Positions 1 through 64,000 of a stretch of 64,000 nt of DNA are shown piece by piece. Source of the stretch: Denitrovibrio sp. GTDB lineage: Bacteria > Chrysiogenota > Deferribacteres > Deferribacterales > Geovibrionaceae. The notes under the pieces were generated by a model. That model was given only the letters and a program-made list of their open reading frames with translations. It was not told where the DNA came from and searched no databases. The DNA lies in the NCBI GenBank assembly GCA_002869145.1, contig PKTM01000019.1, forward strand, positions 66,486 through 130,485. The letters run 5' to 3'. The translations under genes were made by a program, and so were the position numbers. Every line of letters starts with the position of its first letter. Within the stretch, counting starts at the first letter, position 1.

Positions 1-1197
1 ATAGCTGTCCTTCTGGTTTATAAGCTCTGTTATGTCATGGCAAATAGCAATATACTCGATAATATCTCCATTGCTATTCAAAATAGGCAGTATGGCAGCA
101 CTTATATAATAAGTGTCACCGTTTTTTGATAAATTTTTGATAATACCATTCCAGGGTTTTTTGGCTGATATTGTTATCCACATTTTTTTAAAAAACTGGT
201 CACTATTATCAGGATGTCTGTTTATATTATGCTTACTCCCCACAGCTTCTTCTGCTGAATATCCTGAGACATTGCAAAAATTCTCATTTACATACGTAAT
301 ATATCCGTCTTTATCGGTTTTACTGACAATACTGTTTAAATCAATAGCTTTTTTATAACTTTCAAGCACAGAGATGCTTTCAGAAAGATCGTATGTTCTC
401 TCTTTGGCAAGCTCATCGAGTTTGTTATTTATTTCAATTAGTTTTTTCTCTTTTTCAACCAGTTGGCTGGTATCAGAAACGATGGCCATGTTATAGTCTT
501 CGCCATTATGAGTAAGGACTCTGAGCCTTGCTTCAATATGAAACATGCTTCCGTCTTTACGCTTCAGCATAGCTCTATCAACCATTGTGCCGGCTTTTTC
601 AAGTTCTTTAGAATGCGCTAGGTAATCATCTTCTTCATTTAGCGAAACACGAAAACCATCAACACCAATTTTCTGTAACTCTTCAAGACTGTAGCCTAGT
701 TTTGAAAAAGCTGTATGGTTAGCATATACTATAAATCCGTCGGACATTCTTACAGCAAAAACCATGTCATGAGAGTTGTTTATAAGATTCTGAAGAAGTG
801 CTATTTCATCAGCGGACTCTTTGTCATTTTCGATATTTTTAATAATGGTGGTGCTGAAAAATTTACCGTTATGCTCAAATAAGGCTGGTGAAACTTCAAC
901 AGGGATAAGTTTGCCATTTGCTGACCGGTGAATTGTTTCAAAAGATTTTTCTTTTCGGAATTCATCTGTTTGCATATAGAGCCATTGTTTTTGGAATTTT
1001 TCAAAGGAAGTGTCGTTCACGTCAATATCGTAAACATTCATCTTGAGAAGTTCGCTGACACTGTATCCTATGTATTCACTGGCAGCTTTGTTTGCATAAA
1101 CTATTCCGCCTTCATCATTTACAATGTATATGGGGTGGTTAAGATCATCCAAAGACGAGAAAACAAGCTTTTCTAAGCTGAACATGTTTTTTTCCAT
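1..1197 (-). CDS. Multi-PAS sensory protein, 3' end outside window
   Basis: Reading inward from an ATG at 1197 the frame stays open for 399 codons and runs off the left edge, so only the N-terminal part is visible. Three successive PAS-type sensor modules can be seen at about residues 10-130, 135-255 and 280-395. The third is of the Aer type (SGYS followed by RHPD, KKMW and NGIIKN). A coiled-coil-like linker rich in Glu/Lys separates PAS 2 and 3. No signal peptide or membrane segment is seen, so this part is probably cytoplasmic and could bind haem, FAD or small ligands. The output domain (kinase, GGDEF or MCP) lies outside the window and cannot be told. The PAS calls are good; the ligand and function are unknown. 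Confidence 0.85.
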   Translation of the reverse strand, partial: MEKNMFSLEKLVFSSLDDLNHPIYIVNDEGGIVYANKAASEYIGYSVSELLKMNVYDIDVNDTSFEKFQKQWLYMQTDEFRKEKSFETIHRSANGKLIPVEVSPALFEHNGKFFSTTIIKNIENDKESADEIALLQNLINNSHDMVFAVRMSDGFIVYANHTAFSKLGYSLEELQKIGVDGFRVSLNEEDDYLAHSKELEKAGTMVDRAMLKRKDGSMFHIEARLRVLTHNGEDYNMAIVSDTSQLVEKEKKLIEINNKLDELAKERTYDLSESISVLESYKKAIDLNSIVSKTDKDGYITYVNENFCNVSGYSAEEAVGSKHNINRHPDNSDQFFKKMWITISAKKPWNGIIKNLSKNGDTYYISAAILPILNSNGDIIEYIAICHDITELINQKDSY

Positions 1198-1346
1198 AAA
1201 AGGCCCTACACAAAAATAATAATAATATAATTTTAGTCTAATTATAAACGAAATTCAAGTTTATTAATCAATTTTTTTGTTACTATTACCACTATTACAA
1301 AACATTTACATTTTGTTGTCTGGTTTAACTTTATGGTAGGGTGTGG

Positions 1347-2447
1347 CTACTTCAAGCGATATTTTAAATTAATTATCCTCTGATATGAAGTTTCTATACG
1401 TTTTTCAGTTATCGTGCCATCCTGCACCATCTTTTTGATGATAGATATGACTCTCGGAACTATTTTTTCGTCATAATGCAGGTTGTTGCCGAAAACCAGA
1501 ATATCAACTCCAGCCTCAACAGCTTTTTGTATGGCAGTTTCAAAACCATATTGATTAACAATGGCACCCATCTGCATATCGTCTGAGACAACTACGCCAT
1601 CGAACCCTAGTCTTTGCCGTAAAATCCCTTCAATGGCTTCTTTAGAAAGAGTGGCGGGGTATTGTGGATCTATTTGGCTGTTAAAAACATGCGCAGTCAT
1701 AATTACGTCTGCTTTCCCTTCTGAGATAAGATTCTTATACGGGATAAGCTCTTTCTCTGTCCACGTTTTTGTAACATCAGTGAGCCCTAAGTGAGAATCG
1801 CCCTTTGAGCTGCCGTGTCCGGGGAAATGTTTTAGTGTGCTGAGTATGTTCTGGCTGTGAAGTGCATCAATATAGCTGCCTGCCTGAGCGGTCACTTTTT
1901 CAGGATCATCAGAAAAGCAGCGTTCTTTTTTTGCAATAATAGGATTGTCCAGATTTACACATAGGTCTACCACTGGCGCCATGTTCAGGTTGAACCCTGC
2001 ATCTGCCAGAGTTTTTGCCAGTTTGACAGTTTCATTAAAAGTGAGCTGCAGATCATCATGTCCGCCCAGCTCCATATGAGAGCGGGTTTTTGGAAAGCCG
2101 TACATCTCTTTCAGACGGGCAATAAGACCGCCTTCCTGATCGACAGCTATCAAAAGAGTGCTGTCAGATGCCTTTTGCAGGCTTTTGATCAGTGCTTTCA
2201 CCTGAGAAGGGGACTCAATGTTCCTGTAGCGTTTTGCGCTTACCACATCGTAGTCAAAAAGTATCACTCCGCCGAGGTTGCGTTTTTTGATATCCTGAAT
2301 AATAAAATGGTTCTCATCGACACTCATCCCTTGAAATCCGACCATCATCATCTGTCCTATCTTCTCTTCTAGAGTGGTTGCCGCAAAAACAGAGCAGTTA
2401 ATTATTACAATAAGAAATGTCAGCGATAATTTAAAGAAATTCATCAT
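1347..2447 (-). CDS. nagZ: Secreted beta-N-acetylhexosaminidase, glycoside hydrolase family 3 (NagZ-type)
   Basis: A 366-residue GH3 enzyme expected to remove N-acetylglucosamine from peptidoglycan muropeptides. The KHFPGHG motif lies at residues 206-212. It is followed by Asp217 and His219, the DSH dyad that acts as general acid/base in NagZ enzymes. The SDDMQMG segment near 288-294 carries the nucleophilic Asp. Residues 1-22 form a hydrophobic signal peptide ending VFA, so the enzyme is probably exported, whereas proteobacterial NagZ is cytoplasmic. The gene starts 19 bp after the ABC-F gene stop, on the same strand, and is probably co-transcribed. Two adjacent ATG codons exist (2447 and 2444); the first is used here. 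Confidence 0.9.
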   Translation of the reverse strand: MMNFFKLSLTFLIVIINCSVFAATTLEEKIGQMMMVGFQGMSVDENHFIIQDIKKRNLGGVILFDYDVVSAKRYRNIESPSQVKALIKSLQKASDSTLLIAVDQEGGLIARLKEMYGFPKTRSHMELGGHDDLQLTFNETVKLAKTLADAGFNLNMAPVVDLCVNLDNPIIAKKERCFSDDPEKVTAQAGSYIDALHSQNILSTLKHFPGHGSSKGDSHLGLTDVTKTWTEKELIPYKNLISEGKADVIMTAHVFNSQIDPQYPATLSKEAIEGILRQRLGFDGVVVSDDMQMGAIVNQYGFETAIQKAVEAGVDILVFGNNLHYDEKIVPRVISIIKKMVQDGTITEKRIETSYQRIINLKYRLK

Positions 2448-2466
2448 AAAAACCCCGATTAAGGTG

Positions 2467-4329
2467 TTACCCGTGTTTTTCTAAAAGATATTCATACCTT
2501 TCCATCTTCTCAAGTATGGATTCTTCCAGTTCGTCTATCTTTTGCTGAGCATCAGCCAGCTGGGTATAGTTTGTTCCGCCATCTGCTAGGACAGCCTCAT
2601 ATTCAGCCTTTTCAGCTTCCATCTTCTCTATATCAGGCTCAATGGTTTCAAGCTCCATCTTCTCTTTATAAGTAAGTTTGGTGCTTGGTTTTGACTTCAC
2701 TTCCGGCTTTTCTTTTATCTCTTTTTTAGCAGAAGCTTCACGCTCTTTTCTCTCTTCGACATAGTCATCGTAGTCCCCGGGGAATTTGTCTATATTTCCA
2801 TTGCCGTCAAATACCAGCAGGGAATCTGTGACCCTGTTCATGAATATCCTGTCGTGTGAAACAACCAGCAGACAGCCGGGGAAATCCACAAGAAAATCCT
2901 CCAGCACAGAGAGAGTCTTTATGTCAAGGTCGTTAGTAGGCTCATCAAGTATAAGAAAATTCGGGTTTTGCATAAGGATAAGAACAAGGTGAAGTCTCCG
3001 TTTCTCTCCACCGGAGAGTTTGTGTACAGGGGTGTGATGCATTATAGAAGGGAAGAGGAATTTCTCCAGCATCTGCCCTGCGCTGATGGATTTGCAATTA
3101 GGTAAAATGATATGTTCACGTTCATCTTTGACAACATCTATGAGCCGTTTGTCTGGATTGAGAGCTTTACTGTGCTGGTCAAAAACAGAAAATGAAGTAT
3201 TCACTCCTGTGCGCACTTCCCCAGTGTCTGAAGGTTCCTCTGATGAGATAAGTCTTATGAATGTAGATTTACCGGCTCCGTTCGCCCCAACAATGCCAAG
3301 CCTCTCTTTGTTGCCGAAGGTATATGAAAAAGGCTTTATAACCTGTTTTTCGCCATAGCTTTTGGAAATGTTTTCCACTTCAAGTATCTGCTTGCCGAGT
3401 CTTTTGCCTGAGATCTCCATTTCTATATTTTTCTCTTTCTGGAGCTTAGGGCGGTTCTGCATGTCTGTAATGCGGTCTTTACGGGCTTTTTGCTTAGTAG
3501 ACCTTGCTTTTGCCCCTCTTTTGAGCCATTTTAGCTCGTTGCGCAGGATGTTGCGGATCCGGTCTTCTTCACGGAGTAAACTGTTTTCCATCTCTGTCTT
3601 TTTTTCCAGATAATAAGAATAATTTCCTGCAAAAGTAAAAAGCTGACCTCTGTCTATCTCTATGATGTTATTGCAAATACTGTCTAGAAAGTATCTGTCG
3701 TGTGTTACCATCAGTATTGACTTGCTAGTTTTTGCGAGGTGTGCCTGAAGCCAGTCAACAGTGTCTATGTCCAGATGGTTGGTGGGCTCGTCCAGAATAA
3801 GCAGATTTCCTTCGTCAATGAGTGCCTGAGCCAGAGAAACCTTTTTCAGCATTCCACCGGAGAGCTCTCCCAGTTTCAGCGAAACGTCACTGATGCCCAG
3901 CTCGCTGAGAACTGACTTTACCTCATGTTCATATTGCCAGGCATCAAGCTTCGTCATATCTTCTGTGGTGCTGTCCAGATCTTTGCGGTAGCTTTCGCTG
4001 TCTGACGGGTTGGAACAAAGGTGCTCGTAGTGTCTGATGAGCTTTACCAGTGGAGATTCGCCTGACATTATATGGTCAAGTATAGTGTTTTCCGGGTTGT
4101 GTTCAGGCAGCTGCGAGAGGTAGTTTATCCTGCATTCTTTGTTTCTTGAAACAGTTCCAGAATCTGCGCTTTGTGTCCCTGCGATAATTTTAAGCAGAGT
4201 GGATTTCCCACAGCCATTCACACCAATGAGTGCTGTTTTCTGCCCTTCATCCAGTCCGAGTGAGATGTCAGTAAAGAGGGTTTTGTCACCCATTGTTTTT
4301 GATATTTTATCAATAGAGATAAGGTTCAT
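2467..4329 (-). CDS. ABC-F family ATPase, Uup-like
   Basis: Two ABC ATPase cassettes lie in one 620-residue chain with no membrane segments, the ABC-F plan. Walker A motifs are at about 36-44 (GVNGCGKST) and 348-356 (GANGAGKST). Signature motifs LSGG lie near 156 and 437, and both sites have DEPT Walker B sequences. The linker (about 245-300) is rich in Arg/Lys. Residues 545-620 form a charged coiled-coil tail typical of Uup, which favours Uup over EttA. ABC-F proteins act on ribosomes; Uup has also been linked to DNA branch structures. The nagZ-type gene follows 19 bp downstream. The family is certain, the subfamily less so. Confidence 0.9.
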   Translation of the reverse strand: MNLISIDKISKTMGDKTLFTDISLGLDEGQKTALIGVNGCGKSTLLKIIAGTQSADSGTVSRNKECRINYLSQLPEHNPENTILDHIMSGESPLVKLIRHYEHLCSNPSDSESYRKDLDSTTEDMTKLDAWQYEHEVKSVLSELGISDVSLKLGELSGGMLKKVSLAQALIDEGNLLILDEPTNHLDIDTVDWLQAHLAKTSKSILMVTHDRYFLDSICNNIIEIDRGQLFTFAGNYSYYLEKKTEMENSLLREEDRIRNILRNELKWLKRGAKARSTKQKARKDRITDMQNRPKLQKEKNIEMEISGKRLGKQILEVENISKSYGEKQVIKPFSYTFGNKERLGIVGANGAGKSTFIRLISSEEPSDTGEVRTGVNTSFSVFDQHSKALNPDKRLIDVVKDEREHIILPNCKSISAGQMLEKFLFPSIMHHTPVHKLSGGEKRRLHLVLILMQNPNFLILDEPTNDLDIKTLSVLEDFLVDFPGCLLVVSHDRIFMNRVTDSLLVFDGNGNIDKFPGDYDDYVEERKEREASAKKEIKEKPEVKSKPSTKLTYKEKMELETIEPDIEKMEAEKAEYEAVLADGGTNYTQLADAQQKIDELEESILEKMERYEYLLEKHG

Positions 4330-4395
4330 ATGGCGGGCATGATAGCAAAGTTTTAAGTTTTGGACAATTAATTGTGTGTTGCATACTGATAATAA

Positions 4396-4755
4396 TTAAT
4401 TTTTGATCTGAATATTTATGAAAAGATTTTCGGTGGCTTCCTGAATATCAGGAATATCTGGGTTTTTAAGATCGTAATCATCCAGATAAGCCTTGTTGTT
4501 TTTGGCCAGCAGTTCACATTCGTCTCTAGTGTTGCCTTGAGCCACACAGTCTTTTCTGGAGAAGGTTATGCGGATTTTTTTGTTATCTTCTAAAACTTCT
4601 TCCCCCATGTTTTTTAATTGCGGAGGCTTATTCGCATACTGCTCAACTTTCTCTTTAACAATATCGTTTTTCATGCTTTCAAGCGTTATAGGGGACTCTG
4701 CTGCATTAGCAAAAAACCATACAAAAATTAGCGGGACTATTAAAATTTTATTCAT
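4396..4755 (-). CDS. Small secreted protein, function unknown
   Basis: A 119-residue protein that I do not recognise. Residues 1-19 look like a cleavable signal peptide (hydrophobic core, ending FANA), so the product is probably periplasmic. The mature part is charged and contains two Cys about 11 residues apart (DCVAQ and DECELL), which could form a disulfide in the periplasm. An upstream in-frame ATG at 4791 would add 12 residues in front of the signal peptide and is less likely. It is transcribed divergently from the Cache-CheD lipoprotein; about 150 bp between them could hold both promoters. Confidence 0.6.
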   Translation of the reverse strand: MNKILIVPLIFVWFFANAAESPITLESMKNDIVKEKVEQYANKPPQLKNMGEEVLEDNKKIRITFSRKDCVAQGNTRDECELLAKNNKAYLDDYDLKNPDIPDIQEATENLFINIQIKN

Positions 4756-4903
4756 TATTTTATAAAATATGTATATGTATAAAAAGCGCAATGCTGTCTT
4801 TTATTAGTTAAGAAGCAGATTTTTAATGTAGTCTGGACAATAGTTCTAATAAAATCGTTTTTAGCGTGTTAATATATGTAAAATTTTTATATAGGAATTA
4901 TCT

Positions 4904-6370
4904 ATGAAAGCAAAGTGGCTACTGCTTATAATAATTTGCCTTATGACTGTTGGTTGTGGATCAGAAAAAACGACTATTATGGAGTACTACTACTCACAGC
5001 TTGATAATATAAGAGAGACCAAATATTCCGAGCTCACTTCATATCTGGATAATGTACGCAGTAATGCTAAGGCTGTTGAAAACGACGAGAGCATGAAAAC
5101 ATATTTTACTGATAAGTATGCTCTTTACGCGGAACATAAAAAAACTGGTTATGAAGAAGAGGATTATGAAAAACTCTTCTCCCTCAGAAACAGTATCGAA
5201 AACAGATACATCGAGAAGTATCTGATATTTCATGATGTTCTTTTCATCCACTCAGAAGGTGATATCTTTTATACGGTTAAGAGAGATGATGATTATCACA
5301 AAAACATATTCGAAGGCGAACTTGCAAATACCAGACTTTCTGAAGTACTTAAGGGTGAAAAACCAGAAGCGTTTGTAGATTATGATTATTATTTTGTTAA
5401 TGGGGATGTGTTTGCTTTTTTTGTTGAACCTGTGATTATAAATGGCAAACAAGCTGGATGGTTTGTTTTTCAGTTTGGTATCAATAAGATAAATAGTATT
5501 TTCAGCAAAGATGATGTGCTGGGTAAAACTGGGGAAGTTTTTCTTGTGAATAAAGATGCAGTTATGCTTACAGACTCAAAATTTGTTGCAAATTCGACTA
5601 TATTAAACAAACACCTTTCACAAGAAAACATAAGCCAAAAGTTTGAAGAGGTTCAAGGTCACAAGGTTGTTATTGACTACAGAGGCCGGGAAGCAGTGAC
5701 ATCGTTTAAAGTGGTTACTGTTATGGGGAATGACTGGCTTCTCATAGCAAAGATTGACCGGGACGAAATATTAACTGAGGATTATAGAAAACAGGAAAAA
5801 AATATATGGAAAGACTTTTTGATGCAGGTAGAGAAGACCAAAATGGAATATCCTTCAGAAGAGTATGATTTTGCTCAGAATATTTCTGTTGACATAGATG
5901 AGTTTAAACGTGCCTCAGACGGCGAAATTCTTTATACCCATGGTGTTTCTTACTGCACAGTTGTCATAATAAGCCTTAAGGGTGAGTTTGCATATATGGG
6001 TCACATCAGCGCATATGACAAAATGTATGGCGGTATACAGACAGATATTCTTACCAGAGTGCTTGATCGCATAGATAATTTTGACCTGCTGGACTATAAA
6101 AAACGGGACGTAGAGGTTCGGGTGGTTTCACCTAGAATCATGTTTTCAGAAAATGTGGTAAACACACTTCTTGACTGGGGTGTTCTTTTGCCTCAGATAA
6201 AAATTGCAACAAACGAAGATGCCAGATATGTGAGTCTGTATCACGATTATGAGAACGGTAAAACTTTCACTGAATGGCACTACAACAGCAGGGTAAATAA
6301 TTTGCGGACCAACCTGACCAAAGTAGAAAATTTGCTGGAAATTTATGAGCAGCACTACAGCAGGATGTAA
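4904..6370 (+). CDS. Lipoprotein with Cache-type sensor and CheD-like domain
   Basis: A 488-residue protein. Residues 1-17 are a signal peptide ending in a lipobox-like MTVGC (Cys18), so it is probably an exported lipoprotein. Residues about 25-290 resemble a double Cache sensor (coiled N-terminal helix, then two alpha/beta modules, including GKTGEVFLVN near 207). Residues about 310-488 resemble chemoreceptor deamidase CheD. Thr345, Cys351 and His367 have nearly the spacing of the CheD catalytic Thr-Cys-His. The following region keeps an NVVNTLLDWGVLLP helix and a DARYVSLYHDYENGK end that match the CheD C-terminus. No second membrane segment separates the two domains, so both would lie outside the cytoplasm, which is odd for CheD. 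It may instead be a signalling or peptidase-like cysteine hydrolase. The Cache call is fairly safe, the CheD call is by eye. Confidence 0.7.
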   Translation: MKAKWLLLIIICLMTVGCGSEKTTIMEYYYSQLDNIRETKYSELTSYLDNVRSNAKAVENDESMKTYFTDKYALYAEHKKTGYEEEDYEKLFSLRNSIENRYIEKYLIFHDVLFIHSEGDIFYTVKRDDDYHKNIFEGELANTRLSEVLKGEKPEAFVDYDYYFVNGDVFAFFVEPVIINGKQAGWFVFQFGINKINSIFSKDDVLGKTGEVFLVNKDAVMLTDSKFVANSTILNKHLSQENISQKFEEVQGHKVVIDYRGREAVTSFKVVTVMGNDWLLIAKIDRDEILTEDYRKQEKNIWKDFLMQVEKTKMEYPSEEYDFAQNISVDIDEFKRASDGEILYTHGVSYCTVVIISLKGEFAYMGHISAYDKMYGGIQTDILTRVLDRIDNFDLLDYKKRDVEVRVVSPRIMFSENVVNTLLDWGVLLPQIKIATNEDARYVSLYHDYENGKTFTEWHYNSRVNNLRTNLTKVENLLEIYEQHYSRM

Positions 6371-6450
6371 TAAATTTTAAAAACTTACACAGACCTATTA
6401 AAATAGTCACAAATGAAGCGAAAAATTTTAATAAGTGTTAGTATTTATTT

Positions 6451-7194
6451 ATGGTTAGATTAATAGTTTGCATGTTCATCTTTTTATTAGTTCCTTTTGA
6501 TTCCTATGCTGTTGATGCACGGGATATCGTCGAAAGATCATATAATTACATGAGAGGGGAGACCTCGTTTGCCAGGGTGCGCATGCGTATCCACAGGCCT
6601 GATTACGAGCGCAAAATGACTCTCAACTCATGGTCAAAAGGGCGTTCGAATGCACTTTTTGTCATTACCAGCCCAAAAAAGGATTCCGGCAGCGGCACGC
6701 TTAAGAAAGGCCGTCAGATGTGGACATATAATCCTAAAATAAATCGTGTGATAAAGCTTCCGCCTTCTATGATGAGCCAATCCTGGATGGGTTCTGATTT
6801 TTCAAACAATGACCTGTCTAAAACCGAAAGCATGATAGACGATTATACCCATGAAATTACTGGTGCAGGAAAAAACTCTGACCAGAAGACATTCACTATT
6901 GTAAGCATTCCAAAGCCCGATGCTCCGGTTGTGTGGGGCTCAGTGCAGATGGAGATACGTGAAGACGGTATTCTACTTGCCCAGCGTTTTTTAGATCAGG
7001 AAGGTGTACCTGTTAAGGAGCTTGTGACAAGCGGGATAAAAAAGATGGGCGGAAAGCTTTTTCCTTCCAGATGGACTATGATAAACCTTGAAGAACACGA
7101 TAGGTTTACTGAAATAGTTTACGAAGAGCTTCAGTTCGGCATAGAGCTTTCTGACAGGATTTTCACCACTACCTATATGAAAAACCAGAGGTAG
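6451..7194 (+). CDS. LolA-like outer-membrane lipoprotein-sorting protein
   Basis: A 247-residue periplasmic protein with signal peptide at 1-20 (core LIVCMFIFLLV, ending SYA). The rest fits the LolA/LolB-like fold of the COG2834 type: a half barrel that carries a lipid or lipidated cargo across the periplasm. Typical features are the KDSGSGTLKKGRQMWTYNP segment (about 70-90) and a late FPSRWTM strand. It ends 2 bp before the first permease gene, so it belongs to the Lol-like cassette that follows. It could hand cargo from the ABC transporter to the barrel protein at 10288-11559. Cargo is not known. Confidence 0.8.
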   Translation: MVRLIVCMFIFLLVPFDSYAVDARDIVERSYNYMRGETSFARVRMRIHRPDYERKMTLNSWSKGRSNALFVITSPKKDSGSGTLKKGRQMWTYNPKINRVIKLPPSMMSQSWMGSDFSNNDLSKTESMIDDYTHEITGAGKNSDQKTFTIVSIPKPDAPVVWGSVQMEIREDGILLAQRFLDQEGVPVKELVTSGIKKMGGKLFPSRWTMINLEEHDRFTEIVYEELQFGIELSDRIFTTTYMKNQR

Positions 7195-7196
7195 TC

Positions 7197-8402
7197 ATGA
7201 CTGACGTATTGATATCCTGGCGCAATGTCTGGCGTAATCCCCGCAGGTCGCTGCTGACCATATTGACTATAGCTTTTGCGGCGGCTCTTCTTGTTTTTAT
7301 GCTCTCGTTTCAGTTTGGAACCTACGACCAGATGATAAACTCTTCCGTAAAACTTTCATCAGGACACCTTCAGATAATGGCTGACGGCTATCACAAAAAA
7401 GAAAAGGTGAGGCTTGTTGTGGAAAATCCTGAAAAATACACAGAAGCCCTCAGGAAAAACCAAAACGTAAAAAGCTTTACACGCAGAAGCGAGGCCTTTG
7501 TGATAGCCGAATCAGGTGAAATGACAGCAGGAGTTATGCTTATAGGTGTGGATGCTGAAGGTGAAAAGCGCGTCTCCGAGATAGATGAGCGAATTATAAA
7601 AGGCACATATCTTTCAGATGGCAAAGCAGTGGTCGGATATCTTCTGGCAGAAAAACTGAAGCTTGAAACAGGCAGTGAGATAACAGTCATTGGACAAGCT
7701 CGTGACGGGTCTGTGGCAGCATTGGTACTCACTGTGTCTGGTATTTTCAAAACAGGCTACGAGGAATATGACCGGAATGTCATGATGATGGACATTGATT
7801 CTTTTGGCGAGGCATTTTACATGCGGGGCGCTGTGCACAGGATAGTTGTTATGGCAAACAGCACAAAAAGCATTGAGCCGATTGAAAACGACATGGCGGT
7901 AAACTTTAAAGATGTAAAGATATACACCTGGCATGAGCTTACCCCGGGGCTCAAGCAGAGCATAGAACTGGACATGGTAAGCGGATTTATTATGTATGCC
8001 GTGCTTGTTATTGTGGTTGCTTTCAGCATTATAAACACATTTTTTATGACAGTCTTTGAACGTACTAAGGAGTTCGGCGTTCTTATGTCGCTTGGTACCT
8101 CTGCAAAAAGGCTTATATATATCATTATCACAGAATCAGTTTTCATAACACTTCTAGGGCTGGCCGCAGGAGTATTTGCTGGTGCAGCGGTAACTCTATA
8201 TTTCTCTGATGCAGGTATACAGATACAGGGTATGGAGCTTATGGAGCAGTATGGGCTTTCCGGTGCGCTTTATCCAAAACTGTCTGCTTTATCACTGCTG
8301 CTTGGACCTGCGCTTGTTGCTGGAGTAACACTGTTTTCTGCAGTTTTGCCTGCTTTTCGAATCATCCGCTTAAAGCCCGCTGATGCACTGAAGGGGGTGT
8401 GA
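7197..8402 (+). CDS. ABC transporter permease, FtsX/LolE-MacB type (first)
   Basis: A 401-residue permease with one N-terminal membrane segment (about 20-42), a large periplasmic domain (about 43-265) and three C-terminal segments (about 270-295, 315-345, 360-390), the FtsX/MacB layout. It opens with the SWRNVWRNPRRSLLT motif common to this family, and has the FERTKEFGVLMSLG cytoplasmic loop that contacts the ATPase. It lies between the LolA-like gene (2 bp gap) and a second, different permease (1 bp gap), implying a heterodimer like LolCE. Such transporters use ATP on the cytoplasmic side to push periplasmic cargo rather than to move it through the membrane. Confidence 0.88.
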   Translation: MTDVLISWRNVWRNPRRSLLTILTIAFAAALLVFMLSFQFGTYDQMINSSVKLSSGHLQIMADGYHKKEKVRLVVENPEKYTEALRKNQNVKSFTRRSEAFVIAESGEMTAGVMLIGVDAEGEKRVSEIDERIIKGTYLSDGKAVVGYLLAEKLKLETGSEITVIGQARDGSVAALVLTVSGIFKTGYEEYDRNVMMMDIDSFGEAFYMRGAVHRIVVMANSTKSIEPIENDMAVNFKDVKIYTWHELTPGLKQSIELDMVSGFIMYAVLVIVVAFSIINTFFMTVFERTKEFGVLMSLGTSAKRLIYIIITESVFITLLGLAAGVFAGAAVTLYFSDAGIQIQGMELMEQYGLSGALYPKLSALSLLLGPALVAGVTLFSAVLPAFRIIRLKPADALKGV

Positions 8403-8403
8403 T

Positions 8404-9621
8404 TTGACTATGGCGTGGCGCAATATATGGCGCAGCAAGAGACGAACACTAGTTATTATTTCAGCGGTTTTCATAGGTGTTGCCAGTATGGTGTTCTTGT
8501 CTGCTATCTCCAGGGGGATGGTGTACAGCATGGTTGAAAACAGTATAAATAATTTCACAGGACACATACTTATTCGTGATGCTGATTTTGTTTCTGACCC
8601 TGTTGTAGAAAACAGGATAAAGGATGCCGAAAGCATTGCTGAAAGGGTGAAAAACGAGCTTCCAGAAGCGAAAGTTGTAAAGCGGATAAGGCTTAATGCG
8701 GTTTTGAACACTGCCAGAAACACCGAGGGTGTCAGTCTGGTCGGTATTTACATTAACAAAGAAGAAGACGCTTCTTTTATTGGCTCTGCGCCTCTTGAAG
8801 GGAGTGGTCTGAAAAACGACAATGCTATACTTATAGGTAGAGCTTTGTCGGAGAAGATAGGGCTTGGGCAGGGTAAAAAAGTCATTATCAGTATGCAGAG
8901 TGCCGAAGGCGAGACTGTATCCAGAGCATATCGTATAGCAGGTATATATGATGCTGGGCAGGAGCAACTTGAAAAGCGTTACGTTTTTGTGACATATAAC
9001 TCATCAGAAAAAATGCTAAGTGTGCATGGCGATGCCACAGAGATAAGTATCATACTGCCTGAAAATGATGTCGAATCCGATATCTATTCCGCTTATTCAG
9101 AAGAACTAAAAGCTGTTTTGGATAAAAAGTATTCTGTGATGAGCTGGCGTGAGGTTATGCCTGCACTCTCCTCATACCTTGACCTGTTTGACAGTTTTAT
9201 GCTCATCTGGTATCTGGTTGTTTTTATAGCTATGGGTTTTGGCATTGTTAATACTATCCTGATGGCTGTTTATGAACGCATAAGAGAATTTGGTCTTATA
9301 CGTGCTTTGGGTGTTAAGTGGACAGGTATCTTCCGCATGGTTGTTGCCGAGACATCTCTCATAATCCTTTTAGGGCTCGCCGCAGGAAATATTGCCGGGC
9401 TTTTGCTTGTATGGTATTTCTCTTCGGGAGGGCTTGACCTTACTCAGTTTGCAAAAGGTGTGGAGATGTTTGGTGTCAGTAGGGTGGTTTACCCTGTTTT
9501 AACATTTGGAGATATTCTTATGACTGATGCTACTGTGCTTATACTTGGCTTGATAATATCGCTTTATCCGGCTTATAAAGCGTGCAGTTTTACCCCCGTT
9601 CAGACAATGCGGGATATGTGA
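8404..9621 (+). CDS. ABC transporter permease, FtsX/LolE-MacB type (second)
   Basis: A 405-residue permease with the same four-segment plan as its upstream neighbour: N-terminal segment about 15-38, periplasmic domain, then three C-terminal segments. AWRNIWRSKRRTLV opens it and YERIREFGLIRALG is the coupling loop. The start is a TTG at 8404 or the ATG two codons later (8410); a GGGGGT stretch about 10 bases upstream serves as ribosome site for either. It is clearly diverged from the first permease, so the pair probably forms a heterodimer. The ATPase gene starts 8 bp after its stop. Confidence 0.87.
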   Translation: MTMAWRNIWRSKRRTLVIISAVFIGVASMVFLSAISRGMVYSMVENSINNFTGHILIRDADFVSDPVVENRIKDAESIAERVKNELPEAKVVKRIRLNAVLNTARNTEGVSLVGIYINKEEDASFIGSAPLEGSGLKNDNAILIGRALSEKIGLGQGKKVIISMQSAEGETVSRAYRIAGIYDAGQEQLEKRYVFVTYNSSEKMLSVHGDATEISIILPENDVESDIYSAYSEELKAVLDKKYSVMSWREVMPALSSYLDLFDSFMLIWYLVVFIAMGFGIVNTILMAVYERIREFGLIRALGVKWTGIFRMVVAETSLIILLGLAAGNIAGLLLVWYFSSGGLDLTQFAKGVEMFGVSRVVYPVLTFGDILMTDATVLILGLIISLYPAYKACSFTPVQTMRDM

Positions 9622-9629
9622 GGTGAAAT

Positions 9630-10313
9630 GTGTCTCTTATTGAAATCAGCAATATAAAAAAGATATATACTAAAGGGAAGGTTCAGGTGAAGGCTCTTGA
9701 CGGGGTCAGTCTGACTTTTAATGAAGGAGAGTTTTCATCTTTAGCAGGGCCCTCCGGCAGCGGAAAAACCACTCTTTTGAACCTGATTGGCGGGATAGAT
9801 TCTGCTGACAGCGGCAGCATCTGCCTTAAAGGGCTTGATCTTACAGGTATGAGCAGTTCTGAGCTTGCATAGCTGCGTTTGCACGATATAGGCTTTGTTT
9901 TTCAGGCTTATAACCTTATACCAGTTCTGTCGGCTGTGGAAAATGTGGAATATGTCCTTAGGCTGCGGGGAATGAAGAAGAGCGAGTACAGGGAGCGTGC
10001 AATGGACATGCTTGATGATGTGGGGCTTGCTGATATGGCTGACAGACGTCCCGCAGAGCTCTCCGGCGGACAGCAGCAGAGAGTAGCTGTAGCCAGAGCT
10101 ATTGTTGGCGAGCCGGCGCTTGTTCTGGCTGATGAACCTACTGCAAATCTGGATTCTAAAACAGGTGAAAGCCTGCTTGAGCTTATGGGAAAGATGAACA
10201 GCGATAAGGGTGTGACTTTTATTTTTTCCACCCATGATAAGATGGTAATGGATTTTGCAAAGCGCTTGATAATACTTAAGGATGGTCATGTTGAGAGCGA
10301 CAATACTAAATAA
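9630..10313 (+). pseudogene. ABC transporter ATPase (LolD/MacB type), interrupted by in-frame TAG
   Basis: The frame from a GTG at 9630 encodes an ABC ATPase: Walker A GPSGSGKTT near residues 40-48, Q-loop GFVFQ, signature LSGGQQQR, Walker B VLADEPTANLD and a switch His in FSTHD. A TAG at 9870-9872 falls between Walker A and the Q-loop. The frame reopens at once with no shift and carries the rest of the domain to 10313. Family members have a sense codon here (ELAxLR), and GAG, AAG or CAG could each give TAG by one change. Re-initiation at the TTG 9879 would lack Walker A and be inactive. Either the gene is dead, the codon is suppressed, or the base is a sequencing error. It is the only ATPase of the cassette. 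Confidence 0.85.
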
Positions 10314-11559
10314 TTTTTTATTGATACTGCTTTTGCTGAAGCCTTTTACTGTGTTTGCCGAAGATTTTGTTATAAAAGGTCTTCTCAAATCTCTCAGTAC
10401 AATAGATTCTTACGGCGCATCCAGCATTATAGATCTTGTCGGTGACGAAAGCGCGATGGTACAGGAGCGTGTAGTGGGGCGCATCATTGTAAACTCTGCC
10501 GTGGCGGAAAATACAACGCTGCACGTGCACTACGAGAACAGTTTTTCAAAAGGGGAATACTTGTCAGCAGTAGATGCTTTAAATGGGCGAACTGGGCATA
10601 TAGATATGTTAAATGCTGATTCGCCTAGTGACAGGTCACAGGTCTTTTCGCTTACTCAGGAATATTTAGATGATAACGGCGAGCTGGCATATCACAGGCT
10701 GGACAGGCTTTATGTGGAGTATGTGCTGGATGATATGAATATACGAATAGGCAGGCAGGCGCTTACATGGGGTGGCGGAAAAGCATTCAACCCGCTGGAT
10801 ATAATGAACCCGTTTTCTCCTACGGATACCATAAGAGACTATAAGAACGGCACTGATATGATCGCCATACAGACATATTCGAAGATGTTTGCCGATGTTC
10901 AGGGTGTTCTTGTGCCAAGAAGAGGTGATGATTCCGGTGAATTAGAATATGAGGAATCTTCCGCTGCGTTAAAACTTAGAAATACATTCATCGAAACAGA
11001 TGCCGAGGTGCTTTTTGGATGGCACTACGGAGAGCCTTTTGCAGGCGGGGGTATTTCTGTTTTTATAGGTGAGGCGGCTTTGCGTATAGATGCGCTTGCT
11101 TCCAAAGGAAAGCACAAAGACAGCTTTTCAGCAGTTTCTAATATTGACTATTCATGGCTTTTTCTGGGCAAAAATATTTATGGTTATTTTGAGCTGTATT
11201 ACAACAGCCTTGGAAAAGGCTCCATAGATGATGTTTTGGCAGATAGAGAGCTTTTTGAAAGGATAGCCCGAGGTGAGATGTACCTCAGTGACAGATATTA
11301 TGCATCAGCAGGGGTTGTTTACGAATTACACCCGCTTATAAATCTCAACATGTCTTTTATTTACAATATTTTAGATTCGTCATATGTGCTGCAGCCCAGA
11401 GTGGAATGGGACATACGAGAGAACATGCGCATACTGGCGGGAATAGACCTGCCAGAGGGCAATCTGGGGAGTGAGTTCGGCGGGTTTTATGATAATAGAG
11501 GTGGCGGAGTTATTTCTCCTGCAAAAAGGATATATGGTCAGGTTGTACTGTATTTCTAA
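10288..11559 (+). CDS. Outer-membrane beta-barrel protein (DUF1302-like)
   Basis: A 423-residue protein with signal peptide (hydrophobic 8-20, ending FA) followed by alternating polar/aromatic strands typical of an outer-membrane barrel and an aromatic C-terminal residue (VVLYF). The RIGRQALTWGGGKAFNPLD segment (about 150-168) resembles uncharacterised DUF1302-type barrels that sit next to LolA-like and FtsX-type genes. ATG 10288 is preferred because AAGGA at 10278-10282 is 5 bases upstream; ATG 10282 overlaps that site. It overlaps the ATPase gene by 26 bp. Probably the outer-membrane receiver or channel of the cassette. Exact role unknown. Confidence 0.75.
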   Translation: MLRATILNNFLLILLLLKPFTVFAEDFVIKGLLKSLSTIDSYGASSIIDLVGDESAMVQERVVGRIIVNSAVAENTTLHVHYENSFSKGEYLSAVDALNGRTGHIDMLNADSPSDRSQVFSLTQEYLDDNGELAYHRLDRLYVEYVLDDMNIRIGRQALTWGGGKAFNPLDIMNPFSPTDTIRDYKNGTDMIAIQTYSKMFADVQGVLVPRRGDDSGELEYEESSAALKLRNTFIETDAEVLFGWHYGEPFAGGGISVFIGEAALRIDALASKGKHKDSFSAVSNIDYSWLFLGKNIYGYFELYYNSLGKGSIDDVLADRELFERIARGEMYLSDRYYASAGVVYELHPLINLNMSFIYNILDSSYVLQPRVEWDIRENMRILAGIDLPEGNLGSEFGGFYDNRGGGVISPAKRIYGQVVLYF

Positions 11560-11576
11560 AAATATTATAAAAAATC

Positions 11577-11605
11577 TTTACTGTACTGAATGATTCAAAT
11601 ATAAT
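11577..11605 (+). promoter_or_regulatory. Candidate sigma-70 promoter for ilvE
   Basis: TTTACT (11577-11582) and a perfect TATAAT (11600-11605) lie 17 bp apart, about 35 bp ahead of the ilvE start. The good spacing and perfect -10 make this one of the better promoter candidates in the window. Confidence 0.55.
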
Positions 11606-11638
11606 TTTTGCTTAACAACTTTTGGGCGTGAGGATGTT

Positions 11639-12724
11639 ATGGAAATAAAAATGACACTAAAACCGGAGAGGGAGCGCAATTCTGATTCCATCAAAAATGC
11701 TGAATCTCTCTCATTTGGCAAACTGAGAAGCGATCATATGTTTTTAATGAACTACGAGGGGGGCGTCTGGAAAGATGCTAGAATAGTCCCTTATGGTCCT
11801 GTCGAGGTTATGCCGGGTGCGGTGGCACTTCATTACGGTAAGTCAGTTTTTGAAGGGGCGAAGGCTTTCCGTCATGAAGACGGCGAGATATATACGTTCC
11901 GTTTTGAAGAGAATGCTAAAAGAATGAACCATTCACTTTCAACACTATGCATGCCTGAGATACCGGTGGATATACAGATGGAAGCCACTTTGAAGCTTTT
12001 GGACGTGGAGCGCGACTGGTGCCCCGCTCAACCGGAATCATCACTTTATATCAGACCTTTTGTTTTCGGTACTGAGGATGCTCTCGGTATGGAACCGAGT
12101 GCAACATATACATACTGTATTATGCTTTCTCCATCAGGTGCTTACTATCCGGGCGGATTCAAAAACACAGTCCGGCTACTCATTACAGACAGATTTCACA
12201 GAGCTGTTTCAGGCGGAACAGGGAGCGCAAAATGCTGTGGGAACTATGGTCAGGCATTCCGTGCAGCGAAATTGTCAAAAACATACGGAGCGAAACAGGT
12301 TTTATATCTTGATTCTTCAAACACATACATAGAGGAAGTCGGGGCAATGAACCACTTCCATATAACAAAAGATAAAACTATTGTTATCCCTGAGTTTACC
12401 GACTCAATACTGAAGTCCATCACATCTATATCTGTTATGGAGCTTGCGAAGTCACTGGGCTATGAAGTTCGTCAGGAACGTATCAGGATCAATGACTTTA
12501 TTGAGCAGGTGAAAAGCGGAGACATTATAGAGGCAGGCGGGTTCGGCACTGCGGCAGTTATAACCCCGGTGTGCGAATATATTTTCGAAAACAACGAAGT
12601 GATAACAGTCGGCGACTGCACTATTGGCGAGAATATCCGCAAAATTTATGACGCATATACCGCTATTCAGACAGGAGATGCTGAAGATAAGTTCGGCTGG
12701 CTGACTAAAGTTCCAAGAGGCTAA
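11639..12724 (+). CDS. ilvE: Branched-chain amino acid aminotransferase
   Basis: A 361-residue class IV PLP aminotransferase of the IlvE type II branch. It catalyses the last step of Leu, Ile and Val synthesis, or the first of their breakdown, with 2-oxoglutarate/glutamate. Lys198 in GTGSAKCCGNY is the PLP lysine. The N-terminal HYGKSVFEGAKAFR segment (65-78) and EEVGAMNHF segment (about 236) are also typical. ATG 11639 follows GAGGA with a short spacer. The gene stands alone: promoter upstream, strong terminator downstream. Confidence 0.93.
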   Translation: MEIKMTLKPERERNSDSIKNAESLSFGKLRSDHMFLMNYEGGVWKDARIVPYGPVEVMPGAVALHYGKSVFEGAKAFRHEDGEIYTFRFEENAKRMNHSLSTLCMPEIPVDIQMEATLKLLDVERDWCPAQPESSLYIRPFVFGTEDALGMEPSATYTYCIMLSPSGAYYPGGFKNTVRLLITDRFHRAVSGGTGSAKCCGNYGQAFRAAKLSKTYGAKQVLYLDSSNTYIEEVGAMNHFHITKDKTIVIPEFTDSILKSITSISVMELAKSLGYEVRQERIRINDFIEQVKSGDIIEAGGFGTAAVITPVCEYIFENNEVITVGDCTIGENIRKIYDAYTAIQTGDAEDKFGWLTKVPRG

Positions 12725-12750
12725 CCGGAAAATTTAAAATATATTATAAA

Positions 12751-12775
12751 GGGGGCATGTGCCCCCTGTTTTTTA
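12751..12775 (+). terminator. Rho-independent terminator after ilvE
   Basis: GGGGGC (12751-12756) pairs with GCCCCC (12761-12766) around a 4-base ATGT loop, followed by a T-rich run (TGTTTTTTAT). It sits 27 bp past the ilvE stop. Confidence 0.88.
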
Positions 12776-12779
12776 TATA

Positions 12780-12912
12780 TGTTTCGTCATTCTGAGCCTG
12801 CAAAGCAGGCGTGAGGATCTCAGGCTACAGCTAGCACAATTTAAAAGTCACAGTGACTAGAGATTTCTTTACACTTAGCATCTGAGACTCCTGCTTGCGG
12901 CTTTGCCGGAGT
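12780..12912. repeat. Dispersed intergenic repeat remnant
   Basis: A non-coding stretch beginning with CGTCATTCTGAG and holding several small inverted repeats (GCCTGCAAAGCAGGC near 12797; GTCACAGTGAC near 12848). It resembles the CGTCATTG-type palindromic intergenic repeats common in many genomes. A related CGTCATTGCGAGG occurs on the minus strand near 34265-34280. No gene seen. Family assignment is by eye. Confidence 0.4.
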
Positions 12913-12944
12913 GGGAAACAGAAGACGTAACAAAGGAGTATTCT

Positions 12945-14039
12945 ATGTCTCAATTTGCATTTCACAGCCCTGTAAAGGCCTTTTTTGGCTTTAACGCCAT
13001 AGATAATTTAAAAGAGCTTCTGGCTCCGTATAGCCGTATATGTGTTGTTTCCGGAAGAAGATCCATAGAACACACCGGATTCAGAAAATATCTGGATGAA
13101 TATTTTGGTGATAAACGAATATTTTATTTCAGCGAGATCGAAGAGAACCCCTCTATTAACACTATAATAAAAGGCGGTAAATTTGCCCGTGAGAACAAAG
13201 CGGAGATAGTGATAGGTTTTGGCGGCGGCAGTCCGCTTGATGCATCCAAAGCTATAGCTGCTTTTGCAACAAATAATAAAGGTTTTTACGAGCTTTTGTC
13301 ACAGCCTGCTCTCGGCAGCGAACCCCTGCCGCTTATAGCTGTGCCTACCACATGCGGAACAGGGAGCGAGATGAATAACTACTCCATCATCACCGATACC
13401 GAAAAGGTGGACAAGGTTAATTTTGCCAAAGAGAACACCTTTCCGAAATATGCAGTCATAGACCCCGTGTTCCTGCGCAAGCTGCCTAAAAAGATAATAT
13501 ATGCCACAGCATTTGATGCTATTACTCACTCTCTGGAGGGCTTTTTATCAACCATAGCGAACCCTTTCAGCGATTCTATGGCCATAACCTCTATGGAGAT
13601 AATAATGTCCACATTTGCTCAAGGTGCGGACACAACAAAAGATGAAACGCTTATCAATTTCCTCTACGGGTCATCTCTTGCGGGGATAACAATTCTGCAT
13701 ACCGGAACCGTGCTTTTACATGCTCTCGGTTACTGGCTCACCAACGAAAAGAAGATACACCACGGAACAGCAAACACAATCCTTCTGCCGTATTTCCTTG
13801 AGATGCTAAGGGAGAAAGGTGTGGAGAGATATCAGATTATTGAGGCTCTTATGATGAAACATGAGTTTGATATTTCACGCTGGCAAAGTGCAATGGATCA
13901 AGATGTTTCTCTCAAAGATATTCTTTCTTACGAAGAGATAGAGCAGATGGTTGACTATGCTCTTACAAAACCGAACTGCACTTTTAATCCTTTTAAGGTA
14001 GAAAAAGACTTTGTAATGAGTGTGCTGACCAGATATTAG
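12945..14039 (+). CDS. Iron-containing alcohol dehydrogenase
   Basis: A 364-residue group III Fe-dependent alcohol dehydrogenase, an NAD(P)-linked oxidoreductase for an alcohol/aldehyde pair. The nucleotide-binding GGGSPLDASK lies at 93-102. Metal ligands appear as Asp191 and His195 (FDAITHS), His259 (LLHALGY) and His273 (IHHGTAN). The ATG at 12945 has AAGGAG about 8 bases upstream; an upstream in-frame extension to 12903 lies in the repeat and is not expected to be translated. Its stop lies 1 bp from the convergent transglycosylase gene stop. Substrate cannot be told from sequence. Confidence 0.9.
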   Translation: MSQFAFHSPVKAFFGFNAIDNLKELLAPYSRICVVSGRRSIEHTGFRKYLDEYFGDKRIFYFSEIEENPSINTIIKGGKFARENKAEIVIGFGGGSPLDASKAIAAFATNNKGFYELLSQPALGSEPLPLIAVPTTCGTGSEMNNYSIITDTEKVDKVNFAKENTFPKYAVIDPVFLRKLPKKIIYATAFDAITHSLEGFLSTIANPFSDSMAITSMEIIMSTFAQGADTTKDETLINFLYGSSLAGITILHTGTVLLHALGYWLTNEKKIHHGTANTILLPYFLEMLREKGVERYQIIEALMMKHEFDISRWQSAMDQDVSLKDILSYEEIEQMVDYALTKPNCTFNPFKVEKDFVMSVLTRY

Positions 14040-14040
14040 A

Positions 14041-14610
14041 CTATTGGTTGTAAACGCTTAAGATACGCTTGATATAATGCTTTGTTTCGCCGAAGTCTGG
14101 GACTTTGCCGTCCTTCACCCTTTGAGGGCCTGCATTATAAGCGGCTAGAGCAAGCTCTACACTTCCGAACTTTTTAAGCTGTCTGGAAAAATATTTAACC
14201 CCTGCTTCGATATTATCCTCAGCAAGAAAAGGGTCGCCTGATGATATGTAATAAAATGTGCTCGGCATAACCTGCATAAGCCCCATGGCTCCTGTTCTGG
14301 AGATGGCAAACTGCCTCCCCTTTGACTCTACTTCTATCATTATATGTATAAGCTTAGGGTCTGTATCGTATTTTTCAGAAGCATTATTTACAAGTGCGTT
14401 AATCTCTTCTTCACTGGCGGTCACAAGCCCGAGTCCTGCAACCAGCACAATGTGTTTAGCCAGATGGGTCATACTTATGGTTCTGTTTTTGATGAAGAAC
14501 GGGTTCACAAGAGCCTTTGGGCTGAGTGAAGTGAAGAATGTCAGCATGTTCAATATCAGAAGGTAGGCGACAAAAGCTGCAAGTACCTTTTTGTATATGG
14601 ATGTTATCAT
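14041..14610 (-). CDS. Membrane-anchored lytic transglycosylase (SLT domain)
   Basis: A 189-residue protein. Residues 7-27 form an uncleaved membrane anchor; the C-terminal half (about 75-189) is a GH23 SLT domain that cuts the MurNAc-GlcNAc bond of peptidoglycan. The catalytic Glu is Glu95 in MIEVESKG, followed by GAMGLMQVMP (107-116) and ALAAYNAGP (154-162). A short linker separates anchor and enzyme, like MltC/EmtA-size enzymes or the lytic enzymes linked to secretion systems. It is convergent with Fe-ADH and divergent from metF, so it is a single gene. Confidence 0.9.
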   Translation of the reverse strand: MITSIYKKVLAAFVAYLLILNMLTFFTSLSPKALVNPFFIKNRTISMTHLAKHIVLVAGLGLVTASEEEINALVNNASEKYDTDPKLIHIMIEVESKGRQFAISRTGAMGLMQVMPSTFYYISSGDPFLAEDNIEAGVKYFSRQLKKFGSVELALAAYNAGPQRVKDGKVPDFGETKHYIKRILSVYNQ

Positions 14611-14689
14611 GGTGAGATAATCCCATAAAAACAGCTTGCAGTCAATAAACTGTGTGTATTAGTATGTTAGAAATTAATCGGAGCGCGTA

Positions 14690-15544
14690 ATGAAGATATC
14701 AGAAATACTTAAATCAAAAAGACCGGTCTCATTTGAATTTTTTCCACCGAAAAAACAGGAGAGCGAGCATGTGCTTTTTAATACTATAAAAGAGCTTAGA
14801 AAATACAACCCTTATTTTGTATCTGTTACATATGGTGCAGGCGGCTCAACAGCAGACAAGACACTTGAGTGGACGAAATGTATGAAACAGGATTACGACT
14901 ACAGCGTTATGATGCACCTCACCTGTGTTGGTGTAGGTATTGATACAATAGATGATATAATTGCAAAGCTCACAGAGCTGAAGGTGGATAATATCCTTGC
15001 TCTTCGGGGCGACATGCCTGCAGAGATGAGTGAAGGCAACATATGCCGCGATTTTGGATTCGCAGGCGACCTAGTAAAATATATAAAACTGAAGGCAGGT
15101 GAAAAGTTTTCCATAGGAGTAGCAGGCTATCCGGAAAAGCATCCTGAGGCAAAATCTATGGCGGATGACATTGAAAACCTCAAGCGTAAAATTGATGAGG
15201 GTGCGGATTTCGTCATAACACAGCTCTTTTTTGATAATTTTCATTATTATCACTACATGGATAAAGTTCGTGCTGCAGGGATAGATGTGCCTGTTATTGC
15301 AGGAATAATGCCTATTATCAATATCTCTCAGGCAGTTAAATTCACCCAAATGTGCGGTGCCAGCATCCCGAAGCCACTGCTTGCAAAGATGGAAAATATG
15401 TCCGCAGAAGACCAGTTCAAGACAGGAATAGAGTTCGCTTCTAAGCAGTGCGGCGGTCTCTGGGCATCAGGAGTGGACGGGCTTCATTTTTATACACTTA
15501 ACAAGTACGGTGCTACAGAGCAGATATTAAATAACGTATTTTAA
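14690..15544 (+). CDS. metF: 5,10-methylenetetrahydrofolate reductase
   Basis: A 284-residue FAD-dependent TIM-barrel enzyme that reduces methylene-THF to 5-methyl-THF for methionine synthesis. Typical features are SFEFFPPK at 14-21 with its Glu, NILALRGD near 100-107 for folate contacts and DFVITQLFFDN near 178-188. Length fits MetF. It starts about 80 bp from the divergent transglycosylase gene. The upstream GGAGCG is a plausible ribosome site. No metE or metH is visible. Confidence 0.94.
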   Translation: MKISEILKSKRPVSFEFFPPKKQESEHVLFNTIKELRKYNPYFVSVTYGAGGSTADKTLEWTKCMKQDYDYSVMMHLTCVGVGIDTIDDIIAKLTELKVDNILALRGDMPAEMSEGNICRDFGFAGDLVKYIKLKAGEKFSIGVAGYPEKHPEAKSMADDIENLKRKIDEGADFVITQLFFDNFHYYHYMDKVRAAGIDVPVIAGIMPIINISQAVKFTQMCGASIPKPLLAKMENMSAEDQFKTGIEFASKQCGGLWASGVDGLHFYTLNKYGATEQILNNVF

Positions 15545-15617
15545 AAAATTAAATCATTAATCATAAGAGTTTGCTTTTTACGTAAACCTTATCTGTAATT
15601 TGGTTGTGGATAAAAAA

Positions 15618-16493
15618 ATGCCTAATTATACTGAACCCTTATATCGGCCTCCCAGCGAGGCACAATCTCTTATTTTTCAAATAACAGAAGGCTGCTCCTA
15701 TAATAAATGTGCGTTCTGCGGTATGTATACCGACAAGCCTTTTCGTATTAAACCTGTAAAAGATGTTTTGCAGGAAGTGGATGAGATACCGGAAAGCTAC
15801 GCAGATAAAGTGCACAAGGTGTTTCTGGCAGATGGCGATGCCGCTGTTTACCCCACAGATGGACTAGTCGAGATACTGGAGCATATGAATCGTAAATTCC
15901 CAAACATAAGAAGATACAGCTCATACTGCGGCCCGCAGGCTATAATGAAAAAGAGCATAAACGAATGGGAGAAGCTATACCGTCTCAACCTGAAACTGCT
16001 TTATTTCGGATTGGAATCAGGCAACAAGGAAGTTCTGAAGCTTATGAATAAGGGGATGGACGCCTTTAAAATTATGCCGAAGGTTAAGCAGATAAGGGAG
16101 ATTGGAATACAGTTTTCCGTAATGGTTATTCTTGGCGGAGGCGGAAAAAAGCTCAAAAACGAGCACATAGATGATTCTGCAAAATGGATCAGTGAGGTAA
16201 ATCCTGATTTTATGTCGTTTTTAACACTTTTTCTCAGGCGAAAAAAAGACTATTTCAACGATCTTGAAAAGCCTGCCATGTCCGATATTCTCGACGAAAC
16301 CGAAGGTATTATCCAGAAAGTGCAGGGACACAATATAATATTTCGCTCTAATCATGTGTCTAATTTTGTACCTTTGTCTGGACGGCTGTCACAGGACAGA
16401 GAAAAGCTTTTAGCGCAGATACAAAAAACACGTGATATCATGAAAGTGAAAGGGATACTGAATGAGTACCCGGATTTTTATGAGGAATTTTAA
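15618..16493 (+). CDS. Radical SAM protein
   Basis: A 291-residue radical SAM enzyme. CSYNKCAFC near residues 26-34 carries the CxxxCxxC ligands for the 4Fe-4S cluster that splits SAM. It is followed by a GLESGNKEVLKLMNKG segment (about 134-149), as in Elp3/HemN-like members. No B12-binding or extra ferredoxin domain is seen. It is not MqnC or MqnE by motif, yet its stop overlaps the mqnB start (TAATG), so the two are co-transcribed. Start taken at ATG 15618; a TTG six codons earlier is possible. Substrate unknown. Confidence 0.82.
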   Translation: MPNYTEPLYRPPSEAQSLIFQITEGCSYNKCAFCGMYTDKPFRIKPVKDVLQEVDEIPESYADKVHKVFLADGDAAVYPTDGLVEILEHMNRKFPNIRRYSSYCGPQAIMKKSINEWEKLYRLNLKLLYFGLESGNKEVLKLMNKGMDAFKIMPKVKQIREIGIQFSVMVILGGGGKKLKNEHIDDSAKWISEVNPDFMSFLTLFLRRKKDYFNDLEKPAMSDILDETEGIIQKVQGHNIIFRSNHVSNFVPLSGRLSQDREKLLAQIQKTRDIMKVKGILNEYPDFYEEF

Positions 16494-17125
16494 TGAAGGC
16501 ACTTTTTGTACCGTCAATTTCAGAAGGGAAAAAAATATTTCCCGGATGCAAGTTCGAAAAATATAAGCATGATCTCCACAAAGGCGAGTTCAGAGGCGTT
16601 CACGTTTTTGTCATTGGGGTGTCAAAGATCCCGTCAGTATTTAATTCAATAATGGCTATTAAAGATTTCAATATCACTGAAGCGATTCTTACTGGTGTTT
16701 GCGGTGCATACAGTAATAGCGGGCTTTCAGTGGGTGATGTTGTGTCTATACACAGAGACTGGTTTGCCGATGAAGGATTATATACTGGAGATGGATTTAC
16801 ATCATTGAATGAATTAGGGTTTGGGATTATAAAAAAACGTTATACTGAGTACAGTACATTAGAAAATCTTACTGTTGTGGACTCTGCTACAGTTTCTTTT
16901 TTGGATGGTGTTGGTCACATCTCTGAAATGTTCCAGAAATCGACCGGAGCCCAAGTGGAAAATATGGAGGGAGCGGCGTTTGCTTACGCTTGTAACATGT
17001 TGTCAGTGAAGTGTTTTCAGATTAGGGCTGTTTCAAACTTCTGCGGTAAACGTGATGAGCAGGAGTGGGATTTTAAAAAAGCAGTCTCCAAATTAAAAAG
17101 GTTTTTTGAATTGCTTCCTCTGTAA
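16493..17125 (+). CDS. mqnB: Futalosine hydrolase
   Basis: A 210-residue member of the nucleoside phosphorylase/MTAN fold. NMEGAAFAYA (about 158-167) and RAVSNFCGKRDEQEWDF (about 180-196) match futalosine hydrolase MqnB better than Pfs, the 5'-methylthioadenosine nucleosidase. MqnB releases hypoxanthine from futalosine to give dehypoxanthine-futalosine in the alternative menaquinone route, so this organism probably makes menaquinone by that path. No other mqn genes are in the window. Overlaps the radical SAM gene by 1 base. Confidence 0.82.
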   Translation: MKALFVPSISEGKKIFPGCKFEKYKHDLHKGEFRGVHVFVIGVSKIPSVFNSIMAIKDFNITEAILTGVCGAYSNSGLSVGDVVSIHRDWFADEGLYTGDGFTSLNELGFGIIKKRYTEYSTLENLTVVDSATVSFLDGVGHISEMFQKSTGAQVENMEGAAFAYACNMLSVKCFQIRAVSNFCGKRDEQEWDFKKAVSKLKRFFELLPL

Positions 17126-17258
17126 ATGCCAGTCAATGTTCCAGAAATCCTCAATTTAACTTATTACCAACTTTGCGTATTTTTATTATAAGTATAAGTA
17201 ACTGTAGATAAAGGCATTGTTTATTTACTGTATGAGTCCGTCTTACTCTTTTTGTATA

Positions 17259-17289
17259 TTGACAATAAATCTAAATTATGTTTTATTAT
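17259..17289 (+). promoter_or_regulatory. Candidate promoter for the propionyl-CoA carboxylase operon
   Basis: A perfect TTGACA (17259-17264) is followed 17-19 bp later by AT-rich -10 candidates (TTTATT to TATTAT, 17282-17289), about 35 bp ahead of the carboxyltransferase start. The -35 is strong; the exact -10 is uncertain. Confidence 0.4.
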
Positions 17290-17324
17290 TTAACATTATA
17301 AGCACTAAGAGGGGGCCTTATATA

Positions 17325-18869
17325 ATGGAAGAAAAAATTAAGCAGCTTCAAGAGATGAACGCTGCCGCTGAATTAGGCGGTGGTGAAGCTCGTATTGAAA
17401 AACAGCACAAGCAGGGCAAGCTCACAGCCCGTGAGAGGATCGATAAGCTCCTCGACAAAGGAACATTTGTAGAATTTGATAAGTACGCAGTTCACAGATG
17501 CCACAACTTCGGTATGGATAAGACCAAATTCCTCGGAGACGGTGTTGTAACTGGTTACGGTAAAGTAAATGGCAGAACAGTTTTTGTTTTTTCTCAGGAC
17601 TTCACAGTTTTCGGAGGCTCACTTGCAGAGCAGTTTGCTAAGAAAATTGTAAAGATCATGGACAAAGCAATGGAGCTCGGCTGTCCGGTTATCGGACTGA
17701 ACGATTCCGGTGGTGCACGTATTCAGGAGGGTGTTCACTCTCTTGCAGGTTATGCGGACATTTTCCTGCGTAACTCACTTTCATCAGGTGTAATACCTCA
17801 GATATCTGCTATCATGGGACCATGCGCTGGTGGTGCGGTTTATTCACCTGCTCTTACAGACTTCACTTTTATGGTTAAAGAGACTTCTTACATGTTTATT
17901 ACATGGCCGGAAGTTGTGAAGACTGTTACATCTGAAAATGTTACAAAAGAGGAACTCGGCGGAGCCATGACACACAACACCACATCTGGTGTTGCTCACT
18001 TCGCAACAGAAAATGATGAGGATGCAATCCTACGCATCAGAGAGCTTTTAAGCTTCATTCCATCTAACAACATGGAAGAAGCTCCTATCGTTCCTACTAA
18101 GGATGATCCTAACAGAACTATAGATGCTCTCAGAACTATGGTTCCTGCTGATGCGAACAAGCCATACGACATGAAAGAAGTTATCGAGAAGATCGTTGAT
18201 GATGGTAACTTTTTCGAAGTTCAGGAGCACTATGCTAAGAACATTATCGTTGGTTATGGAAGGCTTAACGGCCGCTCAGTAGGTATAGTTGCTAACCAGC
18301 CTGCTATAATGGCGGGAGCTCTAGACATAGATTCATCTATAAAGGGCGCAAGGTTTGTAAGGTTCTGCGATGCTTTTAATATTCCGCTTCTTACTCTTGT
18401 AGACGTACCGGGATTTATGCCTGGCGTTAAACAGGAGCTTGGCGGTATTATTCGTCACGGAGCAAAACTCCTTTACGCTTACTGCGAATCAACAGTTCCA
18501 AAAGTTACTGTTATCACACGTAAAGCTTATGGCGGAGCGTATGACGTTCTCAGTTCAAAGCATGTTCGTGGTGACATCAACTACGCTTTCCCAACAGCAG
18601 AGATTGCTGTTATGGGTCCTGACGGCGCTGCTCAGATTCTTTTCGGCAAGGCTATCGCCTCTGCTGATGATCCTGAAGCTGCAAAGAAAGAGAAGGTAGA
18701 TGAATACCGCGAATACTTCGCTAACCCATACAGAGCTGCAGAGCTTGGATTTGTGGATGAGGTTATCCTTCCTGAGGATGCTAGAGCTAAGGTTATTCAG
18801 GCATTCGAACTCCTTTCTAACAAAAGGCAGACAAACCCGGCTAAAAAGCACGACAACCTGCCGCTTTAA
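17325..18869 (+). CDS. pccB: Acyl-CoA carboxylase, carboxyltransferase subunit (propionyl-CoA type)
   Basis: A 514-residue carboxyltransferase with two crotonase-like halves, the PccB/MmdA family. It transfers CO2 between biotin and propionyl-CoA/methylmalonyl-CoA. Typical features are the N-terminal [28 protein letters not shown] near 119-131, and [10 protein letters not shown] and AYGGAYDV in the C-terminal half. ATG 17325 is chosen because GAGGGGG precedes it; the upstream open frame from 17217 holds a hydrophobic, unlikely leader and covers the promoter. First gene of a unit with biotin carboxylase and biotin carrier; neighbouring mutase and MeaB point to propionyl-CoA. A sodium-pump decarboxylase role (MmdA) is less likely because biotin carboxylase is present. 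Confidence 0.9.
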
Positions 18870-18881
18870 TGGAGGGACAAA

Positions 18882-20399
18882 ATGGCTGATATTAAAAAAG
18901 TACTAGTCGCCAACAGAGGCGAAATTGCAATAAGGGTTTTCAGAACCTGCCGTAAAATGGGCATTGGCACAGTTGCCATATATACTCATGCGGACAGACT
19001 GGCTCCCCACGTAAGATATGCTGACGAGGCTTACTGTGTTACAGATGATGCTTCCGACACAAGCTATCTTAAAGAGGACAAAATACTCGCTCTCGCAAAA
19101 GAGCTCGGCGCTGCTATCCATCCTGGATATGGTTTTTATGCTGAAAACGCCGGCTTTGTGAAAAAATGCGAAGATATGGGTATAACTTTCATTGGACCAA
19201 AGGCTGAGCATATCATCCTTATGGGTTCTAAAACCGGCGCACGTGAAGCAATGGTGAAAGCTGGTGTACCGATTGTTCCGGGTACAGATATCATAAAAGA
19301 TATCGAAAAAGCAAAAGCTGAAGCTAAAAAAGTCGGTTACCCTATCATGCTTAAAGCTGTCCACGGTGGCGGCGGTAAAGGTATGAGACTTGTAAAAGAC
19401 GAATCAGAGTTTGAATCTTCATACAGAATGGCTAGTTCCGAGGCGCAAAACGCTTTCGGTAACGGCGATATGTATATTGAGAAATTCATCATAGAGCCTC
19501 ACCACGTAGAGGTTCAGGTTCTTGGCGATTCTCATGGAAACGCACTCCATCTTTTTGAGCGTGAGTGCTCTATCCAGCGTCGCCATCAGAAGGTTATCGA
19601 GGAAGCTCCGTCACCATTTATTAATGATGACACAAGAGCAAAAATGTACGAAGTTGCTGTTAAAGCTGTTAAGGCTATTGGTTACGAAAGTGCTGGTACT
19701 CTTGAGTTTATCGTTGGCGCTGACCAGAACTTCTACTTCCTTGAGATGAACACACGTCTTCAGGTTGAACACCCTGTTACAGAGCTTATCACTGGTGTGG
19801 ATATTGTCCGCCAGATGATATTTGTTGCAGAAGGAAAGCCGCTCTCATACAAACAGGATGAGATCAAAAAAGACGGACATGCTATCGAATGCCGTGTTTA
19901 TGCGGAAGACCCATCTAACAACTTTGCTCCTTCACCAGGTCTCATAACTGTTTATGATTCACCGGAAGGACCTAATGTCAGAGTGGATTCTGGTGCATAC
20001 GCAGGATTCGAAGTGCCTCTTTACTATGACCCGATGATAGCAAAGGTGTGCTGTGTGAGCCGAACCAGAGACGGCGCAATCAGAAGTATGAAACGTATCC
20101 TTTCCGAATACAGGATCATGGGTATTAAAACATCCATACCTTTTCACCAGAGAGTGCTCGAAAACGAGACATTTTTGGCCGGAAACTATGATACAGCTTT
20201 CATCGATACAAAATTTGACATGGAAGACATGCAGAGAAAGCTTAACGAGGATGTGGATATGCCTATCCTTGCAGCGGCAATAAAGCAGCTTCTTTCTGAA
20301 AAAGCGGCAGCCGCTAGAAGCGTTACAAGACGCGATGTAGGCGAGTCCACATGGAAGAAGTTCGGAAGACTTACAAGCTTCGGAAGCAAACTGGGTTAG
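18882..20399 (+). CDS. accC: Biotin carboxylase subunit
   Basis: A 505-residue ATP-grasp biotin carboxylase: N-terminal LVANRGEIAIRVFR, ATP-binding glycine loop HGGGGKGM at 161-168, FIGPK near 103, and EMNTRLQVEHPVTE in the catalytic core (about 288-301). It uses ATP and bicarbonate to carboxylate biotin. It is about 55 residues longer than AccC of fatty-acid synthesis. The extra C-terminal tail, ending GSKLG, may help hold the carrier and carboxyltransferase subunits. Starts 12 bp after pccB with GGAGGG as ribosome site. Probably works as the propionyl-CoA carboxylase alpha part, though it may also serve acetyl-CoA. Confidence 0.92.
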   Translation: MADIKKVLVANRGEIAIRVFRTCRKMGIGTVAIYTHADRLAPHVRYADEAYCVTDDASDTSYLKEDKILALAKELGAAIHPGYGFYAENAGFVKKCEDMGITFIGPKAEHIILMGSKTGAREAMVKAGVPIVPGTDIIKDIEKAKAEAKKVGYPIMLKAVHGGGGKGMRLVKDESEFESSYRMASSEAQNAFGNGDMYIEKFIIEPHHVEVQVLGDSHGNALHLFERECSIQRRHQKVIEEAPSPFINDDTRAKMYEVAVKAVKAIGYESAGTLEFIVGADQNFYFLEMNTRLQVEHPVTELITGVDIVRQMIFVAEGKPLSYKQDEIKKDGHAIECRVYAEDPSNNFAPSPGLITVYDSPEGPNVRVDSGAYAGFEVPLYYDPMIAKVCCVSRTRDGAIRSMKRILSEYRIMGIKTSIPFHQRVLENETFLAGNYDTAFIDTKFDMEDMQRKLNEDVDMPILAAAIKQLLSEKAAAARSVTRRDVGESTWKKFGRLTSFGSKLG

Positions 20400-20409
20400 G
20401 GGGTGAGAT

Positions 20410-20931
20410 ATGATAACTAAAAGAATGTACTATGCAACTGTCGATGGCGGTGAGCAGGAGTATCTTGTCAATCTCACACAGGAGACTGGCAGCTGCTTCA
20501 AAATGAACATAGACGGAAGAGAGTATGTCGTAGATTTTGCTATGGCTGGCAACAATGTTTACTCAATAATAGTAAACGGAAAATCTCTCTCTATGGAGAT
20601 AGATGAAAATGGCGATATTTTCGATGTGCTGATGGACAACGGAGACTCATTCTCTATTGAGGTGCTTGACGAGATGAAGCGTCTTATGAAGATGAGACAC
20701 TCAGCAGGTCTTGAAGGCCGTCAGGTAATCGAGGCTCAAATGCCTGGTTATATCTGGAAAATACTCGTTGAGAAAGGTCAGGAAGTTAAAGCGGGCGAGC
20801 CGCTTATGATACTCGTAGCCATGAAGATGGAGAACGAGATCAAAGCTCCTAAAGACGGTATAGTCGAAGATCTATTTATAGAGCTAGACCAAACCGTAGC
20901 TACAGGCGACAGGCTCGCAGTGGTTGAGTAA
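20410..20931 (+). CDS. Biotin carboxyl carrier subunit
   Basis: A 173-residue protein. Residues about 105-173 form a biotinyl domain with Lys139 in the AMKM biotinylation motif. Residues 1-95 are a beta-rich region that resembles the linking (BT-like) part of propionyl-CoA carboxylase alpha chains. Together with the long biotin carboxylase upstream, this looks like an alpha chain split into two genes. It starts 10 bp after the biotin carboxylase with GGGGGTGA as ribosome site. A strong terminator follows. Confidence 0.9.
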   Translation: MITKRMYYATVDGGEQEYLVNLTQETGSCFKMNIDGREYVVDFAMAGNNVYSIIVNGKSLSMEIDENGDIFDVLMDNGDSFSIEVLDEMKRLMKMRHSAGLEGRQVIEAQMPGYIWKILVEKGQEVKAGEPLMILVAMKMENEIKAPKDGIVEDLFIELDQTVATGDRLAVVE

Positions 20932-20954
20932 TCAACCCCTATATGTAGACTACT

Positions 20955-20982
20955 GAGGGGAACATTGTTCCCCTCTTTTTTT
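20955..20982 (+). terminator. Rho-independent terminator after the biotin carrier gene
   Basis: GAGGGGAA (20955-20962) pairs with TTCCCCTC (20968-20975) around a short loop, then a run of 7 T. It separates the carboxylase genes from the mutase gene 79 bp further on, so the latter may have partly independent transcription. Confidence 0.88.
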
Positions 20983-21060
20983 CTTCTGCACACGTTTAGT
21001 ACCCGTGTGTGGACTCTGCTCTTAAAAAATGCAGAGTGAAATAAAGTGAGGTGAAGCAAG

Positions 21061-23202
21061 ATGGCCGAATTTGAAAAGAAGACCATCAAGGACTGGGAGC
21101 AGAAAGCTGCTAAAGAGATAAAGCAGGATAATATTGATAAACTTCAGTGGAAAACAGCTGAAGGTATTGATGTTAAACCGCTTTACACTCTGGAAGACCT
21201 TGAAAAACTGGAAAGTGTAAATACTCTGCCGGGCTTTGCACCATACATGAGAGGCCCACGTGCCAGCATGTATGCTGGTAGACCCTGGACAGTAAGACAG
21301 TATGCAGGTTTCTCCACTGCTGAGGAATCTAACGCATTTTATAAAAGAAATCTGGCGGCAGGTCAGCAGGGGCTTTCTGTAGCCTTTGACCTTGCCACAC
21401 ATAGAGGATACGATTCCGATCACACTAGGGTTGTGGGCGATGTTGGTAAAGCTGGCGTTGCTATCGATTCCGTAGAGGATATGAAGATACTATTTGGCGA
21501 TATACCCCTTGGAGACGTTTCTGTTTCTATGACAATGAACGGTGCTGTTCTCCCTATCCTCGCTATGTATATAGTAGCTGCGGAAGAGCAGGGTGTGCCC
21601 CAGGAAAAACTGGCCGGTACAATTCAAAATGACATATTGAAAGAGTTTATGGTTAGAAACACTTATATCTATCCACCATCTCCTTCTATGAGAATAATAT
21701 CCGACATAATCGGCTACACCAGTCAGAATATGCCAAAATTTAACTCAATATCCATCTCCGGATACCACATTCAGGAGGCTGGAGCGAACAATGTTCTTGA
21801 GCTTGCCTTCACACTGGCTGATGGACTTGAGTATGTAAAATCTGCTGTGGAAGCAGGTCAGGACGTTGATGCGTTTGCACCTCGTTTGTCATTTTTCTTT
21901 GCTATCGGGATGAACTTCTTTATGGAGATAGCGAAGCTGAGAGCTGCAAGATTCCTCTGGGCGGAGCTTATGCAGGAGTTCAAACCAAAAAATCCAATGT
22001 CATTGGCACTTCGTACACATTGCCAGACTTCTGGATGGTCACTCACAGAGCAGGATCCTTACAATAACGTTATCAGAACTACTGTAGAGGCTATGGCTGC
22101 CGTTCTCGGCGGGACACAGTCACTGCACACTAATGCTCTGGACGAGGCTATAGCTCTCCCTACTGACCACTCTGCAAGGATAGCGCGAAACACTCAGCTT
22201 GTTATTCAGGAAGAGACAGGTATTACAAATGTTGTTGACCCTATGGGCGGCTCATATTATGTAGAGTCTCTTACTCAGTCACTTATCGATCACGCCAGAA
22301 AAGAGATTGCTGAAATACAGAAACTTGGCGGTATGACAAAGGCTATCGAATCAGGTCTGCCTAAGCTCAAAATCGAAGAGAGTGCCGCAAAGAAACAGGC
22401 TGCCATAGACAGCGGAAAAGACGTTATTGTTGGTGTAAACAAGTATAAACTTCAAAAAGAAGATCCTTTTGAGTCCCTTGACATCGACAATACAAAAGTA
22501 CGTCAGTCACAGATTAACCGTCTTGAGAAGATGAGAGCCGGACGTGACGAAGCTGCTTGTCAGGCAGCCCTTGACGCTATCACAAAAGCTTGCGAAAATG
22601 ACAAGGAAAACCTGCTTGGTCTTTGCGTTAATGCAGCCAGACTGAGAGCCTCCGTTGGGGAAATCTCTGACGCTATGGAAAAGGTTTTCGGACGTCACAA
22701 GGCAGAGATAAAACTAGTTTCAGGAGCTTACGGTTCTATGTTTGAAGATGACAAAGAATTTAACGCTATAAAAGCTGACATCGCCGAATTTGAAAAGAAA
22801 GAGGGACGCAGACCTAGGATCCTCGTTGCAAAAATGGGTCAGGATGGTCACGACAGAGGCTCAAAGGTTGTTTCATCCGCATTTGCAGATGCAGGCTTTG
22901 ACGTTGACGTTGGTCCGCTCTTCCAGACACCTGAAGAGGCAGCAAAAATGGCTGTGGAGAATGACGTGCATGTTGTTGGCGTTTCATCACTTGCAGCAGG
23001 ACACAAAACTCTCGTGCCTCAGCTTATTGCAGAGTTGAAAAAGCTTGATGCTGAAGATATCGTGGTTGTTTGCGGTGGGGTTATCCCAAGACAGGACTAC
23101 GATTCTTTATACGCTGCTGGCGCAGCTTGTATCTTCGGGCCTGGAACAACTATCGTAGAATCTGCTAAGCAGACTCTTGAGGCAATCAAAAAAAATAAAT
23201 AA
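21061..23202 (+). CDS. scpA: Methylmalonyl-CoA mutase, single-chain
   Basis: A 713-residue B12-dependent mutase that interconverts (R)-methylmalonyl-CoA and succinyl-CoA. The N-terminal three-quarters is the catalytic barrel ([28 protein letters not shown] region, given in part: near 63-90). The C-terminal 130 residues bind cobalamin: Asp595-Gly-His597 in GQDGHDRGS gives the cobalt-binding His, with a later GGVIP loop. Both domains are in one chain, so it should be active as a homodimer without a MutA-like partner. The next gene is meaB; no methylmalonyl-CoA epimerase gene is in the window. GAGGTGAAG precedes the ATG. Confidence 0.95.
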
Positions 23203-23217
23203 ATTTCAACCCTTCTG

Positions 23218-23240
23218 ACCCTCCCTGACTAAGGGGGGGT
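23218..23240. other. Hairpin between mutase and meaB
   Basis: ACCCTCCCT (23218-23226) pairs with AGGGGGGGT (23232-23240) with one G-T pair. No clean T-run follows, so it is more likely an mRNA-processing or repeat remnant than a terminator. It resembles half a unit of the C-rich/G-rich repeat array at 24281. Confidence 0.5.
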
Positions 23241-23290
23241 TGGTATGGGTTTCTTGTTTTCAAATAACTCCAAATATTATATAACTAACT

Positions 23291-24265
23291 ATGGATATAG
23301 CTAAATTAACTGAAGGCATTCTGGATGGGAAGCTGAGGCCTCTCTCCAGAGCCATAACACTTATAGAAAGCTCAAACCCTGAGCACTACGAAAAAGCATC
23401 AGAACTTCTGGAGGCTCTTTTGCCTCATACCGGCAAATCTGTGAGAGTAGGTATTTCCGGTGTGCCGGGTGTGGGCAAAAGCACATTCATCGAAGCTTTT
23501 GGTCAGCTGCTTACTGCGAAAGGGCATAAGGTGGCTGTTTTGGCCGTTGACCCTTCCAGCCAGCTTACAGGGGGCTCTATCCTGGGGGACAAAACCCGCA
23601 TGGAGGACCTTTCCAGAGACGAGAATGCTTTTATCAGACCGTCACCTGCCGGCAGTACTTTGGGCGGAGTGGCAAAAAAGACCCGTGAGACAATGCTGAT
23701 ATGCGAAGCTGCTGGTTTTGATGTTATCCTAGTGGAGACAGTAGGTGTCGGACAATCAGAGATAACGGTTGCCTCTATGGTCGATTTTTTCATGCTTTTG
23801 CAGCTTGCGGGTGCAGGCGATGAACTTCAGGGCATCAAAAAAGGTGTTATGGAGATAGCTGATGCTATAGTTATAAACAAAGCAGAAGGCGAGAACAGAC
23901 AGAAGGCAGAGCTCGCCAGAGGTCAGTATGTCAATGCTCTGCATATTCTCAGACCGAAATCAAAGAACTGGATAGTACCCGTTCAGCTTTGTTCTGCGCT
24001 TTACAATGAAGGAATATCAGATATTTGGGATATGGTTTGTGACTATAAAGAGAAGCTTACAGAAAGCGGCGAGTTTGAAGACAAACGAAAACGTCAGGCT
24101 GTTGACTGGCTCTGGACAATAGTTATGAACGATCTTAAAGAACTTTTTATGAGCAATAAAAACGTACAGTCGAAGCTTCCGCAGATACAGGAAGCAGTTG
24201 TTAAAGGTATTACTCCGCCGGGGGTGGCATCAAAGCGGCTTTTGGAACTATTTAAAAGACACTAA
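23291..24265 (+). CDS. meaB: Methylmalonyl-CoA mutase-associated GTPase MeaB
   Basis: A 324-residue G3E-type GTPase that protects methylmalonyl-CoA mutase and gates loading of adenosylcobalamin. Walker A is GVPGVGKST (57-65); DPSSQLTGGSILGDKTRM follows near 92-109 and VETVGVGQSE near 151-160. INKAEGENR near 195-203 takes the place of the NKxD base-recognition motif. It lies 88 bp after the mutase, its known partner, so the two should act together. Confidence 0.94.
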   Translation: MDIAKLTEGILDGKLRPLSRAITLIESSNPEHYEKASELLEALLPHTGKSVRVGISGVPGVGKSTFIEAFGQLLTAKGHKVAVLAVDPSSQLTGGSILGDKTRMEDLSRDENAFIRPSPAGSTLGGVAKKTRETMLICEAAGFDVILVETVGVGQSEITVASMVDFFMLLQLAGAGDELQGIKKGVMEIADAIVINKAEGENRQKAELARGQYVNALHILRPKSKNWIVPVQLCSALYNEGISDIWDMVCDYKEKLTESGEFEDKRKRQAVDWLWTIVMNDLKELFMSNKNVQSKLPQIQEAVVKGITPPGVASKRLLELFKRH

Positions 24266-24280
24266 CCTTATAAGCTGATT

Positions 24281-24579
24281 TTTGCCTCACTCCCCCTTTA
24301 TGAAAGGGGGAAGTGAATGTTCCCTCCTTTGTCAAAGGAGGGTTAGGGAGGATTTTCTTATAAGATGTAAGCATATTAAATCCCCCTCATTCCCCCTTCG
24401 CTAAAGGGGGAGGTGAATGTTTCCTCCTTTGTCAAAGGAGGGCTAGGGAGGATTTTCTTATAAGAGGCAAGAGTGTTAAATCCCCCTCAATCCCCCTTTT
24501 ATAAAGGGGAAAGTGAATGTTCCCTCCTTTATTAAAGGAAGGGGAGGTAAAGAGGATTTTCTTAAAAAAGGATAATAAA
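24281..24579 (+). repeat. Three tandem 100-bp repeats with paired C-rich/G-rich hairpins
   Basis: Three units of about 100 bp (24281-24380, 24381-24480, 24481-24579). Each holds a CCCCCTT...AAAGGGGG hairpin, a TCCTCCTTT...AAAGGAGG hairpin, and the shared GGATTTTCTTA. Unit 3 is most diverged and ends 2 bp before the DUF559 gene start, providing its ribosome site. A further half unit follows the gene at 24933-24972. Units are repeats of each other without unique spacers, so this is not CRISPR. Confidence 0.9.
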
Positions 24580-24580
24580 T

Positions 24581-24931
24581 TTGCTTGAATACAATGGTGA
24601 GAATAAACACTTAGCCAGACAAAATAGAAAGAATCCCACTGATGCTGAAAAGCTATTCTGGTCTAAAGTGAGACGTAAGCAGATTAAAGGGTATCAGTTT
24701 TACAGGCAGAAACCTATTGGTGGATATATTGTTGATTTTTACTGTCCATCTGCAAAGCTGGTAGTTGAGATTGATGGCGGTGGGCACTTTACACCTGAGA
24801 TGGAAATCGCAGACAATAAAAGAAGTTTTTATCTTAAAAATGTAGGATTAGAGGTTTTACGTTTTAATAACACCGAGGTTATGACAAATATTGATGGGGT
24901 TGTTGAGAGGTTATATACTATTCTGCCGTAA
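24581..24931 (+). CDS. DUF559 (Vsr/restriction-like fold) endonuclease-type protein
   Basis: A 116-residue DUF559 protein. DUF559 belongs to the PD-(D/E)xK nuclease-like group near very-short-patch repair endonuclease. Asp52 (YIVDFYC), Glu63 and Asp65 (VVEIDGGGH) and His69 fit the expected metal-binding centre. The start is a TTG (24581) with AAGGA about 8 bases upstream, inside the last repeat unit. The whole gene lies inside the repeat array, with a half unit behind it. DUF559 genes within such repeats recur in other genomes, suggesting that gene and repeat travel together. No experimental function can be given. Confidence 0.85.
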   Translation: MLEYNGENKHLARQNRKNPTDAEKLFWSKVRRKQIKGYQFYRQKPIGGYIVDFYCPSAKLVVEIDGGGHFTPEMEIADNKRSFYLKNVGLEVLRFNNTEVMTNIDGVVERLYTILP

Positions 24932-24932
24932 A

Positions 24933-24972
24933 TCCCCCTCACTCCCCCTTGATGAAAAGGGGGAAGAGGAGA
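24933..24972 (+). repeat. Downstream half unit of the 100-bp repeat
   Basis: A hairpin TCCCCCTCACTCCCCCTTG...AAGGGGGAAG matching the first half of the upstream units. It closes the array just after the DUF559 stop. It also lies only 9 bp from the 3' end of the convergent TPR gene. Confidence 0.8.
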
Positions 24973-24981
24973 ATATAAATA

Positions 24982-26376
24982 TTACTTTGTTATTTCTTTG
25001 AATTCTTCGTCAGCTTTGAAACTTGAGAAATCTTTATCTTTTTTAGCCTTAGCAGCATATGCAGGGTCTAATGCTATAGCCTTTTTAAGGTTGCTGAGTG
25101 CGCCTTCACGCTTACCAAGCAGGGCATAAACACAGGCTGCATTATACATTGACTCGTGCTTGTCCTCTTTAGCAGTGATCGCCTTTTCAAATGCATCTAG
25201 AGCTTCTGTGTACTTTTTGAGTTTGCCAAGGGCCAGACCAAGATTATGAAGTGCCTCATGGAACTCAGGTTTTAAATCAGTCGCTTTACTAAAAGCCTCT
25301 ACAGCCTCGTCTATCTTATCACTTAAAATGTAAGCATGAGCAAGGTTGTTCCATGTGGAAGCATCGTCAGGTTTAAGTTCAACGGCATTTTTCAGAGCAT
25401 CCGCCGCCTCAGTGAATTTTTTCTCTTTCAAACAAGCATTGCCGTAGCTTATGAGGTATGCTGCATTTTTCGGATCCAGCTCACATGCAGTTTTCAGGTT
25501 AGCAGCAGCTATATCATATTTTCGGGTGACATAAGCTATGTATCCTGCGAGAAAATAAGCAGGAGCATATTTATCCTCGGAAGCTTTGATATCCTCAAGT
25601 ATCTGAGAAGCTTCTGAGTAATTCTTGTCATTTACTTTTTCAACGGCAGTTATAAAGCTGTGTTTTGAAGTTATTTCATAGCCTGCCTTTTTAAGAAAAG
25701 CAATTTCTGAGCTGAGGGATGATGCAAGAGCTTTCTGTGCGCTGTCAAGTCTGACTGATTTCTCTGGATCAAAAAGAAATTTTGCATCAGCAATTTTTGC
25801 TTCAAGGCCTTTAACAGTTTCGTTAATAGCTGTAATTATTGGACTTTCCTCTCCATTTGTACCACCGCTTACCACAGGAGCGGGTTCTGGTGATATTTTA
25901 TGTGAGGAGATGAGCATGCTTTCAGCTATAAATTTCTTAAGGTACCTGTAAACTAGCAAAAGTATGGCTAAAATAGCTATCGTAACAGCCAGCATTGCTG
26001 CATAGAGCTGATTAAAGCGCATTTTGAGCGAATCTTTGCTGGATTTTGAAGCCTGTACAAGCTCAGCAGAAGTTATCGCCTGTGCTTGTTTCAGATCTTC
26101 TATTTGTTTTATAACTTCTGAGTTGTCTACATTTAAGTTTAAGCTGCTGAGTTTTTGATCGATAGATTCCTCTAAACTGTTAATCCTGTTAAGTATATCT
26201 TCACTGTCTCTTTCTATGACCCTAGTGAATACTTTTGGTGTTTCGATACTGCCAGTCACCTGTTTTTCTCCGGCAGTTTTCTCTGTCTCCTTTTTGCCGG
26301 TAATTTCTTGAATGTTGCAGGATACGGCAATTGCCACAGTAATTATTATAATTACTAAAAAAGCAATATTTCTCAT
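24982..26376 (-). CDS. Membrane-bound TPR-repeat protein
   Basis: A 464-residue protein. The N-terminus has a hydrophobic stretch with a lipobox-like AVSC (Cys20). A charged, coiled-coil-rich stretch (about 40-120) and a second membrane segment (about 123-146) follow. The C-terminal part (about 255-464) holds five to six tetratricopeptide repeats (for example NAAYLISYGNACLKEKKFTEA and ASTWNNLAHAYILSD). Two membrane segments would put the coiled coil in the periplasm and the TPRs in the cytoplasm, so it may be a scaffold across the inner membrane; a lipoprotein reading is also possible. Divergent from zapB-like. Partner unknown. Confidence 0.8.
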   Translation of the reverse strand: MRNIAFLVIIIITVAIAVSCNIQEITGKKETEKTAGEKQVTGSIETPKVFTRVIERDSEDILNRINSLEESIDQKLSSLNLNVDNSEVIKQIEDLKQAQAITSAELVQASKSSKDSLKMRFNQLYAAMLAVTIAILAILLLVYRYLKKFIAESMLISSHKISPEPAPVVSGGTNGEESPIITAINETVKGLEAKIADAKFLFDPEKSVRLDSAQKALASSLSSEIAFLKKAGYEITSKHSFITAVEKVNDKNYSEASQILEDIKASEDKYAPAYFLAGYIAYVTRKYDIAAANLKTACELDPKNAAYLISYGNACLKEKKFTEAADALKNAVELKPDDASTWNNLAHAYILSDKIDEAVEAFSKATDLKPEFHEALHNLGLALGKLKKYTEALDAFEKAITAKEDKHESMYNAACVYALLGKREGALSNLKKAIALDPAYAAKAKKDKDFSSFKADEEFKEITK

Positions 26377-26502
26377 AACAATATAATAACACTGAAACCC
26401 TTGTTTTTCCAGTTAAAATGTATAATGAATGAATAAGTGTACATATAAACTGCTAATTCTATGTCATTGACTTATGTTAATTATTATAGTAGAAGAATTG
26501 TC

Positions 26503-26694
26503 ATGGAACTTCTTGAAAAACTGGATATATTAAGTGGTAAGCTGGACGAACTGCTTGTTCGGTTAAACGAGGAGCAGGATGAAAATTTACGTCTTTCTCA
26601 GGAGAACAAAACCCTGAGAGAAGAAAACAGGAGACTCAGCGAACAAAAAGAGGCTGTCCGGGATAAGGTTGAAAACCTACTCGGAAGGCTTTAA
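26503..26694 (+). CDS. Small coiled-coil protein, ZapB-like
   Basis: A 63-residue protein that is almost wholly a heptad-pattern coiled coil (ENLRLSQENKTLREENRRL). Such proteins upstream of zapA are often ZapB-like division-ring crosslinkers. The ATG at 26503 is used; an in-frame ATG at 26461 would add 14 residues with no coiled-coil character. The zapA gene follows 18 bp later. The name rests on context and coiled coil only. Confidence 0.6.
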   Translation: MELLEKLDILSGKLDELLVRLNEEQDENLRLSQENKTLREENRRLSEQKEAVRDKVENLLGRL

Positions 26695-26712
26695 TAAAGC
26701 GGGGTGCTTTTA

Positions 26713-26973
26713 GTGCCTGTCAATGAATATAAGGTCAGAATAAAGGGTATGCACTACTTTATTAAGACCGATAAAGATTTAGAGTATGTAAACAGAGTGG
26801 TAGAGAAGCTCAATGAAAGGTTATCTGAGATTGAGCAAAACTTGAAAGCTCCGGATACACAGAAACTGGCTGTCATGGCCGCCTTTAGTTTTGCAGCTGA
26901 AAATATGCAACTGCAAGAAGAGAAAGACGTAGTGACAATTAAGCTGGATGAGATTATAAATAAGACAGCATAA
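26713..26973 (+). CDS. zapA: Cell division protein ZapA
   Basis: An 86-residue ZapA, a coiled-coil dimer/tetramer that bundles FtsZ filaments at mid-cell. The N-terminal EYKVRIKGMHYFIKTD strand-helix and a helical C-terminus (NLKAPDTQKLAVMAAFSFAAE) fit the family. GTG at 26713 is preferred because GCGGGGTG lies about 7 bases upstream; the GTG at 26704 overlaps that ribosome site. It is directly followed by 6S RNA, a well-known arrangement in proteobacteria. Confidence 0.85.
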   Translation: MPVNEYKVRIKGMHYFIKTDKDLEYVNRVVEKLNERLSEIEQNLKAPDTQKLAVMAAFSFAAENMQLQEEKDVVTIKLDEIINKTA

Positions 26974-26976
26974 AGT

Positions 26977-27155
26977 TACCCCTGCGGCGTACGTGAGGAT
27001 GTAGGAAAATTGGAGCCAACACTCCAAGACCGGGGGATGATTCTGGCGTGGTGTGCAAACCTGCCTTGAGTAGGAAGCCTAAAGCGACCGTGATTCCTCC
27101 GCCCTTTAACTAAGGGCTACAATTGGACTGCATCAACGGCGCTTGCGGGGGTTTT
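26977..27155 (+). ncRNA. ssrS: 6S RNA (SsrS)
   Basis: About 180 bases between zapA and rarA with a closing stem formed by CCCCTGCGGCG near 26979-26989 and GGCGCTTGCGGGG near 27138-27150. The 3' half keeps GAAGCCTAAAGCGACC, CCGCCCTTTAACTAAGGGCTACA (each in short stretches) and CTGCATC, closely like the E. coli 6S segments GAAGCC, AAGGGTTACAGCC and GGCATC. 6S RNA mimics an open promoter and holds sigma-70 RNA polymerase in stationary phase. The zapA-6S-...-5-FCL order is also known from other bacteria. Ends are approximate. Confidence 0.85.
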
Positions 27156-27211
27156 AAATTATGCTATATTTAATATAGTGTAATGCACCCGTGACGGGGT
27201 TTATATATATA

Positions 27212-28492
27212 ATGAAGATTCTGGAAGAGCTTAGGCCGAGTGCCTTTGACGATATAGCCGGACAGAAGCATCTGCTTGGCAGAGATTCGGTTTTTAGAAA
27301 GATGGCATTGGATGGTGGTTTTGATTCTGTGATACTGGTGGGACCACCGGGAACCGGGAAGACAACCATAGCCGAGATTATAGGCAAAGTTCTATGTATG
27401 CCGTTTTTCAGCCTGCATGCCTCTACAGCAGGTTCTGCCGATTTGAAGCAGATAATGGAGTCCGCAAGTCACGCCGGAAAAACAGTTCTGGTTTTTGTGG
27501 ACGAAATCCACAGGTTTAACCGAACACAGCAGGTTTTACTGCTGAATATGATAGATTCCGGCCTCGCTAAGCTTATTGGAGCTTCAACAGAAAACCCCCA
27601 TCACAACTTAATACACCCCTTGCGCTCACGAAGCTTTGTGTTTCGTCTGGAGCGGCTCGAAAAGACTGATTTATCAGAGCTATACGGAAGGGTTAAACAA
27701 TATTTCAAAAACCGCTACAAAGCAGAAGACGTGCTTTGTGACGATGCGGTATTTGACAGGTTGGTAAAAGCCTCAGACGGTGATGCACGGAGATTTCTCT
27801 CTGTGCTGGAACTTTCTGCGGTGAACGGAACTTTTAAAAATGATGTGCTTCATCTTGGTATTGATAAAGCTTTGGAGCACACAACAGACAGCAGATACGG
27901 ACTGGATGAACACTACGATATGCTGTCTGCCATGATCAAAAGCATCAGAGGAACAGACCCTGATGCGGCTCTTGTCTGGGGTTTCCGGCTGCTTGAATGC
28001 GGCATGGAAGCTGAGGGGATTTTCAGAAGACTTCTGATATCCGCCTCTGAGGACATAGGCAATGCATATCCCGATGCACTGGTTTTTGCGCAAAATGCGT
28101 ACGCTGCTTTTCAGGCAGTGGGGAGACCGGAGGGGGATATAATTCTGGCTCAGGTGATAACTTATCTTGCCTCCTGTCCCAAAAGCAACAGGAGCTATAG
28201 TTCCATGTGGGCAGTGAAACATTATCTTGAAGATAATACGCCGTCGGTGCCTTATCCGCTTCGTACAGAAGGGGAAGGATACAAATATCCATTTGACTAC
28301 GGTGGATTTGTGACTCAGGAATATTCCGGTGTGAACGAGGTTTTTTATGATCCATCGACTGCCGGATTTGAGACTAAGATAGCCGAAAGGCTGAAAAAGC
28401 TGTGGGGCGAAAAGAAAGCCTATGGAAAAAGTTCAGGCAAGAAAGGATGCCCTTGTAAAAAGGAATCAGATTGCAGCTGCTCAGATAAGTGA
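27212..28492 (+). CDS. rarA: Replication-associated recombination protein RarA (MgsA)
   Basis: A 426-residue AAA+ clamp-loader-like ATPase that acts at stalled replication forks. Walker A GPPGTGKTT (44-52), Walker B VLVFVDEIHRFN and sensor SGLAKLIGASTENP are intact, and the C-terminal MgsA domain is present. The last 24 residues (after LWGEKK) form a Lys/Cys-rich tail with Cys in [16 protein letters not shown]; the tail is encoded where the next gene has begun in another frame. The start is an ATG; an upstream GTG at 27191 is possible. Confidence 0.92.
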   Translation: MKILEELRPSAFDDIAGQKHLLGRDSVFRKMALDGGFDSVILVGPPGTGKTTIAEIIGKVLCMPFFSLHASTAGSADLKQIMESASHAGKTVLVFVDEIHRFNRTQQVLLLNMIDSGLAKLIGASTENPHHNLIHPLRSRSFVFRLERLEKTDLSELYGRVKQYFKNRYKAEDVLCDDAVFDRLVKASDGDARRFLSVLELSAVNGTFKNDVLHLGIDKALEHTTDSRYGLDEHYDMLSAMIKSIRGTDPDAALVWGFRLLECGMEAEGIFRRLLISASEDIGNAYPDALVFAQNAYAAFQAVGRPEGDIILAQVITYLASCPKSNRSYSSMWAVKHYLEDNTPSVPYPLRTEGEGYKYPFDYGGFVTQEYSGVNEVFYDPSTAGFETKIAERLKKLWGEKKAYGKSSGKKGCPCKKESDCSCSDK

Positions 28493-28967
28493 ATGGTCTG
28501 CCTTGATAACCGAAAGGTTTCTGGCAGAGTACAGCGGTTCTGAGAGCTATCTGCTTTACCACAGCACGATGAACGAGGTGCACACGCACCAGCTCATAGA
28601 AATTTTATACGGAATGAAGAAGATCGTCTTCCTGCCTATTGTAAATGGCGATAGCCTTGATATAGGTGTTTTTAAAGGATGGGACTGTCTTTCAAGCGGC
28701 GCATTCGGGATTCTGGAGCCTGTGGAATGTGCTGATATTAAACATATAGACATTGCTGTTGTGCCTGGGGTTGCTTTCGATAAAAGACTGCACCGCATCG
28801 GATACGGCAAGGGATATTATGACAGGCTCCTCAGGGCGGCACGTTTTGGATTGTCAGTAGGTTTTGCTTTTGAGTGTCAGTTATTTGACGAATTTGACTA
28901 CGAACCTCATGACATACCTATGGACGTGCTTGTAACCGAGAATTATATATACAGGAGGAACAGCTAA
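28422..28967 (+). CDS. ygfA: 5-formyltetrahydrofolate cyclo-ligase
   Basis: A 181-residue enzyme that uses ATP to turn 5-formyl-THF into 5,10-methenyl-THF. GYGKGYYD (127-134) is the family ATP/phosphate motif. [10 protein letters not shown] at the N-terminus matches the usual start of the family, which fixes the start at 28422 and gives a 71-base overlap with rarA in another frame. Its last base overlaps the ATG of rny. The zapA-6S-5-FCL link is conserved in other bacteria; here rarA is inserted. Confidence 0.9.
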
Positions 28968-30526
28968 TGGAAGTCACTTTCTATCTACTAGTGGTAGCCG
29001 GGGCTGTTATTGGCGCATTCGTTGGGATGATTTTCCAAAAGAAACGCAACGACGCCGAAAACCAGAAACTGAACAAAACCGCTGAAGACATTATCAGCAA
29101 AGCGAAAAGAGAATCTGACGAAGTTTTAAAAGAGTCAAAGCTTGAGGCGAAAGAGATTCTATTAAAAGGAAAACAGGAAATTGAAAAAGAGGTCCGTGAA
29201 AAAAGAAATGACCTCAAATCCAAAGAGAAGCGCATTATCCAGAAAGAGGAATCACTGGATAAGAAGCTGGATTCTATCGAGAAAAAAGAAGAAGCATTTG
29301 TACAAAAAGATGCTGAAATCGAAAGAAGACTTAAAGATATTGAAGCTACAAGAGAACGTGTAAACGAGCTTAAGCAGAATATCATTCAGGAGACTGAAAA
29401 GATTGCCAACATGACAAGCGAAGAGGCCAAGCAGATGCTTATTGAGCAGATGGTTGACGATGCTAAGCTTGAAGCGGGCAGAACTCTGCGTGAGATGGAA
29501 GAGGAGACAAAAAATGAGGCTGATAAAAAGGCTAGAAGCATAATCTCCACTGCTATCCAGCGCTGCGCACCGGAATATATCTCTGAGATCACTGTGACAG
29601 TTGTAGGACTTCCAAGTGATGAGATGAAAGGACGTATCATAGGCCGTGAGGGGAGAAACATCCGTACATTTGAAAGTGTTACAGGTGTGGACATCATTGT
29701 GGATGATACACCGGAAGCGGTTATCCTCTCTTCTTATGATCCGTTCCGCAGAGAGATTGCCAAAATGACACTGGAAAGACTGGTGTCTGACGGGCGTATT
29801 CACCCTGCAAGGATCGAGGAAGTTTATCTGAAAGCGAAAGAGGAACTTGAAAAACATGTGCTTGAGGTTGGTGAGGAAGCCCTCTTTAACCTTGGCCTGC
29901 ACAATGTGAGCAAAGAGATAACAAGATTGCTGGGAAGGCTGAAATACAGAACTTCCTATGGTCAGAATGTTCTCGGTCACGCTATAGAAGTTGCCAAGAT
30001 TACAGGGCTTATGGCTGCTGAGCTCGGCATGAACGAAAAGATAGCTAAACGTGCCGGACTGCTTCACGATATTGGTAAAGCGATAGATTACGAAGCAGAA
30101 GGATCTCACACCGAGATAGGTGTTGAGGTGGCTAAGAAGCATAAGGAAGACTGGAGAGTTCTTAACGCAATTGCCTCCCACCACGGTGAGGAGGAGTTAA
30201 AGTGTATTGAGGCTGTACTTGTACAGGCAGCGGATGCAATATCTGCATCACGCCCTGGTGCTAGACGTGAAGTGCTTGAAAGCTATATTAAGCGTCTTGA
30301 AAACCTTGAGACAATAGCTTCTGGATTTGACGGCGTACAGAAGTCTTATGCTATTCAGGCAGGGCGTGAGGTAAGGATTATTGTTGAGCCGGAAAGGGTT
30401 AATGATGAGAGACTTATCACACTCTCCAAAGATATTTCGAAACAGATCGAAGACGAACTTACATATCCGGGGCAGATCAAAGTGACTGTCATCCGTGAAG
30501 CAAGAGCGGTCGGTTACGCAAAGTGA
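28967..30526 (+). CDS. rny: Ribonuclease Y
   Basis: A 519-residue membrane-anchored endoribonuclease. Residues 3-22 are the membrane anchor; about 35-190 is a long charged coiled coil. A KH RNA-binding domain follows ([12 protein letters not shown] near 220-231). The HD domain carries His367-Asp368 (LLHDIGKA). It starts mRNA decay from the inner membrane. It overlaps 5-FCL by 1 base and ymdB by 4. This rny-ymdB pair is widely conserved. Confidence 0.96.
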
Positions 30527-31296
30527 GAATACTCCACATCGGAGACATAATAGGCAGGACTGGCAGGAAGGCGGTAACGTCTTTCCTGCCGGAAGTCCGC
30601 CGGAAATACAGACCAGACGTTATCATTGCCAATGCAGAAAATGCATCCGGCGGTTTCGGGATTACATATGCTGTCTATGAAGAACTGCTCAAACTCGACA
30701 TAGATATTATGACCACCGGAAATCACATATGGGATAATAGAGAGACGGAGATGTCCATACATAAGATGGACAAGCTCATACGCCCCGGAAACCTTCCTGA
30801 AGGCGTTCCTGGGAAAGGTGTTATTACAATCAGTAAGAATGAACAGAAGTTTACCATGATCAATCTTATAGGAAGAGTTTATATGGGGCTGTCTGACTGC
30901 CCTTTTCGCAAATTCGATTCTTTGAGAGAACAGACTGAAGGGTTTGTCATGGTGGATTTTCACGGCGAAGCTACCAGCGAAAAAGCTGCATTTGCATTTT
31001 ATGCCGATGGGAAAGCTGGAGCTGTAGTAGGCACACACACTCATGTTCAGACTGCTGACGAGAGAGTGCTTCCTAAGGGAACACTTTTTCAGACTGATGC
31101 TGGTATGTGCGGAGCCCTTAATTCTGTGATAGGAATGGAGAAGGAAGCTCCTATAGAGCGCTTTCTAAAAGGAGTGCCTAGGAAGTTTGAGGTTGAAAAG
31201 AGGGGCAAAATGTTGTTTAATGCCCTGTTTTTCGATTATAACGATAACCATGAGATCGTTGAGTACGAAAGGTTATCAATAACATCGGGAGATTAA
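30523..31296 (+). CDS. ymdB: YmdB-type metallophosphoesterase (TIGR00282)
   Basis: A 257-residue metal-dependent phosphodiesterase. [11 protein letters not shown] at 5-15 holds the first metal ligands; NAENASGG (37-44) and TTGNHIWDN (66-74) and [10 protein letters not shown] (170-179) hold the rest. In Bacillus YmdB hydrolyses 2',3'-cyclic nucleotides and affects biofilm/motility switching. The start is a GTG inside the GTGA overlap with rny. NadA follows 1 bp after. Confidence 0.93.
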
Positions 31297-31297
31297 A

Positions 31298-32206
31298 ATG
31301 GACTATAGGTCTGAAATTAAAAAACTGGCCAAAGAGAAAGACGCAATAATTCTTGCCCATAATTATCAGATAGATGAAATTCAGGAGATAGCTGACATCG
31401 TTGGTGATTCCCTTGGTTTATCCATAGAGGCTTCGAAAACAGACAAGAGCGTGATAGTTTTCTGCGGTGTACATTTCATGGCAGAGACTGCGCATATGCT
31501 TGCTCCTGACAAAACTGTGCTTCTGCCGAACCTTGATGCCGGCTGTCCAATGGCGGATATGATCACCGGTGAAAAACTGAGAGAGTTCAAGAAAGACTAC
31601 CCAGATGCAACAACTGTGTGTTATGTGAATTCCAGTGCAGAGGTAAAGAGCGAAAGTGACCTTTGCTGCACTTCCGGCAACGCTATAAACGTTATTAAAA
31701 GCGTTGATAGTGATCAGATAATCTTTGTGCCTGACAAAAACCTAGGACATTATGTTCAGAGATTTACAGATAAAGAGATAATTCTATATCCTGGCTTCTG
31801 CCCTATACACAACAGGCTCACACCAAAACAGGTTGAAGAGATAATGGCTAAATATCCAAACGCAGAATTTGTAGCTCACCCGGAGTGCCCCCCTGCTGTA
31901 GTGGATATGGCCGACCATGTCTGTTCTACATCCGGGCTTTATACATATTGCAAAAACAGCGACAGTAAGCAGTTTATCATAGGAACAGAAAAGGGTGTCG
32001 GTTACCGTTTGCGTAAAGAAAACCCTGACAAAGAGTTTATCTTTGCATATGACGAGTTCATATGTAAAAATATGAAGAAGACCAGCCTGAAAAATGTTTA
32101 TGACTGTTTGAGCAACATGGAAAATGTCATAACCGTTGATGCTGAAGTGACTAAAAAAGCTGTGACCTGTATCGAAAGAATGCTTGCTATTCCCAGAAAC
32201 GAATAG
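31298..32206 (+). CDS. nadA: Quinolinate synthase
   Basis: A 302-residue Fe-S enzyme that joins iminoaspartate and dihydroxyacetone phosphate to give quinolinate for NAD synthesis. It shows the LAHNYQ opening, AGCPMAD, and GFCPIHNRL. Likely 4Fe-4S ligands are the Cys of AGCPMAD and GFCPIH plus a late Cys (FICKNM). It is of the shorter, three-domain size. No nadB or nadC is visible nearby. A hairpin terminator follows. Confidence 0.95.
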   Translation: MDYRSEIKKLAKEKDAIILAHNYQIDEIQEIADIVGDSLGLSIEASKTDKSVIVFCGVHFMAETAHMLAPDKTVLLPNLDAGCPMADMITGEKLREFKKDYPDATTVCYVNSSAEVKSESDLCCTSGNAINVIKSVDSDQIIFVPDKNLGHYVQRFTDKEIILYPGFCPIHNRLTPKQVEEIMAKYPNAEFVAHPECPPAVVDMADHVCSTSGLYTYCKNSDSKQFIIGTEKGVGYRLRKENPDKEFIFAYDEFICKNMKKTSLKNVYDCLSNMENVITVDAEVTKKAVTCIERMLAIPRNE

Positions 32207-32225
32207 CTTTTTCAGCAGACACTTA

Positions 32226-32262
32226 CAGGCTTGCGTAAAAGCAAAGCCTGATAATCTTTTTA
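32226..32262 (+). terminator. Probable terminator after nadA
   Basis: CAGGCTT (32226-32232) pairs with AAGCCTG (32244-32250) around an 11-base loop; TCTTTTTAT follows. It would end the rarA/rny/nadA transcription unit. Confidence 0.65.
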
Positions 32263-32316
32263 TAAAGTAGTTGAATTTTAGAACAGTTATGCTAGTATTC
32301 GGACAAAATTTAATAA

Positions 32317-32330
32317 GACAATTTATTGTC
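32317..32330. promoter_or_regulatory. 14-bp palindrome ahead of rpiB
   Basis: GACAATTTATTGTC is a perfect inverted repeat about 90 bp upstream of rpiB, in an AT-rich intergenic region of 213 bp. It looks like an operator, but the regulator is unknown. Confidence 0.35.
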
Positions 32331-32419
32331 AGGTTTATTTTTTGTAACAGCTAGTTTAAGTCACTGTTATATATAATAAAAGCAGTATTTCTAGTTTTAG
32401 AACATGCGTTGAGGTTTTC

Positions 32420-32872
32420 GTGAAAAAAGTTGCATTATCATCAGATCATGGTGGCTACCAGCTCAAACAGGAGCTTATTGAGTACCTTAAATCAAAAAAT
32501 TATGAACCAGTAGATTTGGGAACTGATTCCATTGAGTCAGTAGACTATCCTGAATATGCTGCAATGGCTGCTAAGGCAGTATTGAACGGTGAAGCTGACT
32601 GTGCCATCACTCTGTGCGGTTCAGGCATAGGCATATCCATCACAGCAAACAAATTTAAAGGAATCAGAGCTGCGGCTTGCTTTGATGCTTACACAGCAAA
32701 AATGTGCAGACTGCACAACGATGCAAACGTTCTTGCTCTTGGCGGCAGGATAACAACTATCGATAGAGCTGTGGATATGGTTGATATTTTCCTTGAAACA
32801 GAGTTTGAAGGTGGAAGACACAAGAGAAGAGTCGACAAGATAGATAAAATTGCAGCTGAAAGCTGGAAGTAA
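32420..32872 (+). CDS. rpiB: Ribose-5-phosphate isomerase B
   Basis: A 150-residue RpiB/LacAB-type isomerase that interconverts ribose-5-P and ribulose-5-[11 protein letters not shown] (7-16), [11 protein letters not shown] (64-74) with its Cys base, and [11 protein letters not shown] (95-105) are conserved. It starts with GTG after GAGG. GlyA follows closely and both probably share the operon through to the rnf genes. Confidence 0.94.
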
Positions 32873-32889
32873 TAGAGGAAGTGAATGTT

Positions 32890-34149
32890 ATGGGGCTTTA
32901 TGAACTGACTAAAGGATTTGATCCTGAAATCTATGATGCCATGATGAAAGAGGTAGAAAGGCAGGAGACTCACGTTGAGCTTATAGCCAGCGAGAACTTT
33001 GTCTCACCTAATGTTATGGAGGCTCAGGGGTCTGTGCTGACAAACAAATACGCCGAAGGATACCCTGACAAGAGATATTACGGCGGTTGCGAGTTTGTTG
33101 ACATAGCCGAGAAGCTTGCTATAGAAAGAGTTAAAGAGCTTTTTAATGTAAAGTACGCAAACGTTCAGGCGCACTCAGGAAGCCAGGCAAATATGGCTGC
33201 TTATTTCGCACTGATCCAGCCGGGCGACACTATCCTCGGTATGGATCTTTCCCACGGCGGGCACCTTACACACGGCAGCCCGGTGAACTTTTCCGGTAAA
33301 CTTTATAATGTCGTTTCCTACGGGGTTTCAAAAGAAGACGAGCAGATTGATTACGAGCAGCTTGAAGTGCTCGCCAAAGAGCACAAGCCTAAGATGATCA
33401 TTGCCGGTGCTTCCGCTTACCCTAGAATAATAGATTTCAAACGCTTCAGAGAGATAGCAGATATGGTGGGAGCATTCCTGGTTGTCGACATGGCACATTT
33501 TGCAGGACTTGTAGCTGCCGGGCTTCACCCAAGCCCCATTGAACATGCACACATAACCACATCAACCACACATAAAACTCTCAGAGGACCTCGCGGCGGT
33601 TTAATCCTTACTAACGATGAGGATATCGCAAAGAAGATAAATTCAAGAGTTTTCCCCGGTTCTCAGGGCGGACCTCTGATGCATGTTATTGCTGCAAAAG
33701 CTGTAGCATTCAAAGAGGCGCTTGCGCCAGAGTTCAAAGAGTATCAAAAGCAGGTGACTCTTAATGCAAAAGCACTTGCGGCAGCTCTTATGGAGAGAGG
33801 ATACAGAATAGTTTCAGGAGGCACTGATAACCACCTGATGCTTGTTGACTTGACTTCACAGGACATAACAGGGAAGGATGCTGAAGCAGCACTTGGCAAG
33901 GCGAATATAACTGTAAATAAAAACACTATCCCTTTTGAAACAAGAAGCCCTTTTGTTACAAGCGGTATCCGTGTGGGTGCACCAGCAGTTACATCCAGAG
34001 GCATGAAAGAGCCTGAGATGGCAGTTATTGCAAACTGTATGGCTGATGTTCTTGATAATATGTCTAATGAATCAGTTATTGCTGATGCAAAGGCAAAAAT
34101 AGAAGAGCTCTGCGGGAATTTTCCGCTTTATAAAGGTAAACTATATTAG
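32890..34149 (+). CDS. glyA: Serine hydroxymethyltransferase
   Basis: A 419-residue PLP enzyme that turns serine plus THF into glycine plus methylene-THF, the substrate of MetF. The PLP-lysine motif [13 protein letters not shown] is seen near residues 220-232; the N-terminal ELIASENF (30-37) and [13 protein letters not shown] (55-67) are typical. ATG 32890 is chosen over GTG 32881 because GAGGA (32875-32879) is then 10 bases away and not next to the start. Confidence 0.96.
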
Positions 34150-34300
34150 AACTTTTTAAGTTGCTGCGAACGCAGTGAAGCAGTCGTTAAGGCACTGAAG
34201 ACAAAAGATTACTCACAGTTAGGCTGTTTCGCACAGTAAACTGGTGCAAAGATGGTTTCACCTCCTCGCAATGACGAAGTCCGCAGGATTTTTATCATAA
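34150..34300. repeat. Intergenic repeat remnant (CGTCATTGCGAGG type)
   Basis: The minus strand reads CGTCATTGCGAGGAGGTGAA and later GACTGCTTCACTGCGTTCGC. Both are common blocks of dispersed intergenic palindromic repeats. Related to the element at 12780. No gene or clear terminator is seen in the stretch. Confidence 0.4.
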
Positions 34301-34310
34301 GGAGATGCTT

Positions 34311-34763
34311 ATGAGACCTGAATGGGATGACTATTTTATTGAAATGACCAATGTGGTCAAAAAACGATCCACCTGCCTGAGAAGACAGGTTGGAGCTATA
34401 ATTGTAAAGAAACGCCATATATTGGCGACTGGATACAACGGTGTCCCCAGCGGTATAAGGCACTGTTCGGAAACGGGTTGTCTGCGTGAGCAGATGAATA
34501 TTCCTTCCGGACAGCGTCACGAGATATGCCGTGGACTCCACGCAGAACAAAACGCAATAGTTCAGGCGGCCTATCACGGCATAAGCATAGCTGAATCAAT
34601 GCTTTATTGTAACACAAAGCCTTGTTCCATTTGTGCGAAGATGATTTGTAATGCCGGTATTAAAAAAGTGATTTATGAAAATTACTATGATGATCCGCTG
34701 GCTGACGAGATGTTTTACGAAAAGAGAATCAAGTTAATAAAATACGAGAAGGGAACCTTCTAA
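34311..34763 (+). CDS. Deoxycytidylate (dCMP) deaminase
   Basis: A 150-residue zinc deaminase giving dUMP for thymidylate synthesis. The catalytic HAE is in GLHAEQNAI (about 80-88); the PCxxC zinc pair is in TKPCSICAKMI (about 105-115). ATG 34311 has AAGGA 7 bases upstream; ATG 34305 lies too close. It is also close to ComE-type deaminase-like proteins, but its length fits dCMP deaminase. RnfC starts 1 bp later. Confidence 0.9.
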   Translation: MRPEWDDYFIEMTNVVKKRSTCLRRQVGAIIVKKRHILATGYNGVPSGIRHCSETGCLREQMNIPSGQRHEICRGLHAEQNAIVQAAYHGISIAESMLYCNTKPCSICAKMICNAGIKKVIYENYYDDPLADEMFYEKRIKLIKYEKGTF

Positions 34764-34764
34764 T

Positions 34765-36075
34765 ATGCCATATTTTGGATTTAAAGGCGGAATACACCCT
34801 AAGTATAACAAATCCGCAACACAGTCAAAAAACACAGAAAATCTACCTGTAGAGGTGGGCGAAGTTGTGCATATTCCTCTTGCACAGCATATTGGTGCGC
34901 CCGCTAAGATACTGGTTAAGAAAAATCAGCAGGTAAAGACCGGTGAACTTATCGGTGAAGCAGCAGGATTTATCAGTACAACTATACACAGCTCTGTCAC
35001 AGGGAAGGTTGTGTCGGTTGGAACTGTTGAGCACCCCATCGGAGGGCGTGTTCCCGGTGTCTCCATTGAAGTGGAGGAACTCACCGAGGACTATGTGCCT
35101 ATCGATTCAGGCGACTCTTTCCAGAAGACAGTTCTGGCTGCGGGTCTTGCTGGTATGGGCTGCGCTACATTCCCCTCACATGTTAAACTATCCCCGCCGA
35201 AAGATGTTGATGCTCTTTTGATAAACGGAGCCGAGTGCGAACCTTACCTCACATGCGACCACAGAATGATGGTTGAGAGGACTGAGGATATTGTGAAAGG
35301 CGCAGTTATTATCAAAGAAAAATTAGGGCTTAAAATTTTAGCAATCGGTATTGAGAAAAATAAACCTGATGCCATAGAAGCATTCCGCAAATTTGAGAAA
35401 GAGTACGGTTTTGAGGTTATAGAGCTTGAAGTAAAGTATCCTCAGGGCGGCGAGAAGCAGCTTATTAAAGCCTGCCTGAACAGGGTAGTGCCTGAAGGGA
35501 AACTGCCTATGGAAGTGGGCGCTATCGTTCATAACGTAGGAACCTGCGCCTGCATATATGATGCTGTTGAACTGAAAAAACCACTTTACGAGCGGATGGT
35601 TACTGTTACCGGCGCTGTAAAAGAGCCTAAGAACCTAATGGTGAAGATAGGCACACCAATATCAAAACTAATAGAATACTGCGGCGGCTTTGTAGGCGAG
35701 CCGAAAAAGATAGTAATGGGCGGACCTATGATGGGGCTTGCTGTTACGTCTCTGGATACTCCGGTAATGAAAGGAACCTCTGGTATTCTTGTTTATAGCG
35801 AATCAGACTTGCCTGATCTTACCCAATATAATTGCATGCGGTGCGGAAGATGTATTGATGCCTGCCCTATGGAGCTTATCCCTTCTGCTATGGACAGATT
35901 TGTTGTTAAAGAACTTTACGAATCACTGGCTGACTGGCACGTGATGAATTGTATAGAGTGTGGATGCTGCAGCTATGTCTGCCCTTCCAGAAGGACACTT
36001 GTTGGCGGTTTCAAAACCTCCAAGAGGCAGGTTGCGCGCATTCTGAAAGAGAGAGAGGATAATAAAAATGACTGA
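34765..36075 (+). CDS. rnfC: Rnf complex subunit RnfC
   Basis: A 436-residue peripheral subunit that takes electrons from NADH or passes them to it through FMN and Fe-S clusters. An N-terminal biotinyl-like barrel (about 30-110) and a Rossmann-type NADH/FMN part (about 110-350) precede two 4Fe-4S motifs: CMRCGRCIDACP near 356-367 and CIECGCCSYVCP near 394-405. First gene of rnfCDGEA(B); Rnf couples ferredoxin:NAD oxidoreduction to H+ or Na+ movement. It overlaps rnfD by 8 bases. Confidence 0.95.
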   Translation: MPYFGFKGGIHPKYNKSATQSKNTENLPVEVGEVVHIPLAQHIGAPAKILVKKNQQVKTGELIGEAAGFISTTIHSSVTGKVVSVGTVEHPIGGRVPGVSIEVEELTEDYVPIDSGDSFQKTVLAAGLAGMGCATFPSHVKLSPPKDVDALLINGAECEPYLTCDHRMMVERTEDIVKGAVIIKEKLGLKILAIGIEKNKPDAIEAFRKFEKEYGFEVIELEVKYPQGGEKQLIKACLNRVVPEGKLPMEVGAIVHNVGTCACIYDAVELKKPLYERMVTVTGAVKEPKNLMVKIGTPISKLIEYCGGFVGEPKKIVMGGPMMGLAVTSLDTPVMKGTSGILVYSESDLPDLTQYNCMRCGRCIDACPMELIPSAMDRFVVKELYESLADWHVMNCIECGCCSYVCPSRRTLVGGFKTSKRQVARILKEREDNKND

Positions 36076-37057
36076 TAAACTATTAGTGACCTTCTCTCCT
36101 CATGACCGTGACACTATGACCACCAACAAGGTGATGATGCTTGTTGTTCTGGCTCTTTTACCTTCGATTTTGTCATCTGTATATTTTTATGGACATTACG
36201 CCATAAAAGGATATCTGCTTACAGTGATTTTCTGTGTGGCACTAGAGTACGGTTTTGACAAAATATCAGGACGTAAGACACAAATAAAGGACAACTCGGC
36301 TTTGCTTACTGGTATTTTGCTCGCTATGAACATGCCTGCAGGCGCACCTTGGTGGATAATGCTGATAGGAGCTTTTATCGCTATTACCGTTAGCAAATCA
36401 GCTTACGGAGGTCTCGGACAGAATCCTTTCAACCCTGCGCTTGTGGCAAGGGTGTTTCTGTTGATAGCATGGCCTGCGGAGATGACAGCCTGGATAAAAC
36501 CCCAAACAGTTATGAACGGGTTAACTTTTGACGCTGTAAGTACTGCGACTCCTTTAGGAGCAATGAAGACTGACCTGCTTGCCAAAGGGCACGTGGTTAT
36601 GGAAAATATTGCGCCTATGACTGACAAGCTAATAGGCAGTGTGAGTGGTTGCATGGGTGGTGATTCTGCCCTGCTTGTTCTGCTTGGCGGTGCTTTTCTG
36701 CTTCAGCAGCGGATAATAACCTGGCACATTCCTGTGAGTTTCATAGGTACTGTGTTTGTCCTGACAGGACTATATTGGCTTGTTTACCCTGACCAGACAA
36801 TAAACCCATTGATGCATATTATTTCAGGCGGAGTTATGCTTGGTGCGTTCTTTATGGCCACCGACTATGTGACATCACCTATGGTGAAAAGGGCACAGCT
36901 TATTTTCGGTATTGGATGCGGGCTTATCACAGTGGTTATAAGACTTTTCGGAAGTTATCCGGAAGGTGTTGCTTTTGCGATACTGATAATTAACGCATTT
37001 GTGCCTATTCTTGATAATTATATGAGGCCGAAGAGCTTCGGGGAGGAAGCGAAATGA
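36068..37057 (+). CDS. rnfD: Rnf complex subunit RnfD
   Basis: A 329-residue integral membrane subunit of the NqrB/RnfD family with about 8-10 hydrophobic segments. STATPLG at 158-164 is the flavinylation motif; Thr161 would carry FMN covalently. GLGQNPFNPALVAR (115-128) is also typical. It overlaps RnfC by 8 and RnfG by 4 bases, which implies coupled translation. Confidence 0.95.
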   Translation: MTDKLLVTFSPHDRDTMTTNKVMMLVVLALLPSILSSVYFYGHYAIKGYLLTVIFCVALEYGFDKISGRKTQIKDNSALLTGILLAMNMPAGAPWWIMLIGAFIAITVSKSAYGGLGQNPFNPALVARVFLLIAWPAEMTAWIKPQTVMNGLTFDAVSTATPLGAMKTDLLAKGHVVMENIAPMTDKLIGSVSGCMGGDSALLVLLGGAFLLQQRIITWHIPVSFIGTVFVLTGLYWLVYPDQTINPLMHIISGGVMLGAFFMATDYVTSPMVKRAQLIFGIGCGLITVVIRLFGSYPEGVAFAILIINAFVPILDNYMRPKSFGEEAK

Positions 37058-37611
37058 AAGACTCCCCATTCAAAATGGTGCTGGTGCTAACCATAATAAC
37101 AACAATATCAGCTCTTATTCTTGCATTTGTTTACGCAGGAACTAAGGATCAGATAGCAGAAGCATACAGACAGGACTTTCTGAAAGGACTAAAAGTTGTG
37201 CTTCCGGGGTTTGAAAACGCCCCTGACACTGAGTTCAAAGAGATGAAAGGGTACAAGGTTTACATTGGTAAAAAAGGCGGCGAGGTCTTCGGATATGCTG
37301 TTCGTGCCGTTTCACCGAAGGGCTACTCAGGCGATATAGCAGTTCTGGTGGGAGTGGATACCAAAGGTGATATCCTCGGCATCCAAATCCTTAAACATGC
37401 TGAGACACCGGGACTTGGTAACAAAATTGAGTTCAAAGAGTGGAGAGACACTTTTGTGGGACTTGATAAAAGCGATAATATAGCCGTTAAAAAAGACAAC
37501 GGAATAATAGATGAATTCAGCGGTGCTACAATATCCCCCCGAGCAGTCTGTGAGGCTGTTAACACGGGGCTTGATATTCTCAGCCGTTTTACAGTGGGAG
37601 GTGAGAAATGA
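37054..37611 (+). CDS. rnfG: Rnf complex subunit RnfG
   Basis: A 185-residue subunit with one N-terminal membrane helix (about 8-29) and a periplasmic FMN-binding domain. SGATISP (156-162) is the flavin attachment motif; Thr159 is expected to hold FMN. KHAETPGLGNKI (114-125) is also conserved. The 4-base overlaps with rnfD and rnfE show tight operon packing. Confidence 0.95.
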   Translation: MKDSPFKMVLVLTIITTISALILAFVYAGTKDQIAEAYRQDFLKGLKVVLPGFENAPDTEFKEMKGYKVYIGKKGGEVFGYAVRAVSPKGYSGDIAVLVGVDTKGDILGIQILKHAETPGLGNKIEFKEWRDTFVGLDKSDNIAVKKDNGIIDEFSGATISPRAVCEAVNTGLDILSRFTVGGEK

Positions 37612-38216
37612 AACTTAAAACCTTCACTAGCGGGATTTTTGAAAACAACCCTGTAATGAAGCAGGTGCTCGGACTTTGTCCGGCGCTAGCTGTAACAACA
37701 TCCGCCATAAACGGTATAGCTATGGGGCTTGCCACAACAGCGGTTCTTATCGGTTCCAACACAGTTGTGTCATTGGTAAACAACCTCATCCCTACAAAGG
37801 TCAGGATACCGTCTTATATTGTTATTATAGCCAGTTTTGTGACGGTGGTTGATCTGGTTATGAATGCCTATGTGCATGATCTTCATAAAGTTCTGGGGCT
37901 TTTTATACCGCTTATTGTTGTGAACTGTGTTGTTCTCGGACGTGCGGAGAGCTTTGCTTCAAAAAACGGGCTTTTAGAATCTCTGACAGATGCATTTGGT
38001 ACTGGATTCGGCTTTACGCTGGCGCTGTTTGTACTTGGCGCTGTGAGAGAGGTGCTGGGTAACGGCTCCGTGATGGGTTTTGACCTTTTTGGGTCAGGAT
38101 TCAAACCGTCTATAGTTATGATCCTCCCTCCGGGAGCATTCATTGCTCTGGGCTTTCTTATGGTGGGATATAAATATCTAGATGAACGCAAACGTGTTAA
38201 AAGAGGGGGTGTATAA
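37608..38216 (+). CDS. rnfE: Rnf complex subunit RnfE
   Basis: A 202-residue membrane protein of the RnfA/RnfE/NqrDE family with six hydrophobic segments. It shares the [13 protein letters not shown] opening and [12 protein letters not shown] (about 103-114), where conserved Cys (24 and 104) help hold the membrane Fe-S cluster between RnfA and RnfE. It overlaps RnfG by 4 bases and RnfA by 1. Confidence 0.94.
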
Positions 38217-38788
38217 TGGAACTCTTTCTTATATTCGTAGGTGCGGTTTTTGTTAACAACCTAGTGCTTGCACGTTTTCTGGGTATCTGTCCATTTTTTG
38301 GAGTATCTAAAAAAGTAGATACAGCCATAGGTATGAGCCTTGCTGTTACATTTGTAATGGCGGTGGCGGGCATCATTACCTGGATAGTTCAGTATGCTGT
38401 GCTCGATAAATTCGGACTTCAGTTTTTACAGACTATTGTGTTCATTCTGGTTATTGCGTCTCTGGTTCAGTTTGTGGAGATGGTTATAGAGAAGACCTCT
38501 CCAGACCTTTACCAGTCGCTTGGTATATTTTTACCTCTTATAACGACAAACTGCGCAATTTTGGGTGCAGCAATTATAAATATTCAGTCAGGATTCGGTT
38601 TTGTGGAAATGCTTGTTTTCACAATGGGTTCTGCACTTGGTTTCGGACTGGCTCTGGTGCTTTTTGCAGGTATAAGAGAGCGAATTGATCTTTCAGACAT
38701 CCCTTATTATTTCCGTGGGATGCCGATAGCGTTTATTACAGCAGGAATACTTGCACTGGCCTTTATGGGCTTTAGCGGACTGGTATAA
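38216..38788 (+). CDS. rnfA: Rnf complex subunit RnfA
   Basis: A 190-residue membrane protein, paralogous to RnfE but in opposite topology, with six hydrophobic segments. [11 protein letters not shown] (about 22-32) and [10 protein letters not shown] (about 101-110) hold the conserved Cys. Last gene of the tightly packed part; a 178-bp gap separates it from rnfB. Confidence 0.94.
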
Positions 38789-38966
38789 TCAGCTGAAAAA
38801 AATATAAAAGGACACGATTGGTGTTTCCATCGGATCCTAGCTTCGAAATACAGAGCAAACAGGCCTGACTAAGTGTTGGCCAAAGCTCATAAGCATTTGC
38901 CTGAACTTATAGAATAGCGATTGAGTCAGAAATTATAATTTCTGAAAATGAAAAGGTGATTTAATC
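38789..38966 (+). other. 178-bp gap inside the rnf operon with a 20-bp palindrome
   Basis: The other rnf genes overlap, but rnfA and rnfB are 178 bp apart. The gap has no ORF with a good start. It holds a perfect 20-bp palindrome, TCAGAAATTATAATTTCTGA (38926-38945), just upstream of the rnfB ribosome site (AAAGGTGA). It could be an internal operator, a promoter or an mRNA hairpin that sets RnfB level. Confidence 0.55.
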
Positions 38967-39770
38967 ATGATAGCAGCAATAGTGACACTGGCGGCAACAG
39001 GTTTTACCGCTGGACTTGGACTTATGTATGCCTCAAAGAAGTTCAAAGTGGACAAGGATGAGCGCATTGAAAAGATAAATGAGATGCTCCCGGCAGCAAA
39101 TTGCGGTGGATGCGGATATCCCGGATGTATGGCACTTGCAGAAGCCATAGTGAAAGGGAAAGCGTCACCGGATGCCTGCCCTGTAGGAGGCAGTGAGCTT
39201 ACCAACCAAATAGCATCCTTTATGGGGATGGAAGTGAGCACTGGTGTTAAAAAAGTTGCCAGAGTCTGCTGCAATGGCGGCAACGAGAACGGCATAGTTA
39301 AATACGACTACTACGGCCCAAAAGACTGCAACAGCGTAACTCTGCTGGCCGGAGGTTTAAAGGTATGTACATACAGCTGTGTTGGTGAAGGGAGCTGCAT
39401 TAAATCCTGCGCCTTTGATGCCATGTATATGGGTGATGATAATATTCCGCGTATTAGACCAGACAAATGCACATCATGCGGAAAATGTGTAACAGCATGC
39501 CCCAGAAAGCTTATAAAACTCATTGATGAAGATAAACCTTTCATAGTATCCTGTATGTCGAAAGATAAAGGACCGGATGTGAAGAAAGCATGTAAAGTTG
39601 GTTGCATCGGGTGTAAAATGTGCGAGAAGAAATGCCCAGTCGGGGTTATAGATGTGGATAATTTTTTAGCGGTTATAGATCCTTCAGGATGCACCAACTG
39701 CGGTACTTGTGAAGAAGTTTGCCCAACCAACGCAATCAGAAATTTTCACAATATTAAAATAAAGCTTTAA
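38967..39770 (+). CDS. rnfB: Rnf complex subunit RnfB (ferredoxin-type)
   Basis: A 267-residue Fe-S subunit expected to accept electrons from ferredoxin. It has an N-terminal membrane helix (1-20), a CGGCGYPGC cluster (about 48-56) of the Fe-S/corrinoid-like type, then ferredoxin-like 4Fe-4S motifs CTSCGKCVTACP, CIGCKMCEKKCP and CTNCGTCEEVCP. Size is that of clostridial and deltaproteobacterial-type RnfB with extra clusters. AAAGGTGA precedes the ATG. Confidence 0.94.
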   Translation: MIAAIVTLAATGFTAGLGLMYASKKFKVDKDERIEKINEMLPAANCGGCGYPGCMALAEAIVKGKASPDACPVGGSELTNQIASFMGMEVSTGVKKVARVCCNGGNENGIVKYDYYGPKDCNSVTLLAGGLKVCTYSCVGEGSCIKSCAFDAMYMGDDNIPRIRPDKCTSCGKCVTACPRKLIKLIDEDKPFIVSCMSKDKGPDVKKACKVGCIGCKMCEKKCPVGVIDVDNFLAVIDPSGCTNCGTCEEVCPTNAIRNFHNIKIKL

Positions 39771-39941
39771 TTCGACGCAAAAAAGACGATTGATATTATA
39801 CGCCGATTTTTGCTCGGCTAACCGGGATAGTAACAAACTGCCTGAAGCTATATTAATCGTACAATATGTGACTGAAACAAAGGGAGAACCTCATTTGGTC
39901 AAGACCTTTGCGCATAATTATTATGTCTTTGGAGCGTGCTT

Positions 39942-40280
39942 GTGAGTATTCCGGGGAACAAAACGGGTCTTCTTATGGAAGACAAGATAACTCTAATGAA
40001 CAGACTGAGTACCTTTTACCGGATGAGCGAATTCTTCTTCTCTCTGGAAAGGGACATTGTCAGAACTGCCAATGATAACAACATCAACCATGTTGATTTG
40101 ACCACTACAGATAGAAAAGAACGTCAGTACAAGATGGCTGCTGAAAAAATAAAAGAGATCTGCGACCGCTTAAAACTTTTGGAAGCCGACAGTGCAGATA
40201 CGGACAATATCTCTCACCGCAAAGAACTTCTGAAGAAAAAACTTATCAAACTTACAAAAAATATCGACGAAATAAGCTGA
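39942..40280 (+). CDS. Small helical protein, function unknown
   Basis: A 112-residue, mostly helical, charged protein that I do not recognise. GTG 39942 is chosen because GGAG lies 7 bases upstream; GTG 39936 lies 1 base from it. It has no signal peptide or membrane segment, and about 25% Lys/Arg. It is separated from rnfB by 170 bp, so it may not belong to the Rnf unit. Its length and coiled-coil-like pattern (KMAAEKIKEICDRLKLLE) recall flagellar export chaperones, but that is only a resemblance. Confidence 0.55.
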   Translation: MSIPGNKTGLLMEDKITLMNRLSTFYRMSEFFFSLERDIVRTANDNNINHVDLTTTDRKERQYKMAAEKIKEICDRLKLLEADSADTDNISHRKELLKKKLIKLTKNIDEIS

Positions 40281-40345
40281 ACACAGTCAAAAGAGTTGAC
40301 CGCTTAAATATCCTTCAATAAAATAAGTGTATACCGGAGGATATG

Positions 40346-40960
40346 ATGAAAAAGTACATTATGCTCTTTATTCTTACTACATTTCTTATAAGCTGCGGAG
40401 GCGCAAAAACCTCTGTGGGAATAAACAAAACAAATATGTCAAAAGCTTTTGACCCTGCACGCATAAACAGTGTTGCTATTGTTGATTTTGAAAAAAACAA
40501 CAGACTGAATTATGACTCGGCAATTATTGCTGATAAATTCACTGCAGAGCTGGTTGGAAGTGAGATATTTTCACTGATGGATAGAAACGATATAAAGAAG
40601 ATTATGTACGAAGTTGGTTTTCAGCAGAAATCATCGCTCTCCGGTATATTAAACGATGCTACACTCCAGCGCCTTTCTGCTATGGGCGCAGACAGTATTC
40701 TCACCGGAAATCTTGTATCTTTTCGTCAGGAAGAGCGTAACGGGCTTATTGTCCAGTCCGAGGCTCACCTTATAGCTAAACTTCTTAGGATAGAATCAGG
40801 GGAAGTGGTCTGGTCAGCGGAGATGCAGAAACGTTCACGGATGAATAAAGGTGAGGACGCAGAGCCTGCAGAGGTTCTACTTTCTGATATCATAGAAAAA
40901 ATGTGCAAACCTCTTAATTCTGAAGGGACAATAACTAAGCTGCTCAAGAAAATAAATTAG
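40346..40960 (+). CDS. Lipoprotein of CsgG/FlgO-like type
   Basis: A 204-residue lipoprotein: signal peptide with lipobox LISC (Cys17). The mature part resembles the CsgG-like nucleotide-free fold of periplasmic/outer-membrane proteins: a VAIVDFE strand near 47, then LMDRNDIKKIMYEVGFQQ and GADSILTGNLVSF. Such proteins form or help secretion pores or peptidoglycan/outer-membrane assembly. ATG 40346 has GGAGG 5 bases upstream; ATG 40343 is too close. Terminator-like hairpins follow. The family is likely, role unknown. Confidence 0.7.
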   Translation: MKKYIMLFILTTFLISCGGAKTSVGINKTNMSKAFDPARINSVAIVDFEKNNRLNYDSAIIADKFTAELVGSEIFSLMDRNDIKKIMYEVGFQQKSSLSGILNDATLQRLSAMGADSILTGNLVSFRQEERNGLIVQSEAHLIAKLLRIESGEVVWSAEMQKRSRMNKGEDAEPAEVLLSDIIEKMCKPLNSEGTITKLLKKIN

Positions 40961-40999
40961 CAGGCAAGTTAGTTAATAAAGCTATTTTTTATCTTTACT

Positions 41000-41055
41000 C
41001 TCCAGAACTATCAGAACCCTTGAACTGTTGAATGATTCGTCTGGATCATAAAAAA
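41000..41055. repeat. Duplicated copy of the cbiE 3' end (copy A)
   Basis: 56 bases identical to 41186-41241, the 3' end of cbiE. On the minus strand it continues, in the cbiE frame, as VLESKDKK and a stop. It is probably the original tail of the gene; see copy B. Confidence 0.9.
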
Positions 41056-41153
41056 CTAATAACCAGCATAAAATCCTCGTCCTGAGAATTTTATGTAAAA
41101 GCCCCACATGAACAAGTACCTGTGTCGCTTCCACTCCGCTGTAACGCTCCGTG

Positions 41154-41182
41154 AGGCACATCCTGTGCCTTCAGATTTTTTT
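41154..41182 (+). terminator. Hairpin plus T-run, terminator on plus strand
   Basis: AGGCACA (41154-41160) pairs with TGTGCCT (41164-41170) over a 3-base loop; TTTTTTT follows at 41176-41182. It could end the transcript of the CsgG-like lipoprotein. It overlaps the stop of the convergent cbiE gene and lies inside the 130-bp inserted stretch, so it may be part of a repeat element. Confidence 0.7.
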
Positions 41183-41779
41183 CTGCTCCAGAACTATCAG
41201 AACCCTTGAACTGTTGAATGATTCGTCTGGATCATAAAAAATCTGTTCGGTCTCAAGGCTGATGTCTTTCATAACAGTTATGTCGAAACTGTTTTTCAGA
41301 TCAGGGTTATCCTTCAGTATCTGCTCTGGTGTGTTTTTGCGGTCGCAAAGCAGTATTGTGTCTCTGGTAATGTCAGAAAGATCATTCTCTTCCTGTTTAA
41401 CTGAGCGGAAACCGAAGTCCTGCCATGAGTTCTTTATCTTTGCGAATCCTGCCGATACACTGCTTACACCAGGCACAACATCAACATTGTCTCGTCCGAA
41501 ACGCTGAATGATGAATTTTGCCAGAGAGAAAAAACCTGCATCACCGGAAACAAGCACGCCTATTTTTTTGTCTGGATTTTGCTCAATGTATTCTATGGTG
41601 CCCGTTCTCATTCTGTCTGGGCTTATGGTCTTTTTATCTGGGGCGAAAGTTTCAAGTGCTTCACGGAAGCCTATTATAACGTCCTGCTCGTCTATGGCCT
41701 TCTGACCTCGCAGGGTTATCAGGTCTTTAGCTCCTGGCCCCACGGAAATGATTGTTATATGATATCTTTCGTTACTCAT
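41171..41779 (-). CDS. cbiE: Cobalt-precorrin-7 (C5)-methyltransferase CbiE
   Basis: A 202-residue SAM-dependent methyltransferase of anaerobic cobalamin synthesis. It opens with ITIISVGPGAKDLIT (8-22) and has VSGDAGFFSLA (about 78-88), as in CbiE/CobL-N. No CbiT partner is fused or adjacent, so the C15 methylation/decarboxylation enzyme must be elsewhere. Last residues (QKKI) differ from those coded by the duplicated tail (SKDKK), so its original end was changed by an insertion. It stands alone, but makes B12 used by the mutase and NrdJ in this window. Confidence 0.85.
   Translation of the reverse strand: MSNERYHITIISVGPGAKDLITLRGQKAIDEQDVIIGFREALETFAPDKKTISPDRMRTGTIEYIEQNPDKKIGVLVSGDAGFFSLAKFIIQRFGRDNVDVVPGVSSVSAGFAKIKNSWQDFGFRSVKQEENDLSDITRDTILLCDRKNTPEQILKDNPDLKNSFDITVMKDISLETEQIFYDPDESFNSSRVLIVLEQKKI
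41186..41241. repeat. Duplicated copy of the cbiE 3' end (copy B, in gene)
   Basis: 56 bases identical to 41000-41055, 186 bp away. The copies flank a 130-bp stretch with two hairpins (CATAAAAT...ATTTTATG at 41067-41095 and the terminator-like AGGCACA...TGTGCCT). The gene now ends VLEQKKI instead of VLESKDKK. Confidence 0.9.
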
Positions 41780-41831
41780 AACCTAATACTACAATAATTT
41801 TTTTATGATGTGAACAGCAGAAAAGAATGTA

Positions 41832-43616
41832 TTATTTTGCATATCCTTTAATCATTAGCTTTGCGTTTTCTCGGGAGGTTTCGCTTCTCAGAGCCTTTTT
41901 AAAAGTAGTTTCCACAAGCTCAGGTGCAGTTTCTTTATGATCAGAGAGAAGAAGGATAGCTGAATGTCTGACTGAAGGCAGCCCTGAAGAGAGCAGCTGG
42001 TTTGCAACTGCTTGAAGCTCATTTTGTCCCAATTCATTTTTGTTCAGGCTTTTTAATATAGAAATGCTTACGTTGGGGATGTTCTCTTTAGCCAGTTGTT
42101 CAGCAAGTGCTGTTTTAGCTGTGTCACCTGGGATTTTTTCAAGTGCATCTGCTGTTGCAATTCTTACAGTAAATTTTTCACTGGAGAAATTAGAAGCAAT
42201 GGCTGAGGCATTTTCTACGTTTTTAGTATTACCCAGTGAGAGTATCAATACCCCTCTAACGTATTCATCTGAGTACTGTTCGAGGAGTCTTATTAGTTTT
42301 TCGTTTATCTCTTCTGCTTCCTGCGGATAATCTGCTGATATATTTTCGATAATAACACCTGCTGCCAAGATGGAAGTGCTTCCTATATCTCTCTGAATAC
42401 CTACCTGTCCGAATTTATCAGTTCCGCTAAGCAGAAATTCCAAAACAGAATCTGTTGGAGGCATATTAAGCTGACTGAATGCCATAACAGCCTGAAATCT
42501 TACATTATCATCGAGACCATCATTTTCTGCGACACTAAGCAGTAGTCTCTGAGCTTTTTCAGTACCAAGAGTTCCGAGACTGGACAAAAGTATCGAGACA
42601 GTATTAGCAGGAACATTAGGGTTATTAATAATATCCATAACTTCATCAAGCTGATTTTCATTTGCTGAAAGATATTCCGTTAGGGTGCTTATATATAACT
42701 TTTTACTGTTTAAGAGATAATCAGAAAGCTCTTTGCTGTTAGTTCTTTCAGAAGTTGAGTGTTTTGGCTCAGTTTCTTCTTTTGCGCTTATTCTGATTAT
42801 TTTTTCCGGTTTTTTTGCAGGCAAAGGGATAATCGAAATATCTGATACCTTTTCAATGTCCCATGCAGGAGACTTTGCCACAGCACCACTCAGTTTCTGA
42901 AGATTAATATCTGTTTTTACCTCTGTCATGTAAAAAGGCTTATCGTCGATTATCAGGTGTTCAGAGCCTTTTAGCTCATTAAGCCATCCGGATGTGTCTT
43001 TCACAGCATTGTGCCTTGACTGAATAATTTTTACTGTGGGAGTGTCAATATTGTCAGATTCTAAGTCTATATATTTTACTTTTGATTTTGTGATATTTTG
43101 ACCTTTTATTTCGTAGTGAGCGGTGAATGGACCGAGATTGTCACTGCTTTTTCTTGAGTACTCTTTCATGCCTGCGGTGCTTAAGATTGTTTCAAGCGGG
43201 TGAATGAGCGCCTTTAGCAGATAAGCTGTTTCCTCATCCAGCCCTTCGGGCGTATTAAAACTGATAATCTTGCCATATTTTTCCATCTTCACAGAGAAAG
43301 GAAGAGACAAATATTTTTCTATTTCAGGATTAATATCATACTTGATTTTTTCCGGAGAGAAAGATATCGCCAGAGTGACATCTTCTGATGTGTCGAGCAC
43401 TTTCGTGCTGAGCACTCCTGATATCTCTGTATCAAGGTTTTTAAAAGAATCTTCATTCCCGTAGCGGATCACGGAATGCATTTCGTAGCTATAAGAAGTT
43501 CTATCACCCTTATGAAAGACGAAGCCTTTGGGTTCTTTTGTATAAAGCAGCAGGTATGCTGCTAAGAGAATACCTGCTGCTGTCATTATAATTAACGTGG
43601 TCTTTTTAGTTGGCAC
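41832..43616 (-). CDS. Membrane-anchored HEAT-repeat protein
   Basis: A 594-residue protein. Residues 6-25 form an N-terminal membrane anchor or signal. Residues about 30-260 are beta-rich (SYEMHSVIRY, VTLAISFSPE). Residues about 320-594 form repeated helical pairs of HEAT type (for example NVRFQAVMAFSQLN and GVLILSLGNTKNVEN). The order of a beta-rich N-terminal domain followed by a helical superhelix is that of vitellogenin/MTP-type lipid transfer proteins. I cannot show homology. Its start overlaps by 1 base the stop of the large lipoprotein gene, so both are co-transcribed and probably act together outside the cytoplasm. Confidence 0.6.
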   Translation of the reverse strand: MPTKKTTLIIMTAAGILLAAYLLLYTKEPKGFVFHKGDRTSYSYEMHSVIRYGNEDSFKNLDTEISGVLSTKVLDTSEDVTLAISFSPEKIKYDINPEIEKYLSLPFSVKMEKYGKIISFNTPEGLDEETAYLLKALIHPLETILSTAGMKEYSRKSSDNLGPFTAHYEIKGQNITKSKVKYIDLESDNIDTPTVKIIQSRHNAVKDTSGWLNELKGSEHLIIDDKPFYMTEVKTDINLQKLSGAVAKSPAWDIEKVSDISIIPLPAKKPEKIIRISAKEETEPKHSTSERTNSKELSDYLLNSKKLYISTLTEYLSANENQLDEVMDIINNPNVPANTVSILLSSLGTLGTEKAQRLLLSVAENDGLDDNVRFQAVMAFSQLNMPPTDSVLEFLLSGTDKFGQVGIQRDIGSTSILAAGVIIENISADYPQEAEEINEKLIRLLEQYSDEYVRGVLILSLGNTKNVENASAIASNFSSEKFTVRIATADALEKIPGDTAKTALAEQLAKENIPNVSISILKSLNKNELGQNELQAVANQLLSSGLPSVRHSAILLLSDHKETAPELVETTFKKALRSETSRENAKLMIKGYAK

Positions 43617-45487
43617 TATAGACTTCCGTGATCTGAAAAAAGAGTATAGGTGTGATCCAGAAGTGTGGGTGTATTATATATCCACCATGTTTTGCCATGT
43701 TTCCCCCAACGAGCAAAAAGACCGAGCTTGCCGGATATAGCCTTAAGATGGTCGGAGACTCCGACATTGTATCCGCCACCTGATATAAGCTCATTGGCAT
43801 ATTCTACATCCAGTGTGGCTGTGGCTGTGAGTGTATTGTCGAAAATCAAAAAATCGCTGGTTACACCGAACTCGCCTATACCGATGCTAGGACCGCCTGA
43901 AACCACAATATCAAACTGGGTATTTGGTAATTTGCTGTTTGTTACTCCTGCTGAAGTAGAACTGTATGATAAAGTTACATTGGATTCAATTTTGCCATCT
44001 GCCGTTGCGTGTATTCTAATTGGAACGACACCTGCATAATATGTTTTACTGGCAATCTCTTTTGACTTGTTCCAACTTTTGCTGAAAGAAATTGCGTGGT
44101 ATGTTCTCCAGTACTCATTGAAGCTGTAGAGGTCTGCATCAAAAAACTCTATATCCGTACTAACCCCTGAAAAGGTTGGGTCATATGCAGTTGAAACAGT
44201 GATATGAGCAGATGTGAGCTCTATACTTTTTCCAAAAACCACTATATGACCATAAAACCCTGTGGAGTACTCAGCACCTGAGCTATAAGACTGAGTATTG
44301 AAGCCTCCTCCTGTTTGACCCTTGTTTATGTATTTATATGTAGCATATACGCTTGGTTTGATTTTTATATTATCATTACCGATATCAAAGCTTTTTGATT
44401 CGTACTCATACTCTACCGCAGTAGCATATGACCCGTTAGGGAAACGATATCTGCTTTCGGCAGTTGCATCTGCTACATCACCTGATTCATCTACGGCATC
44501 TGGTGTCATAGGGTAAAGGCTCAGGTTAAAGTGATAGCTATCATCATCATCTTCCGGAACCCCTGCAATAGTGATCTTTTTTCTTGCCAGAAAGTGAGTA
44601 GCATACTCAAGAGAATCAGCAAAATCATTAAGATTACCAGTGTATTCATCATATATTTCCTGATACTGAGCTGCAGATATATTAGCAAGGATAACTACAT
44701 GCTGAGAGTATGCCCCTTCGTCATATCCAGGAAATGTTATGTCTATATGGTCAGAATATGCCTGCTCGGAGTTGTTCCAAACATCAACAGGCATCCATGT
44801 TGTACCGTCATCTATACTTAACTCAAAAGAGAGCTCTATGTCTCCTTCCGGAAGGGGACCTTCTATCTCCACAGTCGCATTTGCATTGATATCGTGGGCA
44901 GGGATCATCCCCTGTCTGATTTCATCAATATGGTCAACATCAAGCTCAGCATGAAGATCGCTTATATCTTTATCGTCGCTTAAATCTACAACTATTGTGT
45001 CCTCTACTAGCTCGATATGGGTTATCTTTACATTACTGACATCATTTAGAGAGTTATCCACGCGGTAAGGTGTTGCGCTGATGAAGTCTGCGGTATCGTC
45101 AGGCATCTCTTCTATATGCCCTTTGAGGTAGTAGTCTCCAGTAGGGATATCTTTTGAAATCTTCACATCAAAGTTTGCTGATGTAATATGTTCAGAACTT
45201 AGGTGTTCATGATATTCAGTTTCCAGATAGTAAAGCTCTGAAGGATCATCAGCATTCTCCAGATAGAAGCTTACAGTCCATTCCTCTACAGATAAATCTG
45301 CTTCCACTTCATAGTTTAGCTCTGCGGTTCTTGATGAATAGAGAGTAGAGTCAGTGAACTCTGCGCTGACAATTCTTTCCGTGCTGTCGCCGCTTGAGGA
45401 ACCTCCGCTAGAGGAACCGCCGCAGGAGATCAGCAAAATATTTACAATAAAAAGTATTATTAGCCTAAACGCTGATTTAGTTTTCAT
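43616..45487 (-). CDS. Large secreted lipoprotein, function unknown
   Basis: A 623-residue lipoprotein: signal peptide with lipobox LISC (Cys22), followed by a Gly/Ser linker (GGSSSGGSSSG). The mature part has Ig-like beta domains at about 40-230 (TGDYYLKGHIE, LPEGDIELSFELS). The C-terminal half (about 330-623) is rich in Tyr, Ser and Thr and beta-strand-like, with YSTGFYGHIVVFGKSIEL. ATG 45487 has GGGGG 5 bases upstream; TTG 45499 overlaps it. Co-transcribed with the HEAT-repeat gene (1-base overlap). No family recognised; exported surface protein or lipid-handling partner is a guess. Confidence 0.65.
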   Translation of the reverse strand: MKTKSAFRLIILFIVNILLISCGGSSSGGSSSGDSTERIVSAEFTDSTLYSSRTAELNYEVEADLSVEEWTVSFYLENADDPSELYYLETEYHEHLSSEHITSANFDVKISKDIPTGDYYLKGHIEEMPDDTADFISATPYRVDNSLNDVSNVKITHIELVEDTIVVDLSDDKDISDLHAELDVDHIDEIRQGMIPAHDINANATVEIEGPLPEGDIELSFELSIDDGTTWMPVDVWNNSEQAYSDHIDITFPGYDEGAYSQHVVILANISAAQYQEIYDEYTGNLNDFADSLEYATHFLARKKITIAGVPEDDDDSYHFNLSLYPMTPDAVDESGDVADATAESRYRFPNGSYATAVEYEYESKSFDIGNDNIKIKPSVYATYKYINKGQTGGGFNTQSYSSGAEYSTGFYGHIVVFGKSIELTSAHITVSTAYDPTFSGVSTDIEFFDADLYSFNEYWRTYHAISFSKSWNKSKEIASKTYYAGVVPIRIHATADGKIESNVTLSYSSTSAGVTNSKLPNTQFDIVVSGGPSIGIGEFGVTSDFLIFDNTLTATATLDVEYANELISGGGYNVGVSDHLKAISGKLGLFARWGKHGKTWWIYNTPTLLDHTYTLFSDHGSL

Positions 45488-45618
45488 AAAAGCCCCCAAT
45501 AGATATTACATAATGTTAACAAGGATGCGTTTATGTTGCAAATATAGCTGAGCATTTGCTCTTTTAGCTTGAATTAGTGAGTCATATTTCTTTTTGCATG
45601 ATAGGTATATATAAAAAG

Positions 45619-45647
45619 TTGTAGAAATAATGATTAAATAGTATAAT
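45619..45647 (+). promoter_or_regulatory. Candidate promoter for the pyrF operon
   Basis: TTGTAG (45619-45624) and a perfect TATAAT (45642-45647) are 17 bp apart, about 125 bp ahead of pyrF. The leader of about 120 bases is long enough for regulation, but no clear attenuator is seen. Confidence 0.5.
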
Positions 45648-45772
45648 TACAGACATAGAGGAGTTTTTTTCCATAAAAAAGTTTAAAAATAGATTTTTTG
45701 AACCAGTATTATTTACAAATGGTTTCTTGAAAAAAGTGGAAAATCTGCTAAAGTCTTTCGGGGAGAAAAGCT

Positions 45773-46480
45773 ATGAAACCAGAAATTATAGTTGCACTGG
45801 ATTTTGACAATGTCGATGCGGCAAAAAAGATTGTAAAAAGCGCAGGCGATGCCGTTACATGGTATAAGGTTGGGCTGGAACTTTTTGTGGCGGACGGTCA
45901 AAAAGTTATTGAATTTCTGAAAAATGAAAACAAAAAAATATTTCTCGATCTAAAATTTCACGATATACCTAACACTGTGACAAAAGCAGTACTCACATCT
46001 CTTAAATATGAAACAGATATGGTAAATATGCACACTCAGGGCGGTCCTGAGATGATGAAGACCACGGTGGAAAAAATAGATGAATACTGTGACAAAACAG
46101 GTGTTCCAAGACCATTGCTGATAGGGGTGACGCTCCTGACAAGTCTTGATGAGGCCTATTTGAACATTATGAAGCTCGGCTTTGCAACCAGCAGAGACTA
46201 TGTGCTGCATTTGGCGGGTTTGGCTAAAGCTAGCGGTCTGGACGGTGTTGTATCCTCAGCACAGGAGACACCTGCAATAAAATCTGCTCTTGGTTATGAC
46301 TTTATTACCGTTACACCTGGGATAAGACCCGCTTCGGCATCTGTGGATGACCAGAAGAGGGTGGTTACACCAAAAGACGCAAAAGATATGGGAACAGACT
46401 TCATTGTTGTAGGAAGGCCTATTACTAAGGCACCGGATCCAAAAAAAGCTGCAATGGAGATACAGGAGGAAATGTGTTAA
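45773..46480 (+). CDS. pyrF: Orotidine 5'-phosphate decarboxylase
   Basis: A 235-residue TIM-barrel enzyme giving UMP in pyrimidine synthesis. The DLKFHDIPNT motif (about 59-68) holds the active-site Asp and Lys; TPGIRP near 179 is the phosphate-binding region. GGGGAGAAAAGCT precedes the ATG. The pyrE start overlaps its end. Typical size of group I PyrF. Confidence 0.95.
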   Translation: MKPEIIVALDFDNVDAAKKIVKSAGDAVTWYKVGLELFVADGQKVIEFLKNENKKIFLDLKFHDIPNTVTKAVLTSLKYETDMVNMHTQGGPEMMKTTVEKIDEYCDKTGVPRPLLIGVTLLTSLDEAYLNIMKLGFATSRDYVLHLAGLAKASGLDGVVSSAQETPAIKSALGYDFITVTPGIRPASASVDDQKRVVTPKDAKDMGTDFIVVGRPITKAPDPKKAAMEIQEEMC

Positions 46481-47052
46481 TTCAGGATAAGATACTTGAT
46501 ATTTACAAGAAGCATGATGCACTTTTAGAGGGGCACTTTCTGCTCTCCTCAGGTCTCCACTCAGACAGATTCTTACAGTCTGCGCTTATTATGCAGTACC
46601 CTCACATAGCAGAAAAGGTAGTATCTGAACTAGCAGATCAAATGTATGATGTACCCTTTACTACTGTAGTTTCACCAGCTGTTGGTGGTATAAGGTTTGG
46701 ATATGAATTTGGAAGATTGCTAAAGAAAAGGGCAATCTTCACCGAAAGGGTAAATGAGGTTATGACATTCAAGAGAGGATTTGCTCTGGAACCCGGCGAA
46801 AAAGTGGTTATAGCTGAAGATGTGGTTACAACCGGCAAGTCAACCAAAGAGTGCATGGATGCTGTTATCGCTGCGGGCGGAGATGTTGTTGCAATAACAT
46901 GTCTTGTAGACAGAAGCAACGGCGTGGCTCAGTTTGATGTACCTTTTTATCCTCTTTTACAGATTGACGTATCTGTATATGAGCCAGGTGACTGTCCTCT
47001 TTGCAAAAAAGGGCTGGAAGTTGTAAAACCTGGTAGCAGAAACATAAAATAA
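46474..47052 (+). CDS. pyrE: Orotate phosphoribosyltransferase
   Basis: A 192-residue type I PRTase that joins PRPP and orotate. The PRPP loop VVIAEDVVTTGKST (about 110-123) and SSGLHSDRF (about 25-33) are present. It starts with GTG inside the last codons of pyrF, with AGGAGGA upstream, so translation is coupled. The C-terminal CPLCKKGLE pair of Cys is a common feature of this subgroup. Confidence 0.93.
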   Translation: MLIQDKILDIYKKHDALLEGHFLLSSGLHSDRFLQSALIMQYPHIAEKVVSELADQMYDVPFTTVVSPAVGGIRFGYEFGRLLKKRAIFTERVNEVMTFKRGFALEPGEKVVIAEDVVTTGKSTKECMDAVIAAGGDVVAITCLVDRSNGVAQFDVPFYPLLQIDVSVYEPGDCPLCKKGLEVVKPGSRNIK

Positions 47053-47122
47053 GATATATTATTAGTAAGAGTTAGTTTTACAATTATTTAAAGCCCGGTA
47101 ACTGATAAAAGGAGTTTTTTCT

Positions 47123-47782
47123 TTGGAAAAAATAGAAAACGTTGATAAGTTTTTATCAGTCAACCAGAAGTTGTTGCTAGAAGTGAAAGTTGGCGATTAT
47201 GCAGGAATTTATGATTCCCGTGTGGAAGACATAGATGGTGACTTGCTTCACATATCTATGCATTCAGAACGTGGTGTTACAATACCTCTTAAGCCAAAGA
47301 CAAAGCTTCACATATCCTATGTAATGGACAGAGGTAGACTCAGCTTTAAATCTATTGTTGAAGATAGATTCATGGATCCTCGCCCTATGTTGAAAGTGCC
47401 TAAGCCGGATGCTCTTTTCAGAGAAGAGCTGAGAGCTTTTTTTCGTGTGGATGCCAGTTTTCCTGTTAAGCTGCTGGTAGACATAAACGAAGGGGACATT
47501 ATTAAACAAAAGATGTACGAAGCAAAAATGCTTGATCTTTCGGGGGGCGGGTGCAGAGTTTTGTGTAATGCTCCAATAGAGCGCAATGATATTTTCGAAC
47601 TTTTTTTTCTCGGAGCCATAGACAGACTGGATTCTGTGAAATTAGAGGCAAAGCGCATCAGAAAAAATGAAGAAAACATAGAAGTGGGCAGCGAATTTTA
47701 CTCAGTCACACAGGGTGATAGAGATAAAATTATAAAGTATGTTTTTAAAAGACAGGTCGAGCTAAGAAAACTACTCGGCTAG
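47123..47782 (+). CDS. PilZ-domain protein (YcgR-like), c-di-GMP binding
   Basis: A 219-residue protein with an N-terminal YcgR-like split-barrel region (about 10-90) and a PilZ domain (about 95-205). The c-di-GMP motifs are seen: RxxxR in RAFFRV and DLSGGG in MLDLSGGGCRV. It is likely a c-di-GMP effector that adjusts flagellar motility or secretion. It starts with TTG after GGAG. Its neighbour is a STAS protein, which suggests signalling that is independent of the pyr genes. Confidence 0.88.
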   Translation: MEKIENVDKFLSVNQKLLLEVKVGDYAGIYDSRVEDIDGDLLHISMHSERGVTIPLKPKTKLHISYVMDRGRLSFKSIVEDRFMDPRPMLKVPKPDALFREELRAFFRVDASFPVKLLVDINEGDIIKQKMYEAKMLDLSGGGCRVLCNAPIERNDIFELFFLGAIDRLDSVKLEAKRIRKNEENIEVGSEFYSVTQGDRDKIIKYVFKRQVELRKLLG

Positions 47783-47791
47783 GAGTTTAGA

Positions 47792-48136
47792 ATGGCTTTC
47801 AATAGTGAAAAGACAGAGTTGGGCGGCAAAAAATTTGACACCCTTTACCCTATTAACGAGCTTGATTCATATAACGGTGAAGAGCTGAAAAAGTATGCCA
47901 GTAATTCTATAAATGAAGTTGACGCTTTTATTGTTAATTTTTCTAAAGTGAGCTATCTGAACAGCAGCGGTCTCCGTGAACTCATTCAGATTCTTAAAAT
48001 GATGAAAGAGAATGAAAAAGCTTTTTTCCTCACTAATGTAAACAGTGAGATAATGAAGATATTTACCAGTACGAACCTGAACAAACTCTTCAATATTTAT
48101 TCAAGTAATGAAGAGGCTATGCGTTACCTTGTGTAA
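47792..48136 (+). CDS. STAS-domain protein (anti-sigma factor antagonist-like)
   Basis: A 114-residue STAS-domain protein like SpoIIAA/RsbV. VSYLNSSGLRELIQ (about 52-65) has the Ser that is phosphorylated in anti-sigma antagonists. No kinase partner (RsbW-like) is seen here. The gene lies 9 bp after the PilZ gene, so it may act in a common signalling path. Confidence 0.85.
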   Translation: MAFNSEKTELGGKKFDTLYPINELDSYNGEELKKYASNSINEVDAFIVNFSKVSYLNSSGLRELIQILKMMKENEKAFFLTNVNSEIMKIFTSTNLNKLFNIYSSNEEAMRYLV

Positions 48137-48146
48137 AGGTGAAATT

Positions 48147-49199
48147 TTGCCGGAGAAGACCCATCTTGATTCTCTCAGTCTAAAATATCTGCAGGAACTC
48201 GTTATAGGGCTAGGTATGCCAAAATTTCGTGCTATGCAGATATACAAGTGGATACATCATAAAAATTGTGAAGAGATATCAGACATGACGGACATATCAG
48301 TTGCAGACAGAAAAAAACTGTCTGAGGTGGGTGTGTTCACATCTCTTGACGTTAGTGATATACGTAAGTCTGCAAAGGACGGTTCAGTAAAATTTCTTTT
48401 CAGGCTTTTTGATGGTGAGCTTATAGAAGCTGTTATTCTGAATGACGGCAAAAGATTTACAGCATGTATCTCCTCTCAGGTAGGCTGCCTGATGGGCTGC
48501 ACTTTCTGTGCCACTGCAAAGCTTGGGCTCAAAAGAAATCTTACAACTGGCGAAATTGTAAAGCAGGTGAAAAGGCTGAACGAGTATTTGGCTGATTCAG
48601 AGAAAAAGCTTAATAATCTTGTGTTTATGGGTATGGGTGAACCTCTCGATAATCTTGATAATGTTAAATCTGCACTCACTATATTGCTGGACGACAATGG
48701 TTATGGTTTCTCCCACAGGAAAATAACACTCTCCACATGCGGTCTTACTGACAAAATCACGGAACTGTTTGAAATGGATACCCCTGTTAATTTGGCGGTA
48801 TCAGTGAATTCTCCTGACGATGAGATACGCAAAGAGATAATGCCTGTTGCAAACAAATATCCTCTGAGCTCTCTTATGGATGTTCTTAAAAAGCTGCCGC
48901 TAACAAAAAGAAAAAGCATAACAATAGAATACGTTCTTTTGAAAGGGTTTAATGACTCAATAGAGGATGCAAAGAAACTGGTTAAAATGCTGAAAGGGCT
49001 GGATAAGGTTAAAGTGAACCTGATAACTTATAATTCAGGTGCTGAAGCCGGCTTCTCGTCACCATCCGAAAAAGAGACTTTAAAATTTCAGGAATATCTG
49101 ATAAGTAACAATGTCGGAGTATTTATAAGGAAGTCTCTGGGCAGCGATATTGAAGGAGCCTGCGGGCAGCTCAGAGCAAAACATGAAGATGTCTCTTAG
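48147..49199 (+). CDS. rlmN: 23S rRNA (adenine-2503-C2)/tRNA A37 methyltransferase RlmN
   Basis: A 350-residue radical SAM methyltransferase. CLMGCTFCAT (about 114-123) holds the CxxxCxxC cluster. The methyl-carrying Cys and the C-terminal catalytic Cys (in GACGQLR) are kept. TTG 48147 with AAGGTG 5 bases upstream is the preferred start; the ATG at 48108 would extend the frame back over the STAS stop. It uses SAM to methylate 23S rRNA A2503. Confidence 0.93.
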   Translation: MPEKTHLDSLSLKYLQELVIGLGMPKFRAMQIYKWIHHKNCEEISDMTDISVADRKKLSEVGVFTSLDVSDIRKSAKDGSVKFLFRLFDGELIEAVILNDGKRFTACISSQVGCLMGCTFCATAKLGLKRNLTTGEIVKQVKRLNEYLADSEKKLNNLVFMGMGEPLDNLDNVKSALTILLDDNGYGFSHRKITLSTCGLTDKITELFEMDTPVNLAVSVNSPDDEIRKEIMPVANKYPLSSLMDVLKKLPLTKRKSITIEYVLLKGFNDSIEDAKKLVKMLKGLDKVKVNLITYNSGAEAGFSSPSEKETLKFQEYLISNNVGVFIRKSLGSDIEGACGQLRAKHEDVS

Positions 49200-49213
49200 T
49201 GCGGAGGACTGCA

Positions 49214-49435
49214 ATGAGTGATGGAAATTTTGAAAAGAAACTGAAAAATCTTGAAGAGATTGTAGAGAAGCTAGAAAGTGGCGAAATGGATATCGAAGAG
49301 ACACTTAAACTTTTTCAAAACGGTATGAAACTCGGCAAAGACTGCCGTAAAATGCTGGATGAAATAGAAGACAAGGTTAATAAAGTTTTATCCGCCGAAG
49401 GTGAAGAGATAGAGACGGAGCAGCTTGATGTCTGA
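49214..49435 (+). CDS. xseB: Exodeoxyribonuclease VII small subunit
   Basis: A 73-residue XseB with the FEKKLKNLEEIVEKLESGE family opening and two helices. It pairs with the large XseA nuclease, which is not in the window. ATG 49214 has GCGGAGG upstream. The next gene overlaps by 8 bases, a common xseB-ispA arrangement. Confidence 0.92.
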   Translation: MSDGNFEKKLKNLEEIVEKLESGEMDIEETLKLFQNGMKLGKDCRKMLDEIEDKVNKVLSAEGEEIETEQLDV

Positions 49436-50327
49436 ATTTAACATGGCCAATTACCTCAAATTCTGGGGTGGAAAGGTCGAAGAGTTTTTTGAAACATATA
49501 TTACTTGTGATGATGAACACTTAAAAGGCCTGATAAGCGCGATGCGTTACTCGCTTTTTGCAGGCGGTAAAAGACTCAGACCTGCTCTGGTGTATTCTTC
49601 ATATGGGATATTCGAGGGCTATTTTGACAAGGTTACTCCATTTGCCTCAGCGGTGGAGATGCTCCACACTTACTCTCTTATACATGACGATCTGCCCGCT
49701 ATGGATGATGACGACATGAGGCGCGGCAAACCAACAAATCATAAGATGTACGGAGAGGCCACAGCTATTCTGGCTGGAGACGGACTGCTTACAAAGTCGT
49801 TTGAAGTAATGTGTAACAAAGATATAAACCCTGACGTGGAGGCATCTCTGATGCTGGAAGCGGCGTTCAAACTGGCAGTAGCCACTGGCGAAAACGGTAT
49901 GGTCGGCGGACAGTTTGCTGACATGGAATCGGAAGACGGGGTTTTCAACTCTTCTGTTGTAGACTTCATACATACTAATAAAACATCAAAACTTATCGCC
50001 TACTGCTGCGAGCTGGGTGCGATACTCGGCTATGGCTCAGACGAGGATAAAAAACGGATGAGAGAATATGGAATGCGTATAGGGCTTGCATTTCAAATAG
50101 TAGACGATATATTGGATATAACCTCAACAACACAGGAGCTGGGAAAAGATGTCGGCAGTGACGAGGCCAGAGGAAAAGCTACATATCCGGCTATTCACGG
50201 AGTGGAGCAATCCCACGCTAAAGCGGAACTCCTCATTGAAGAAGCACTAGAGATTATATCTGTATACGGCAAAACAGCAGAGCCTTGCAGAGAGATAGCA
50301 AAATTTATAATAGAGAGAAAAAACTAA
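49428..50327 (+). CDS. ispA: Polyprenyl diphosphate synthase (farnesyl/geranylgeranyl type)
   Basis: A 299-residue trans-prenyltransferase that extends isoprenoid chains from IPP. The first Asp-rich motif is HDDLPAMDDDDMRRG (about 82-96); the second is IVDDILDIT (about 223-231). The residue before the first motif sets product length, most likely C15 (FPP). ATG 49428 with GGAG about 9 bases upstream. The dxs gene follows 4 bp later, so isoprenoid genes are grouped. Confidence 0.93.
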   Translation: MSEFNMANYLKFWGGKVEEFFETYITCDDEHLKGLISAMRYSLFAGGKRLRPALVYSSYGIFEGYFDKVTPFASAVEMLHTYSLIHDDLPAMDDDDMRRGKPTNHKMYGEATAILAGDGLLTKSFEVMCNKDINPDVEASLMLEAAFKLAVATGENGMVGGQFADMESEDGVFNSSVVDFIHTNKTSKLIAYCCELGAILGYGSDEDKKRMREYGMRIGLAFQIVDDILDITSTTQELGKDVGSDEARGKATYPAIHGVEQSHAKAELLIEEALEIISVYGKTAEPCREIAKFIIERKN

Positions 50328-50331
50328 TAAA

Positions 50332-52188
50332 ATGTCATATCTGGATGGTTTAAAACTGCCCGATGATATAAAAGAATTATCATACGAAGATCTAGAAAGA
50401 GTGGCTGAAGACACCCGCCATCGCATTATAGAGACCTGCTCCAAAACAGGTGGACATATTGCCCCCAGTCTGGGAGTGGTTGAACTTACCATTGCGCTTT
50501 TAAAAACCTTTAACCCCGAAAATGATCGTATTATATGGGACGTAGGTCATCAGTCATACGCTTTTAAGATATTAACTGACAGAAAGGACAGGTTTCATAC
50601 TTTGCGTCAGTACAAAGGTATTTCAGGTTTCAACAAACCATGTGAATCCACTTTTGATGCCTTTGGTGTAGGTCACACAAGCACATCTATATCCGCAGGA
50701 CTCGGAATGAGACTGGCGGATGATATCCTGGGCCGTGAGCGCAGAATTGTATCTGTTATAGGCGACGGAGCCATGACGGCAGGGATGGCTTTTGAAGCGC
50801 TGAATAATTTAGGCGAACTCGATAAGAATATGATAGTCGTTTTGAACGATAATGAAATGTCCATCAGCCCAAATGTTGGAGGCTTTTCAAACTATCTGTC
50901 AAACATGATGACAAGCAAATTCTACACACGTGTCCGCAAAGAGGTTCAGTCGCAGCTTGAGGACAAACCACTAGGCCCAAGACTTCTTAAAATTGCAAAA
51001 AAGATGGAAGAGGGGATGGTTGGCTTTTTCACACCAGGAATCCTTTTCGAAGAGATTGGCCTCAGATATATAGGCCCTATTCAGGGGCACAAGACAAAAG
51101 ATATAGTGAAGGCTCTGGAGAACGCAAAAGGGCTGGACGGACCTGTCCTAGTGCATGTGCTCACTAAAAAAGGTAAAGGGTATAAACCTGCTGAGGATAA
51201 CCCGTCAAAATTTCACGGGGTTGCCTCTTTTGACAGAGAAACAGGCGAATCTGTTAAAATAGCCGGCCAGAAATCTTACACTGATATTTTCGGTGAAACT
51301 CTTGCTGAAATGGCTGACAACAATAAATGTATAGTTGGCATCAGTGCTGCCATGAAGGACGGTACAGGGCTTAACATCTTTGAAGAGAAGCATCCTGACA
51401 GGGTGTTTGATGTAGGGATCGCAGAACAGCATGCAGTAACACTTGCTTCAGGTATGGCCATTAGCGGACTTAAACCTTTTGTAGCAATATATTCAACTTT
51501 CATGCAGCGTGCATATGACCAGATAATACATGACGTTGCTCTTCAGAATCTTCCAGTGGTGCTTTGCCTCGACAGAGGCGGGCTGGTTGGTGCAGACGGA
51601 CCTACACACCACGGAATTTTCGACATATCATACCTTCGCTGTGTACCTAATCTGACCGTTATGCTTCCTAAGGACGGCTACGAACTTGTTTCGATGTTAA
51701 AGATAGCAGAAGCCATGAAGTCTCCGGCAGCCATCAGATACGCCAGAGGCGAGGCAGGGAATTATCCAGACATAGAGCAGGAACGTGTTGTGATTGGTGA
51801 GCCTCAGATAGTAAACAGCGGGGAAAAGATAGCTATTGTCTCTGCGGGACACATCTTTTGTGAGGCATATAAGGCATATAAAAAACTTAAAGAAGAAGGC
51901 TTTAACCCGACACTTATAAATCTCCGTTTTCTTAAACCCCTTAATGAAAAGCGCATAGCAGATACACTCCGCAATGCTAAACTTGTAGTTACAATAGAAG
52001 AGGGGAGTGTGAAAGGGGGAGCAGGCGAAGAGATTCAGTCTATTGTGATGGATCACGAAATTAATGCAAAAGTTGTAAAACTCGGCATACCTGACAAATT
52101 CATAGAGCACGGTGATCTGCAAACCCTTAGGAAAATAGCAGGTATAACAGCAGATGTGCTTGTAAATCAGATAAAAGAACACATGTAA
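50332..52188 (+). CDS. dxs: 1-deoxy-D-xylulose-5-phosphate synthase
   Basis: A 618-residue thiamine diphosphate enzyme, first step of the MEP isoprenoid pathway. GDGAMTAGMAFEALNN (about 144-159) binds ThDP and Mg; DVGIAEQHAV (about 359-368) holds the active Glu. All three transketolase-type domains are present. The upstream ispA and the downstream tlyA are within 5 bp. Confidence 0.96.
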   Translation: MSYLDGLKLPDDIKELSYEDLERVAEDTRHRIIETCSKTGGHIAPSLGVVELTIALLKTFNPENDRIIWDVGHQSYAFKILTDRKDRFHTLRQYKGISGFNKPCESTFDAFGVGHTSTSISAGLGMRLADDILGRERRIVSVIGDGAMTAGMAFEALNNLGELDKNMIVVLNDNEMSISPNVGGFSNYLSNMMTSKFYTRVRKEVQSQLEDKPLGPRLLKIAKKMEEGMVGFFTPGILFEEIGLRYIGPIQGHKTKDIVKALENAKGLDGPVLVHVLTKKGKGYKPAEDNPSKFHGVASFDRETGESVKIAGQKSYTDIFGETLAEMADNNKCIVGISAAMKDGTGLNIFEEKHPDRVFDVGIAEQHAVTLASGMAISGLKPFVAIYSTFMQRAYDQIIHDVALQNLPVVLCLDRGGLVGADGPTHHGIFDISYLRCVPNLTVMLPKDGYELVSMLKIAEAMKSPAAIRYARGEAGNYPDIEQERVVIGEPQIVNSGEKIAIVSAGHIFCEAYKAYKKLKEEGFNPTLINLRFLKPLNEKRIADTLRNAKLVVTIEEGSVKGGAGEEIQSIVMDHEINAKVVKLGIPDKFIEHGDLQTLRKIAGITADVLVNQIKEHM

Positions 52189-52190
52189 TT

Positions 52191-53000
52191 ATGGCTAAAA
52201 ACCGGAAGCAGCGAATAGATAAACTTCTGGTGGAAAAGGGACTCGTAGCGGACGTTAATGAGGCTGCGCGGTTTCTTATGGCAGGGCTTGTGGTTGTGGA
52301 TGACCACAGAGTTGACAAACCCGGCACACAGGTTGACCCGGCAAGCGACATCAGGCTTAAGCAGCATATACCATACGTTAGCCGTGGGGGGCTGAAGCTT
52401 GAAAAAGCCCTCACATCATTCAATATTAACTTCAAAGATAAAACAGTAATAGACATCGGCGCATCCACCGGAGGCTTTTCAGATGTCGCACTCCAAAACG
52501 GTGCTGCGAAGATTTTTGCCATAGATATTGGACGGGGGCAGCTCGACCCGAAAGTTTCAAACAACCCGAAAGTGACAGTTCTGGACAATACCAACTTCAG
52601 AAATATTCAGTACAAAACCCTAGGGTGCACAGCAGACATCTTTATTGCTGATGTTTCTTTTATTTCTCTATCCATGATAATTCCGGCCTGTGTTCAGTTT
52701 GCTAAAGAGAGCGAATGTGTGTTCCTTATTAAACCTCAGTTCGAAGCGAAACCGGGTGAGGTGGACAAAGGGGGCATCGTAAATGACCGTTCTGTTCACG
52801 AGCGTGTTATAATGGAAGTGATAGCCTGCGGGGACGCAAACGGTTTTTTTCTGCACGGGCTCACTGCTTCCCCTATAAAGGGAGCAAAAGGAAATGTTGA
52901 ATATCTTGCTCATTTTGTATACAATGCACACGCAGAAGAGACCTCTTTAAAAGAGGTTATCAGACGGGTGGTGTATGAACAATATTGCTATAATTGCTAA
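52191..53000 (+). CDS. tlyA: TlyA-family rRNA methyltransferase / hemolysin-like
   Basis: A 269-residue protein with an N-terminal S4 RNA-binding domain (about 6-65) and a FtsJ-like SAM methyltransferase domain (IDIGASTGGFSDVAL near 86-100). TlyA methylates 2'-O of rRNA cytidines. The Lys-Asp-Lys-Glu set of FtsJ-like enzymes is partly visible. It overlaps nadK by 26 bases. The tlyA-nadK-recN order is a known bacterial arrangement. Confidence 0.9.
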   Translation: MAKNRKQRIDKLLVEKGLVADVNEAARFLMAGLVVVDDHRVDKPGTQVDPASDIRLKQHIPYVSRGGLKLEKALTSFNINFKDKTVIDIGASTGGFSDVALQNGAAKIFAIDIGRGQLDPKVSNNPKVTVLDNTNFRNIQYKTLGCTADIFIADVSFISLSMIIPACVQFAKESECVFLIKPQFEAKPGEVDKGGIVNDRSVHERVIMEVIACGDANGFFLHGLTASPIKGAKGNVEYLAHFVYNAHAEETSLKEVIRRVVYEQYCYNC

Positions 53001-53835
53001 ACCCCACGGTGACAGAGTAAAGCCTCTGGTCTATGAAATCATGGGTTTTCTTAGCAACCGCGGATGCAGCATTTTGAAAGACAAGAGAACAGCTGGTGTT
53101 ATTGGTGATCCGCAATTCAACACGGACGCCGAAATACAGGAGAATGCCGACCTTGTTGTTGTGCTTGGAGGCGATGGGACTCTTATATCTGCTGTACGCA
53201 TACTCTGCACAAAAGACACCCCTATTTTAGGCATAAACTTAGGCAGACTTGGTTTTCTTACAGAAACCACAGCGGATGATGCTGTTTCTGCTTTGAAAGA
53301 TGTTTTGGATGGTGATTATAAACTGGAACGCAGAATGAAGCTTCACTCCCATCTTATGCAGGAAGACGAACGCATACTGGAAATTGATGTTCTTAACGAC
53401 ATAGTTATAAACAAATCAGATGCGGCTCGTATTTTCGAAACCACTGTCTACATAGATGGAATGCTGGTAAATGAATACCGTGCAGACGGGCTTATCATAG
53501 CCACACCCACAGGCTCCACAGCTTACTCTCTGGCTGCCGGCGGACCTATTGTACATCCAAGTCTTGAAACAATGATTATTACTCCTATATGCCCGCAGGG
53601 GCTTTCTAATAGACCAATTATTATCTCTGATGAGAGCGAAGTCACAATAAAGGTGAACGCGGCAAAAGAGTCTGTCTCTATTACATACGACGGTCAGGTT
53701 TTCCATAAACTTGATAAGCAGAAAACTGTTACAGTGAAAAAAGCCAGTTCGGTAACAAGCCTTATAGTTCCAAAAGATAAGAATTACTACTCTTTGATCA
53801 GAGAAAAACTCGGCTGGGGTATCAGCCAATGCTGA
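52975..53835 (+). CDS. nadK: NAD kinase
   Basis: A 286-residue NAD kinase giving NADP from NAD and ATP/polyphosphate. GGDGTLISAVR (about 64-74) is the phosphate/NAD loop; NEYRADGLIIATPTGSTAYS (in two segments near 164-183) is the conserved core. It overlaps tlyA by 26 and recN by 7 bases. Confidence 0.95.
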   Translation: MNNIAIIAKPHGDRVKPLVYEIMGFLSNRGCSILKDKRTAGVIGDPQFNTDAEIQENADLVVVLGGDGTLISAVRILCTKDTPILGINLGRLGFLTETTADDAVSALKDVLDGDYKLERRMKLHSHLMQEDERILEIDVLNDIVINKSDAARIFETTVYIDGMLVNEYRADGLIIATPTGSTAYSLAAGGPIVHPSLETMIITPICPQGLSNRPIIISDESEVTIKVNAAKESVSITYDGQVFHKLDKQKTVTVKKASSVTSLIVPKDKNYYSLIREKLGWGISQC

Positions 53836-55481
53836 GTATGCTCCGTGTTGAAAACCTATCTGTCATCGAGTCTGTCAACGTGGAGTTCACCAAAGGTCTG
53901 AATATTATTACAGGGGAGACAGGAGCAGGTAAATCTGTCTTCATAGGTGCTCTTAACCTTGTTCTTGGAGCCAGATTCAGCCGTACACTTTTTCGTGACC
54001 CTTCCAAAAAACTCGTTGTGGAAGCTGAGTTTACTGACGTGAGTAACGTCAGAAAAGATATCAGAGAGCAGTTCGACATAGAAACAGATATCATAATACG
54101 GCGGGAAATAGACAGTTCCGGAAAGAATCGTATCTTTATAAACGGACGTATGGCAACGGTGGAACAGCTCAAAGAGGCAGCCGTTGGCTTTTGCGACATC
54201 CATGGTCAGCACGAACATCAGATGCTGCTCGACAGCACTACACACATCTCTTTCATAGATTCTCTGGTGGAGCCTTCACTAAAAGATAGGTACAGACAGA
54301 CTTTTGAGCGTTACAGCGTACTGGAAAAAGAGATAAATGAGATAAAAAATAACCGCCAGCAAGTGATCAGAGAGAAAGATATGCTGGAGTTTCAGCTAAA
54401 CGAAATAGATAGTATGAATATTGATATAGATGCTGATTCAAGAATAGATGATAAAGTGAACATGCTTTCAAATATGGAAAAGATTCTCGAATCCGCATCA
54501 AATGCACTGGGGCTTATTCGAGACGGTGAGATAAACGCATACGATTTGCTCTCCTCCGCTGCTTCAGCATTAAGCAGTGTTTCATCATACAACTCTGTAC
54601 TGGAAAAAGCGGAAAACCAACTTTCAGAGGCAACATACATTATAAATGATGCTATCGCAGCTATAGAGAATGTGGCTGATATGCAGGAGCTTGACCCATC
54701 AGAGCTGGACAGCCTTATGGACAGGAAGTACAGACTCCAAAATCTTATGAAAAAATACGGCCCTGAGCTTTCCGATGTGGTAAGTTTCGGTGAAGTAGTT
54801 TCAGGAAAACTGGAAGATATTGTTTTTGGTCAGGATAATCTGGATAAACTGGAGAAACAGCTGACCGAAGTGTTTGCTGAGCTTAAAGAGGACGCAAAAC
54901 TGCTGAATTTACGCCGTAAAGAGATAGCAAAAAAGATAGAGGACAAGGTTGTCGAATCTCTTGATGAACTAGAACTTAAAAACTGTGTCTTTATTACTGT
55001 ATTTAATGAATCGGAAATACCTGATGTGACTGCCGGGCTAAAGGCTGAGTTTTTCATCAGCACTAACCCGGGTTTTGAACCTGGTCCACTTGTTAAAGTA
55101 GCTTCAGGCGGTGAAATATCCCGTGTAATGCTTGCACTCAAAGAGGTCTTTGCTGTTGCTGACAAGGTTGACACTCTGGTCTTTGATGAGGTGGACACCG
55201 GAATAAGCGGCCGTACAGCTAAAAAAGTAGCTTTGAAGTTAAAAAAAGTTTCAAAATCAAGACAAGTGATAGTAATTACACACCTTCCTGTGGTGGCTTC
55301 TGCTGGAAACAGACATTTTCATATAACTAAGTCACTCATAGGTGACAAGGCAAAAACTGAAATAGGTCTTGTGAAAGATTCTGAGAGGATAAACGTGCTG
55401 GCTTCGATGATAGCAGGTGATGCTACAAAATCATCACTAGAGCAGGCAGCGGAGATGATAAAGGAGATGACAAATGCTTGA
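53829..55481 (+). CDS. recN: DNA repair ATPase RecN
   Basis: A 550-residue SMC-like ATPase of double-strand break repair. Walker A GETGAGKS (about 29-36), long coiled coils in the middle (about 150-380), Walker B LVFDEVDTGISG near 454-465 and LSGG-like ASGGEISR near 424-431. The protein joins broken ends with RecA. It overlaps nadK by 7 and dedA by 8 bases. Confidence 0.94.
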   Translation: MLSMLRVENLSVIESVNVEFTKGLNIITGETGAGKSVFIGALNLVLGARFSRTLFRDPSKKLVVEAEFTDVSNVRKDIREQFDIETDIIIRREIDSSGKNRIFINGRMATVEQLKEAAVGFCDIHGQHEHQMLLDSTTHISFIDSLVEPSLKDRYRQTFERYSVLEKEINEIKNNRQQVIREKDMLEFQLNEIDSMNIDIDADSRIDDKVNMLSNMEKILESASNALGLIRDGEINAYDLLSSAASALSSVSSYNSVLEKAENQLSEATYIINDAIAAIENVADMQELDPSELDSLMDRKYRLQNLMKKYGPELSDVVSFGEVVSGKLEDIVFGQDNLDKLEKQLTEVFAELKEDAKLLNLRRKEIAKKIEDKVVESLDELELKNCVFITVFNESEIPDVTAGLKAEFFISTNPGFEPGPLVKVASGGEISRVMLALKEVFAVADKVDTLVFDEVDTGISGRTAKKVALKLKKVSKSRQVIVITHLPVVASAGNRHFHITKSLIGDKAKTEIGLVKDSERINVLASMIAGDATKSSLEQAAEMIKEMTNA

Positions 55482-56091
55482 TACCTTCGTTGAGTTTGTG
55501 TTGGGTGCTGTTTCTGATATGGGATATACAGGTATTGTTGTTCTTATGGCTCTTGAGAGTTCCTTTGTCCCTTTCCCAAGCGAAGTGGTGGTTCCCCCTG
55601 ACGGATATCTTGCTGCACAAGGTGAGATGAACATATATCTGGTAATATTAAGCGGTATAGCTGGCTCAGTAATAGGCGCTTTGGTAAATTATTCTATTGC
55701 AGTCTTTATGGGGAGAAAGCTTCTTGAAAAGTACGGAAAATTTCTTTTGCTCAGCCCTGAACGTCTTCATAAACTTGACAAATATTTTCTTAAGCATGGT
55801 GAGATTACCACATTTGTAGGCAGGCTTGTTCCTGGGGTAAGACAGTATATATCTTTCCCAGCAGGTCTTTGCAGGATGAATATTCCAAAATTTTGTTTTT
55901 ACACTTCACTGGGCGCAGGGTTATGGGTTGTAGTCCTTGCTGTGCTGGGTTATGTTGTTGGTAATAATATTGAACTAATAAAATCTAATTTGCGGCCGAT
56001 AACAATAATAACATTAATTCTGGTGGCCGTAATAATATCGGTCTATGTGTATTGGCAGAAAAAGAGGGGAAATAATGAAGCCGCAGTTTAA
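55474..56091 (+). CDS. DedA-family membrane protein
   Basis: A 205-residue DedA/VTT-family inner-membrane protein with five or so hydrophobic segments. ESSFVPFPSEVVVPPDGYLAAQ (about 27-48, in parts) and FVGRLVPGVRQYISFPAG (about 110-127) are the conserved loops. DedA proteins transport or flip phospholipid carriers such as undecaprenyl phosphate or PE. It overlaps recN by 8 and the M23 gene by 17 bases. Confidence 0.92.
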   Translation: MLDTFVEFVLGAVSDMGYTGIVVLMALESSFVPFPSEVVVPPDGYLAAQGEMNIYLVILSGIAGSVIGALVNYSIAVFMGRKLLEKYGKFLLLSPERLHKLDKYFLKHGEITTFVGRLVPGVRQYISFPAGLCRMNIPKFCFYTSLGAGLWVVVLAVLGYVVGNNIELIKSNLRPITIITLILVAVIISVYVYWQKKRGNNEAAV

Positions 56092-57223
56092 AGTATTTTT
56101 TATATTAATTCTTATATTTTGTTTTACTTCAGTGTCTTATGCAAATGTCTCAACCTATAGGGTGAAGTGGGGTGAAACCCTCTATTCACTTCTTTCTGAT
56201 ATGTTCTCTCCAAAAGAGATACTTTCTATTAATAAAGAGCTTAAGCGGCTCATACCTGATTTTACCTTGAAAAAAGGGACACTGGTGCATGCATCATCTT
56301 CATCTATAACACTTAAACCGAATTTTCTTACTGATATATCCATAAATAAAGTTGACGATGACTTTGAGCTAGATGTTATAAATTACCCTATCTCCACTGT
56401 TACAGCTGTTGTTGAAGGAACCATTGAGAGTTCTCTTGTGCAGTCTGTTTCAGATGTCGGAGAAAATATTGAGCTTGCCTTCATGCTTGCAGGTATATAT
56501 GAATGGGAGATTGACTTTTTTCATGCCCTTAGAAAAGGCGATACCTTCAGAATCCTTGTGGAGAAAGAGTTTGCCAGAGGAAAATTCATAGGCTACGGCA
56601 AGATACTTGCTGCTGATTTTGTAAATCAGGGGCGTCTCATAAGGTCACTTTACTACGAAACAGAGATTACTAAAGGATATTTCAAGCCAGATGGTACATC
56701 CATGAAAAAGGGTTTTATGAAAGCTCCGCTCAGATATTCACGTATATCTTCGGGTTATACCAGCAGAAGGCTGCACCCTGTGACAGGCAAACGCCAGCCA
56801 CACTACGCAGTAGACTATGCAGCTCCCACCGGGACGCCTGTTTACTCTACAGCAGACGGCAGGGTCACTGCCAGAGGCTATAAGAAATACAACGGCAACT
56901 ATATAAAGATCAAACATATGAACGGATACGAGACTATGTATCTGCACCTTTCAAAATTCAAAAGAAGTGTCAAAAGAGGCTCATATGTCAGACAAGGTGA
57001 CTTGATAGGCTATGTTGGCTCCACAGGTCGCTCCACCGGCCCTCATCTTGATTACCGAATACTTAAGAACGGCTCATACCTGAACCCTCTAAGTTTTAAA
57101 GCACCTGAAAAGAAACTTCCGGAATCAGAGATACCTGCATTCAAAGATGCTGTAGCTGCTTATAAAGACAAGATGGATGACACTTATGCAGCTAAGAATA
57201 TAAAGTTTACGCTAATCAGATAA
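56075..57223 (+). CDS. Secreted M23-family metallopeptidase (LytM type)
   Basis: A 382-residue periplasmic endopeptidase or EnvC-like protein. Signal peptide 1-22 ends SYA; a LysM-like RVKWGETLYSLL segment follows (about 28-39). The C-terminal LytM domain (about 230-345) has HYAVDYAAPTGTPV, YLHLSK and GPHLDYRI, giving the zinc ligands (HxxxD and HxH-like), so the peptidase is probably active on peptidoglycan cross-links. ATG 56075 is chosen after GAGGGG. It ends overlapping the convergent GT9 gene by 8 bases. Confidence 0.92.
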   Translation: MKPQFKVFFILILIFCFTSVSYANVSTYRVKWGETLYSLLSDMFSPKEILSINKELKRLIPDFTLKKGTLVHASSSSITLKPNFLTDISINKVDDDFELDVINYPISTVTAVVEGTIESSLVQSVSDVGENIELAFMLAGIYEWEIDFFHALRKGDTFRILVEKEFARGKFIGYGKILAADFVNQGRLIRSLYYETEITKGYFKPDGTSMKKGFMKAPLRYSRISSGYTSRRLHPVTGKRQPHYAVDYAAPTGTPVYSTADGRVTARGYKKYNGNYIKIKHMNGYETMYLHLSKFKRSVKRGSYVRQGDLIGYVGSTGRSTGPHLDYRILKNGSYLNPLSFKAPEKKLPESEIPAFKDAVAAYKDKMDDTYAAKNIKFTLIR

Positions 57224-58229
57224 TCCTGTTATCTTTGATAAAGCTGTCCAGTCTGTCTTTTATAATATCGAAACTCAGGTCTTTCATGCATGGAATATCA
57301 TCTGATATCTTGCATTTTGCTTTTTTGCAGGGCTGACACTCCAAACCAAGCGCCACTGAAGTGTGCTGAGGACTGTCGTAAACCCAGCCGTCACTGCTTG
57401 AACCGAGTATTATGAATGTAGGAACATTCTGTGCCGTTGCAATATGGTGCGGTGCGGAATCATTGCCCACGTGAAGCTTTGCGCGCCCTATTAGAGCTAC
57501 GAAATCCCCAAGCTTAAGCTCAGGCATTAAAAAAACATTTGAAGGCATCTCCGGTGCATTGCTGAGGATATAATCCTTTTCACCCGGGCCATATGTCAAC
57601 ATAACTTTTGCGCCGTACTTTTCTGTCAGATATTTTGCAGTTTCCATGAAATGTTTAAACTTCCACCTGCGTGTGTCGCGTTTATGTGTGGGAGACATGG
57701 TAACGAATAGATCATCCTGTTTTATACCAAACTCCGAAAGTATCATATCTGCCTTCTTTCGGGCGTTCTCAGAAGTGAATATCTCCGGTTTATAATTAAA
57801 ATTATCCAATTGGAAGCTGTCAGTAAAAGGCTGAAGCAATGAAAGTTTTATCTGACCAGCACGTCATTTAAGCCTTTCCGGCAGAGTGTTGTAAAAGAAC
57901 TTACGCTTTGTAGTGGAGTATGTGATTCTCTTTTCAGCTCCTGACAAAAAACTTATGTAAGCCGATCTGGGGTTGTCGTGAAGATCTATAACCGCATCGT
58001 AATTTCTGCTTCTAATATCTTTTATGAATGATAAGAATTTCAAAAAACCTTCGTTACGGTTAATTGTAAGTATTTCTGATATGTAAGGATTATTATCCAG
58101 TACCGGTTTGTTCACATCAAATGTCAGAAAATCTACTTCTGCAGTTGCAATTTTTTTCAGCTCTCTTGGAATATGGGTGGATAAAACAACATCTCCAGTC
58201 TGGTAAAGCTGTATGACAAGTGCTTTCAT
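57216..58229 (-). pseudogene. GT9 glycosyltransferase (heptosyltransferase-type), interrupted by in-frame TGA
   Basis: Reading from ATG 58229 the frame gives the N-terminal domain of an ADP-heptose:LPS heptosyltransferase-type enzyme (QTGDVVLSTHIPRELKK, then NYDAVIDLHDNPRSAY). A TGA at 57864-57866 follows PERLK. The frame reopens unchanged with RAGQIKLSLLQPF and the C-terminal domain (SPTHKRDTRRWKFKHF, HVGNDSAPHHIA) to 57218. So the stop is a single base change (from TGG or CGA), not a frameshift. The ATG overlaps the GT4 stop (ATGA). Neither half would be active alone. Confidence 0.82.
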
Positions 58230-59311
58230 AGTATTACTTTTTCGCATAAATCTAGATATTTCCTGAAGACCTCCTCATCTGTTGACACATAATGAGAAAA
58301 ATCTTGAATGCTTATTTTTGACGCTGCTGCTATAGCCTCTGATATCTGGAGTGGTTCTACCTCTTTAAAAACATAACCGTTTACGCCTTCTTCGATTATT
58401 TCGTCACTGCCTGAGTATATTGAACAGGCAACAGGTATCCCTGATGCTATAGCCTCAGATACCACATTTGCAAATCCATCAAAAAAAGTGGGAAGACAAA
58501 ACACATCGAGGTTAGCATAAAACTTGTCCATCTCTGTAACTTTCCCGAGAAAAGTAATTCTTTTGCCCACGTTCATTTCTTCTGCAAGTTTCTGATAATT
58601 TTCAGGGTTTCTTCCCCCTGCCACATAAAGGTGGTATTTCTCGGGAAGCAGCGAAAGCGCTTTTATAAGCTGCGGCAGACCTTTGCGCTGAAAGTTACTG
58701 GTGGCAAGCCCAACTCTTATTACGTCTGAGCTTTCTCTGAGCTCGTCTCTTCTTGCCGGGTTGAACATGGTTTTGTTCACACCGTTATGGATTACATGCA
58801 CCAGATCAGTTACTTCTGGGTAGTCTTCGACTATCTCCCTCTTCATTCTGTTAGAGTTGGCTATTATAAATTTGAGTGAAGGTGAATTGAACGCTTTTTT
58901 TTCAAGAATAGGGTTGAGCTTGTTAACTCTGTCCAGTTTTCTTTTAATGGTTTTGCGAAATCTTTCCCAGCCGTAAAGCCCCAGCATTGTGTATTGTGTA
59001 AAAAATCTGTGGACACCGCCGCCCGGTCTGAATATGTGGGCATTCTCTATTCGCTCAAAGCTGAAAATCACACCTTCCAGTGTGGAAGCCAGCCTTGCTC
59101 CTTTCTCTGCAAAATCCTTCGCCTTAGCATACCTTGAACTTCCCAGGCCTAACTCTGTGACCGGGTACGGCAGGTCTGACTCTATCTTATTCTTGCCGCA
59201 GTATATACGGACTTCTATGTTATTTTTCGTAAGGTACTCAGCGAAGCGGAATGCTATTCTTTCAGCTCCGCCGTATTGAGCATAATATTTAATGAATATG
59301 TTAACTATCAA
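58226..59311 (-). CDS. Glycosyltransferase family 4 (WaaG-like)
   Basis: A 361-residue GT-B enzyme. The N-terminal half opens with IKYYAQYGGAERIAFRFAEYL; the C-terminal half has the nucleotide-sugar site (EVFCLPTFFDGFANVVSEAIASG region, near 268-295) with its Glu-rich loop and GGRNP near 218. Resembles LPS core alpha-glucosyltransferase WaaG. Its stop overlaps the start of the GT9 gene, a typical LPS core cluster arrangement. Donor and acceptor cannot be told from sequence. Confidence 0.85.
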   Translation of the reverse strand: MIVNIFIKYYAQYGGAERIAFRFAEYLTKNNIEVRIYCGKNKIESDLPYPVTELGLGSSRYAKAKDFAEKGARLASTLEGVIFSFERIENAHIFRPGGGVHRFFTQYTMLGLYGWERFRKTIKRKLDRVNKLNPILEKKAFNSPSLKFIIANSNRMKREIVEDYPEVTDLVHVIHNGVNKTMFNPARRDELRESSDVIRVGLATSNFQRKGLPQLIKALSLLPEKYHLYVAGGRNPENYQKLAEEMNVGKRITFLGKVTEMDKFYANLDVFCLPTFFDGFANVVSEAIASGIPVACSIYSGSDEIIEEGVNGYVFKEVEPLQISEAIAAASKISIQDFSHYVSTDEEVFRKYLDLCEKVIL

Positions 59312-59445
59312 TGTATTATCCGTTCATTATTTTACTGTGCAGATCTATAATTGAAGTTACAGGGGAGGTTGTTAGAAGTCAATAACAAAAAGGTCTGATT
59401 AAATTACTTGGCGTGGCTTGTATGAGTCGATTTATCTGGACTGAT

Positions 59446-59709
59446 TTATGCGATTTCTAGTTTTTCTGGTTTCAGCCCCATACCGTCACCAAGCCCGAAC
59501 ACGTACCACTTCAGCTGTTCGTCTGTCAGCTCGCTAGCCAGAAGAAAAACATCTGATTCCTTCTCGCCTTTGATAAGGAGGTTATAGGTTTCATGTTCTT
59601 TCTCTACTTTTTTCTCAAGCTGGAGAGCTACCTTTTTTTCTTCAATATTTTCATTGATGTGCCCAAGCACAGAGCAAACATTGCTCATGAACTCCATGGA
59701 AGGCTTCAT
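59446..59709 (-). CDS. Small conserved-looking protein, function unknown
   Basis: An 87-residue soluble protein that I do not recognise. ATG 59709 has a perfect AAGGAG 6 bases upstream; an upstream in-frame ATG/TTG at 59775 would add 22 residues across the ribosome site. The middle is charged and helical (NENIEEKKVALQLEKKVEKE); LTDEQLKWYVFGLGDGMGL lies near the C-terminus. It is preceded on its strand by a hairpin-rich leader (59750-59870). Confidence 0.55.
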   Translation of the reverse strand: MKPSMEFMSNVCSVLGHINENIEEKKVALQLEKKVEKEHETYNLLIKGEKESDVFLLASELTDEQLKWYVFGLGDGMGLKPEKLEIA

Positions 59710-59749
59710 GCAGAACTCCTTGTTTAGTTTAAAAATTTTCAATCTATAG

Positions 59750-59870
59750 AAAATTTTTTCACCGCTTGCGAGCACTTAAAATGCTCTTCGCTTAGCACGG
59801 TGTTCCCATTTCTGGGAATTAAGAGTCGTCTATTCAACAGACTCTCTTTATGCTGTATACAGGTAATCGG
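59750..59870 (-). ncRNA. Hairpin-rich leader or small RNA candidate
   Basis: Three inverted repeats stand in a row: CACCG...CGGTG enclosing GAGCA...TGCTC (about 59762-59804), TTCCCA...TGGGAA (about 59804-59819), and AGAGTC...GACTCT (about 59821-59847). All are symmetric, so the strand cannot be told for certain; minus is assumed because the small gene follows on that strand. No known RNA family recognised. The rest of the 398-bp gap (59710-60107) holds only the nrdJ terminator. Confidence 0.4.
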
Positions 59871-60006
59871 AAGTTTTACTATAAGGTTTAGTGGGTTATT
59901 TCATTTTTCATGTAAAATCTTTAGTAATTCTGAGAGAGAGCCTTTATAGACAGGGTTTAAAAAATTTCAAATTATTATGTTTTTTTCCGCACTGCCCTTT
60001 TTAAGT

Positions 60007-60031
60007 AAAAAAGGCTGGAACAAGTCCAGCC
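60007..60031 (-). terminator. Rho-independent terminator after nrdJ
   Basis: On the minus strand GGCTGGA (60031-60025) pairs with TCCAGCC (60019-60013) over a 5-base loop, followed by a run of six T (60012-60007). It lies about 77 bp past the nrdJ stop. Confidence 0.88.
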
Positions 60032-60107
60032 CTTTAAGCTCAAGGTGTCGAATTTTCTATATATCACTCAAAACTGTAAATAACAGTAATGGTCTCTCAT
60101 GTGTCTA

Positions 60108-62408
60108 TCAGGAGCAGTGTGAATAGCCACAGCTGTAGCATATGTCGCAGCCTTCCACGTGCTCCACTGGTCCACCGCAGTCAGGACATGCACCGTTTTT
60201 AACAACAGTGTCGTCGCTGTCGTAGTCTGATGATTCAAGCAACTTATCCACTGTGATGCTGTCGTCAGAGTTTCCGCTGACTTTGATCTCTGTGGTGTCG
60301 TTAATAGCTTTCTCGAGTGCTTTACCAACAGCGTCAGAACATGAAAGGACAGTGTTCGGCCCGAAACCGTATCGCATGTGACAGCTTATGCCTTTCAGCT
60401 GCTTAATTATCCTGTCAAGGTTGCCTCCGCTTCTAAGGTCTATGGAGATAAGACGTCCTATAGCCTCACACTGGGACTGGGCACATCCGCCCGCTTTGCC
60501 CATAGAAGTGAAGACCTCGAAAGGTGTACCGTTCTCGTCCTGATTTATCGTAACATAAAGCTTTCCGCATCCAGTCATCATCTCAACTGTGCGTCCAACC
60601 AGAACCTTTGGTCTGGGTTTTGGTGTGAATTCAGCTATGGCCGCAGCTTCTGCTTTAGCTTCTTTATCTTTTGTACCGACATTGAGAACCTGACCGGTAC
60701 GACTTCCGTCTCTGTATATGGTAACCCCTTTACAGCCAAGGTTGTAAGAGAGCAAATATGTCTTTCTTACGTCGTCCTCTGTTGCGCTGTTAGGGAAGTT
60801 GACAGTTTTACTTACAGCGTTATCTGTATAAAGCTTGAATGCTGCCTGCATTTTTGTGTGCCAGAAAGGTGTTATTTCGTGAGAAGTTACAAATGCATCC
60901 TGCCATTTTTTGGGTACTTCGTCCAGCCCGTGAACGCTTCCTGTGTCAGCGAGTTTCTCAAGAAGTTCATCTGTGAGAAAGCCCTCTTTTTTTGCGATCT
61001 CTTTAAAAACAGGACTAACTTCTACAAGCTTGTTATTGTCCATTACCTGTCTGTAAAAAGCCAGTGCGAAGTATGGCTCAATACCGCTGGAACAGGAGCC
61101 GATAATAGAGATGGTTCCAGTTGGTGCAACGGTTGTTATAGTGGCGTTACGCATGTTTTTAAACCCAAGTTTTGGGAATATGCTGTCTTTGAAAGCGGGG
61201 AAGTCGCCTCTTATTTTTGCGAGTTCGGCAGATTTTTCACGCCCTTTGTCTCTGATGAAGCCCATTACTTTTTCAGCAAGGTCTGTAGCATCGTCTGAGT
61301 TATAAGGTATTGCTAATGTTGCAAGCATATCTGCCCAGCCCATTAGACCGAGACCTATCTTGCGGTTGCGTTTAGTCTGCTCGTCAATCTGTTTTATAGG
61401 GTATTTGTTCATGTCGATAACGTTGTCAAGGAAATGAACAGCGATTGCTATCGTCTTTTCAAGATCATCCCAGTCTATTTTTCCGTTTTTAACATATTTG
61501 CCTAGGTTTATGGAGCCGAGGTTGCATGATTCGTATGGCAGCAGAGGCTGTTCACCGCATGGGTTTGTGCTCTCCATTTCGCCTTCTGCTGGTGTTGGGT
61601 TTGCGGCGTTTATTCTGTCTAAAAAAACAATTCCCGGGTCTCCGCCTTCCCATGCGAGTTTTACCATTTTATCAAAGACGGATTTTGCGCTAAGTTTACC
61701 AGCTTTTTCACCCGTTTTAGGGTTTACAAGGTCGTAGTCAGCCTCATCAACAACAGCCTGCATGAAAGCTTCTGTTATACCTACTGAAAGGTTGAAGTTT
61801 GTAAGTTTTGTTTTGTCTTCTTTGGCATAGACAAATTCCATGATGTCCGGATGGTCAACACGGAGAATACCCATGTTTGCGCCTCTTCTTGTGCCGCCCT
61901 GTTTGATTGTTTCAGTGGCAGCGTCAAAGACGCTCATGAAAGAAACAGGTCCGCTGGAGACTCCTTTTGTCGTTTTGACAACATCGTCTTTTGGTCTGAG
62001 ACGTGAGAATGAGAACCCTGTCCCGCCTCCAGATTTATGTATGAGTGCAGTGTGTTTAACAGCTTCGAAGATACCTTCCAAAGTGTCTTCCACAGGAAGA
62101 ACAAAACATGCTGATAGCTGCTGAAGCTCACGCCCTGCATTCATTAATGTAGGTGAGTTAGGAAGAAACCTGAGAGTTGCCATCTGATCATAAAAGTCTT
62201 TTGCAGTTGCAATTATGTCTGCATCTTTATCGTAAAGTCTATCAGCCTCTGCAATATTCAGGGCGACTCTTCTGAACATGTCTATTGGCTTTTCAGTTGT
62301 TTTCCCTTTATCGTCACGCTTAAGATACCTTTTTTCAAGGACTGTGATTGCGTTTTTAGTCAGTTCTGGTGTGTGAGAGAGAGCCTTTTCAATCTCCTTG
62401 ATGCTCAT
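60108..62408 (-). CDS. nrdJ: Adenosylcobalamin-dependent (class II) ribonucleotide reductase
   Basis: A 766-residue class II RNR that makes dNTPs from ribonucleotides using adenosylcobalamin instead of an Fe or glycyl radical. NPCGEQPLLPYESCNLGSINL (about 281-301, in parts) holds the active-site Cys/Glu/Asn set; SGGGTGFSFSRLRPKDD (about 126-142) and FLPNSPTLMNAG (about 79-90) are family motifs. The C-terminus ends in a Cys-rich zinc-ribbon-like CPDCGGPVEHVEGCDICYSCG. It starts at ATG with GGAGG upstream. No cobalamin riboswitch is seen upstream. Works in aerobic or anaerobic conditions. Confidence 0.95.
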   Translation of the reverse strand: MSIKEIEKALSHTPELTKNAITVLEKRYLKRDDKGKTTEKPIDMFRRVALNIAEADRLYDKDADIIATAKDFYDQMATLRFLPNSPTLMNAGRELQQLSACFVLPVEDTLEGIFEAVKHTALIHKSGGGTGFSFSRLRPKDDVVKTTKGVSSGPVSFMSVFDAATETIKQGGTRRGANMGILRVDHPDIMEFVYAKEDKTKLTNFNLSVGITEAFMQAVVDEADYDLVNPKTGEKAGKLSAKSVFDKMVKLAWEGGDPGIVFLDRINAANPTPAEGEMESTNPCGEQPLLPYESCNLGSINLGKYVKNGKIDWDDLEKTIAIAVHFLDNVIDMNKYPIKQIDEQTKRNRKIGLGLMGWADMLATLAIPYNSDDATDLAEKVMGFIRDKGREKSAELAKIRGDFPAFKDSIFPKLGFKNMRNATITTVAPTGTISIIGSCSSGIEPYFALAFYRQVMDNNKLVEVSPVFKEIAKKEGFLTDELLEKLADTGSVHGLDEVPKKWQDAFVTSHEITPFWHTKMQAAFKLYTDNAVSKTVNFPNSATEDDVRKTYLLSYNLGCKGVTIYRDGSRTGQVLNVGTKDKEAKAEAAAIAEFTPKPRPKVLVGRTVEMMTGCGKLYVTINQDENGTPFEVFTSMGKAGGCAQSQCEAIGRLISIDLRSGGNLDRIIKQLKGISCHMRYGFGPNTVLSCSDAVGKALEKAINDTTEIKVSGNSDDSITVDKLLESSDYDSDDTVVKNGACPDCGGPVEHVEGCDICYSCGYSHCS

Positions 62409-62658
62409 GGTTCCTCCGAAATCTAAAAAAATTAATGTGTAATGTTATATGCTCATTAAATCTTTGTAAAGTCACTTTATTAAAAAACATAAAAAACTGT
62501 AAGTTGTTGATGGAACATATAAACCATTGGTGTTAAAGACATAAAAATAGAAACTATTTTTATAACAGTTGTTCTGGTATGGCGAGAGTTTAAAAAATGA
62601 CCGTTTCGTCAATACCGTCAAAATGATTGCTGTAAACTGATTTTACAGGTGAGCAAAA
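62409..62658. other. Intergenic region ahead of nrdJ, with a 23-base inverted repeat
   Basis: A 250-bp gap. It holds the perfect inverted repeat ATAAAAATAG-AAA-CTATTTTTAT (62541-62563) and a weaker CTGTAAA...TTTACAG hairpin (62630-62648) close to the rrf2 stop. The first could be an operator for nrdJ, the second a poor terminator for rrf2. No B12 box, NrdR box or ORF was recognised. Confidence 0.45.
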
Positions 62659-63063
62659 TCAGTATTTTTCAGTCAGTTTTGCAAGTGTATAACTTTTAAG
62701 CATTTCTATAAGACCTTCCTGTATATCGGTCCACATATTATGAGCAGTACATGAATGTACGAGTGAACAGAAGTCTTCATCGAATATGCATTTGTTCAGA
62801 GAGATATCTCCCTCAATTGCAGTTATGATATCATAAACAGATATATCTGAAATCTTCTGAGCTACTTTGAAGCCGCCTTTCTTACCTCTTTCTGATGAGA
62901 GTATTTCTGACTTGGCAAGATTTTGCAGTATTTTTCCCAAAAAACTGTCCGGAATCTCGCACTCCTGAGCGAGCTCAGATCTCATAAACGTTGTACCTGC
63001 TGGTTTGTGTGCCATATGTATAAGTGCTCTTATAGCGTAATCGCTGGCTCTGGTTACTTTCAT
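62659..63063 (-). CDS. Rrf2-family transcriptional regulator (IscR-like)
   Basis: A 134-residue winged-helix regulator. The N-terminal MKVTRASDYAIRALIHMA (1-18) and helix-turn-helix (SELAQECEIPDSFLGKILQNL, in two pieces near 28-48) are typical. Three Cys near 90-110 (KCIFDEDFC, VHSC) in C-x6-C-x5-C arrangement may hold a 2Fe-2S or 4Fe-4S cluster, as in IscR/NsrR. It probably senses iron-sulfur status, NO or redox. No isc/suf genes are nearby; the next gene on the strand is nrdJ, which it might regulate. Confidence 0.87.
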   Translation of the reverse strand: MKVTRASDYAIRALIHMAHKPAGTTFMRSELAQECEIPDSFLGKILQNLAKSEILSSERGKKGGFKVAQKISDISVYDIITAIEGDISLNKCIFDEDFCSLVHSCTAHNMWTDIQEGLIEMLKSYTLAKLTEKY

Positions 63064-63214
63064 TATTGCCCTCCGGAACTAATGAGATTATTTTCGTGTA
63101 AATATAGCGTATGTAAAGATACTATTCAACTCTAAATTTGATTTTGATGATTTTAAGAATCAAACCATTCTTTTATATTTTTATAAGCAGGTTTAAAATA
63201 TTTTAAGAAATTGC

Positions 63215-63243
63215 TTGACAAGTATGGGTAAATAATTTAATAA
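63215..63243 (+). promoter_or_regulatory. Promoter for tRNA-Gln
   Basis: A perfect TTGACA (63215-63220), a 17-bp spacer and TAATAA (63238-63243) precede the tRNA by 16 bp. Good -35 and spacing. Confidence 0.65.
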
Positions 63244-63259
63244 TTTCACCCTGTTTTGC

Positions 63260-63335
63260 AGGGGTATAGCCAAATTGGCAAGGCATCTGGTTTTGGTCCA
63301 GTGTACTGCAGGTTCGAGTCCTGCTACCCCTGCCA
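63260..63335 (+). tRNA. tRNA-Gln (anticodon UUG)
   Basis: A 76-base cloverleaf. The acceptor stem AGGGGTA (63260-63266) pairs with TACCCCT (63325-63331), then G and an encoded CCA. The anticodon loop TTTTGGT gives UUG for CAA/CAG. The T loop GGTTCGAGTCC is normal. The A1-U72 pair is weak, as in other glutamine tRNAs. Confidence 0.95.
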
Positions 63336-63376
63336 TTTATATCTATAAATAGCTGTGTTTCAGCTAAGTCAAAAAA

Positions 63377-64000
63377 ATGCGCAAACTACCTAAAATTGAA
63401 ACTCTTGTTGTTAAAGTCGGAAGCAACATCCTTACTAACTTTGATAAAGGTGTGAACCTTGACTTTATTTCAGGTTTTGTCAGCTCTTTGAGTGAAGCCA
63501 GAAAAGAAATCAAAAACATTGTAATAGTCTCCTCTGGTGCGGTTAGTGCAGGTTTTAAACTGCTAGGCTTCAGGGAACGTCCTCAGAGCATTACTGACAA
63601 ACAAGCATGCGCAGCTGTAGGTCAGTCCAGGCTTATCTGGGAATACGAAAGAGAGTTTGAAAAATTCGGTGTAACTGCCGGTCAGATTCTTATCACAAAA
63701 GATGACCTGTCAAACAGACGCAGATACCTGAACGCCAGATATACCATCAGAAGACTTCTTGAGCTTAACGTTATACCTATCATAAACGAAAACGACTCTG
63801 TTGTTATTGAAGAGCTGAAACATATAGAGAACTTCAGTGACAACGATAACCTTTCAGCACTGGTGAGCGGGCTCATCGGAGCTGATATGCTGCTCATTTT
63901 GTCCGATGTTGAAGGGCTTTACGATAAGAATCCGGCAGATTTTGATGATGCTGTACGCATTCCTGAAGTGAAATACATCAACGAAGACCTGAAGAACGTT
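63377..64000 (+). CDS. proB: Glutamate 5-kinase, 3' end outside window
   Basis: The first 208 codons of an amino acid kinase that starts proline synthesis. VVKVGSNIL (11-19), VSSGAVSAGF near 53-62, INENDSV near 136-142 and LSDVEGLYDKNPA near 176-188 are the ATP/glutamate-binding motifs. The C-terminal part (any PUA domain) lies outside the window. It may share the tRNA promoter; no terminator is seen between. Confidence 0.93.
   Translation, partial: MRKLPKIETLVVKVGSNILTNFDKGVNLDFISGFVSSLSEARKEIKNIVIVSSGAVSAGFKLLGFRERPQSITDKQACAAVGQSRLIWEYEREFEKFGVTAGQILITKDDLSNRRRYLNARYTIRRLLELNVIPIINENDSVVIEELKHIENFSDNDNLSALVSGLIGADMLLILSDVEGLYDKNPADFDDAVRIPEVKYINEDLKNV

Follow-up and report, generated by a model that had tools for sequence, protein, structure and literature searches.

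A predicted exported protein family that joins a dCache sensor to a CheD-like domain

CheD, a receptor glutamine deamidase, is a cytoplasmic enzyme that tunes chemotaxis receptors, and to our knowledge it has until now been known only inside cells. One gene in the window, the whole 64,000-nucleotide stretch of Denitrovibrio sp. DNA analyzed here, raises the question of whether a CheD-like thiol enzyme could also act outside the cytoplasm under the control of its own ligand sensor. The first-pass annotation proposed such an arrangement for the product of this gene and knew of no described family with the same layout. We likewise found no Pfam, NCBIfam, or PHROG model for it, and a search of the open-access literature returned no paper on an exported or Cache-fused CheD. 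The family is thus apparently undescribed.

Architecture and distribution of the family

The gene and the parts of its product are as follows.

4904..6370, + strand: coding sequence for a predicted exported protein of 488 residues with dCache and CheD-like domains, one intact open reading frame
4904..4954, + strand: signal sequence, residues 1–17, the sole strongly hydrophobic segment (KD 1.75); the next residue, Cys18, belongs to a weak lipobox (TVGC)
4976..5746, + strand: dCache_1 sensor domain, residues 25–281 (Pfam PF02743, E 1.6e-10)
5879..6367, + strand: CheD-like domain, residues 326–488, delimited by family alignments and matches to CheD profiles
5936..5938, + strand: codon of Thr345, at the position of CheD Thr21; Thr in 14 and Ser in two of the 16 family members
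5954..5956, + strand: codon of Cys351, the putative nucleophile, kept in 16 of 16
6002..6004, + strand: codon of His367, the putative catalytic base, kept in 16 of 16

The domain that precedes the CheD-like region is indeed of the Cache type, as had been suggested. Its PF02743 score of 41.4 bits lies slightly below the curated cut-off of 45 bits; dCache_1 was nevertheless found in all 10 homologs scanned, five of them above the cut-off with scores of up to 63 bits, and Foldseek recovers dCache domains with a model of the full-length window protein. The spacings of 6 and 16 between Thr345, Cys351, and His367 can be read directly from the open reading frame. Residues 326–488 have no match among Pfam, NCBIfam, and PHROG models and, when used alone, none among PDB sequences.

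A profile of the three Denitrovibrio sequences, run over 385 genomes, recovered this architecture from two more phyla, represented by G075 and G254. Genome searches expanded around these matches brought the family to 16 genes with the signal–dCache–CheD-like layout, in 14 genomes of three phyla. Its distribution is patchy: in the host phylum only two of 51 genomes carry it, namely the window genome and a second Denitrovibrio genome, the MAG G019, and in the other two phyla it occurs in seven of 80 and five of 24 genomes. G019 encodes the full protein as two paralogs, L058 and L059, at 43–45% identity. No further members were found in the phylum of G156, and no homolog of the C-terminal domain was found in viral contigs, phages, or plasmids. 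Two 504-residue frames with weak profile matches (L062, L070) proved to be unrelated membrane proteins that have no CheD-like domain. In one of the two Denitrovibrio sp. BM704 paralogs (L059 5038–6513, equivalent to L005 1486–2961), an in-frame TGA at L005 2533–2535 marks either a pseudogene or a sequence error; selenocysteine is ruled out, as the codon falls on the conserved Gly347 position and not on Cys351.

Across the 16 domains, overall identity falls to as low as 24%, and the expectation that the three putative catalytic residues would be invariant holds for Cys351 and His367 but not strictly for position 345, where Ser can replace Thr. The alignment also reveals positions specific to the family, including a VD[ILMV][NDS]E motif, an invariant Asp five residues past the His, and SQI...W. 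Cys351 is the only cysteine in the mature window protein besides Cys18, and several relatives likewise have a single cysteine in the mature domain. Both domains are under purifying selection, with dN/dS of roughly 0.08–0.2.

Every member with a complete N terminus begins with a signal-type hydrophobic stretch; in three of the 16 (L118, L120, L121) this region is missing at a contig end. As had been claimed, no membrane segment separates the signal sequence from the CheD-like domain: strong hydrophobicity in the window protein is confined to the first 20 residues, past residue 35 no stretch reaches membrane-like hydropathy, and by the same measure 14 members have no membrane segment beyond the signal sequence. 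The proposal of a lipoprotein fared less well, for the N terminus is signal-like but the lipobox is weak, with a Thr at −3 that is atypical of the canonical [LVI][ASTVI][GAS]C, and it is absent from L058 and L059. Of the remaining members with complete N termini, roughly half (L113, L122, L124–L127) have lipobox-like motifs, and the signals of L058, L059, L112, L117, and L119 have an ordinary secretory (SPase I-like) look, so it is export that appears to be conserved and not lipidation. These N termini are best accounted for if family members are exported and extracytoplasmic, residing in the periplasm and sometimes lipid-anchored.

Relationship to CheD

The family is not within the Pfam CheD family. 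PF03975 matches neither the window protein nor any of the 16 domains, the gathering threshold not being reached; the window locus is not among its matches at E ≤ 10, and two CheD motifs, HxMLP after the His and the glycine-rich strand-turn GG[AS], are absent from the family alignment. Tests with shallow input were also uninformative. The three Denitrovibrio sequences scored no better than shuffled controls against the first CheD sets, composed of host-phylum CheD, and an AlphaFold model of the domain from three-sequence input is of low confidence (pLDDT 55), so that its lack of a significant Foldseek match in the PDB (nominally, cytidine deaminases rank first) and its CheD-like order of strands and helices both carry little weight. 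The missing Pfam match and the null results would be in keeping with a domain unrelated to CheD and a coincidental Thr/Cys/His spacing. We instead attribute the early null result to thin alignment depth and to the predominance of one CheD type in the host-phylum set. Comparison of CheD loci L028–L057 with L160–L188 distinguishes two such types, T-x5-C, similar to Thermotoga maritima CheD, and T-x4-C, which is dominant in the host phylum; the family resembles the former and not the latter.

With all 16 domains, three independent profile tests point to CheD with the triad in register, and a coincidence of spacing is highly improbable in their light. First, in a search of 177,635 PDB sequences, the family profile placed T. 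maritima CheD (2F9Z) first, with the Thr, Cys, and His aligned; the E value of 0.26 is not significant database-wide, but 2F9Z is the one structure that the first-pass annotation had named beforehand. A trimmed family alignment returned 2F9Z as its sole match up to E 10. Second, when 385 genomes were searched blind with the profile, the seven matches that ranked next after the true members were all CheD proteins (E 8.7e-4 to 0.016 per genome), and the six distinct sequences among them each match PF03975 at E < 1e-26. Third, hhalign aligned the family with an independent CheD set over 138 columns with a score of 37.3 (P 2.7e-5), a value reached by none of 500 column shuffles, for which the maximum was 21.4. 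The score was 40.1 without the Denitrovibrio sequences and 25.5 with these alone. The CheD set used here comprised proteins from many genomes chosen by PF03975 only, and it replaced an earlier set of seven sequences that was biased because the family profile itself had picked them.

The T. maritima reference triad is Thr21/Cys27/His44 (PMC7022378), as the first-pass annotation had it and as our profile alignment agrees, and the spacing of 16 in the window protein as opposed to 17 in CheD is accounted for by one inserted residue. The family and CheD share the order Thr/Ser-Cys-His with near-identical spacing, an alignment over the whole domain, and a similar N-terminal strand (VDMDEF...LLTYGVSTC in the family and VGMGDF...LVTYGLGSC in CheD). 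The alignment of the domain with CheD extends to the C terminus, but the terminal "ARxV...GK" pattern that had been described as retained is not conserved among the relatives. Homology to CheD is very likely on these comparisons.

The wider CNF1/YfiH-like cysteine hydrolase superfamily is characterized by an alpha-beta-beta sandwich with Cys-His-(Ser/Thr) residues. The family has these residues by homology to CheD and may have the fold, although the confidence of the model is too low for confirmation. In NTAN1, a member of this superfamily, Ser69/Cys75/His92 superpose on CheD Thr21/Cys27/His44 (PMC7022378). NTAN1 thus has a Ser in place of the Thr, as do two of the 16 family members, but it differs from the family in localization and fusion, and no NTAN1 structure was matched when the PDB was searched with the family profile up to E 10. 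YfiH proteins gave no signal against this profile, with only three YfiH sequences in the set. CheD itself is cytoplasmic, stand-alone, and linked to chemotaxis, whereas the family proteins have a signal sequence, a dCache fusion, and no chemotaxis operon at most loci. From the profile and N-terminal evidence we conclude that the CheD superfamily probably has a new branch in this family, one that lies outside the cytoplasm and is coupled to a Cache sensor of its own.

Genomic context

Across the loci examined, no conserved gene neighborhood names a substrate. The genes that flank the family in the window and at one other locus are listed below.

Window 4396–4791, − strand: 131-residue open reading frame with a signal-like stretch and no Pfam match, diverging from the 4904–6370 gene
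Window 6451–11559, directly downstream of the 4904–6370 gene: LolA-like protein, two MacB/FtsX-like permeases, ATPase, and probable outer-membrane protein
L154 8140–10884, − strand: chemoreceptor of 914 residues with two dCache matches, upstream of a family member across a 97-bp gap

The window cluster, which begins 80 bp past the family gene with the LolA-like gene and continues with the permeases, is likely to serve lipoprotein or lipid export. Such genes do not adjoin other members, the one exception being two similar permeases close to the G474 gene. Within the cluster, the ATPase gene (9630–10313) has an in-frame TAG at 9870–9872 that divides it into two open reading frames in the same frame, and it is either a broken gene or a sequence error. 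The G443 member (L154), which lies on the same strand as the dCache chemoreceptor gene 97 bp upstream, provides a single hint at chemoreceptors. CheD genes lie ≈14–17 kb from both G019 paralogs; we rejected these as a functional link, the intervening genes being unrelated.

Proposed activity and its significance

The notion of an extracytoplasmic CheD-like thiol enzyme with its own sensor is supported at the sequence level by the export-type N termini, the triad, and the CheD profiles. In the mechanism that we propose, the signal sequence would export the protein, which would remain outside the cytoplasm; the dCache domain would bind a small extracellular ligand; and the attached Thr(Ser)-Cys-His domain would be a thiol amidohydrolase acting on an extracytoplasmic substrate, most likely by deamidation of Gln/Asn side chains or peptide termini. 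Ligand binding would gate the enzyme through the linker and not through a transmembrane helix. We infer catalysis, deamidation, and gating from distinct features: an active thiol enzyme is favored by the invariant triad positions, the lone cysteine of the mature domain, and the purifying selection on both domains; deamidation is the likeliest reaction because of the homology to CheD; and ligand control within the same compartment is suggested by the dCache domain directly in front, with no membrane helix. Overall, an exported, ligand-gated fusion of dCache with a CheD-superfamily thiol amidohydrolase, most likely a deamidase, is the reading that we regard as probable, if by no great measure.

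Since HxMLP and GG[AS] are not kept, substrate recognition must differ from that of CheD, or catalysis may be lost. In the latter case the exported domain could serve to bind a receptor or peptide, which would make the protein a soluble co-receptor that presents a ligand to a chemoreceptor, like a binding protein. A receptor-type dCache domain, the member that adjoins a chemoreceptor gene, and the loss of these substrate-side motifs are all in keeping with this role. We think it unlikely, however, as Cys and His are retained in 16 of 16 domains and Thr/Ser in 16 of 16 despite the depth of divergence, and chemistry is the simplest reason for an exported protein to conserve a lone cysteine.

A domain with the same fold and site could instead catalyze another reaction, as a thiol protease or peptidase, a transglutaminase-like enzyme, or a cell-wall amidase acting on the envelope. 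The reactions of the CNF1/YfiH-like superfamily are varied (PMC7022378), and peptide and murein substrates are available outside the cytoplasm. In every profile test, however, the nearest relative is CheD, a Gln deamidase, and the comparison with YfiH, albeit with so few sequences, gave no match; we consider such a reaction quite unlikely.

For the favored deamidase, the periplasmic part of neighboring chemoreceptors is one candidate substrate class. A more specific version, in which a one-component enzyme is switched by its ligand-bound Cache domain to edit Gln/Asn residues of periplasmic or surface proteins, such as chemoreceptor sensor domains, is possible but doubtful.

The family has the same extracytoplasmic sensor domain as dCache_1 chemoreceptors and sensor kinases but, unlike these, has neither a second transmembrane helix nor a cytoplasmic output. 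According to a major survey, an extracellular Cache domain can signal only via its C-terminal transmembrane helix (PMC4822843), a rule to which the family appears to be an exception. If the proposal is true, an extracellular output would here be attached directly to an extracellular Cache domain, an option denied by that survey, and the family would provide an instance of protein deamidation that is regulated outside the bacterial cytoplasm. The family is small, its domains are soluble, and its sites for point mutants are clear (C351, H367, T345), which would make the proposal directly testable.
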